Below are positions 1-37,251 of a stretch of 37,251 bases of DNA, one piece after another. The notes under the pieces are model-generated. The model did no database searches. It saw only the letters and a list, made by a program, of their open reading frames with translations, and was not told the DNA's origin. The stretch is from an uncultured Fidelibacterota bacterium. Its GTDB lineage: Bacteria > Marinisomatota > Marinisomatia > Marinisomatales > UBA1611. A program made the position numbers and the translations under genes. Location of the stretch: the NCBI GenBank assembly GCA_913043185.1, contig CAJWMI010000004.1:1-37251 (forward strand), read 5' to 3'. Position 1 is the stretch's first letter. Every line of letters starts with the position of its first letter.

Positions 1-819
1 TCAACAATTTTTTCAGGTTACATTATTGATTTAGATTTGATTGATACTAATACTATCAGACGATTTATAGGAAATGAAATGGAGAAAGTGTATACAACTA
101 AAAAAGAGAAAAGGTCATATGGAAGTAAAACAATTGCTAGAAGATTAGCAGCTATAAAATCGTTATTTAATTATTTATACAATTTTGAAAAAATAAAAGA
201 TAATCCTGCTATGCATTTTAGAACCCCAAAAACAGATAAAAATTTGCCTGTGATTGTAAGAGAGAATGATATTGTAAGTTTAATGGAAGAACCAACAAAA
301 AACCCTATAACAAATGAAATTGAAGGGGAAAGGGATCACGCGATTTTAGAAATGCTTTATGCAACAGGGCTCAGACTAAGTGAACTGCTTAGCATAAATA
401 TTTGTGATATAGATAAAAAAGATAAGCTGGTTAAGGTTATGGGAAAAGGAGGTAAAGAGCGTATTGTTCCTATAGGAAAAGTGGCTTTAAATTCAATCGA
501 GAGCTATTTAACAAAGTTGGGTAAATCTATTAAATCAAGCTATGAGGACCCACTTTTTGTAAATAAAAAAGGTAAAAGGCTACCTAAACGTACTCTACAG
601 AGAAGGATTAAAAAATATTTAGAAGTGACTATGGGAGGTGGGACTGTGCACACGCTTAGGCACACGTTTGCTACACATTTAGTTAATAGTGGTGCAGATA
701 TATTAACCGTAAAAGAATTACTTGGTCATAATAGCCTGTCTTCCACACAGCATTATACTCGTCTTAACCTAGAGAAAATAAAAAAAGTTTATCAAGAAAA
801 ACATCCACACGGAAAATAA
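1..819 (+). CDS. xerC: Tyrosine recombinase XerC, 5' end outside window
   Basis: A tyrosine site-specific recombinase that, with a partner, resolves chromosome dimers at dif. The reading frame is open back to base 1 (in-frame residues [12 protein letters not shown] precede the TTG at 37), and these look like the SAM-like N-terminal core-binding domain, so the true start lies upstream of the window. Visible catalytic landmarks are the arginine in GLRLSELL, the lysine region [22 protein letters not shown] (H-x-x-R), [14 protein letters not shown] (second His and the nucleophilic Tyr). The C-terminus ([11 protein letters not shown]) matches the usual XerC ending. It lies 5 bp upstream of pckA with no terminator between, so the two may be cotranscribed although their functions are unrelated. 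XerC rather than XerD is chosen from the overall sequence and C-terminal tail. An integrase is unlikely because no mobile-element context is present. Confidence 0.88.
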
Positions 820-824
820 TTCAC

Positions 825-2438
825 ATGAGTATTCATAAAGCAGGATCATTAGGGCTTAGTTCAATAAGAATAAACGATGAACTCTCTGTACATAGGAATT
901 TGAATATAGATTCATTGGTCAGAGATATCATCTCAAACGGAGAAGGACTTATCGCATCAAGTGGGGCAGCAATGGTGGACACTGGTAAATACACTGGCAG
1001 ATCGCCCAAGGATAAATATATTGTTGATGAAGAATCCAGTAGTGAAGATATCTGGTGGGGAAGTGTGAATCAAAAAATATCAGAGGATATATTCAATGAA
1101 CTTTATAATCAAGTTATCAGGTATTATAATTCTTCGAATTCTAAGACATATCTTTTTGATGGATTTGCAGGGGCAGATAAAGAATATACTCTTCGTGTTA
1201 GATTTTTAGTTAAAAAGGCATGGCAGGCGCATTTTGTACATAATATGTTTATTCGTCCAGAAAATGGGCAGTTAGAAAATTTTTCCCCTGATTTCACCAT
1301 CATTAATGCATCGGATGTAAAAAATCTTAATTATAAAAAGCATGGTATGAACTCTGAGACGTTTATTATTTTTCATCTAGGGAAAAAAATTGCCATTATT
1401 GGCGGCACTGAATATGGAGGAGAAATGAAAAAAGGAATTTTTTCGATTATGCACTATCTTCTTCCTCTTCAAGGCGTCTTATCGATGCACTGTTCAGCTA
1501 ATGTAGATAATGGTGGGGAAAACTCTGCATTATTTTTTGGATTAAGCGGAACCGGTAAGACGACGCTTAGCACGGACTCAAAAAGACCACTCATTGGAGA
1601 TGATGAACATGGTTGGTCTGATAACGGAATTTTTAATTTTGAGGGTGGCTGCTATGCAAAAGCAATTAATCTTGACCCAATTATAGAACCTGACATATAT
1701 AGTGCGATAAAGCCTGGTGCTCTACTTGAGAATGTTGTTTATGACCAAGATACAAAAACTGTTGACTTTAACGATGGATCAAAAACTGAGAATACAAGAG
1801 TATCTTATCCGATCAACTTTATTGAAAACTCAGTTTTTGCTCAGGGTAAGCCTAGTATAGCCGATCATCCTGAGAAAATAATTTTTCTAACTTGTGATGC
1901 CTATGGAATACTACCACCTGTAGCAAAATTAAATCCGGAGCAGGCGATGTATCATTTTATAAGTGGGTATACGGCAAAAGTAGCTGGCACTGAAAGAGGA
2001 ATAACAGAACCAACAGCAACTTTTTCTCCATGTTTCGGTGGGCCATTTCTTACGCTTCATCCTCTTAGGTATGCGGAACTATTGCGAAAAAAAATGAATC
2101 AGTTTGATGTCCCCGCGTACTTGGTAAATACGGGATGGGTAGGTGCTAGTGCTCAGTCTGGGGCTAAGCGCATTAGTCTTCCGCTTACACGTAAAATAAT
2201 CCATAAAATTTTAGACGGCTCTATTGAGTCTTCAAGATTTAAAGAGGACATTTATTTTGGATTCAAAATACCTGAGGAGCTGGATGATATTGATCCAGAG
2301 ATATTAAATCCTCTAAATGCCTGGTCAGATGTAGACGCTTATAATAATTCTGCAAAAGGTCTGGTGATGAAGTTTAAAGATAATTATAAAAAATATGACC
2401 TTGGAGATGATAAAATCAGAAATGGAGGTCCTTTATAA
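825..2438 (+). CDS. pckA: ATP-dependent phosphoenolpyruvate carboxykinase
   Basis: Cytosolic gluconeogenic enzyme that converts oxaloacetate plus ATP to phosphoenolpyruvate, CO2 and ADP. At 537 residues it has the usual length of the ATP-type family. Diagnostic segments are [10 protein letters not shown] near residue 62, MHCSANV, the kinase-1a P-loop [11 protein letters not shown] at residues 239-249, the metal-binding [27 protein letters not shown], and [17 protein letters not shown]. Nothing is truncated or missing. The start is the ATG 5 bp after the xerC stop and gives a standard N-terminus. The 168-bp gap that follows holds the metH leader. I see no convincing terminator of its own, so readthrough into that leader is possible. 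Confidence 0.96.
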
Positions 2439-2455
2439 GGCATAGATAACTTTTT

Positions 2456-2485
2456 TTGAATATTATGGCTAATTATTTATATATT
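2456..2485 (+). promoter_or_regulatory. Candidate promoter for the metH leader
   Basis: TTGAAT (2456-2461) and TATATT (2480-2485) are separated by 18 bp, matching 4/6 and 5/6 of the sigma-70 consensus. Transcription would begin near 2492, at the base of a small hairpin just in front of the SAM-II aptamer, leaving a leader of about 115 nt. This is inferred from sequence only. AT-rich DNA gives such matches by chance. Confidence 0.3.
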
Positions 2486-2491
2486 TAGCTC

Positions 2492-2516
2492 TGTATGCGA
2501 TAAAAATAAGCATACA
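2492..2516 (+). other. Short inverted repeat upstream of the aptamer
   Basis: TGTATGC (2492-2498) and GCATACA (2510-2516) form a perfect 7-bp stem with an A-rich 11-nt loop. It ends immediately before the P1 stem of the SAM-II aptamer. It is not part of the known SAM-II fold. It may be a 5' stabilising hairpin, or it may stack on P1. Confidence 0.4.
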
Positions 2517-2570
2517 CGTCGTGATTTGAACCCTATTGCCGCGACATAAAATAATGGTGCTAAAAAGGTT
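2517..2570 (+). promoter_or_regulatory. SAM-II riboswitch aptamer (SAM_alpha class)
   Basis: The segment carries the SAM-II signature in order: P1 5' strand GTCGTG (2518-2523), conserved GATTTGAACC, TATTGC, P1 3' strand CGCGAC (2540-2545), an A-rich linker, then AATGG and the near-invariant GCTAAAAAGG (2559-2568). P1 pairs over six positions including one G-U. The loop AACC (2529-2532) is complementary to GGTT (2567-2570), which is the expected H-type pseudoknot contact. It resembles the structurally solved marine-metagenome SAM-II RNA block by block, as I recall it. It sits directly before metH, a methionine-pathway gene, as expected for a SAM sensor. The class is best known from Alphaproteobacteria and marine metagenomes. 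Confidence 0.9.
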
Positions 2571-2573
2571 AAT

Positions 2574-2606
2574 AAACCCGATTAGCATCGACATCGGGTT
2601 TTTTTT
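2574..2606 (+). terminator. Riboswitch-controlled intrinsic terminator abutting metH
   Basis: AAACCCGAT (2574-2582) pairs with ATCGGGTTT (2593-2601) across a 10-nt loop, and the T-run spans 2599-2606. The last T is immediately followed by the metH ATG at 2607. The hairpin begins four bases after the aptamer, so it is probably the expression platform. Its arm AACC (2575-2578) is complementary to GGTT (2567-2570) of the aptamer, which offers an antiterminator pairing in the ligand-free state. Confidence 0.85.
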
Positions 2607-5600
2607 ATGGAAAAAATAAAAAATATATTAAAAAATAAGATTATGGTCATTGATGGCGCCATGGGCACCATGGTGCAATCCTATAATCTAAAAGAAAGTG
2701 ATTTTAGGGGCGATCGGTTTAAGGATCATAAAAATGATCTCAAAGGTAACAATGAGATTCTTTCAATCTCACGACCAGATGTGGTCTCAGAGATTCATCG
2801 ATCTTATTTAGATGCTGGATCTGACATTATAGAGACAAATACTTTTAGTGCCAATTCTATTTCTCAGAAAGATTACAATACTGAAAAATTTGCATATGAA
2901 TTAAACCGGTGTTCTGCTGAGATTGCAAAGTCTGAAGCAAAAAAATTCACAGATAAACCTAGGTTCGTTGCTGGAGCTATTGGTCCTACAAATCGTACAG
3001 CATCAATGAGTCCTGATGTTAATAATCCAGGCTATCGTAATATTAGTTTTGACCTTTTAAGAGAATCCTATAGTGAGCAAGTCTCTGGTTTAATTGATGG
3101 TGGGGTTGATCTTTTTTTAGTTGAAACAGTTTTTGATACACTTAATTGTAAGGCAGCTCTATTTGCAATTAGAGAATTATTAGAACAAAAAAATATTGAT
3201 ATTCCTGTTTTTATTTCCGGTACTATTACCGATGCTAGCGGCAGAACCTTATCAGGCCAAACGGTTGAAGCTTTTCTCTATTCTATTTTACATTCAAATC
3301 CATTAGCAATTGGACTAAATTGTGCTCTCGGTGCTAGTCAGATGCGTCCATGGCTCAGTGAACTTTCAAAGTCGGCTCCTTTATATGTGTTTGCGTATCC
3401 AAATGCTGGACTACCCAATGAGTTTGGAGAGTATGACCAATCCCCAGGGCATATGGCTAACGAAATATCAGGGTTTGCGAAGGAAGGATTAGTAAACCTC
3501 GTAGGTGGTTGTTGCGGTACGACTCCAGAACATATCAGCGCGATAGCTGAATCGGTAGATGGCATAATACCAAGGAAAATTCCAAATATAGAAAATTATA
3601 CTCGACTTAGTGGGCTCGAGCCATTAACTATTAGGCCAGAAAGTAATTTTATAAACATAGGCGAACGGACAAATGTTACTGGCTCATCTATCTTCAGGAG
3701 ACTTATTAAAAATGGCGATTATGAAAAAGCTTTGACTGTAGCTCGGGAGCAGGTAGAAAACGGTGCTCAGATCATAGATATAAACATGGATGAGGGCCTA
3801 CTGGATTCTGAGTCTGTGATGGAAAATTTTCTAAGGATGATTGCCTCAGAGCCTGATATTTCTAAGGTTCCTGTAATGATTGATTCATCTAAGTGGAGCG
3901 TTTTAGAGACCGGACTTAAAAACATACAGGGTAAAGGGATAGTAAACTCAATCTCTTTGAAAGAGGGAGAGGATGAGTTTATCAGACAGGCTAAGGAAAT
4001 TAAAAAATATGGTGCGGCGGTGATTGTTATGGCTTTTGATGAAAATGGTCAGGCAGACACATATGATAGAAAGGTCGAAATATGCCTAAGAGCATATAGT
4101 GTGCTAATAAACAAAGTTGGAATGAATGGAGAGGATATTATTTTTGATCCAAATATTTTTGCGGTTGCAACTGGCATCGAAGATCATAATGACTATGCAA
4201 AATCCTTTATTGATGCTGCAAGCACAATAAAAGAGAAGATGCCTGAGGTCCATGTTAGTGGCGGCGTGAGCAATCTTTCATTTTCATTTAGAGGAAATGA
4301 TGCTATTAGGGAGTCCATGCACTCTATATTTTTATACCATGCGATTAAAGCAGGCATGGATATGGGTATTGTTAACCCTGGTCAGTTGACGCTTTATGAT
4401 GATATTAGTCCAGACTTGAAAGAATTAATTGAGGACGTGATTTTTAATCGTAATAAAGATAGTACTGAAAATTTAGTTTTGTCTGCAGGGGAATATATTG
4501 GTCACAAAAAGCAAAAAGAAAAGGATCTCAGTTGGCGCAAGATTGATGTGAATGAGAGATTAGTCTACGCGCTAGTAGAAGGAGTCACTGATTATATTGA
4601 TGATGATACAGAAGAAGCCAGAAGAAACTTTAAAAGGCCCATTGAGGTTATAGAAGGACCTCTCATGGACGGAATGAATAAAGTTGGTGACTTATTCCAG
4701 TCAGGGAAAATGTTTCTTCCTCAGGTTGTAAAATCAGCACGGGTAATGAAAAAATCAGTGGCAAAGCTTGTTCCATATATTGAAGAGGAAAAAGAAAAGC
4801 TTGGCTCAGTCAAAACATCAAATGGAAAGATTATCATGGCAACAGTAAAGGGAGATGTTCATGATATTGGGAAAAATATTGTTGGTGTTGTTCTTGGATG
4901 CAATGGTTATGAAATCATAGATCTGGGTGTTATGGTTCCTACAGAAAAAATCATTCAAACCGCAATAAATGAGGAGGCGGATATCATTGGCCTCTCCGGT
5001 TTGATTACTCCAAGTCTAGATGAGATGGTCTTTGTGGCCAAGGAGATGGAACGAAAAAAACTCAATATACCATTAATGATAGGAGGTGCTACTACTAGCA
5101 GACGTCACACTGCTATTAAAATTGAAGAGCAATATTCTGGTTTTACAATACATGTTACAGATGCTTCGAGAAGTGTAGGCGTTGTAGGCAAGCTTTTGAA
5201 TGAAAATAAAATAGAAGAGTTAGTCACTTCTACTAAGGAAGACTATAGTAGTATACGTGAAGCATATCTATCTAGTTCAAAAAAACGATCACTTTTAACC
5301 ATCGATGACGCAAGAGATAGAAAGTTTTCTGTTGACTGGGATAAATATATGCCACCGAAACCAAAATTTAGTGGAACGGAAATTTTAAAGGATTATCCAA
5401 TTGCTAATTTAGTTGATTTTATAGACTGGACTCCTTTTTTTCATACTTGGGAGATGAGAGGGAAATTTCCCGATATATTAGAAAATGGAAAATATGGTAA
5501 TGAGCCACAAAAGCTTTTTGATGATGCGAATGAACTATTAGATCAATTAATAAACGATAAACAATTAACCGCAGATGCTATTTTTGGTATTTATTCAGCT

Positions 5601-6146
5601 ATTTCAAAGGATGAAAAAGTATCTGTTGATAGTTATACCTTTAATTTTCCGAGACAGCTCATTGATAAAGGGCAAAAGAAGTTTAACTATTCGTTAGCTG
5701 ATTTTATTTCCCCCAAAGAAGACTATATCGGATTATTTGCTGTAACGGCGGGTAAAGGAATGGAACAAATTATTTCTGAGTATGAAGACCAATTAGATGA
5801 TTATAAGATCATTATGGTGAAGGCGATTGCGGATAGGTTAGCAGAAGCATTTGCTGAAAAATTACACCAAATGATTAGAACCGACTACTGGGGTTATTCC
5901 ATAGAAAAAGATGTTAATATAAATGATCTTATTAAAGAAAATTATGATGGAATAAGACCCGCGCCAGGTTATCCCGCATGTCCGAATCATACTGAAAAAG
6001 ATACAATCTGGAAAATTTTGAATGTGGAGGAGAATATTGGTATTACACTTACAGAGAATCGGGCAATGTATCCAGCAGCTTCTGTATGTGGCTGGTATTT
6101 TAGTCATCCAGAATCATGTTATTTTAGTGTTTTAAGTAATGAATAG
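2607..6146 (+). CDS. metH: Cobalamin-dependent methionine synthase, full length
   Basis: Transfers the methyl group of 5-methyl-tetrahydrofolate through cobalamin to homocysteine, giving methionine in the cytosol. All four modules are present in 1179 residues: homocysteine/zinc domain (about 1-325; ligands C239, C302, C303 in GLNCALG and GGCCGTTP), pterin-binding domain (about 345-610, [13 protein letters not shown]), cobalamin cap and Rossmann domain (about 645-890, GDVHDIGKN with the lower axial ligand H752), and the AdoMet reactivation domain (about 900-1179, [13 protein letters not shown]). The start at 2607 gives the normal N-terminus ahead of [13 protein letters not shown]. No Shine-Dalgarno is visible: the eight bases before ATG are the terminator's U-tract, so translation start may depend on readthrough and leader unfolding. 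It heads metH-metF-metK-ahcY under a SAM-II switch. Confidence 0.97.
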
Positions 6147-6155
6147 GTATTAAAG

Positions 6156-7091
6156 ATGAGAATAAAAGATAAAATAAAAAGGCCAAGAAGGCCTGTGGTT
6201 GTATATGAGATATTGCCACCAAGAGAAAAGGACGGCACGCTTAACTCATATGCTGCAAATATTAGTTCACTTTTATCACAAACGCATATTGATGCGATCA
6301 ATATCCCTGAGGTTAGAGATGAGATCGGTCGAGGAAAGCGACCAGTAAAAAATCAACTCAGGGCTGAGCCAAGAGAATTTGGAAAATTATTACAAGATAT
6401 TGTCGGTATTGAGTCTATTGTTAACAGGGTCGTGGTGCACCAAACTCTTAAGAAAGAGATGATCTGGTTTGAAGAAACATATAATAAATATGAGATAGAG
6501 AACCTGATCACTGTAGGTGGTGAATCAAGAAACATTACATATCCAGGTCCTTCGGTAAATAAAGCTTTAGAGGCTATCAAACAAAATGAAAAATTAAATA
6601 TATTGTGTGGCGGAATCTCAATTCCAAGTAGAGAAAAAGAGTCTCTAAAGCTGATTGAAAAAAGTAAAAATGGATCTGAATTTTTTACGACGCAAGTTCT
6701 TTATGATTCATCAAAGATTATAAGAATGATTTCTCACTATCAAAAAAGATGTGATGAACAAAATACTTTTCCGAGACGAGTATTACTTAGTTTTGCACCG
6801 GTAAGTTCAAAAAAGAATATTGATTTTTTAAAATGGCTAGGTGTGGATATTCCAGTAAATACTGAAGAATATTTAAATGAGAATGATCAAAAAATGACCG
6901 AAAGGTCTATGGAAATTTCTATTAATGTTTTAAATGAAACTCTAAGATTTTTAAATGAAAACAAAATTGTTGTACCAATAGGACTAAATGTTGAACATAT
7001 TATGTCCTATAATTTTCAAGCGTCAATCGAAATGCTTCAGGAACTTGCTCGTATTTATAGAGAGTTTTGTATCAAAACAGATATTTATTAA
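6156..7091 (+). CDS. metF: Methylenetetrahydrofolate reductase-like protein (divergent MetF)
   Basis: Probably reduces 5,10-methylene-THF to 5-methyl-THF, the methyl donor for MetH encoded 9 bp upstream. At 311 residues it fits the bacterial single-domain TIM-barrel reductase (about 290-310). YEILPPREK at residues 17-25 matches the family N-terminal E-x-x-P-P signature, with E18 in the place of the catalytic Glu. The strand that normally ends in a RGD-type motif reads TVGGES (120-125), so the FAD-contacting Asp is not obvious, and the rest of the protein is divergent. Context strongly supports the folate role. A related reductase that transfers electrons or one-carbon groups in another way is the alternative. 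There is no terminator before metK, only an 86-bp gap. Confidence 0.68.
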   Translation: MRIKDKIKRPRRPVVVYEILPPREKDGTLNSYAANISSLLSQTHIDAINIPEVRDEIGRGKRPVKNQLRAEPREFGKLLQDIVGIESIVNRVVVHQTLKKEMIWFEETYNKYEIENLITVGGESRNITYPGPSVNKALEAIKQNEKLNILCGGISIPSREKESLKLIEKSKNGSEFFTTQVLYDSSKIIRMISHYQKRCDEQNTFPRRVLLSFAPVSSKKNIDFLKWLGVDIPVNTEEYLNENDQKMTERSMEISINVLNETLRFLNENKIVVPIGLNVEHIMSYNFQASIEMLQELARIYREFCIKTDIY

Positions 7092-7141
7092 GTTTTTTAG
7101 ATTTATTAGTTTGATTTATTTATATTTCCCGCCGCAATATA

Positions 7142-7171
7142 TAGTTTAATCGAATAATCACAAACTAGGAG
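7142..7171 (+). promoter_or_regulatory. Inverted repeat overlapping the metK ribosome-binding site
   Basis: TAGTTT (7142-7147) and AAACTA (7162-7167) can form a 6-bp hairpin whose 3' arm runs into the AGGAG Shine-Dalgarno (7167-7171) of metK. It does not match any SAM riboswitch class I can recognise. It might modestly affect translation, or it may be chance in AT-rich sequence. The rest of the 86-bp metF-metK gap shows nothing clear. Confidence 0.25.
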
Positions 7172-7177
7172 TTAACA

Positions 7178-8359
7178 TTGTCAAAATATTTATTTACATC
7201 CGAGTCTGTTACAGAAGGTCATCCTGACAAAGTCTGCGATGCAATTTCTGATGCCATTCTTGATAATTTACTATCACAGGATCAGGAGTCACACGTAGCT
7301 TGCGAAACTTTAGCAACTAATGGATTGGTCGTGGTTTCCGGTGAGGTTAGATCTTCTGGCTCTCTTGATGTTGAAAATATTGTTAGAGAGACCTTATCGG
7401 ATATAGGATACACTGATGAGGCAAAAGGTATGGATAATAATAGCGTTGATATTCGTGCTATTATTCATGAGCAGAGTCCGGAAATTGCACAGGGTGTTGA
7501 CTCCGATGATATTTCAGAACAGGGCGCAGGTGATCAGGGTCTAATGTTTGGTTTTGCTTGTAAGGAAACTGAAGAGCTAATGCCTCTTCCAATACAAATA
7601 GCACAACGTTTGACAGAAAAGCTAGCAACTATTAGAAAAGATGGTACCCTATCATGGCTAAGGCCGGATGGGAAATCTCAGGTTACCGTTGAGTATGATG
7701 GTTTTACAGCTATCAGGGTTACAAAAGTAGTTATTGCTACACAACACGATGATATGTTAGATAAGTATGGTTCTGAAAAAGATGAATTGAGTTTTGTTAG
7801 GAAAGAGGTTATTAATCATGTAATTATTCCTGTTTTGGAAAGTTATGATATACCATATGAAAGTGAGTTTATTGTTAATGGAACCGGAAGATTTGTTTAT
7901 GGTGGACCAGCGGCCGATACAGGGCTTACAGGAAGGAAGATCATCGTTGACACATATGGAGGCTATGCTCCTCATGGAGGAGGCGCATTTTCTGGAAAAG
8001 ATCCATCAAAGGTTGATCGTTCAGCTGCTTATATGTCTAGATATATAGCAAAAAATGTTGTAGCAGCAGATTTGGCTGAGAGGTGTGAGGTGCAGCTATC
8101 TTATGGTATTGGTGTTGCTGAGCCTACATCATTCTATGTGAGGACATTTGGTACTGGTATTATCAGTGATGAGCAATTAACCTCATTATGTTCTGAGATA
8201 TTTCCGCTTCGTCCTGGTGAAATAGTAAAACATTTAGATCTTAAAAAGCCAAGATATTATGTGACATCTGCGTATGGACATTTTGGACGAAATGGAGAGA
8301 GCTTCACATGGGAAAAAATAGATCTGTCAGATAAATTAAAATCAGCAGTAAATAATTAA
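7178..8359 (+). CDS. metK: S-adenosylmethionine synthetase
   Basis: Makes SAM from methionine and ATP, releasing phosphate and pyrophosphate; it acts as a cytosolic homotetramer in most bacteria. The 393-residue protein is the standard length and shows [14 protein letters not shown] near residue 8, [10 protein letters not shown] near 116, and the P-loop-like [19 protein letters not shown]. The start codon is TTG at 7178, supported by an AGGAG seven bases upstream and by the normal [11 protein letters not shown]-terminus. It uses the methionine made by MetH and precedes ahcY by 11 bp. Its product is the ligand of the SAM-II switch at the head of the cluster, closing a feedback loop if transcription runs through from metH. 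Confidence 0.97.
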
Positions 8360-8370
8360 AGGAGAATAAA

Positions 8371-9813
8371 ATGTCCGAAGTAGCGGTGAAAGATATTGTA
8401 GAAGCATTGCCTTATAAGATCAAGGATATTGGGCTTGCAAAGGATGGCAGAAATGCTATTGAAATTTCCGAAAAAGAGATGCCAGGGCTTATGGCTACCA
8501 GGGCAAAATATGGTCCAGATAAACCACTAGAAGGTAAAAAAATTACTGGATCCTTGCACATGACCATTGAAACAGCTGTCTTGATAGAGACATTGGTTGA
8601 TCTAGGCGCAGATGTAAGATGGGCCAGTTGTAATATTTTTTCAACCCAAGATCATGCAGCCGCGGCAATAGCGGATGCGGGAGTACCAGTTTTTGCTTGG
8701 AAGGGTGAATCTCTAGAGGAGTATTGGTGGTGTACGATGCAGGCGCTTACTTTCCCAGATGGATCAGGGCCAGATTTAATTGTTGATGATGGTGGTGATG
8801 CGACTTTGTTAATTCACAAAGGTTACGAGCTTGAAGAATTCTATAAAAAAAATAATTATGCTCCAGATATAAAGACCACAATTGAAGAGGAACAGGTAAT
8901 AGAAAAGTTATTAAGAGATATCCTTGATAAAAGTCCGATGCATTGGCATGGTATTACTGAAAATATTATTGGTGTCTCCGAGGAGACTACAACCGGTGTA
9001 CATAGATTAGTTCAGATGGAAAAAGATGGACACCTTCTGTTTCCGGCGTATAATGTTAACGATTCAGTGACAAAATCCAAATTTGATAATGTTTATGGCT
9101 GTAGGGAGTCTCTAGCTGATGGTCTCAAGCGTTCTCTAGATATTATGGTCGCTGGTAAAACAGTTTTGGTTTGTGGATACGGTGACGTAGGTAAAGGCTG
9201 CGCCCAGTCTCTTCGTGGATATGGCGCTAGAGTACTTGTTTCTGAGATTGACCCAATATGTGCACTGCAGGCTGCCATGGAAGGGTTTGAGGTTACTACA
9301 ATTGAGGATGTAATTGATCAGGTTCATATTTTTGTTACTGCAACAGGGAATAAAGATATTATTACCAGGGACCACATGTATAAAATGCGTGACCAGGCGG
9401 TTGTATGTAATATTGGACACTTTGACAATGAGATCCAAGTGAATGCTATTAATGATGATGAATCAGTAATAAAAGAAAATATCAAGCCTCAGCTTGATCG
9501 TTATACATTTCCAGATGGTCATAAGGTGTTTATGCTTGCAGAAGGACGACTAATGAACCTTGGTTGTGCCACCGGCCATCCTAGTTTTGTTATGTCAAAC
9601 TCATTCACAAATCAAGTATTGGCCCAGATTGCTCTAGCAAAAGATACGCCTGAGGTAGGGGTTTATATGCTTCCAAAAGAGTTAGACGAAGAAGTGGCGA
9701 GGCTACATTTAGACCATTTAGGTGTAAAATTGACTGAGCTTTCCGATGAGCAAGCTGAGTATATTGGCGTTTCGAAAGAGGGTCCGTTTAAGCCTGAACA
9801 TTATAAATATTAA
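8371..9813 (+). CDS. ahcY: S-adenosylhomocysteine hydrolase
   Basis: NAD-dependent enzyme that splits S-adenosylhomocysteine, the by-product of methyl transfer, into adenosine and homocysteine. Homocysteine re-enters the cycle at MetH. The 480-residue length is that of the long bacterial form with the central insertion. Visible are [17 protein letters not shown], the substrate region [13 protein letters not shown], the dinucleotide fold [10 protein letters not shown] (residues 267-276), and the family-typical C-terminus KPEHYKY. A clear GGAG lies nine bases before ATG. It is the last gene of the methyl cycle and is followed by a strong terminator, so pathway and transcription unit end together. 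Confidence 0.97.
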
Positions 9814-9837
9814 TATAAACTCAATAAAAACAATAGG

Positions 9838-9865
9838 AAACCCTACATTTATTGTGGGGTTTTTT
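9838..9865 (+). terminator. Intrinsic terminator after ahcY
   Basis: AAACCCTACA (9838-9847) pairs with TGTGGGGTTT (9853-9862) across the loop TTTAT, a 10-bp stem with one G-U pair, followed by a T-run ending at 9865. It marks the end of the metH-metF-metK-ahcY unit. Confidence 0.9.
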
Positions 9866-9931
9866 CGTTTTGCATGTCAAGCTAGAAAACCACAAATTCT
9901 AGCGCGGTAGTCCAAATAACTTGATATAGTT

Positions 9932-12900
9932 TTGAAGGTAAATCTGAGAAAGTACTCCCCTCGTTGGAGATTAGGTATTTTACAAGCTCTTGGAGTCATA
10001 CTCCTGCTTACAGCGCCGGCGTGCGATTTTGATGTTCCTGAGAAGTTTGAGATGCCAACCTGGTTTCTTGATATAAAAATTCCGTTAGTTCAAAAACGTT
10101 ATGAAATGGGGGACCTCTCTAATCCGGATTATAATATATTTCCTACACCAGATTCTATGGGTTTCCAGATTGTATATGAGGCTGAGTTTCCTTTTACATC
10201 ACTAGATCCGGAAAACTTAAAAATTGATTTTCCTGGTGGCTATATGGAGACGGCCATTCCTGCTACAGAAATGCCTGGAATCGATGCTAGTAGTTTAGCA
10301 TTGCCAGAGGTACCGCCTATTGAGTTTGAGATTCCATTAGTCATCTATGATCAGTTATTGTATTTAGATACTGCTATAACACTTATTCCTCTTTTAGATG
10401 ATGATGGAAATCCTGTTTTTGAAACTGATCCTGATACAGGTTTACCCTTAGTAGATGATGATGGAAATCCTATTCTTGTCTGGGATACTTTAGTAGTACC
10501 GTTTGAAGGAGTTGATTATACGGGAACCCCATTTTCATTTCCTATTGACTCAGTAAAAACACTGTCCGCTGATTTTTATAATGCTGCAATCGCTACTCCA
10601 GCAAACAATTTCCTTGACTCTTTATTCGGTCAGATAAATGGTCAGGCTCCTATTGATCTAGGATTGAACTCGCTTTTACCAGATTCAGATCCACAATTGA
10701 TAAGCAGTATCGACACAATAAATATTAGTTCTGGAGATAATAGCGTATACTCTACAAAAATAAAGAACAGAGGTATACCCACAAACCTTTCCTCAGTTTT
10801 TTCTCGATTGGTGACTGGTATAGAGGCGCTAGATGATACAATAGCGAATCATGCTTCTGATTTAATAGCTATTGGAACAGAGTTAAATGAGACTAAAGAT
10901 CTAGGCGGAGAGGGTTTAGCACAATTATTACAAATAACTACAGCTTTTCAGCTTGATTATGCACCCCCTGGAACTTTTGTTACACTTTATCCACCAGAAA
11001 ATGATGAAGGTCAACAACCAAGTGACTCTCTTTATATCGACTTTAAGATACAGTTTGGGTTATCGGGTGTTGAGAGTATGGACGTTTCTATTGATTCGGT
11101 GGGCCTTGGAATTGACGCGCCAGAGATCCCTTTTGGTGCTACAGAAAATGAAGATGGAACTTCTACAAGCCTTGAGCTCTACAGAACTGTTCTTTCTTCA
11201 GAGGGAGTACCTTATAATTCTAATCGGCTACAAATACTTAACCTAAAAAACACTTTTCCGTTTAATATCAAATTTTTAATGGACTATAAAAACTTTTTCA
11301 TTCCTGAGGGGAATGTTCCGGTGAAGATTGATCAGATTCTGGTTCCTGGAGAGACATACAATTTTGACATTAGCCTTAAGGGAGATACAATGAGAGCGGC
11401 TAACCCTGACTCAGCGATAGATAAGCTTGACCTTGAGCTAGAAGTAAGTATTCCAACACAGAAAGTGACCATACCACTGGATGGTTCAAGCCTGGGTGGA
11501 ATGGGTCTCACCATTCGATTTGGATCGCTAGTGTTTAAAGAGCTAGAGGCGAATATTGTTCAAGGTTTTCCATCGGTACCACAAGACCAGGAAATGCCTC
11601 AAGGTTTTAAAGGTGCCACAATTGCAGATGTAAGACTGGCGTTAATAATGAAAAGTCAGATAAAACTTCCAGTGAGGATGAATATGGACTTTGCTGGCGT
11701 GGACGTTTTTGGTGACACAACAAGGATGAGTTTTGCCATTGATACAATAGGCTATCCGCCTACTTCCTTAGACACTTCAATGACAGTTATTGAGTTAAAC
11801 CGTTGGGGCACGCGGATTCAAATTTATGATAGGACTACAGACAGCATTGCTACCTATGATACTTTAGTGGCACCAGCAGAAGGTCAGGGTACCATTATTG
11901 ACCTAATGGCCTCAAATCCCACGAAACTCACTATTGATGCTTCGGCCAGGATTGATGGCAGAGGCACTATTGTTGCTGGTGCTGGATTAGGAGGCGGTTT
12001 TAGGCTGGTAGCACCATTTTCTTTAATACTTGATGAGATGGTTTTTCTATCTCAGCCTACGGTTATTGAAGAGATGGACTATGAGACAAGGAATAAAATT
12101 AGAAACTCACTTATTAGCGCGGAAATGGTTTTTGATGTGACAAATGCGATGCCTATTGGTGCAGAACTTGCTATGCTACTTTCAAATAGTGAATTTTTTC
12201 CAACAAGCCCGACGCCTGAGATGTTATTAGCATTTAGAGATACCATGGCGCTAAAACAAGGCTGGTCTCCAACGGATAATGTCTATATTATAAATCGTTG
12301 TTCAGATCTTTCTCCTAAGACAAGCAATATCTACATCTATGATGTGATGACGGATTTCAACGAGTGCATCGATGGAATTCCTTATATAGTAAGATCGGAT
12401 GGTAGTGGGATTGATACCGTAATAAGTTATGTAGACACACTCTTCAAGTTTATTCTTCCTAGTCCGAATAGGTTATACACAGCAGAGGACACGCTTGGTT
12501 TTCCAGAAGGAATGGTGGCTGAACCAGGGAATTCTACCTACGCAACAGGTTTAGACACAAACAGGGTAAGGCTAATCACTGACTATGGAGATCATTTTGT
12601 TATGCCTCGGTTTCAGATAAACAGCACGGATTCTCAGATGATATTTTTATCAATAAATGATCATCTTGAGGTAGGGTCATTTATCACATTTAGAGTGAGC
12701 AGTAGCGGCGCATTTGCATCCGCAAACTCTGAGCTTGTTATTGTAAAACCAAATGGTGGGCAGACATTATACACTGACCAGTCCTATGACATTCAGTGGC
12801 GTACTTATGGAGAGGGAATCTCTGCGGTTAACATATATTACTCTACATCTTCAGACACCAATATAAGTGCTGAAATAGATGGATATTGGTCTGGAGTAAA

Positions 12901-13174
12901 TGGTGGTATTATCGCAGAAGACGTTTCTAGTGCTGCTGGCTTAAACACATATGAGTGGGACCTTAACGGATTTTCAGAGCAGGACTCATTACGTATTCGT
13001 ATTGTGAGTAAAGAGAATGTCGTTCTTGATCAAAAGACTGATAAATATGTCAAAGCTAGAGATATGAATGGCTGGTACCTAAAGATAAAAAATCCAGGAC
13101 GTACGAGCTCAATTTCATCGATAAATCCAAGTTTTATTGGTCCTCATAATTCTAGATTATATAGGAATCGATAA
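9932..13174 (+). CDS. Large putative surface lipoprotein with C-terminal Kre9/KNH-like Ig domain
   Basis: The function is not recognised. The 1080-residue product opens with a positive stretch, a hydrophobic segment (about 14-27) and a cysteine at 31 (LLTAPAC), suggesting an exported lipoprotein, although Ala-Pro-Ala before the Cys is not a textbook lipobox. The body is rich in beta-type sequence with many Asp/Pro turns, including two DDDGNP turns encoded by a 20-bp direct repeat. Near residues 935-965, VIVKPNGGQTLYTDQSYDIQW matches the start of Kre9/KNH-like Ig domains common in FCB surface proteins. The start codon is TTG without a visible ribosome-binding site. No other in-frame start precedes the signal segment. 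It overlaps the next gene by one base (TAATG), implying coupled expression with a beta-barrel protein. Confidence 0.75.
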   Translation: MKVNLRKYSPRWRLGILQALGVILLLTAPACDFDVPEKFEMPTWFLDIKIPLVQKRYEMGDLSNPDYNIFPTPDSMGFQIVYEAEFPFTSLDPENLKIDFPGGYMETAIPATEMPGIDASSLALPEVPPIEFEIPLVIYDQLLYLDTAITLIPLLDDDGNPVFETDPDTGLPLVDDDGNPILVWDTLVVPFEGVDYTGTPFSFPIDSVKTLSADFYNAAIATPANNFLDSLFGQINGQAPIDLGLNSLLPDSDPQLISSIDTINISSGDNSVYSTKIKNRGIPTNLSSVFSRLVTGIEALDDTIANHASDLIAIGTELNETKDLGGEGLAQLLQITTAFQLDYAPPGTFVTLYPPENDEGQQPSDSLYIDFKIQFGLSGVESMDVSIDSVGLGIDAPEIPFGATENEDGTSTSLELYRTVLSSEGVPYNSNRLQILNLKNTFPFNIKFLMDYKNFFIPEGNVPVKIDQILVPGETYNFDISLKGDTMRAANPDSAIDKLDLELEVSIPTQKVTIPLDGSSLGGMGLTIRFGSLVFKELEANIVQGFPSVPQDQEMPQGFKGATIADVRLALIMKSQIKLPVRMNMDFAGVDVFGDTTRMSFAIDTIGYPPTSLDTSMTVIELNRWGTRIQIYDRTTDSIATYDTLVAPAEGQGTIIDLMASNPTKLTIDASARIDGRGTIVAGAGLGGGFRLVAPFSLILDEMVFLSQPTVIEEMDYETRNKIRNSLISAEMVFDVTNAMPIGAELAMLLSNSEFFPTSPTPEMLLAFRDTMALKQGWSPTDNVYIINRCSDLSPKTSNIYIYDVMTDFNECIDGIPYIVRSDGSGIDTVISYVDTLFKFILPSPNRLYTAEDTLGFPEGMVAEPGNSTYATGLDTNRVRLITDYGDHFVMPRFQINSTDSQMIFLSINDHLEVGSFITFRVSSSGAFASANSELVIVKPNGGQTLYTDQSYDIQWRTYGEGISAVNIYYSTSSDTNISAEIDGYWSGVNGGIIAEDVSSAAGLNTYEWDLNGFSEQDSLRIRIVSKENVVLDQKTDKYVKARDMNGWYLKIKNPGRTSSISSINPSFIGPHNSRLYRNR
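10395..10471 (+). repeat. Pair of 20-bp direct repeats inside the lipoprotein gene
   Basis: An identical 20-mer, TAGATGATGATGGAAATCCT, lies at 10395-10414 and 10452-10471, offset by 57 bp (19 codons). It encodes the DDDGNP turn twice in frame, so it is probably a small coding duplication. Confidence 0.8.
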
Positions 13175-14652
13175 TGAAGAGGATATTATTAGTTTCTATA
13201 TTGCTGATTACCACACAGCTACAGGGTCAAACAAAAAGAGATCCTCGAGTAGTTGGACTCTCTGGCGCATACACAACAATAGCTGAAGGTATTTTTTGTG
13301 TTGGTTTCAATCCTGCTTTAATTACCAGAGCACACGACAAACCATTTATGTTACAGCTTTACCAGTCAGACAGAGGTTTTTTAGGAAATTTTTTCTCTAT
13401 AGAAAATGTAGCTCAGTTTAGTGGTGACACGCTAAACACAAAAGAGAAGGATGAACTTTTTGAAAATTTTGAAGACGGTGGCGGATTGTCCTTTTTTCAG
13501 GATAGACATTTACCCATCCCGCTATTGAATTATTCAAAAGGTAATATGGCTCTAACAAGTAATATGGTCATTTTAAATAATTTTAAGATCCCAATTGGTT
13601 TACTAGAGCTTATTTTCTATGGCAATGGTGGAAAGCCAGATCTTGATATGACTCTAAATCTAGAGGTTTTAGGGATAAACGAGTTTGGTTTCACCTTTGG
13701 AGTACCATTTAATTCTGTCTCAGTTGGTGTGACGCTAAAATATTTACAGGGACTTTTTTATATGGGGATTGACCCTGACTCCAGCCAGGCAAATATTATT
13801 ACCTCAGATGTTGGATTATACGGTGGCGGGAAATATTTAATACGCCAGGGAATAGGCGGCAAAGGTTTTGGTCTAGACCTAGGAATTATTACGAAAGAAA
13901 TAAATGGTTGGTCATTTGGTGCATCTATGATTAATGTGCTCGGCACAATTGAGTGGAACAGGCCTTCGGGGATGAAAGACTTTTTATCTAGCAACCCAAA
14001 AATATTTAGTGGGTTTTATCCTTTTAAATGGGGTGGCCAAACTGTTGGTGATGACGAGGCTATTTTATATACATATAATATTGACACGCTAAGAGCGGAT
14101 AACCTCAACCAGGATTCTCTTTTTACCAATAGCACGGTATTTATTAAAGACACCCTAGAAAATGGTAATCCTAGGATATTTGAAACAAGGTATCCAGCAT
14201 TATTTCGATTAGGCCTCTCAAAAAAAATGCCTACATATATTATTGCATCTGATCTTGTCGCTGGTTTTCAGGATAAATACTACGCCAGGGCTAAATGGAG
14301 ATGGTCTGTAGGACTTGAGTGGACAAAAATGGAATCCTTACCCCTGCGTATTGGATACTCATGGGCTGGTGCAGATCTTAAAGAATTGTCCATGGGGATG
14401 GGCTATAGAAAAGGTCCACTTATTTGGGATCTTGGTTTTGCTTTTAGAAATGGTACATGGCTCCACACGATGAAAGGTTTTAACCTATCAACTGGATTTA
14501 CGTTAACTTCTTTTGGAGGCTGGAAATCAGATACTGAGAAGAAGAGCTCTGATAAAGGATTAAGAGGTTTGTTTAACCGACTTAAGAAAAATAGATCAAA
14601 AAAGAAAGACAGCTCTGCTAAGTCTACTTCCGAGCCCGAACAAGCAGAATAA
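13174..14652 (+). CDS. DUF5723-like outer-membrane beta-barrel protein
   Basis: Probable outer-membrane protein of unknown cargo. Residues 1-18 (MKRILLVSILLITTQLQG) form a Sec signal peptide. The mature N-terminus has the pattern DPRVVGLSGAYTTIAEG...GFNPAL, typical of DUF5723 and PorV/FadL-like FCB barrels, in which a new chain is described by successive glycine- and aromatic-rich strands. Later strands such as GLSKKMPTYIIASDLVAGF and LRIGYSWAGADLKELSMGMGY fit a beta-barrel. The last 30 residues are charged and lysine/serine-rich (RLKKNRSKKKDSS), so the barrel does not end at the C-terminus. It begins on the last base of the preceding lipoprotein stop codon and overlaps the convergent lptG end by 29 bp. 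Assignment to the family is from pattern memory, and function is open. Confidence 0.72.
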   Translation: MKRILLVSILLITTQLQGQTKRDPRVVGLSGAYTTIAEGIFCVGFNPALITRAHDKPFMLQLYQSDRGFLGNFFSIENVAQFSGDTLNTKEKDELFENFEDGGGLSFFQDRHLPIPLLNYSKGNMALTSNMVILNNFKIPIGLLELIFYGNGGKPDLDMTLNLEVLGINEFGFTFGVPFNSVSVGVTLKYLQGLFYMGIDPDSSQANIITSDVGLYGGGKYLIRQGIGGKGFGLDLGIITKEINGWSFGASMINVLGTIEWNRPSGMKDFLSSNPKIFSGFYPFKWGGQTVGDDEAILYTYNIDTLRADNLNQDSLFTNSTVFIKDTLENGNPRIFETRYPALFRLGLSKKMPTYIIASDLVAGFQDKYYARAKWRWSVGLEWTKMESLPLRIGYSWAGADLKELSMGMGYRKGPLIWDLGFAFRNGTWLHTMKGFNLSTGFTLTSFGGWKSDTEKKSSDKGLRGLFNRLKKNRSKKKDSSAKSTSEPEQAE

Positions 14653-15715
14653 CTCCTCCAATAAAAAAGACTAAATTCCCTAGCCAAGCAGAAAATATTG
14701 GTGCTAGTTGCCCTTTAAATCCCATGGATTGACCAAACTTGATAAAAGCATAATATCCAAAAATCACAAATACGCTCATACCTATTCCAAATGAGAGACT
14801 ATTTTTTTCTCTAAATACGACTAAGGGAATACCACATAACACCACAATAAAGTTAGTTAAAGCGAAAGATATCTTGAGATATCTTGTGACCTCCCAGCGA
14901 ACTGTTTTTACTCCGTTATTTTTTAATTCAGATATGCGTGATGTTAGCTCATAATAGTTTAGCTCATCAGGAGAGCGCGCCTGTCTGTCTATATCTTCTG
15001 GTGTAAATCTTAGGTCAATCAGTGTATCGCCTTCTGAGAAATAGACACTAGTTTCAATACCATTATGAAAATTTCGGATCGAATAACTTGAAATTTTCCA
15101 TGTTAAAGAGTCATCAAGGTACATTATCTTTCTCGCATCAATTCTTTGTTTGATAATATCTGTACCAAGGTCAACCCAGGTTAATACGTTTCCAGACATT
15201 TTCTTTATATTATATTTTTCCATTCCGATATGAATCGTCTTATTCTTTTGAAGAAAAATATTTTTTAATGTGCTTTTTACTTTGTGTCTGGATCTTTTTT
15301 TTACATAATCACGGTCAATGGTAAATCTTTTTTCATTTCCCCATGAGACAAGTTGATTATCAAGAATAAATGAAAGCATACTAATCATCATACCCATCAA
15401 TAATAGAGGAGTAGAAAGCCTATAAAGGCTTATTCCTGATGATTTCATTGCGGTCCATTCATTACGCTTCACCAACATACCCACTCCAAATACAGTTGAT
15501 ATCAACATTGACATTGGAAGAGCTACACTGATAAACCATGGAATACTATATATATAATAGTTAATAATTACTTTACCTGGGACACCATTATCTATAAAGC
15601 GATCTAAGTTCTCTATAAGATCTACGATAAGGAATATTGAAACAAATCCAAGGATAGAAAGACCAAGTATTGCGAAGAATTGTTTTAGTAAGTATCTATC
15701 TAGTTTATATAACAT
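14624..15715 (-). CDS. lptG: LptF/LptG-family lipopolysaccharide export permease
   Basis: Inner-membrane subunit of the Lpt ABC machine that pulls lipopolysaccharide out of the membrane for transport to the cell surface. The 363-residue protein has the family layout: N-terminal LDRYLLKQF, three membrane segments (about 12-34, 53-75, 96-118), a periplasmic beta-jellyroll (about 130-265), and three C-terminal segments (about 275-358). The coupling region RNEWTAMKSSGISLYRL, the family hallmark, is at about 85-100. LptF and LptG are hard to tell apart, and I choose LptG from general resemblance. No partner lptF or lptB lies within the window. Its 3' end overlaps the convergent barrel gene by 29 bp, so both C-terminal tails are read from the same DNA. 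Confidence 0.8.
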   Translation of the reverse strand: MLYKLDRYLLKQFFAILGLSILGFVSIFLIVDLIENLDRFIDNGVPGKVIINYYIYSIPWFISVALPMSMLISTVFGVGMLVKRNEWTAMKSSGISLYRLSTPLLLMGMMISMLSFILDNQLVSWGNEKRFTIDRDYVKKRSRHKVKSTLKNIFLQKNKTIHIGMEKYNIKKMSGNVLTWVDLGTDIIKQRIDARKIMYLDDSLTWKISSYSIRNFHNGIETSVYFSEGDTLIDLRFTPEDIDRQARSPDELNYYELTSRISELKNNGVKTVRWEVTRYLKISFALTNFIVVLCGIPLVVFREKNSLSFGIGMSVFVIFGYYAFIKFGQSMGFKGQLAPIFSAWLGNLVFFIGGVILLVRARK

Positions 15716-15778
15716 TAAATTGCTTGGAATAACAATCTAATTTGATGATAATGAAGGAATAAAAAAATAGGTTCGAAT

Positions 15779-17140
15779 ATGAATTTATATGATACAATTG
15801 ATGGATTTATGGCATCCTTAGCTAATTTTTTATGGGGAACACCCTTAGTCATTCTGTTATTAGGCGGGGGTTTTTATTTTTCAATAATCTCTCGGTTAGT
15901 GCCCTTTGCTTATCTACAGCATGCGATTGATATTCTGCTTGGGAAATATGATTCAGAGGATGATCCAGGCCAGATAACGCACTTTCAGGCACTATCCAGT
16001 GCGTTATCAAGCACAGTGGGCATGGGGAATATTGCAGGCGTTGCTTTGGCAATTCACACTGGTGGTCCAGGAGCAATATTTTGGATGTGGTGTACTGCAA
16101 TATTAGGTATGACCACTAAGTTTTTTACTTGTACGCTGGCTTTAATGTATCGTGGGGAGGATGACCTTGGCGAGATACAGGGTGGGGTAATGTATTATAT
16201 AGAAGAAGGTTTAGGAGAAAAGTTTAAGCCTCTGGCAATCATGTTCAGTATTTCTGGATTATTTGGTTGCACTATTTTTTTCCAGTCAAATCAATTAGCT
16301 CAGATTATCAGAGAATATTTATATAATCCAATTGGAATATTTCAGGAGCAGATCTTTACTGGAGATTTAGTTACAGGATGTATGGTTGCTGCACTGGTAG
16401 GAACTGTTATTTTTGGTGGTATAAAAAGAATAGCTAAAGTTGCATCAACGATGGTCCCAGTAATGGTGGGTATATATTTGCTTGCTGCAATAATTATTAT
16501 CGGAAAGAATATTCACTTTGTACCAAATATTTTTTTATTAATTGTCCAAGATGCATTTAGCGGAACTGCTGTTGCTGGTGGTGCGGTAGGATCTATGATC
16601 AGTATTGGGGTTAGACGCGGACTTTTTTCAAATGAGGCAGGAACCGGTACAGAGACAATGGCACATGGCGCTGCGAAAACAAAAGAACCAGTTAGAGAGG
16701 GTCTGGTGGCGATGTTAGGTCCATTTATTGATACAATTATTGTCTGCTCTATTACTGCGATCGTTATTCTTCTAAGCGGTGTATATACCCAAGACTTGAA
16801 CGGCGTTTCAATGACTGTATCTGCGTTCGAGCATGAACTGGGCACTTTAGGTAAAATAATAATAATGGTAGCTGTATTAACATTCTCATTATCAACAATG
16901 TTTGGATATTCATACTATGGTAGAAAGTGTACTTCATATTTATTAGGAACTAAATGGAAAATTGTTTATAACTGGTTTTATGTTATGATGATTGTGTTGG
17001 CATCAACAATATCAATTGATATTGCAATTAATTTTATGGATAGTGCCTTCGCACTAATGGTTATTCCAACGATAATCTCAACAATATTATTGGCGCCAAA
17101 AGTCTTAAGCGAAAGCAAAAGGTATTTTAATCAGATCTAA
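15779..17140 (+). CDS. Alanine/glycine:cation (sodium) symporter, AGCS family
   Basis: Integral inner-membrane symporter that takes up alanine or glycine with sodium. It is 453 residues long with about ten or more hydrophobic segments. Family marks are the N-terminal FLWGTPLVILLLGGGFYFSIISR, SALSSTVGMGNIAGVALAI, the large Thr/Gly-rich NEAGTGTETMAHGAAKT (around 283-299), and GLVAMLGPFIDTIIVCS. The ATG at 15779 follows an AGG-containing leader. Divergently placed from lptG across 63 bp, it ends 4 bp from the convergent prmA stop, with no room for a separate terminator. The exact substrate (alanine, glycine or D-forms) cannot be told from the sequence. The sodium dependence fits a marine cell. 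Confidence 0.9.
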   Translation: MNLYDTIDGFMASLANFLWGTPLVILLLGGGFYFSIISRLVPFAYLQHAIDILLGKYDSEDDPGQITHFQALSSALSSTVGMGNIAGVALAIHTGGPGAIFWMWCTAILGMTTKFFTCTLALMYRGEDDLGEIQGGVMYYIEEGLGEKFKPLAIMFSISGLFGCTIFFQSNQLAQIIREYLYNPIGIFQEQIFTGDLVTGCMVAALVGTVIFGGIKRIAKVASTMVPVMVGIYLLAAIIIIGKNIHFVPNIFLLIVQDAFSGTAVAGGAVGSMISIGVRRGLFSNEAGTGTETMAHGAAKTKEPVREGLVAMLGPFIDTIIVCSITAIVILLSGVYTQDLNGVSMTVSAFEHELGTLGKIIIMVAVLTFSLSTMFGYSYYGRKCTSYLLGTKWKIVYNWFYVMMIVLASTISIDIAINFMDSAFALMVIPTIISTILLAPKVLSESKRYFNQI

Positions 17141-17144
17141 TAAA

Positions 17145-18041
17145 TTAATTGTTTTCTCCAGAAAAAAGAACCCAGCCTTCCTGATCTCCAATAATGCTAA
17201 GACTTATTTCTGGGGAAAAAGTACTGATTAGTTCTATAGCCTGATCTTTTAATATCCCCGTAAGCAATAGCTTACCATTAGGATTTAGGCTAGTAAGCAA
17301 AGTCTTTTTTAAACTGATAATTGTTTTTAATAATATGTTTGCAATGACGATATCAAACTTCAATGTGTTTTTGTATTCACTCGTATGTAAAAGATCAATC
17401 TCTACTGGGTTTAAGTCTTTGTTTCTCTTAGCATTTCTAAGGGCCTGATAGTCATTGTCAATCCCTAAAACAGTTTTGGCTCCTAACATTTTAGAAGTAA
17501 TAGATAGAATTCCTGATCCACAGCCATAGTCTAGAACGCTAACAGCTGAAGATAAATGTGTTTCCATCCACTTAATACAAAGCTGGGTGGTTGGGTGTGA
17601 TCCGGTTCCAAAGCCCGAACCTGGTTCGATCATTATAGTTTTCCCTGAAAAACCTTTATCAGCTATCCAAGGAGGTATAATCCTTAAGCGATCAGAAATA
17701 ATAATCTCACTAAATTGATTTTTTGAGTGCTGTATCCAATCTCGGTCTTCAAATATTTCCTCAGTAATAATTTCAATAGAATTATCATTAATAAGTGAGC
17801 CTAAATCTTTCACCAAATCTTTTGACTCGGTCATGGCTGAAACTAGTAACTGGATCAAGTGTGTTTTTCCTGTCAGAGTTTTCTTTTCTCCTGGCTGGTC
17901 AAACCAGAATGATTGATTTACTGGAAGGCGGTCAATGATTGTCATTGATAAGATCCGTTTAATTGATAAGATCTTGTCAGAAATTTTTCTAAGGTTTTCT
18001 TGTCCCGGTAAGCTAAGGGTAATATTTTTCCAGGCTGGCAT
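17145..18041 (-). CDS. prmA: Ribosomal protein L11 methyltransferase
   Basis: SAM-dependent methyltransferase that trimethylates lysines and the N-terminus of ribosomal protein L11. The 298-residue length is typical. EPGSGFGTGSHPTT in mid-protein corresponds to the PrmA signature (usually DPGLAFGTGTHPTT), followed by the Rossmann SAM-binding loop VLDYGCGSGILSI and NILLKTI, the counterpart of the usual NILA motif. It is convergent with the symporter gene and divergent from murQ, with only 20 bp between the two start codons. As a SAM consumer it depends on the methyl cycle at 2607-9813, but no shared regulation is visible. Confidence 0.92.
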   Translation of the reverse strand: MPAWKNITLSLPGQENLRKISDKILSIKRILSMTIIDRLPVNQSFWFDQPGEKKTLTGKTHLIQLLVSAMTESKDLVKDLGSLINDNSIEIITEEIFEDRDWIQHSKNQFSEIIISDRLRIIPPWIADKGFSGKTIMIEPGSGFGTGSHPTTQLCIKWMETHLSSAVSVLDYGCGSGILSITSKMLGAKTVLGIDNDYQALRNAKRNKDLNPVEIDLLHTSEYKNTLKFDIVIANILLKTIISLKKTLLTSLNPNGKLLLTGILKDQAIELISTFSPEISLSIIGDQEGWVLFSGENN

Positions 18042-18056
18042 ATAATGTAAATTATA
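18041..18056. promoter_or_regulatory. Palindromic double -10 element between prmA and murQ
   Basis: The perfect inverted repeat TATAATGTAAATTATA provides a consensus TATAAT on each strand (plus 18041-18046; minus 18056-18051). Predicted starts lie about 9 nt before the murQ ATG and about 3 nt before the prmA ATG, so both mRNAs would be almost leaderless. No good -35 match is seen on either side, which lowers confidence. Confidence 0.4.
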
Positions 18057-18061
18057 TTACT

Positions 18062-18958
18062 ATGATTAAGCGTGAAACATTAAAAACAGAACAAGAGAAT
18101 GAGAACACGGTTTCTATTGACCAACTTTCAATTCCTGAAGTACTTAAAACGATTAATGATGAAGACCAAACAATTTCATCAGCAGTTAGAGAGTCCTTGC
18201 CTGAGATTGAAAAAGTTGTTCACTATGCTAAAACAGCTTTAGTCGGAGGTGGTCGAGTTTTTTATATAGGTGCTGGTACCAGTGGGAGACTGGGTGTGCT
18301 TGATGCGTCTGAGTGTCCTCCAACTTATTCTGCGCCTTCAGATTGGTTCATTGGTATTATCGCTGGTGGTGATAAAGCTCTTAGAAATTCTATAGAAGGA
18401 GCAGAAGATAAACCAGATTCTGCGATAGAAGATCTTAGAAAGTTTGACATAACGGTCAATGATTTAGTCATCGGAATAAGCTGCAGCGGTGCTGCCAAGT
18501 ATGTAATATCTGCATTAGACTATGCAAAAGAAAAAGGTTCTAAAACAGCCTATCTAATTACAAACCCAGTCCCATTTTTAACGACTGATGTTGATGTGGT
18601 CATTAGCGTAGACACTGGACCTGAGATCATAACAGGCTCTACAAGAATGAAAGCCGGAACCGCAACAAAAATGGTTTTAAATATGATTTCAACTGCGACC
18701 ATGGTATCTATGGGCAAGGTATATGGAAACCTAATGGTAGACCTAATGGCGGTAAATGAAAAACTTGTAGACAGAGGAACCAGAATTATCCAGAAAATCA
18801 CAGGCTTAGACTATGATAGTGCAGAAGAGGCTCTAATCAGGGCAAACAAATCTGTAAAAACTGCGATCGTAATGATCAACAAAAATTGTGAACTAAATGA
18901 TGCTGAAGAAAAACTTCGTCATGTTGGTGGTTCTTTGAGAAAAATAATTGACGCATAG
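18062..18958 (+). CDS. murQ: N-acetylmuramic acid 6-phosphate etherase
   Basis: Cleaves the lactyl ether of N-acetylmuramic acid 6-phosphate to give GlcNAc-6-phosphate and D-lactate in cell-wall recycling. The protein is 298 residues with one SIS sugar-isomerase domain. GAGTSGRLGVLDASECPPTY (70-89) and SIEGAEDKPDSA (110-121) are the MurQ signatures, with E84 and E115 at the positions of the two catalytic glutamates of the E. coli enzyme. STRMKAGTATKMVLN follows as expected, and the C-terminus carries the UBA-like helical tail. Its usual partner anmK or a PTS transporter is not in the window. The neighbouring M48 protease starts 28 bp later and may share its transcript. Confidence 0.95.
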   Translation: MIKRETLKTEQENENTVSIDQLSIPEVLKTINDEDQTISSAVRESLPEIEKVVHYAKTALVGGGRVFYIGAGTSGRLGVLDASECPPTYSAPSDWFIGIIAGGDKALRNSIEGAEDKPDSAIEDLRKFDITVNDLVIGISCSGAAKYVISALDYAKEKGSKTAYLITNPVPFLTTDVDVVISVDTGPEIITGSTRMKAGTATKMVLNMISTATMVSMGKVYGNLMVDLMAVNEKLVDRGTRIIQKITGLDYDSAEEALIRANKSVKTAIVMINKNCELNDAEEKLRHVGGSLRKIIDA

Positions 18959-18986
18959 ATTTTATTAATACAATAAGTAAAGGAAT

Positions 18987-20225
18987 ATGGAAAACTTATA
19001 TTATTTAATCATTGTTACAGCAATTATTATAGAATATTTATTATCTAGTATTAGCTCAATCCTAGATATAAAAAATATTACACCAATCATACCTCCTGAT
19101 TTTAAAGAAGCATATGACCAAGAAAAGTATATTCGATCTCAGGAATATTTGAAAGCCCGTACACGTTTCGGACTTTTTTCAAGTACTTTTAGTCTTGGTC
19201 TTATTTTGGTCGTGATTCACTCTGATGTATTTGGAATGTTAGACCATTATGTAAGACTTCAAACAGAAAATTATCTTTTACAAGGGCTCTTGTTTATTGG
19301 TATAATATATTTTATCCAAGATATCATTAGCCTGCCATTTTCGATCTATAGTACCTTTGTCATTGAAGAAAAGTTTGGCTTTAATAAGACGACACATAAC
19401 TTATTTATTATTGACAAGCTCAAGGGATACTGTATTTTTATTGTTTTAGGAAGCATCATAATCACCCCACTTTTATATTTTTTTCATACGTACAGTGAAA
19501 TCGGTTGGTTAATCGCTTGGTCTATCCTGACCGTATTTATGATTTTAGTTCAGCCTCTTTTTGTACATGTTATCGCTCCGATGTTTAACAAGTTTACACC
19601 TCTAGAAGCAGGCGATCTGCGTACAGAGATTGAAAAATATACGAGTAAGGTCGATTTTCCACTTGCCCGTATTGATATTATGGATGGTAGTAAACGCAGT
19701 GCCCACTCAAACGCCTATTTTACCGGCTTTGGAAAATCTCGTAGGATTGCAATTTTTGATACTTTAGTTGAAAAACACTCAACAAAAGAGATCGTCTCAG
19801 TCGTGGCACATGAGGTCGGGCACTATAAGCTAAAACATATTCTCCAAGGTACAATTGTGGGAATTATTGAAACCGGAATAATGCTTTTTGCGTTCAATCT
19901 AATTATGAATGACATATCTTTGTTTCATGTGTTTGGAGTTAACAAGTTATCGGTGCACGCGGGCATAGTATTTTTCTCAATGCTCTATGCTCCTGTTAGT
20001 ATGCTTACGTCAATCGTAACTACGGCTATTTCAAGAAAGAATGAGTTTGAGGCTGATAAATATTCTATGGAAACGACGAATGATAGCCAGGCTTTGATCA
20101 GTATGTTGATTGGCCTTTCTGCGAATAACTTATCTCATTTAACTCCACATCCTATGAAAGTATTTTTATCATACAGCCATCCTCCTGTTATTGACAGGAT
20201 TAAAGCAGTAAGTCAAGGCTTATAG
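18987..20225 (+). CDS. M48 family Ste24-type membrane zinc metalloprotease
   Basis: Membrane-embedded zinc endopeptidase related to CAAX prenyl protease 1 (Ste24). In bacteria these are generally thought to act on membrane or periplasmic proteins. In 412 residues there are about seven hydrophobic segments, an N-terminal family region ending near EKFGFNKTT, and the zinc site HEVGH (H275, E276, H279) with the third ligand E355 in NEFEADKYS. RSAHSNAYFTGFGKSRRIAIFDTL precedes the zinc site as in family members. The C-terminus HPMKVFLSYSHPPVIDRI is also typical. An upstream AAAGGA supports the ATG. The stop codon overlaps the convergent unknown gene by 6 bp. Confidence 0.93.
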   Translation: MENLYYLIIVTAIIIEYLLSSISSILDIKNITPIIPPDFKEAYDQEKYIRSQEYLKARTRFGLFSSTFSLGLILVVIHSDVFGMLDHYVRLQTENYLLQGLLFIGIIYFIQDIISLPFSIYSTFVIEEKFGFNKTTHNLFIIDKLKGYCIFIVLGSIIITPLLYFFHTYSEIGWLIAWSILTVFMILVQPLFVHVIAPMFNKFTPLEAGDLRTEIEKYTSKVDFPLARIDIMDGSKRSAHSNAYFTGFGKSRRIAIFDTLVEKHSTKEIVSVVAHEVGHYKLKHILQGTIVGIIETGIMLFAFNLIMNDISLFHVFGVNKLSVHAGIVFFSMLYAPVSMLTSIVTTAISRKNEFEADKYSMETTNDSQALISMLIGLSANNLSHLTPHPMKVFLSYSHPPVIDRIKAVSQGL

Positions 20226-21110
20226 GCCATGCTTTAGCCTATATAAGGTATAATATTGATCCAATTCTTTTGGATACGTATTACCCTTCCACACATATTT
20301 TAGCGAGTCTCTTGTGTGTGACTGTTGGATTTCATCATAATGTTTCTGTATATGGATGAAAAATTGTTTTCCAATGCGGAGCATTTGTTTATCATTTAAC
20401 TCGTGTCCCATAACTTGTTTCATTAGTTCAGAGTGATTGCTTTTTAAGTGAGACACAAGCATGTCTTCTAGCTGAGACTCCAGTCCAGGTACCCAGCTAG
20501 CTTTTAATGCCGTTGAAATAATTTTAGATAATCTTGGATTATTTTTTCCTTCTAGAGCTATTCTCGTTGATATCATATTCTCAAAGTCAATATCTGCCAT
20601 AAATATTTCAGGTGAACTATCGGGAATTGTAAAGTCCATCGATGAACGAATAGATTGTTTTATTGTTGTCCATAACTCGTTCGAGGTTATTATTCCATCA
20701 CTAAATTGAATTAGAGTCTTACTGTTTAAAGAGCATGATAAAATTGTTTTGTCTCTGCCAACAGGCGTCTCACAGTCAATCGTTACAATCGAAGGGATAT
20801 AGGTAGAAGAATTTTGATTTATTGCATGATGAAGCTGTTTTTTAAAATATCTTCCAATGGATCCTAGGCTCATGATAATTACTTGTTCATAATTATTTCT
20901 TCTGGATGATACCCGTACTGTAAGCACTGAGTTTTGATTAGTCTGTGTCACTTTCGTGTATCGAGAGTTACAATTAATCCTGAAATATCCTAATTCGTTT
21001 TGAATATTATTAATAATATGATCGGGGGATATTGGTGATTTGGTCGTGTTTGCGTTTATAATGGATAATCCAATCAAAGGATATATTATAAGTGAATAAA
21101 AAGTTCTCAT
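20220..21110 (-). CDS. Exported protein of unknown function
   Basis: I do not recognise this 296-residue protein. Residues 1-20 form a likely Sec signal peptide with a cleavage site after INA. The mature part has no membrane segment and no repeated cysteines. It alternates beta-type stretches (FRINCNSRYTKV, SVLTVRVSSRRN, IPSIVTIDCETPVG) with a helical C-terminal half (about 165-280) ending in a basic, Tyr-rich tail. It could be periplasmic or surface-bound. It converges on the M48 protease with a 6-bp overlap and is divergent from the DUF5916 gene across 187 bp. It is probably a real gene, given its uninterrupted frame, signal peptide and fit to the gene layout. Confidence 0.65.
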   Translation of the reverse strand: MRTFYSLIIYPLIGLSIINANTTKSPISPDHIINNIQNELGYFRINCNSRYTKVTQTNQNSVLTVRVSSRRNNYEQVIIMSLGSIGRYFKKQLHHAINQNSSTYIPSIVTIDCETPVGRDKTILSCSLNSKTLIQFSDGIITSNELWTTIKQSIRSSMDFTIPDSSPEIFMADIDFENMISTRIALEGKNNPRLSKIISTALKASWVPGLESQLEDMLVSHLKSNHSELMKQVMGHELNDKQMLRIGKQFFIHIQKHYDEIQQSHTRDSLKYVWKGNTYPKELDQYYTLYRLKHGL

Positions 21111-21297
21111 TGTAGAAATAAAGAAGGTTAGATATTTGTTAGAGATTATTAAATTTACCTAATATATAATTTGGTTTCTTTAGATTGATGAAAATATAAT
21201 GAGGAAATATACCTTGTATAAATAGTAATCGTTTTTAATGAAATCCAAATTTTTCATTTTTTATTAAACAAGAAAAACAATTCACATACCATATATA
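21111..21297. other. Divergent intergenic region, AT-rich
   Basis: This 187-bp spacer separates two divergent exported-protein genes, so a promoter for each is expected. Several TATAAT-like hexamers occur (including one overlapping the ATG at 21298), but none has a convincing -35 partner. I see no hairpin, small gene or RNA motif in it. Confidence 0.4.
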
Positions 21298-23685
21298 ATG
21301 AAATTCATAAATAGCTTAATAGTAACTAGCTGCATCATCTCAAGTTTAATCGCTGAAAATATATATTTAGACAAATATAATCCTGATTCATTGAGATTTA
21401 AGACAGCCTATGCAACAAGGTGTATAGAGCCACCCTCTGTTGATGGCAGGCTGGATGATGAATCATGGGGGAAGGCTATACCTGTTAATGAATTTTTTCA
21501 GATTGAGCCAATCGAATTTGGTGCACCATCTGAAAAAACCGTGGTCAGAGTTTTGTATGATGACCAAGCGCTATATGTCGCATTTGAAAATTTTGATTCT
21601 GAACCAAATAAAATAAGGAGGCCACTAACCCGTCGTGATGCTTATATGGATGGTTTTGCATCTTCAGCTGATTTTGTTGGAATTGCCGTTGATTCAAAGA
21701 ACGATGATTATAATGGTAAATGGTTCGGAGTTAATGCCGCCGGAGTAAAAATAGATGTTAATGTCTCTGGAAATGAAGAATACGATCGTAGCTGGGACGC
21801 AGTATGGGACGCAGCTGTTGAGATAAATGAGAGTGGCTATATTGTTGAGTTTAAGATACCTTTTTCGGTTTTTCAGTTCGAGAATAAAATAGATCAAGTA
21901 TGGGGCATATCTTTTAATAGGCATATACATAAAAGCCAAGAAGAAGTGATATGGCCTGGTCATCGTAAATCAGCTGTAGGCACGGTTCAGCAATTTGGCG
22001 TGCTATTGGGGTTAAGTAATATACCAGAACCAAAAAAAGTAGAGTTGATTCCATATGCGCTATCTAGTTTTAGCCAGGGTGAGAATGAATATAATATTGG
22101 TGCAGATGCTCGCTATGGTATTAGCTCTAGTGCAGTATTGAATGCGACAGTAAATCCAGATTTTGGTCAGGTAGAGGCTGACCCTTCTGTACTGAATCTT
22201 ACTGCCTATGAAACTTTTTATGAAGAGAGGAGACCCTTTTTTTCAGAAGGGGCAAGTTTTTTTCAGCATCGGCTTCAGCTTTTTCACTCTAGGCGAATAG
22301 GAAATGCTCCAGGATATTTTTCTCCCGATAGTGGTGAAATTCAAAACATTCCTGGGAACACAACGATCCTTGGTGCTTTTAAACTATTGGGCACTACCAA
22401 ATCTGGAATTAATTATGGCCTAATCAATGCAAGTACAGCAGAAGAACTAGGTACTTTAACTAATCCGAATGGTCAAAAAGAAGATTTTGTTGTAGAGCCT
22501 CAGACTAACTATGCGGTTGGACGGTTTGAAAAACCAATTATTAATAATTATTCCAGACTAGGAGTAATGGTCACAGATGTCAGAAGAAAAAATGCTTCTT
22601 CAGCAAGTGTTCTTGGCCTAGACTGGAAAATTGGTCTAATGAATAATAGATTATTTTCTAATGGCCAAATTGTGAGTTCCAATACAGATAAAACAGGTAA
22701 CGCGTTCAGGTTTAATGTAGGATATACTGATCCAGTCTGGTGGGCTACAAGATTCTGGTATGGTACCTATGATAACAAGTTTGAAATTAACGATCTGGGA
22801 TATTTGCGTAGAAATGATCTAAGCTGGGCAGGAGCTAAGTTTGAGGTTCGAAAGCAAGAGCCTTGGGGGTATTTTTTAAATAATAATATTGAAATCAAGT
22901 ATAGAAAAGAATGGCGCGGCGATGGCCTTATACTAGAGGATGAAATTGAGTTAGAGACATTTAATTTATTGAAAAATTATTGGCGTTTTGGGTTTTCCAG
23001 CGAACTAAGCCAACCAGCATATAATGATGACGATATTTTCAGAGATGATCGGGCGTGGGCATATAGCACAGAAAAATTCTGGTTTAATGGGATCTGGTTT
23101 AAATCAGACAGAAGAAAAAAACTAATATTATCCATTGATACAGGTGTTGGAAATGCAAAACTAAGAGGAAAAGGTCATTTCACCAAGATTGAGATTGATT
23201 ATAAGCCTATTGATCCTCTAAATATTAGTATTGAAGCAAGCCAAGATCTTTCGCCTAGCTACATGCAATATGTCGATATTATTGATGTAGATAATTCTAT
23301 AAATAGAGTATATGCTAAATCAGAACAACTTACGAAACAGGTTGAGTTTCGTATGGACTGGACTTTTTCTCCAGAGCTAACCTTACAGGGTTATCTCCAG
23401 CCATTTTATGCTGACATGAGGTACCTTCGTTTTTATGAGCTGATGTTTCCTGAGACAATGGAGCTTGAATCGTTTGACTATCTAAGTTTATATGAGAATC
23501 CTGATTTTAAGTGGGAGAATACAGTTGGCACGTTTGTTTTACGGTGGGAGTACAATCCTGGAAGTACATTGTTCTTGGTGTATAGTTTGAATGAATATAA
23601 ATATTATTCGGCAAGCGATGGGCTTTGGTCAACTGGTTCTTCTAATGCAGTTGTTGTCAAACTAAACTATTGGATGAAAATATAA
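21298..23685 (+). CDS. DUF5916 outer-membrane protein with N-terminal CBM9-like domain
   Basis: Exported 795-residue protein of the DUF5916 family. The signal peptide is residues 1-19 (cleavage SLIA/EN). Residues about 40-230 form a carbohydrate-binding family 9-like beta-sandwich beginning with CIEPPSVDGRLDDESWGKA and including VRVLYDDQALYVAF. From about 235 to the end is the DUF5916 barrel-like region, starting with NATVNPDFGQVEADPSVLNL and YETFYEERRPFFSEGASFF, both highly characteristic. The protein ends in an amphipathic strand with aromatic residues (VVVKLNYWMKI), as outer-membrane barrels do. Members are common in Bacteroidetes and related marine groups. A role in polymer binding or uptake is plausible but unproven. 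It stands alone with 53 bp to the next gene. Confidence 0.88.
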   Translation: MKFINSLIVTSCIISSLIAENIYLDKYNPDSLRFKTAYATRCIEPPSVDGRLDDESWGKAIPVNEFFQIEPIEFGAPSEKTVVRVLYDDQALYVAFENFDSEPNKIRRPLTRRDAYMDGFASSADFVGIAVDSKNDDYNGKWFGVNAAGVKIDVNVSGNEEYDRSWDAVWDAAVEINESGYIVEFKIPFSVFQFENKIDQVWGISFNRHIHKSQEEVIWPGHRKSAVGTVQQFGVLLGLSNIPEPKKVELIPYALSSFSQGENEYNIGADARYGISSSAVLNATVNPDFGQVEADPSVLNLTAYETFYEERRPFFSEGASFFQHRLQLFHSRRIGNAPGYFSPDSGEIQNIPGNTTILGAFKLLGTTKSGINYGLINASTAEELGTLTNPNGQKEDFVVEPQTNYAVGRFEKPIINNYSRLGVMVTDVRRKNASSASVLGLDWKIGLMNNRLFSNGQIVSSNTDKTGNAFRFNVGYTDPVWWATRFWYGTYDNKFEINDLGYLRRNDLSWAGAKFEVRKQEPWGYFLNNNIEIKYRKEWRGDGLILEDEIELETFNLLKNYWRFGFSSELSQPAYNDDDIFRDDRAWAYSTEKFWFNGIWFKSDRRKKLILSIDTGVGNAKLRGKGHFTKIEIDYKPIDPLNISIEASQDLSPSYMQYVDIIDVDNSINRVYAKSEQLTKQVEFRMDWTFSPELTLQGYLQPFYADMRYLRFYELMFPETMELESFDYLSLYENPDFKWENTVGTFVLRWEYNPGSTLFLVYSLNEYKYYSASDGLWSTGSSNAVVVKLNYWMKI

Positions 23686-23738
23686 CTATTGCTAATTGAG
23701 TCAGCTAATTTAATTGCTTAGCAAAAAGGAAATAGAAA

Positions 23739-24086
23739 ATGGATGATACAAATACAACAATATTGGAACTAAAAAACTTTGTTGAGGATTTTGTTCAAGA
23801 AAGAGAATGGTCACAGTTTCACAATGCAAAAAATTTATCAATGGCGCTAACTATCGAAGCTGGTGAGTTAATGGATATTTTTAAGTGGAATACTCCTGAA
23901 GAGTGTGAGAATATGATGTCTGAAAAAAACACAAGACAAGATGCAACCGATGAGCTAGCAGATATTATAATCTACGCGATTGCATTTGCGAATCGAAACA
24001 ATATTAACATTTCGAATGCGATCGATAAAAAAATGATTAGAAATAGAATTAAATATCCTGCTGATAAATACAGAGGGCATTTTTAA
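23739..24086 (+). CDS. MazG-like nucleotide pyrophosphohydrolase
   Basis: A small all-alpha NTP pyrophosphohydrolase of the RS21-C6/iMazG (dCTPase) type, predicted to cleave non-canonical or damaged (d)NTPs to the monophosphate. In 115 residues the magnesium site is visible: E40 and E43 in LTIEAGELMDIFKW, then E72 and D75 in TDELADIIIYAIAF. The N-terminal FVQEREWSQFHNAKNLSMAL matches family members. An AAAAGGAAA leader supports the ATG. It heads a three-gene run with the SDR (20 bp away) and the DA1-like protein. The family's exact substrate varies and cannot be fixed here. Confidence 0.88.
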   Translation: MDDTNTTILELKNFVEDFVQEREWSQFHNAKNLSMALTIEAGELMDIFKWNTPEECENMMSEKNTRQDATDELADIIIYAIAFANRNNINISNAIDKKMIRNRIKYPADKYRGHF

Positions 24087-24106
24087 GCATAGTAGTACTA
24101 TTTTTT

Positions 24107-24805
24107 ATGGATAAAAAGACAGCAATAATTACAGCAGCAAGTCAGGGTATTGGAGAGGCATGTGCTAGAAAATTATCCAAACTAAACTATAACCTTGTTA
24201 TAATGTCTAGCTCTGAAAAAATTTATACACTTGCTGATGAACTTGGCTGTGCTGGTATAAAAGGTTCTGTAACTAATCCAGAAGATCTAGAGAAAACAGT
24301 TGAATTAGCATTGAGTGCATTTGGATGTCTTGACTCAGTTGTTAATAATACTGGTCACGCGCCAAAAGGAGATTTATTAGATATCAGCGACCAGGAATGG
24401 TTATCCGCTATAGATATTCTTCTGATGAATGTCATTCGCATTTCTAGATTTATTGTCCCGGTTATGAAAAAAAATGGAGGATCGATTGTTAATATCTCTG
24501 CCTTTGGTGCAGAAAGCCCAAGTCTTAATTTTCCAACTTCATCTGTAGTAAGGTCAGCGCTCACATCGTATACTATATTATTCGCCAGAAGATTTGGACG
24601 TCATAACATAAGAATGAACAATCTTCTTCCTGGTTTTGTAGACAGTTATCCAGTTACAGACGAAATTCGAAATTCAATTCCGCTTAATAGAGAGGCATCT
24701 GTAAATGAGATAGCGAATGGCATATTATTTTTATTATCAGATAATTCTAGCTATATAACAGGTCAGAACCTAAAGATGGATGGTTCAATGGTGGTTACAG
24801 AATGA
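24107..24805 (+). CDS. Atypical short-chain dehydrogenase/reductase family protein
   Basis: Rossmann-fold SDR of 232 residues, annotated by similarity to FabG-like oxidoreductases. The dinucleotide loop reads TAASQGIG (9-16; usually TGxxxGIG), the NAG motif is NTG (81-83), and S131 of NISAFG holds the catalytic-Ser position. Where active SDRs have Y-x-x-x-K, this protein has S145-x-x-x-R149 (TSSVVRSAL), so the Tyr-Lys pair is gone. This pattern also exists in other divergent SDRs whose activity is unclear. NNLLPGF and the C-terminal GQNLKMDGSMV are normal. It may bind cofactor without catalysing the usual reaction. Its last four bases overlap the start of the DA1-like gene (ATGA), indicating translational coupling. 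Confidence 0.82.
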   Translation: MDKKTAIITAASQGIGEACARKLSKLNYNLVIMSSSEKIYTLADELGCAGIKGSVTNPEDLEKTVELALSAFGCLDSVVNNTGHAPKGDLLDISDQEWLSAIDILLMNVIRISRFIVPVMKKNGGSIVNISAFGAESPSLNFPTSSVVRSALTSYTILFARRFGRHNIRMNNLLPGFVDSYPVTDEIRNSIPLNREASVNEIANGILFLLSDNSSYITGQNLKMDGSMVVTE

Positions 24806-25884
24806 AGTGTCTAGTTATACAAAAAAAGATTATTCTCATTCATCTTTTGTTAATACCATTAACATTTATTTTATGTAACCAAAAGATATGTGATTATTGT
24901 AGCAAAGAACTCCAAGGCCAATATATTATACACAAAAACAATAATTATCATCATCATTGTTATGATAAACACATACAGATCTATTGTGACCAATGTGATC
25001 TAAAGATTGATGGATCATATAATTCATCAAATGGGAAGAACTATCATAAAACCTGTTACCAACAATATGTACAAAAGCGGTGCGATGAGTGCGGCGATTT
25101 GATTAATGGGATTTATAATATTAAAGATGGAAAAGAATATCATGAGAGTTGCTACATTGAGTATGTACTTCCGAAATGCGATATATGTAAACAGCCTGTA
25201 GAGGATACATATGTAGAAGATTTTTGGGGTAATTATTATCATGAATATCATACGAAAAAAATGCCTGATTGTGATAATTGTAGTCGGCTTATTTGCGATC
25301 CTTTAACAGGAGGAGGATATTCAGTTAACAGTCAGCGTTTCGTTTGTAATATCTGTAAGCCAAGGGTAATAACAAAGAGGTCACAGATTGAATCAAACTT
25401 AAGAGAAGTACTAGTGATACTTAATTCTGTTGGCGTAAATAATTTGCCAAATAAAATACCTATAACTTTAGTAGACAGCAGAGAGGACTTAATACGCTTA
25501 TCAGGAAATAGGCTAGGAAATATTCAAGGTTATACTAACTATGAGGAAAGTACCTTATCTGGAAAAATCATTGATCAAGACTATCATATTTACATTTTAT
25601 CAAATCTTCATAGGGTAATCTTTAACGCAGTTCTCGCACATGAACTGCTTCATGTATATCTTTTCCAGAATAATTTAAAACTTGAATCAGATATTAGAGA
25701 AGGTTTTTGCAATCTCGGTTCTAACATTGTCTACGAACACTATGGCTCCAATCTTAGCCAATATAGGATTAAAAGTATGGATGAGAGTTTAGATCCTGAT
25801 TATGGTTTGGGATATAAAAAAATGAAGTCGGTTTTAGATCAGATTGGTTGGAAAAGATTATTAAGAAAACTTGATAGACTATAA
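24802..25884 (+). CDS. Exported LIM-like zinc-module protein with DA1-type peptidase domain
   Basis: 360 residues. Residues about 8-25 are a hydrophobic export signal. Residues 30-185 hold five zinc modules with a near-exact 32-residue period. CxxC pairs start at 30, 62, 94, 126 and 157, with HxxC at 50, 82 and 114, HxxH at 147, and a final CxxC at 182. They resemble half-LIM fingers, but the linker to the next CxxC is eight residues instead of the LIM two. The C-terminal half has AHELLHVYL (H280, E281, H284) and a likely third zinc ligand E300 in REGFCN, which parallels the HEMMH and EEGICQ motifs of plant DA1 LIM-peptidases. A secreted or periplasmic zinc peptidase is inferred, with unknown substrate. 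It is translationally coupled to the SDR upstream. Confidence 0.78.
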   Translation: MKCLVIQKKIILIHLLLIPLTFILCNQKICDYCSKELQGQYIIHKNNNYHHHCYDKHIQIYCDQCDLKIDGSYNSSNGKNYHKTCYQQYVQKRCDECGDLINGIYNIKDGKEYHESCYIEYVLPKCDICKQPVEDTYVEDFWGNYYHEYHTKKMPDCDNCSRLICDPLTGGGYSVNSQRFVCNICKPRVITKRSQIESNLREVLVILNSVGVNNLPNKIPITLVDSREDLIRLSGNRLGNIQGYTNYEESTLSGKIIDQDYHIYILSNLHRVIFNAVLAHELLHVYLFQNNLKLESDIREGFCNLGSNIVYEHYGSNLSQYRIKSMDESLDPDYGLGYKKMKSVLDQIGWKRLLRKLDRL

Positions 25885-25931
25885 ATATTATTTATTTTTT
25901 ATTTAAAAAGTTTTTTTATACCATAATTATA

Positions 25932-25959
25932 TTGAAAATCAGTTCTCGTTTAGGATAAT
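25932..25959 (+). promoter_or_regulatory. Candidate promoter for the sugar-phosphate/prenyl operon
   Basis: TTGAAA (25932-25937) and GATAAT (25954-25959) are spaced by 16 bp, each matching 5/6 of the sigma-70 consensus. The predicted start near 25966 leaves a leader of about 26 nt to the ATG at 25992. No Shine-Dalgarno is evident there. The preceding gene ends 47 bp upstream, so a promoter is expected in this gap. Confidence 0.42.
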
Positions 25960-25991
25960 TATTTGAATATTTTATTACAGATAGTTTTGCA

Positions 25992-27353
25992 ATGAAGATA
26001 AATCCATATATTTTTAGAGAGTATGATATTAGAGGGAAAGTCGTGGAAGACTTTCCTCCTGAGGTGGTAGTTCTTCTTGGTAGATCATTTGGTACCCTAG
26101 TGAAAAGATCTGGTGGTAGAGAAATTGCAATAAGCGGAGATATAAGGCTTACGACACCAGATTTAATCAACTATTTTAAAGAAGGTGTATTATCCACAGG
26201 CGTGGATATAATTAACATAGGTATAGTACCAACCCCGGTAAACTATTATAGCTTGTTTAAGCTTGATGTAGCCGCCTCTGTGCAAATAACAGGAAGCCAT
26301 AATCCACCAGAGTTTAATGGGTTCAAACTATCATTACATAAAAAGCCTGTTTATGGCGAACAGATCCAATTAATTAAAAATTTCATAGATAAATTAGACT
26401 TTGATGTTGGAGAAGGTTCAGAGACTAGATATAAAATTTTACCAGACTATCATTCAATGATCAAAAGCAAGATCAATATTGAGAGAAAAATGAACATAGT
26501 AATGGACTGTGGAAATGCAGCAGGATCTATAAATGCTCCAACTATTTTTAAAGATCTGGGGATACAGCTTACAGAACTTTACTGTGAACCAGATGGCTCT
26601 TTTCCTAATCATCATCCAGATCCCACCGTTGAAGAAAACTTAAAAGATCTTATCGATGAAATGAAAACTGGTAAGTATGATGCAGGTATTGCTTTTGATG
26701 GCGACGCGGATAGGCTTGGGGTTGTTGATGAGACTGGTGAAATAATTTGGGCAGACCAGTTAATCGCAATTTTTTTACCAGATTTAATAGAGCCGGGAGA
26801 TGAAATTATTTTTGATGTTAAATGTTCTCAATCCCTTGAGGATATGATAAAAATGTATAAAGGTAAGCCAGTAATGTGGAAGACTGGCCACTCATTAATT
26901 AAAAATAAAATGTCAGAATCAAATTGTAAACTTGGTGGTGAAATGAGTGGTCATATTTTTTTTGCTGATGACTATTATGGATATGATGATGCCATATATG
27001 TTGCGGCAAGATTAATTCAATTATTATCAAAAACAGATAAAACTTTGTCCGAATTGAAATCCGTTATACCTGTATATCATTCCACTCCTGAGATTCGTTT
27101 GGAAGCAGATTCAGATGAAGAGAAATTTAATATTGCAGAACTTGCTGTAGAGTATTTTACCAAACATAATAATTGCATTACAGTCGATGGTGTACGGATT
27201 ATATATGATAATGGATGGGGATTGGTCAGAGCATCCAACACACAGCCAGTGATAGTATGTAGGTTTGAAGGCAATTCGTTAGGTAGTATGAATGAGATAA
27301 AGAAAATAGTTTTGGATAAACTACAAGAATTCGGAAACCTACAGATTAGTTAA
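25992..27353 (+). CDS. Phosphomannomutase/phosphoglucomutase
   Basis: Alpha-D-phosphohexomutase that interconverts hexose 1- and 6-phosphates, feeding GDP-mannose and UDP-glucose for envelope polysaccharide. The 453-residue protein has the four-domain family order: FREYDIRGK at 8-16, phosphoserine loop TGSHNPPEFNGFKL with S102, metal loop FDGDADR at 235-241, sugar-binding GEMSGH, and the C-terminal phosphate-binding region near GWGLVRASNTQP. The PMM/PGM (AlgC/ManB-like) type is preferred over GlmM because of EMSGH and the N-terminus. Prenyl synthase follows 5 bp later, and a dual phosphoglucose/phosphomannose isomerase sits two genes down, making a fructose-6-P to mannose-1-P route within the operon. 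Confidence 0.9.
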   Translation: MKINPYIFREYDIRGKVVEDFPPEVVVLLGRSFGTLVKRSGGREIAISGDIRLTTPDLINYFKEGVLSTGVDIINIGIVPTPVNYYSLFKLDVAASVQITGSHNPPEFNGFKLSLHKKPVYGEQIQLIKNFIDKLDFDVGEGSETRYKILPDYHSMIKSKINIERKMNIVMDCGNAAGSINAPTIFKDLGIQLTELYCEPDGSFPNHHPDPTVEENLKDLIDEMKTGKYDAGIAFDGDADRLGVVDETGEIIWADQLIAIFLPDLIEPGDEIIFDVKCSQSLEDMIKMYKGKPVMWKTGHSLIKNKMSESNCKLGGEMSGHIFFADDYYGYDDAIYVAARLIQLLSKTDKTLSELKSVIPVYHSTPEIRLEADSDEEKFNIAELAVEYFTKHNNCITVDGVRIIYDNGWGLVRASNTQPVIVCRFEGNSLGSMNEIKKIVLDKLQEFGNLQIS

Positions 27354-27358
27354 TATTA

Positions 27359-28315
27359 ATGTCAGATATTAGTGAACTCATTCAGTTTATAAGAAAAGAA
27401 TTTGATCAATCTTTACGTTCCTTCCCATTACCAAATCATCCCAAATATCTATATGAACCAATTAGATATGCTCTAAAAGGAAAAGGGAAAAGATTCAGAC
27501 CTATATTAGTGCACTTATCGGGAAGAGCATTTAAAACTGATCCAAATGATATAATGAAAATTTCGCTTGCAGTTGAATTGCTTCATTGTTTTACACTCAT
27601 TCATGATGATATTATGGACTCAGATGATCTCAGGCGTAATATGCCTACTTTACATAAAAAATATGATATTTCGTCCGCAATATTAGCGGGAGATGGAATT
27701 TATACTATCAGCCAGGTTATATTAAACAGTATAGGAAACAAACCAGAAGTTTTTTTACAATTCTATAATGAAACAGTATTAGAAATCTGTGAGGGACAGG
27801 CTTTAGATAAAGATTTTGAAAATAAAGAAGATATTTCTTTAGAACAGTATATTGAAATGGTAGAAAAGAAAACGGGAGCTTTATTAGGTTCTTGTTGCTA
27901 TCTCCCAGCAACTTTGTCAGGGAAACCTAATAATATTATTGATGACCTGAAATATATTGGTAAACAATTAGGAATAGCTTTCCAGATTCAGGATGATCTT
28001 TTTGAAATATTTGGCGATGAAAGTATTATAGGCAAAAGCTTAGGGAGTGATATTTTCTCAAATAAAAAGACTGCTATTGCGATTGAAGCAAAAAATATTT
28101 TTCAATCTGAATGGAATACTATAGTAGAACAGTTCGATGGAAAAAATTTAGTATATATTCGTAATTTTTTATCAGAAAATAAGATAAGAGATAAAGTTGA
28201 AACTTTGGCTGATGACTGTTTTAAATCTGCATATAATTCACTAGCGGATCTTGGTTTTGATGAAGAGTGTGAATTATATAGATTTTTTAAAATAATTCAA
28301 GGAAGACATGCATGA
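27359..28315 (+). CDS. Polyprenyl diphosphate synthase, GGPP-type
   Basis: Trans-isoprenyl diphosphate synthase that extends allylic diphosphates with isopentenyl diphosphate. In 318 residues the first aspartate-rich motif is DDIMD (83-87) in FTLIHDDIMDSDDLRR, with no two-residue insertion. A phenylalanine lies five residues before DD, and this arrangement is associated with type I/archaeal geranylgeranyl (C20) synthases. The second motif is DDLFE (212-216), where the usual last Asp is Glu. GKGKRFRPILV is the family N-terminal signature. Product length cannot be proved from sequence, and farnesyl or longer quinone side chains remain possible. The stop codon overlaps the isomerase ATG by 4 bp. 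Confidence 0.88.
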   Translation: MSDISELIQFIRKEFDQSLRSFPLPNHPKYLYEPIRYALKGKGKRFRPILVHLSGRAFKTDPNDIMKISLAVELLHCFTLIHDDIMDSDDLRRNMPTLHKKYDISSAILAGDGIYTISQVILNSIGNKPEVFLQFYNETVLEICEGQALDKDFENKEDISLEQYIEMVEKKTGALLGSCCYLPATLSGKPNNIIDDLKYIGKQLGIAFQIQDDLFEIFGDESIIGKSLGSDIFSNKKTAIAIEAKNIFQSEWNTIVEQFDGKNLVYIRNFLSENKIRDKVETLADDCFKSAYNSLADLGFDEECELYRFFKIIQGRHA

Positions 28316-29352
28316 TAGACAATATTGATAAAGATAACATGTATCAATCAATTTTGGATTTTTCTGATAATATGTTAGATGCAGTAAAGCTTGGTGGTAG
28401 TATAAAATTTCTTAATGATTACTCAAATATAAATAAGATTATTGTAGCCGGTATGGGTGGCTCTGCAATTGGAGGAGACGTTACGTATGCTCTAGTAAAT
28501 GATGAAATAAAAATTCCTTTTTTGGTCATAAGAGGATACAATATCCCTTCATGGGTTGATAGTTCTACGCTGGTCATATGCTCTTCCTATTCAGGAAATA
28601 CTGAAGAAACAATTTCTATTTTAGATGAAGCATATACCAAAGGTGCTAAGGTGTGTGCGATAACAACAGGTGGTAAAATTGGAAAAATTTGTGATAAATG
28701 TAACTATGATAAAGTGATTATTCCATCTGGAATGCAACCAAGGGCTGCATTGGCTTTTTCTTTTATACCAATACTATATATTTTATATAGTCTAAACATA
28801 ATATCTACTAATTTTACTTCCTCTCTTGTTTCATCTTCTAAATTAATTAAAGAAAATAGTAAGAAATACAGCATGAAAGATGATAACAACCCGACATGGG
28901 TTTTGGCTAAAAAGATATATAATAAAATACCAATTATTTATGCAGACTCAGACAGGTTAAAAACCGTCGCAATGCGCCTAAAAGGTCAAATTTGCGAGAA
29001 TAGTAAAATATTAGCATATCATAGCGTATTTCCTGAAATGAATCATAATGAGATAGTCGGATGGGAAAAGAATTCAGAACTTTTTTCTAATTATTTCATT
29101 ATTTGGTTATTTGACAACGATATGAATGAAAGAAATAAAGTCAGACAAAAAATTGTGATGGATATGTTAAACGAGATAGGCGTGGATCAATCTAAACTTG
29201 AGGTATCAGGAAACAGTTTTATAGATAGATTCTTACTATTGATTCATTATGGTGATTGGTTAAGTTATTGGTGCGCAATTTTGCATAAAACGGATCCTAG
29301 TCCAGTTCAAAATATTGAAAAATTAAAAAATAAATTATCAGAGATAAAATGA
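28312..29352 (+). CDS. Bifunctional phosphoglucose/phosphomannose isomerase
   Basis: SIS-fold isomerase converting glucose-6-P and mannose-6-P to fructose-6-P, of the PGI/PMI type first known from Archaea and also found in bacteria. The 346-residue protein has two SIS halves. The phosphosugar loop GMGGSAIGGDV (about 46-56), the SSYSGNTEETIS stretch (about 84-95), and IPSGMQPRAALAFSF are all characteristic. PEMNHNEIVGW holds the likely catalytic His/Glu region. With the upstream mutase it supplies sugar phosphates for mannose-containing glycans. It overlaps both neighbours by 4 bp (ATGA), so the operon is tightly coupled. Confidence 0.9.
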   Translation: MIDNIDKDNMYQSILDFSDNMLDAVKLGGSIKFLNDYSNINKIIVAGMGGSAIGGDVTYALVNDEIKIPFLVIRGYNIPSWVDSSTLVICSSYSGNTEETISILDEAYTKGAKVCAITTGGKIGKICDKCNYDKVIIPSGMQPRAALAFSFIPILYILYSLNIISTNFTSSLVSSSKLIKENSKKYSMKDDNNPTWVLAKKIYNKIPIIYADSDRLKTVAMRLKGQICENSKILAYHSVFPEMNHNEIVGWEKNSELFSNYFIIWLFDNDMNERNKVRQKIVMDMLNEIGVDQSKLEVSGNSFIDRFLLLIHYGDWLSYWCAILHKTDPSPVQNIEKLKNKLSEIK

Positions 29353-29882
29353 TTCCCGTAAATGTTGAAAAAATATCTTATCATACATCAAGTCGCAGTT
29401 ATGCGGTACTTTTAAAGGAAAATGATAGCGACTTGGTATTACCAATTTTAGTTGGATCATTTGAGGCCCAATCAATCGCAATGGCCCTTGAAGTGGTAGC
29501 AACTCCTAGACCACTGACTCATGATCTAATATGTGATATGATAAAGAAAATAGATGCGGAATTAATCTCGGTCAATATATCCCAGTTAAATGATGGTGTG
29601 TTTTATGCAAAACTGAATTTAATAAGTTCGGGATTTGGCACTAAAACAATTGATGCAAGACCAAGTGATGCCATATCTATTGCACTGCGTCTAAATGCAC
29701 AAATATATGTTACTCCAGAAATCATTAAAGAAGCTGGAGTAAATAAAAATGACATTAATGAATCAATTAAACCAAAATATTCGATCGAGGATTTAGAATT
29801 AAAGCTTAAAAAGGCGGTGGAGAAGGAAGAATACGAAAAGGCTGCAAAGATTAGAGATAAAATAAAAGAATTAGATTCTTAA
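29349..29882 (+). CDS. Bifunctional nuclease (DUF151) family protein with UVR tail
   Basis: 177 residues. The DUF151/BFN domain covers about 1-130 (LPILVGSFEAQSIAMAL, RPSDAISIALRLNAQIYV), and residues about 147-177 form a UVR helical hairpin (LKKAVEKEEYEKAAKIRDKI) like the UvrB-UvrC interaction motif. The family name comes from a plant member with reported DNase and RNase activity; the bacterial function is not settled. It is the last gene of the mutase-prenyl-isomerase operon, which does not explain its role. The 3' end overlaps the convergent rnc gene by 4 bp, so two nucleic-acid enzymes meet tail to tail. Confidence 0.88.
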   Translation: MIPVNVEKISYHTSSRSYAVLLKENDSDLVLPILVGSFEAQSIAMALEVVATPRPLTHDLICDMIKKIDAELISVNISQLNDGVFYAKLNLISSGFGTKTIDARPSDAISIALRLNAQIYVTPEIIKEAGVNKNDINESIKPKYSIEDLELKLKKAVEKEEYEKAAKIRDKIKELDS

Positions 29883-30592
29883 AAAGGTGCATCCATTTGC
29901 TCTAACGCTATTTTTGCTGCTATCTGTTCAGCTGACTTTTTGTCAAGTCCCATCCCGGTTGGAAACGAGCGATCATCAATTTTGACCTCTATTTCAAATG
30001 TTTTTTGATGATCAGGTCCACTGATATCTATTACATTAAATATTGGACTTCCAATATCCTTAATATGGCAATATTCTATTAGTTTTCCTTTATAATTTGT
30101 AGCCTTCCAGGCCTCAGTCCTATGTGCCCATATAGTGTTCAGTATTAGATTTCTACATGGTTCTATACCACCATCTAAATATATTGCCCCAATAATAGCT
30201 TCAAATAAGTTTGCCTGTTGTTTTTCTGCTATTTTTTCAATATTCATATTTACACTTGACTCAATATTTATGTGATTCAAGAGGTCAAGCATTGTACTTA
30301 TTTTAGCTAAAAAGGATTTTCTTACGAGAGATGCTCTTCTCTGAGTTAAAAGTCCTTCATCACCTTCAGGAAATTCTCTCATAAGTTCTCTACTTATAAT
30401 GATGTCGATTACGGCATCTCCTAAAAATTCTAATCTTTCGTAATTTTCTCTTGGTGCTGCTGAAATAGATTTATGTGTAAATGCTTGGACTAGATAATCA
30501 CGATTATGAAATAAATAATTTATTTTTTTTTCAATAGGGGAATGGGAGTCAGAGGGTTTAAGAATATTTTTTAATTTATAGATTAAACTCAA
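29879..30592 (-). CDS. rnc: Ribonuclease III
   Basis: Double-strand-specific endoribonuclease acting in rRNA maturation and mRNA turnover. 237 residues: catalytic domain about 20-160 with the signature YERLEFLGDAVIDII near 50, LFEAIIGAIYLDGG with the acidic second half of the active site, and a C-terminal double-stranded-RNA-binding domain about 168-235 ending in KKSAEQIAAKIAL. The start is TTG at 30592, overlapping the fabF stop by 4 bp (TTGA), so translation is coupled. The fab-rnc order is seen in several phyla. As the last gene it converges on the DUF151 nuclease. Confidence 0.95.
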   Translation of the reverse strand: MSLIYKLKNILKPSDSHSPIEKKINYLFHNRDYLVQAFTHKSISAAPRENYERLEFLGDAVIDIIISRELMREFPEGDEGLLTQRRASLVRKSFLAKISTMLDLLNHINIESSVNMNIEKIAEKQQANLFEAIIGAIYLDGGIEPCRNLILNTIWAHRTEAWKATNYKGKLIEYCHIKDIGSPIFNVIDISGPDHQKTFEIEVKIDDRSFPTGMGLDKKSAEQIAAKIALEQMDAPF

Positions 30593-31830
30593 TTGTATTT
30601 CCTAAAACATAGAACAGCATTATGACCTCCAAATCCAAAAGTATTAGATAAAGCGGCATTGATTTCAGCCTCAACCGCATGATTAGGAGTATAATCTAAA
30701 GGGCAATCAGGGTCTGGTGTATTATAATTTATTGTTGGTGGCACAATCCCATTAATAATTGTTTTTACCGTCGCGACTGCTTCAATACCGCCAGCGGCTC
30801 CAAGTAAATGACCTGTCATGGATTTTGTTGAGCTTATTTTTAATTTATTTAAACTATTGTTAAAAAGATTACTAATTGCTTTTGATTCATTCCTATCATT
30901 AAATGGTGTAGAAGTTCCATGGGCATTAATATAGTCAATATCATCAGGATTTATATTAGAGTCTAATATTGCTTTTTCCATTGCTTTGTATGCGCCTTGA
31001 CCTTCAGGGGCTGGTTGAGTAATGTGGAATGCATCATCTGTTGAGCCATAACCTGCTAGTTCTGCAAGAATTGGTGCACCTCTATTTAAAGCATGTTCTT
31101 CTGATTCTATAACAATCATTCCCGCTCCTTCACTTAATACAAAACCATCTCTGTCTGCGTCAAAAGGTCTACTGGCAGCTGTTGGAATATCACAATTCTG
31201 AGATAATGCTCTCATATTAGCAAACCCAGCAATGGTTAAAGGTGTAATACTAGCTTCGGTTCCTCCAGTCAGAATAATGTCAGCATCACCATATCTTATT
31301 AATCTTAGTGCAATGCCAATCGCATCATTAGATGAAGCACAAGCAGAAATCACTGTTTGGCTTGGACCGCGCAATCCAAATTTCATTGAAAGGTGGCCAC
31401 CCGCAATATTAGGTATCATTTTCGCAACAAATTGTGGTGATATTCTTCTGGGTCCTTTATTATTGATAGTATCATGCTCATTCTCAAGTGTCTGAATACC
31501 TCCGATTCCACAGCCAATGATAACCCCAGCACGATCTAAATTTATTTTTTCAAGATCTAGCTTTGCTGATTCTATTGCCTCCATGGAGGAGACTAATGCA
31601 TAAATTGAAAAAGGATCAAGCTTACGTACTTCTTTTGGGTCTATAAATTTTTCAGCATCAAAACTCTTAATCTCTCCTGCAATAGTAACCCTATGATTTG
31701 ATGTATCAAAATAACTAATTGGTGCAATTCCACTGGTACTAGATTCAATAGCTGACCAAAATAGATCCGCTGAATTTCCATTTGGAGCTAAAGCTCCAAG
31801 TCCTGTAACAACAACTTTTTTTATAGACAT
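30589..31830 (-). CDS. fabF: 3-oxoacyl-[acyl-carrier-protein] synthase II
   Basis: Condensing enzyme that elongates acyl-ACP with malonyl-ACP in type II fatty-acid synthesis. The 413-residue protein shows VVVTGLGALAPNG at the N-terminus and the catalytic triad C164 (SACASS), H304 (NAHGTSTPFND) and H341 (KSMTGHLLGAAGGIEA), matching the Cys-His-His of KAS I/II. The nucleophile loop reads ACASS in place of the common ACATG, a conservative change. FabF rather than FabB is chosen by the position after acpP, 12 bp downstream of it. It overlaps rnc by 4 bp. Confidence 0.96.
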   Translation of the reverse strand: MSIKKVVVTGLGALAPNGNSADLFWSAIESSTSGIAPISYFDTSNHRVTIAGEIKSFDAEKFIDPKEVRKLDPFSIYALVSSMEAIESAKLDLEKINLDRAGVIIGCGIGGIQTLENEHDTINNKGPRRISPQFVAKMIPNIAGGHLSMKFGLRGPSQTVISACASSNDAIGIALRLIRYGDADIILTGGTEASITPLTIAGFANMRALSQNCDIPTAASRPFDADRDGFVLSEGAGMIVIESEEHALNRGAPILAELAGYGSTDDAFHITQPAPEGQGAYKAMEKAILDSNINPDDIDYINAHGTSTPFNDRNESKAISNLFNNSLNKLKISSTKSMTGHLLGAAGGIEAVATVKTIINGIVPPTINYNTPDPDCPLDYTPNHAVEAEINAALSNTFGFGGHNAVLCFRKYN

Positions 31831-31842
31831 TAATTAATATAG

Positions 31843-32073
31843 TTACTTATGCTCATCGATATATTTTATTGCACTGGTAACAGTGGTAATATTTTCAGCC
31901 TCTTCATCTGGAATCTCTATACCAAATTCTTCTTCGAATTCCATAATGAGTTCAACAGTGTCTAAAGAATCTGCACCAAGGTCATTAACAAAATGTGCCT
32001 CTTCTGTTATAGCAGCTTCATCAACCCCCAGTTTATCAATGATTACTTCTTTTATTTTATCAAACGTTGACAT
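31843..32073 (-). CDS. acpP: Acyl carrier protein
   Basis: Carries the growing acyl chain on a phosphopantetheine arm. At 76 residues it is a small acidic four-helix protein with the attachment serine S36 in the [16 protein letters not shown] motif. An AGGAG lies about seven bases before the ATG, one of the clearest ribosome-binding sites in the cluster, as expected for an abundant protein. It lies between fabG and fabF in the standard order. Confidence 0.98.
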
Positions 32074-32095
32074 ATCGTTTCTCCTATTTTTATTA

Positions 32096-32845
32096 TTAGT
32101 TAATTATTCGTCCACCATCGACTGTTATTGTTTGGCCTGTAATATATCCTGCCTCATCAGAGGCTAAAAATATAACGGCATTAGCGATATCATCAGGTGA
32201 ACCTATCCTTCCGACAGGAATATGTGATAAGAATTTACTTTTCACCTCTTCAGAAAGTTTTTCAGTCATAGATGTTTCAATCCATCCTGGAGCAATACAA
32301 TTTGCTGTAATTCCTCTTGAGGCCACCTCTTTTGCGATAGACTTAGTCATCCCAATAAGTCCGGCCTTTGATGCCGCATAGTTTGCCTGACCAGCATTAC
32401 CAGTTAATCCAACAATCGATGTAATATTAATTATCCTTCCGAATTTATTTTTCATCATATGGCGCATAACAGCTTTCGTACAATGAAATGCGCCTTTTAA
32501 ATTTGTATTAATAACGTCGTCCCACTGTTCAATAGACATTCTCATTACAAGTGAATCCTTTGTAATTCCTGCATTATTAACAAGTATATCTATTCTACTA
32601 TTTTCTTTTATTATTTCTGTAATTATTTCTAAAAATATATTTGAGTCAGATATGTCACAAGCAAACGAAGATGCTTGTCCACCATTAATAGTTATCTTCT
32701 CTACAATGGATTCTATTGCTTTTTTGTTTCTGCTTATACAAGCAACATGTGCACCAGACTTTGCAAGTTCAAAAGCGATTATTTTTCCTATACCTTGTGA
32801 AGCACCGGTAACAATCGCAATTTTATTTTTTAAACTAAATTTCAT
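32096..32845 (-). CDS. fabG: 3-oxoacyl-[acyl-carrier-protein] reductase
   Basis: NADPH-dependent reductase of the 3-oxoacyl-ACP intermediate. The 249-residue SDR has an intact site: TGASQGIG near residue 14, NNAG near 90, the serine in [10 protein letters not shown], and YAASKAG with the catalytic Tyr and Lys. The C-terminus [13 protein letters not shown] is typical. This contrasts with the degenerate SDR at 24107. Its first 11 bases overlap the end of fabD, so the two are probably coupled. Confidence 0.96.
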
Positions 32846-33755
32846 AGTTTATAATATCTTCATAAGATTGAATACCTTTGGTAGGAACTTCGCTGTCAAT
32901 TTTACGATTTAGTCCTTGCAACACTTTACCCGGACCAATTTCTATAAATGAATTATATCCGTCATTAATCATATGTTGAATGGAATTATACCAAAGTACT
33001 GGACTTTCTAACTGTCGAATTAAAGAATTTTTTATATCTTTACCTTTTGTTATTGGTTTTGCATCAACATTTGAATATAGAGGAATGCCAATGTCCGAAA
33101 TTTCGATAGATTCTAACTTATCAGCAAGTTCTTCTCTAGCTGGTATCATTAGTGGTGAGTGGAATGCTCCACTAACATTCAAAGGGACAGCCAATCTGGC
33201 ACCATACTTTTTTGCATTGTTAATTAAACTTTCTATGGCTTCAATATTGCCAGAGACAACTGTCTGGTCTTCAGTATTATAATTTGCGGCTACTACTAGA
33301 TGATCAGAACTATTTTTATTACATAAGTTTTCAACCTTATTGGTTGACATTCCTATAATAGCTGCCATTGTTCCTGGATTTATTTTTCCAGCATTATGCA
33401 TGCTTTCTGAACGAAGCTTAACTAATTCCAGCCCACTAACAAAATCAAAGGCACCTGCAGCGACCAGGGCACTATATTCACCCAGACTATGACCGGCAAC
33501 ACCATCAGCAGAGTATCCATTTTCAATCATAATTTGTCCAATTATAGTGCTTACAATAAAAATAGCAGGCTGAGTGTATTTAGTCTTTTTCAACAACTCT
33601 TCCGGGCCGTTAAATGAAATCGATTGAATATCTGTATCTAATAAATCGTTAGCGATTTCATAATATTTTTTACCAATCTTAGTATTATCAAATAAGTCTT
33701 TTCCCATTCCTATTTTTTGAGAGGCTTGTCCAGGAAAAATCCAGGCATTTTTCAT
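32835..33755 (-). CDS. fabD: Malonyl CoA-acyl carrier protein transacylase
   Basis: Transfers malonyl from CoA to ACP to supply the elongation cycle. The fold is the alpha/beta hydrolase-like transacylase, with the nucleophile Ser in GHSLGEYSALVAAGA, the conserved His in VSGAFHSPLM, and the N-terminal WIFPGQASQ. I chose the ATG at 33755, because it overlaps the fabH stop by exactly 4 bp (ATGA) and gives the normal MKNAWIFPGQ start. A GTG five codons upstream (33770) is open but lengthens the overlap to 19 bp without added conserved sequence. The protein is 306 residues from this start. Confidence 0.95.
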   Translation of the reverse strand: MKNAWIFPGQASQKIGMGKDLFDNTKIGKKYYEIANDLLDTDIQSISFNGPEELLKKTKYTQPAIFIVSTIIGQIMIENGYSADGVAGHSLGEYSALVAAGAFDFVSGLELVKLRSESMHNAGKINPGTMAAIIGMSTNKVENLCNKNSSDHLVVAANYNTEDQTVVSGNIEAIESLINNAKKYGARLAVPLNVSGAFHSPLMIPAREELADKLESIEISDIGIPLYSNVDAKPITKGKDIKNSLIRQLESPVLWYNSIQHMINDGYNSFIEIGPGKVLQGLNRKIDSEVPTKGIQSYEDIINYEI

Positions 33756-34741
33756 ATTCTTGAATCCCACTTAATTAAAATACTTCCCCAGGTAAACCCT
33801 GAGCCAAAGGCTGACAGCAATATATAGTCGCCATTATTGATTAAATTATTTTCAACTGCTTCGTTAAGTGCAATAGGTATTGTTCCGGCAGTAGTATTTC
33901 CATATCTATCGATGTTTATAAGTACTCGATCTTTTGGTATACCGCAACGTTCACCAGTAGCATCAATGATACGTTTATTTGCCTGATGAGGAATGAATAG
34001 TTTTATATCATTCCCACTAAGTCCATTTTTCAATAGTACCTCTTCTGAGATATCAGCCATTCTTTTTACCGCGAACTTAAATACTTTCTTCCCATCCTGT
34101 CTTATAAAATGCTCTCTATTTGCTATCGTTTCCTCAGTAGCGGGTTTTCTACTTCCCCCAGCTAGAACATTAAGGCTAGAAGCTCCAGAACCATCTGTCC
34201 TCAGTATAGAGCTTATGATACCATTATCTGATTTAGAAGGCTCTAAGATTACTCCACCGGCACCATCACCGAATATTATACAGGTTTCTCTGTCTTTAAA
34301 ATCCAGTATTGATGTCATTGTGTCAACACCAATTACCATTACGGTCTTGTATTTTCCAGATTCAATCAATTTTGAACCAGTCTCTAACCCAAATAAAAAT
34401 CCACTGCATGCAGCACTTAGGTCAAATGCCCATGCATTTTGAGCATTAATATTGTTTTGGACTATGGCTGCGGTAGATGGGGTAAGGTGATCCGGCGTTA
34501 CGGTACTAACAATGATAATGTCGATTTTCTCTGGCTTAATACCTCTTTTTTCTAAAAGTTTTTTAGCAACATGTGTTGATAAGTCAGATGAGGCTTCGTC
34601 ATCTGACACTATATGTCTTTGTTTTATTCCGGTTCTATTTTGAATCCATTCATCGGACGTTTCCACCATATTTTCAATATCATGGTTTGTTAATATTTTT
34701 TCTGGAACATGATGTGCGGTAGAGGTGATGGTAGCTCTCAT
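33752..34741 (-). CDS. fabH: 3-oxoacyl-[acyl-carrier-protein] synthase III
   Basis: Initiates fatty-acid synthesis by condensing acetyl-CoA (or another primer) with malonyl-ACP. In 329 residues the catalytic triad is C112 (SAACSGFLFG), H252 (PHQANKRII) and N282 (YGNTTAGTIP). The N-terminal EKILTNHDIENMVETSDEWI is classic. Primer choice cannot be read from these residues. It follows rpmF directly with an 81-bp gap. In many bacteria plsX sits there, but the gap is too short for it here. Confidence 0.96.
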   Translation of the reverse strand: MRATITSTAHHVPEKILTNHDIENMVETSDEWIQNRTGIKQRHIVSDDEASSDLSTHVAKKLLEKRGIKPEKIDIIIVSTVTPDHLTPSTAAIVQNNINAQNAWAFDLSAACSGFLFGLETGSKLIESGKYKTVMVIGVDTMTSILDFKDRETCIIFGDGAGGVILEPSKSDNGIISSILRTDGSGASSLNVLAGGSRKPATEETIANREHFIRQDGKKVFKFAVKRMADISEEVLLKNGLSGNDIKLFIPHQANKRIIDATGERCGIPKDRVLINIDRYGNTTAGTIPIALNEAVENNLINNGDYILLSAFGSGFTWGSILIKWDSRI

Positions 34742-34822
34742 ATTAATATTTTTCCAACAAATTAGATATTTATTATATAATCAAGATGATAAAGAAATAT
34801 AAAAAACTAATTGTATTATGGA

Positions 34823-34999
34823 TCAAGATATCGAAATAATAGGACGTCCTTTATAATATCCACAATTAGGACAGGCCCTGTGAGGCATCTTCGTGGAATT
34901 ACACTGAGGACAGGTCGTAGTTGAGACTGAAGCTGACTTATAGTGAGTTCGTCTTTTTCTACTTCTTGCTTTAGACTGTCGTCTTTTTGGCAGTGCCAT
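34823..34999 (-). CDS. rpmF: Ribosomal protein L32, zinc-ribbon form
   Basis: 58-residue large-subunit ribosomal protein, translated directly from the minus strand. It opens MALPKRRQSKARSRKRRTH, the standard basic N-terminus, and contains CPQC (30-33) and CPNCG (43-47), so it is the zinc-binding form. A GGGAG lies about five bases before the ATG. It sits between the DUF177 gene (41 bp upstream) and fabH, the order known from E. coli yceD-rpmF-plsX-fabH except that plsX is absent. Confidence 0.95.
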   Translation of the reverse strand: MALPKRRQSKARSRKRRTHYKSASVSTTTCPQCNSTKMPHRACPNCGYYKGRPIISIS

Positions 35000-35040
35000 A
35001 TTTTCTCCCTAAACTAAAATTAAATAAATTATTTATAAAG

Positions 35041-35493
35041 CTAGTTACTGCAAGAACAAGCCTTATGATTAAGATTGATCCCGCATCCTGGACATAGGCC
35101 TTTACAAAGATTTGTACATAATATTTTATATGGAATTTCTATGATTAATATCTCTAATAATATTTTCCTAAGATCAACACTATCCTCATGATCTGAGAAA
35201 TAAATTATATCATATTTTTCCTTATCTGTCATACCAAGATCATTACAAAGTAATAAATTAGCTTTTATTTTATTTTTATTACAAAATGATTCTAGACAAC
35301 GATCACAATCATATAAAACAGTATTTATTATATGACCAGAGATTTCAAATCCATTATTTACAATTTTCGATGTAAAGCTGCAGATTAATTTGTTATCAAC
35401 TACGGTAATACCAAAACCATCTGCATCATTAATGTCTATTTCAAAAAGCTTATTCTTAAATCCGGTTAATAAATCCGAACGTAAAACCATCAT
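35041..35493 (-). CDS. DUF177 (YceD) family protein
   Basis: 150-residue member of the family that almost always precedes rpmF. In bacteria and plants it has been linked to 23S rRNA accumulation and L32/large-subunit biogenesis. The mid-region DCDRCLESF carries a CxxC, and the tail has the family pattern LCKGLCPGCGINLNHKACSC, which probably binds zinc. Two ATG codons are adjacent (35493 and 35490). The first is kept, without a strong ribosome-binding site to decide between them. It is probably the first gene of the fatty-acid cluster transcript. Confidence 0.9.
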   Translation of the reverse strand: MMVLRSDLLTGFKNKLFEIDINDADGFGITVVDNKLICSFTSKIVNNGFEISGHIINTVLYDCDRCLESFCNKNKIKANLLLCNDLGMTDKEKYDIIYFSDHEDSVDLRKILLEILIIEIPYKILCTNLCKGLCPGCGINLNHKACSCSN

Positions 35494-35558
35494 ACAGCCA
35501 CAAAATTACCGAGCCCGTTTAAGTATTACAAGGTACAAAGGTTTAATATAATAACTCT

Positions 35559-36812
35559 TTATTCTTCTTCAGAAGATAAAAGGATACTATGACTGGGACT
35601 ATCCAAATTGTTATTGTCATAGATTGGATTTTCAATATCTTCTTCATTATTTCTTAACAAGATATTTTCTTTATCCATAATTTTTTTGAAAATAATGAAA
35701 ATAATTGTTTCACCAACAGAAAGCATTGCAAACCCATATGATAAGACTGACAGGGTTAGAAATATTAATGGAATAGATAATAGTAGACCGGAGATAGTTT
35801 CTATTGCAGATAATGGGCCTGAGTAACTCTCAATAGAGAAATTTGGTAATGCCAATAAAATTAGACTGAAAAACTTAACCAATAAGCTTAGAATAAATTC
35901 TATCATATCAGTAGCCATGGTAAGCGTACCAAATAATTCTTGTTCCATTGAGATTTTTAATGTGGAGAAATTGTTAGAAATCCAGCTAGTATCTACGATA
36001 GAGACAGCATACCCCATAATATTATCTAAATTTATACCCATGAAATATCCAAAAATTTGGTTTATAAGAATAAATGAGACACTATAAAACCAAGAAAATA
36101 TATTTATGAATATTATTGTCAAAGGAACAAGAATAGAGTGATAGGTTATTATCCTCCATGGTTGATTGAACGCAATCTGATATGAATAGAAAACTGTTCC
36201 TATTGTATCTTCTTCATATGATCCGATAATAATAGGACCGAATAGAAGCGAAATAATTAAGACCAATAATGAGAACACTGTAAAAATAGCTCCAAAAAAA
36301 TAAAATATATAAAACACCGGGAATAATAGTTTTCCTACAATTGGTATATTACCAGTTAATGCAAATATACAGGCTATTATGATAAATGTTATGATGATGA
36401 AAATGACTGATATTGGAGTAAATACAATTGATCTCCATTTTTTCATAACATAATCAAGTGCATCATCTGCAGAATAGAAATTATCACCTTGTAGCTGTTT
36501 TATAGTTATTCTTGAAACTGCAGTACATGATATAAGAACAAAGAATAACCAAATGCATATTCCAATGTAATAGATAAGCCATGAAACCAGTGGTGCTGAG
36601 TTTCCATATAAACATGGAAAGAGTCCATATTCAGTGATAGCCTCATTTATTTCTATTCCGGATATGGTTAATGACAAGTAGCTAAGAATCCAGTATATGA
36701 CGTATCCAGATAAATTACCAATTATGAATACCCAGATCTTTTTAGGGCTTAAAGCTAAACGGGGCGCTAAGAAAATATCTTTATAGTTAAAGTGTATATT
36801 ATAGTTGCTCAA
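35559..36812 (-). CDS. Polytopic inner-membrane protein of unknown function
   Basis: I do not recognise the family. The 417-residue protein has a cytoplasmic-looking N-terminus, about seven to nine hydrophobic segments (near 27-50, 75-100, 132-155, 160-195, 222-250, 305-325, 340-375), and a hydrophilic acidic C-terminal tail (about 385-417, ending SSEEE). No catalytic motif, transporter signature or cysteine pattern is apparent. The start is TTG at 36812 with an AGGA upstream. It lies 27 bp after the SPOR-domain gene and may share its transcript, which hints at a cell-envelope role, but this is only context. Confidence 0.75.
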   Translation of the reverse strand: MSNYNIHFNYKDIFLAPRLALSPKKIWVFIIGNLSGYVIYWILSYLSLTISGIEINEAITEYGLFPCLYGNSAPLVSWLIYYIGICIWLFFVLISCTAVSRITIKQLQGDNFYSADDALDYVMKKWRSIVFTPISVIFIIITFIIIACIFALTGNIPIVGKLLFPVFYIFYFFGAIFTVFSLLVLIISLLFGPIIIGSYEEDTIGTVFYSYQIAFNQPWRIITYHSILVPLTIIFINIFSWFYSVSFILINQIFGYFMGINLDNIMGYAVSIVDTSWISNNFSTLKISMEQELFGTLTMATDMIEFILSLLVKFFSLILLALPNFSIESYSGPLSAIETISGLLLSIPLIFLTLSVLSYGFAMLSVGETIIFIIFKKIMDKENILLRNNEEDIENPIYDNNNLDSPSHSILLSSEEE

Positions 36813-36839
36813 ATCTGAATCCTATTAATGATAAAATAT

Positions 36840-37251
36840 TTATTTATCCAGTCTCACAAAATCTACCCAGACAGATAATTTTATATCTTTACTGACAATA
36901 TTTGCCACTGCTTGGGCAGAATTATAATTATCATAGCTACCAATTCGCACTCGATACCAGACTTCTTCGCTCTCTTTAAAGTATGCCTTTTGTATATAGG
37001 CATCGTATCCAGATTTAATTAGTTTATCTGAAAAATTTTGAGCATCTGCAAGCCGTTTTTTTGAAATAACTTGAATCGTAAATCGGTCTTTCTTAGCTGG
37101 TATATCAGCTCCTTTGACAATTTTAGACTTTGCAGTTAATCCTTTTCTTGTTTTTGCTACTTTTTTTACTGTGTATTTTTTAGGAGTAGTTTCTTCTTCA
37201 TCTTCTTCTTCATCTTCTTCTTCATCTTCTTCTTCATCTTCTTCTTCATCT
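36840..37251 (-). CDS. SPOR-domain protein with acidic repeat, 5' end outside window
   Basis: The reading frame enters from the right edge and ends with TAA at 36840-36842; no start codon is inside the window. The visible 137 residues begin with five copies of DEEE, then a basic linker (about 25 residues, TPKKYTVKKVAKTRKG), then a C-terminal SPOR domain of about 75 residues beginning DRFTIQVISKKRLADAQNF and containing WYRVRIGSY. SPOR domains bind denuded septal peptidoglycan, so a division or cell-wall role with an upstream membrane anchor is likely. The E/D-rich spacer is low-complexity and may vary in length. Confidence 0.85.
   Translation of the reverse strand, partial: DEEEDEEEDEEEDEEEDEEETTPKKYTVKKVAKTRKGLTAKSKIVKGADIPAKKDRFTIQVISKKRLADAQNFSDKLIKSGYDAYIQKAYFKESEEVWYRVRIGSYDNYNSAQAVANIVSKDIKLSVWVDFVRLDK
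37191..37251 (-). repeat. 12-bp coding tandem repeat (DEEE) in the SPOR gene
   Basis: Five perfect copies of TTCTTCTTCATC (plus strand) fill 37191-37250 and continue to the window edge. On the minus strand each copy encodes Asp-Glu-Glu-Glu in frame, so copy-number change would alter spacer length without frameshift. Confidence 0.95.

What the first reader, a model, noticed from the sequence alone, without database searches (positions are those of the whole stretch)
2517..2606. SAM-II riboswitch with an intrinsic terminator that ends on the metH start codon
The leader carries a near-canonical SAM-II aptamer (P1, GATTTGAACC, TATTGC, GCTAAAAAGG) and, four bases later, a 9-bp terminator hairpin whose U-tract touches the ATG. 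Many SAM-II switches are thought to act by hiding the Shine-Dalgarno in the pseudoknot. Here the aptamer's AAAAAGG is 38 bases from the ATG and metH has no other ribosome-binding site, so control is more likely by transcription termination. The surrounding genes point to an FCB-type host rather than Alphaproteobacteria, where SAM-II is best known, which would extend its range.
Basis: partly seen in the sequence, partly recalled or inferred. Interest (0 to 1): 0.85.

Follow-up and report, generated by a model that had tools for sequence, protein, structure and literature searches.

The report
SAM-II riboswitch controlling methyl-cycle operon
A short RNA switch that senses the methyl donor S-adenosylmethionine sits before the methionine-recycling genes of a marine bacterium and most likely stops their transcription right at the first gene's start codon; the switch class is known, but here it recurs across a phylum where I found no published report of it, with its own wiring.

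Summary
Window 2508-2584 matches Rfam SAM_alpha (SAM-II) at 34.0 bits, just under the 36-bit gathering score. A 9-bp terminator hairpin (2574-2582/2593-2601) runs into a U8 tract touching the metH ATG at 2607. The host is in the FCB phylum Fidelibacterota (Marinimicrobia/SAR406): 109 of 245 genomes have SAM_alpha hits, and 94 of 98 window-type metH genes have one within 250 nt upstream. In 23 Pseudomonadota leaders the terminator pairs with a strand 8-12 nt further 3'. The unit is metH-metF-metK-ahcY, then a terminator-like hairpin. Most likely it is a SAM-responsive transcription OFF switch, perhaps also blocking ribosomes. The range claim was too strong: SAM-II in the Bacteroides group, and SAM-II with terminators, were published in 2005-2007. 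Added here are the phylum, the switching strand and the terminator/AUG fusion. SAM binding could not be tested.

The parts
2518..2522 (+). SAM-II P1 stem, 5' arm (GTCGT)
2523..2540 (+). aptamer loop GATTTGAACCCTATTGCC with the conserved GATTTG and ATTGC boxes; AACC 2529-2532 can pair with GGTT 2567-2570 (P2 pseudoknot)
   Evidence: Rfam SAM_alpha alignment; positions; the pseudoknot is read from the family's known structure, not folded here
2541..2545 (+). SAM-II P1 stem, 3' arm (GCGAC)
2559..2568 (+). conserved aptamer 3' strand GCTAAAAAGG
   Evidence: aligned to the family consensus GCUAAAgAGG
2556..2563 (+). antiterminator 5' strand GGTGCTAA, overlapping the aptamer 3' strand
   Evidence: for recurrence in relatives; fold
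2574..2582 (+). terminator 5' arm AAACCCGAT
2582..2589 (+). antiterminator 3' strand TTAGCATC: last base of the terminator 5' arm plus seven loop bases
2593..2601 (+). terminator 3' arm ATCGGGTTT
2599..2606 (+). U8 tract that directly precedes the metH start codon
2607..6146 (+). metH, B12-dependent methionine synthase, 1179 aa
   Evidence: Pfam; 78% identical to L001 over 1-1179
6156..7091 (+). metF-like methylenetetrahydrofolate reductase, 311 aa
   Evidence: Pfam MTHFR E 5e-6
7178..8359 (+). metK, S-adenosylmethionine synthetase, TTG start, 393 aa
   Evidence: Pfam; 90% identical to L001
8371..9813 (+). ahcY, S-adenosylhomocysteine hydrolase, 480 aa
   Evidence: Pfam
9835..9865 (+). terminator-like hairpin 21 nt after ahcY, likely end of the unit
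   Evidence: 13 pairs, 4 G-C; consensus match only

Best explanation
It is a SAM-II riboswitch that works as a transcription OFF switch for a metH-metF-metK-ahcY operon. When SAM is plentiful it holds GCUAAAAAGG (2559-2568) in the aptamer, the terminator 2574-2601 forms, and RNA polymerase releases at the U8 tract just before the AUG. When SAM is scarce, GGUGCUAA (2556-2563) pairs with UUAGCAUC (2582-2589), the terminator's 5' arm is enclosed, and transcription enters metH. In read-through RNA the same hairpin, 5 nt from the AUG, would also cover the ribosome site, so a second, translational effect is plausible. Shown by sequence: aptamer, terminator, antiterminator complementarity, gene order, conservation. 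Inferred: SAM binding, ligand-dependent switching, termination efficiency, co-transcription of the four genes, any translational effect.
For: SAM_alpha match with the conserved boxes. 98 of 126 SAM_alpha hits in the phylum lie before metH by BLASTP, two more assigned by eye; 94 of 98 window-type metH genes have one. Of 101 metH leaders examined, 100 gave a terminator hairpin. In 99 leaders (two dropped) the 11 nt ending in GCTAAA pair with their own terminator by at least 4 bp in 99 and at least 6 bp in 83; mean score 15.7 against 13.9 for permuted partners (best of 5000 permutations 14.65) and 10.2 for shuffled terminators. The signal peaks at this strand when it is slid. TTAGC lies in 45 of 99 leader terminators but 4 of 368 other terminator-like hairpins; TAGC in 65 of 99 against 19 of 368. 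Swapping partners between 40 disjoint pairs of relatives lowers pairing in 20, raises it in 7, 13 ties, sign p = 0.019; six slid controls p 0.12 to 1. For the window the computed terminator probability is 0.03 free and 0.94 with 2558-2568 blocked, while blocking 2546-2554 or 2523-2537 leaves it at 0.03-0.04.
Against: No ligand or expression data. The Rfam score is below the gathering score. Only 72 of 99 leaders pair the full GCTA tetramer with the terminator, and at the neighbouring positions 61, 60, 40 and 39 of those 72 form standard pairs; same-branch double changes on the metH tree were few (3, 3, 2 against 1.6, 1.6, 1.3 expected), so strict compensatory evolution is not proven. A weaker pairing signal also appears 24-30 nt upstream (z 3.2 to 4.2), so part of the permutation signal may reflect relatedness. 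Over 99 leaders, blocking the aptamer strand raises the computed terminator probability by more than 0.2 in 49, but a control block does so in 39, so the folding test is specific only for the window. In 55 of 99 leaders the terminator already has probability 0.5 or more when free (44 below; median 0.59); there the switch would have to be kinetic.
Confidence: 0.8

Rival explanations
1. Dual control with an important translational part: SAM locks the aptamer, the terminator hairpin 5 nt before the AUG blocks ribosomes in read-through RNA, and the antiterminator state leaves the U-rich stretch open as an SD-less initiation site.
For: The first ATG lies 2-10 nt after the terminator 3' arm in 81 of 99 leaders; metH has no SD-like motif while metF and ahcY and metK (read by eye) do; 20 of 28 window ORFs lack one, so SD-less initiation seems common here.
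Against: No expression data. A hairpin next to the AUG is also what a purely transcriptional switch would leave behind. 18 of 99 leaders have the first ATG 16-26 nt away or none found in the stretch searched; two of these look like TTG starts (L097, L135, by eye).
Confidence: 0.35
2. Translation control at a distance, as in Sinorhizobium meliloti metA: the AAGG in the aptamer serves as a Shine-Dalgarno for an AUG 38 nt away, and the terminator is SAM-independent.
For: The precedent has a SAM-II aptamer with an SD-like motif, then a terminator, then the used AUG 74 nt on (PMC9373788, passages seen). GG within 4 nt after GCTAAA occurs in 97 of 99 leaders.
Against: The GG is needed for P2 anyway. 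That paper could not predict a SAM-II-driven antiterminator for metA; here one is predicted and recurs.
Confidence: 0.07
3. A fixed attenuator or a decayed riboswitch: terminator and aptamer remain but no longer respond to SAM.
For: Score below the Rfam gathering level; the window's terminator loop is 6 nt longer than that of L001.
Against: The conserved boxes, P1 and the antiterminator complementarity are intact, and the window is the clean case in the folding test.
Confidence: 0.05
4. The aptamer senses another methyl-cycle ligand such as S-adenosylhomocysteine.
For: ahcY and metH are in the unit; such genes are typical SAH-riboswitch targets (general knowledge, partly in PMC4239095 passages).
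Against: SAM-II discriminates strongly against SAH in the tested A. tumefaciens RNA (PMC1273637, passages seen), and the family's conserved boxes are kept here.
Confidence: 0.04

Closest known systems
SAM-II (SAM_alpha, RF00521) riboswitches of Alphaproteobacteria with intrinsic terminators (e.g. predicted S. meliloti metZ)
   Same: Same aptamer architecture and conserved boxes; terminator after the aptamer; OFF logic proposed (PMC1273637 passages; PMC2258182 passages and section 9; PMC9373788 passages).
   Different: Proteobacterial targets named in the passages of PMC4239095 that I saw are metY, metA, metX, metC, hom, metW, not metH. In 23 Pseudomonadota leaders the strand that pairs with the terminator lies 8-12 nt further 3' (17.3 against 12.4 shuffled at +8; 11.0 against 10.9 at the GCUAAA strand); in 99 Fidelibacterota leaders it is the GCUAAA strand (15.7 against 10.2).
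[quoted passage not shown]
   Same: SAM-II part linked to a terminator, SAM-V part to translation (PMC9481103 passages; tandem also in PMC2704228 passages).
   Different: Here a single aptamer, a single hairpin and metH as target; SAM_V scores only 18.5 bits against a cut-off of 41.
S. meliloti metA SAM-II riboswitch
   Same: Aptamer, then terminator, then the used AUG (PMC9373788 passages).
   Different: There the terminator is not predicted to respond to SAM and the SD acts at a distance; here the terminator touches the AUG and an antiterminator is predicted.

Membership tests
SAM-II riboswitch (RF00521) | Covariance-model match | tested here: inconclusive
   34.0 bits, gathering 36, E 4e-6 in 401 bases; relatives L002 and L057 pass the cut-off at 39.7 and 43.3 bits, L001 and L003 do not
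SAM-II riboswitch (RF00521) | P1 stem | tested here: met
   GTCGT/GCGAC, 5 pairs incl. one G-U; a best-register search gives 5 of 5 pairs in 100 of 101 leaders, but P1 varies little, so it carries little covariation
SAM-II riboswitch (RF00521) | P2 pseudoknot between loop and 3' strand | tested here: met
   AACC/GGTT in the window; CC in the loop in 90 of 99 and GG after GCTAAA in 97 of 99 leaders; sequence complementarity only
SAM-II riboswitch (RF00521) | Located before methionine/SAM metabolism genes | tested here: met
   metH-metF-metK-ahcY
SAM-II riboswitch (RF00521) | Binds SAM and rejects SAH | not testable with these tools
   needs in-line probing or calorimetry
Terminator/antiterminator transcription attenuation | G+C-rich hairpin followed by U-tract before the gene | tested here: met
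   2574-2606; not listed by the loop-8 consensus scan
Terminator/antiterminator transcription attenuation | Alternative hairpin that excludes both terminator and aptamer | tested here: met
   2556-2563/2582-2589, -11.3 kcal/mol; shares or encloses bases of both
Terminator/antiterminator transcription attenuation | Alternative hairpin kept through compensatory change | tested here: inconclusive
   supported by permutation, slid, hairpin and sister-pair tests; same-branch double changes too few to prove it
Terminator/antiterminator transcription attenuation | Ligand-dependent termination | not testable with these tools
   needs in vitro transcription
SAM-V riboswitch (RF01826) | Covariance-model match | tested here: not met
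   18.5 bits, cut-off 41, E 1.5

The most novel reading that the evidence does not exclude
A phylum has built its own SAM-II output: the terminator carries the complement of the aptamer's conserved GCUAA strand, and its U-tract doubles as the upstream region of an SD-less start codon, so one hairpin stops RNA polymerase and, if that fails, the ribosome, in this window for the complete activated-methyl cycle including SAM synthetase.
Probability: 0.3. Interest if true: 0.6.

Novelty: new member of a known kind. Interest (0 to 1): 0.4.

Why it matters
It puts SAM-sensing control of the methyl cycle into Fidelibacterota (SAR406), for which two literature searches listed no SAM-II study (listings only). 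It gives 99 natural variants of one switch with an antiterminator strand unlike that of the proteobacterial sample, a good set for testing how riboswitch outputs evolve around a fixed aptamer. The terminator/AUG fusion makes it testable whether one hairpin controls both polymerase and ribosome where many genes start without a Shine-Dalgarno. The Rfam gathering threshold misses it in the window and in 56 of the 109 genomes with hits (53 pass).

Tried and rejected
Own-genome search: no whole genome is held for the window. SAM-V and SAM-II long-loop models: 18.5 and 14.8 bits, rejected. MicC at 24.4 bits (cut-off 90) is mainly the terminator hairpin. Strict tree test for same-branch double changes in the antiterminator: too weak to count. 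Ensemble-folding test over all 99 leaders: not specific, since a control block gave 39 rises against 49. The SD-absence argument was rejected as evidence on its own. Start positions of the Pseudomonadota leaders were judged by longest ORF and often gave negative distances, so I make no claim on terminator-to-AUG distance there. Viral origin of the side-find tandem elements: one exact pattern scan of viral contigs gave 0 matches, which excludes little. The groups of G246, G247 and G677 are named from the record titles of L004, L006 and L019. SAM-II before metH as such is not claimed as new: a search for the two words with riboswitch listed 10 papers, of which I saw passages of three for other terms (PMC9481103, PMC2704228, PMC4239095) and read none for this.

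Dropped rows: 126 SAM_alpha hits (E up to 0.01) were read. 98 have metH downstream by BLASTP; L093 (only about 30 nt of coding sequence before the contig end) and L119 were added by eye; with the window this makes 101 leaders. L171 (runs of N, no terminator) and L208 (weak terminator) were dropped, leaving 99. Eight GCTAAA anchors misplaced were corrected. L121, L170 and L205 run off contig ends, L209 looks like a chance hit, and 22 further hits are the other, often tandem, type. The 98 window-type metH genes are the rows down to E 6.1e-112; that list was itself cut further down. The metK place list was cut too. In the Pseudomonadota sample the 30 best-scoring loci were fetched, of 77 genomes with hits; 2 had no aptamer by my pattern and 5 no terminator, leaving 23, many closely related.

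Full report
OBSERVATION. The leader of metH reads as the first stage described. P1 is 2518-2522/2541-2545, the conserved loop 2523-2540, the 3' strand GCTAAAAAGG 2559-2568, and the terminator arms 2574-2582 and 2593-2601 are followed by eight T (2599-2606) and the ATG at 2607. Rfam's SAM_alpha model scores 34.0 bits over its full length, two bits under its gathering score, so a default scan lists nothing.

HOST AND CONTEXT. The best metH match in genome contigs is an unnamed bin (L001): metH 78%, PEP carboxykinase 78%, metF 81%, metK 90%, ahcY 86% identical in the same order. The next are Candidatus Neomarinimicrobiota / Marinimicrobia records (L002, L003), the phylum now named Fidelibacterota, FCB group. 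Downstream of metH lie metF, metK and ahcY and then a terminator-like hairpin at 9835-9865. The gaps between the four genes are 9, 86 and 11 nt by ORF coordinates; that they form one transcript is inferred. The switch would then head the whole activated-methyl cycle. In relatives this order is partly kept: of 94 SAM-II/metH loci, metK lies 3-7.5 kb downstream on the same contig and strand in 27, elsewhere or on another contig in 47 (some contigs simply end), and its place was not in the cut list, or absent, in 20.

CONSERVATION. SAM_alpha was sought in 245 genomes of the phylum: 109 have a match at E up to 0.01, 53 over the cut-off; 14 control genomes gave none. At E up to 1, 10 of the 14 controls ring, none over the cut-off, so weak hits alone mean little. 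Of 126 matches, 98 have metH directly downstream and two more were assigned by eye. From the other side, 98 metH genes are of the window's type (rows down to E 6.1e-112); 94 have a SAM-II match within 250 nt upstream. Of the four others, G134 shows the aptamer by pattern and a terminator by eye (L231), while G202, G006 and G223 show none; the intermediate G016 and G021 and 14 fetched leaders of more divergent metH-like genes also show none by my pattern. In samples of other phyla SAM_alpha was found in 16 of 296 (group of the Saprospiraceae genome G246, E up to 0.001), 1 of 132 (group of the Zixibacteria genome G247, E up to 0.001) and 77 of 398 (group of the Marinobacter genome G677, E up to 0.0001).

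ANTITERMINATOR. In the window GGUGCUAA 2556-2563 can pair with UUAGCAUC 2582-2589 (8 bp, enclosing GGUU/AACC; -11.3 kcal/mol) against -9.6 for the terminator and -5.4 for P1. The minimum-energy fold of the growing chain takes up the antiterminator by 2590 and keeps it to 2606. Blocking 2558-2568 as a stand-in for the SAM-bound state moves the terminator probability from 0.03 to 0.94; blocking 2546-2554 or the loop 2523-2537 does not. In 99 metH leaders the 11 nt ending in GCTAAA pair with their own terminator by at least 6 bp in 83. Own pairs score 15.7, permuted 13.9, shuffled 10.2. The signal peaks at that strand (z 9.2 at offset 0, 8.0 at -3, 7.7 at +3), with a weaker one 24-30 nt upstream (z 3.2 to 4.2). 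TTAGC occurs in 45 of 99 leader terminators and in 4 of 368 other terminator-like hairpins of the window and 14 fetched loci. Swapping between 40 disjoint pairs of relatives favours the own partner 20 to 7 with 13 ties, p = 0.019; the nearest control, 30 nt upstream, gives 18 to 9, p = 0.12. Against this, only 72 of 99 pair the full GCTA, and same-branch double changes on the metH tree are few. The folding test over all leaders was not specific: 49 of 99 respond to blocking the aptamer strand, but 39 of 99 to a control block.

A DIFFERENT SWITCHING STRAND. In 23 Pseudomonadota leaders with a terminator, the strand that pairs with the terminator lies 8-12 nt further 3' (17.3 against 12.4 shuffled at +8; own above shuffled in 21 of 23), and the GCUAAA strand does not pair above chance (11.0 against 10.9). 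In 99 Fidelibacterota leaders it is the reverse (15.7 against 10.2 at the GCUAAA strand; 9.7 against 9.5 at +8, where 78 leaders could be tested). The proteobacterial sample is small, best-scoring and made of related genomes.

START CODON. The first ATG lies 2-10 nt after the terminator 3' arm in 81 of 99 leaders; two of the other 18 look like TTG starts at the same place (L097, L135, by eye). metH has no SD-like motif, but neither have 20 of 28 window ORFs (ATG-only longest ORFs, so some starts are misplaced), so this alone does not argue for termination. The hairpin sits within a ribosome footprint of the AUG (general knowledge), so a translational effect in read-through RNA is plausible, but unproven.

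LITERATURE. SAM-II was described with occurrences in the Bacteroides group and with putative terminators in many representatives in 2005 (PMC1273637, passages). [quoted passage not shown] S. meliloti metZ is predicted to terminate and metA uses an SD at a distance (PMC9373788, passages). Proteobacterial SAM_alpha targets named in the passages seen do not include metH (PMC4239095). The search Marinimicrobia + riboswitch listed 2 papers; two or more of SAR406, riboswitch, Fidelibacterota listed 4, of which 2 hold the word riboswitch; seen as listings only, none with SAM-II in the title or the abstract start shown. So the class and the kind of mechanism are known; the phylum, the switching strand and the terminator/AUG fusion are what is added, as far as these searches show.

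VERDICT. A SAM-II riboswitch by sequence and structure, most likely a transcription OFF switch (0.8). Ligand binding and switching are untested.

Noticed in passing
L190/L221 (G112), L149, L155, L156, L185, L196; Bacteroidota sample L211/L222: Tandem SAM-II pairs away from metH: a first aptamer with a terminator, about 110 nt later (start to start) a second aptamer, in several followed by what looks like an SD-hiding hairpin; in L190 the stretch GCAGGTCTCC is the complement (with two G-U pairs) of the second aptamer's GGAGATTTGC (by eye). Tandem bi-mechanism SAM-II is already published, 44 tandem examples (PMC9481103, passages).
   Followed up: partly
L222:5160-8531; L223:9785-14238 (-): Genes after such SAM-II elements include a SAM synthetase gene (Pfam), with a DUF6745 protein in L222 and an AAA ATPase in L223; in G131 (L223) it is additional to a metK on another contig. 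A von Willebrand-like protein and a small QGD protein are judged by eye only. Looks like a SAM-controlled accessory cassette.
   Followed up: partly
L221:15187-15902: A lone first-type SAM-II element with terminator before a pair of small genes that look like an antitoxin and a RelE-like toxin by eye; not scanned.
   Followed up: no
L213, L215, L210: In the Bacteroidota sample SAM-II also stands before metH-like genes (L213, L215) and, in tandem, before a metK-like gene (L210), by eye.
   Followed up: no
window 2583-2592: The terminator loop is 6 nt longer than in L001, as if ATCGAC or GACATC had been duplicated; the window's terminator is not listed by the loop-8 scan.
   Followed up: partly
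window 2492-2516: A perfect 7-bp inverted repeat TGTATGC...GCATACA just before P1; not seen in L001 (by eye).
   Followed up: no
99 metH leaders, 24-30 nt upstream of the GCTAAA strand: A weaker own-versus-permuted pairing signal with the terminator (z 3.2 to 4.2); unexplained, possibly relatedness.
   Followed up: no
window 37-819: Phage_integrase-family recombinase gene upstream of PEP carboxykinase, also in L001 at 71% identity.
   Followed up: no
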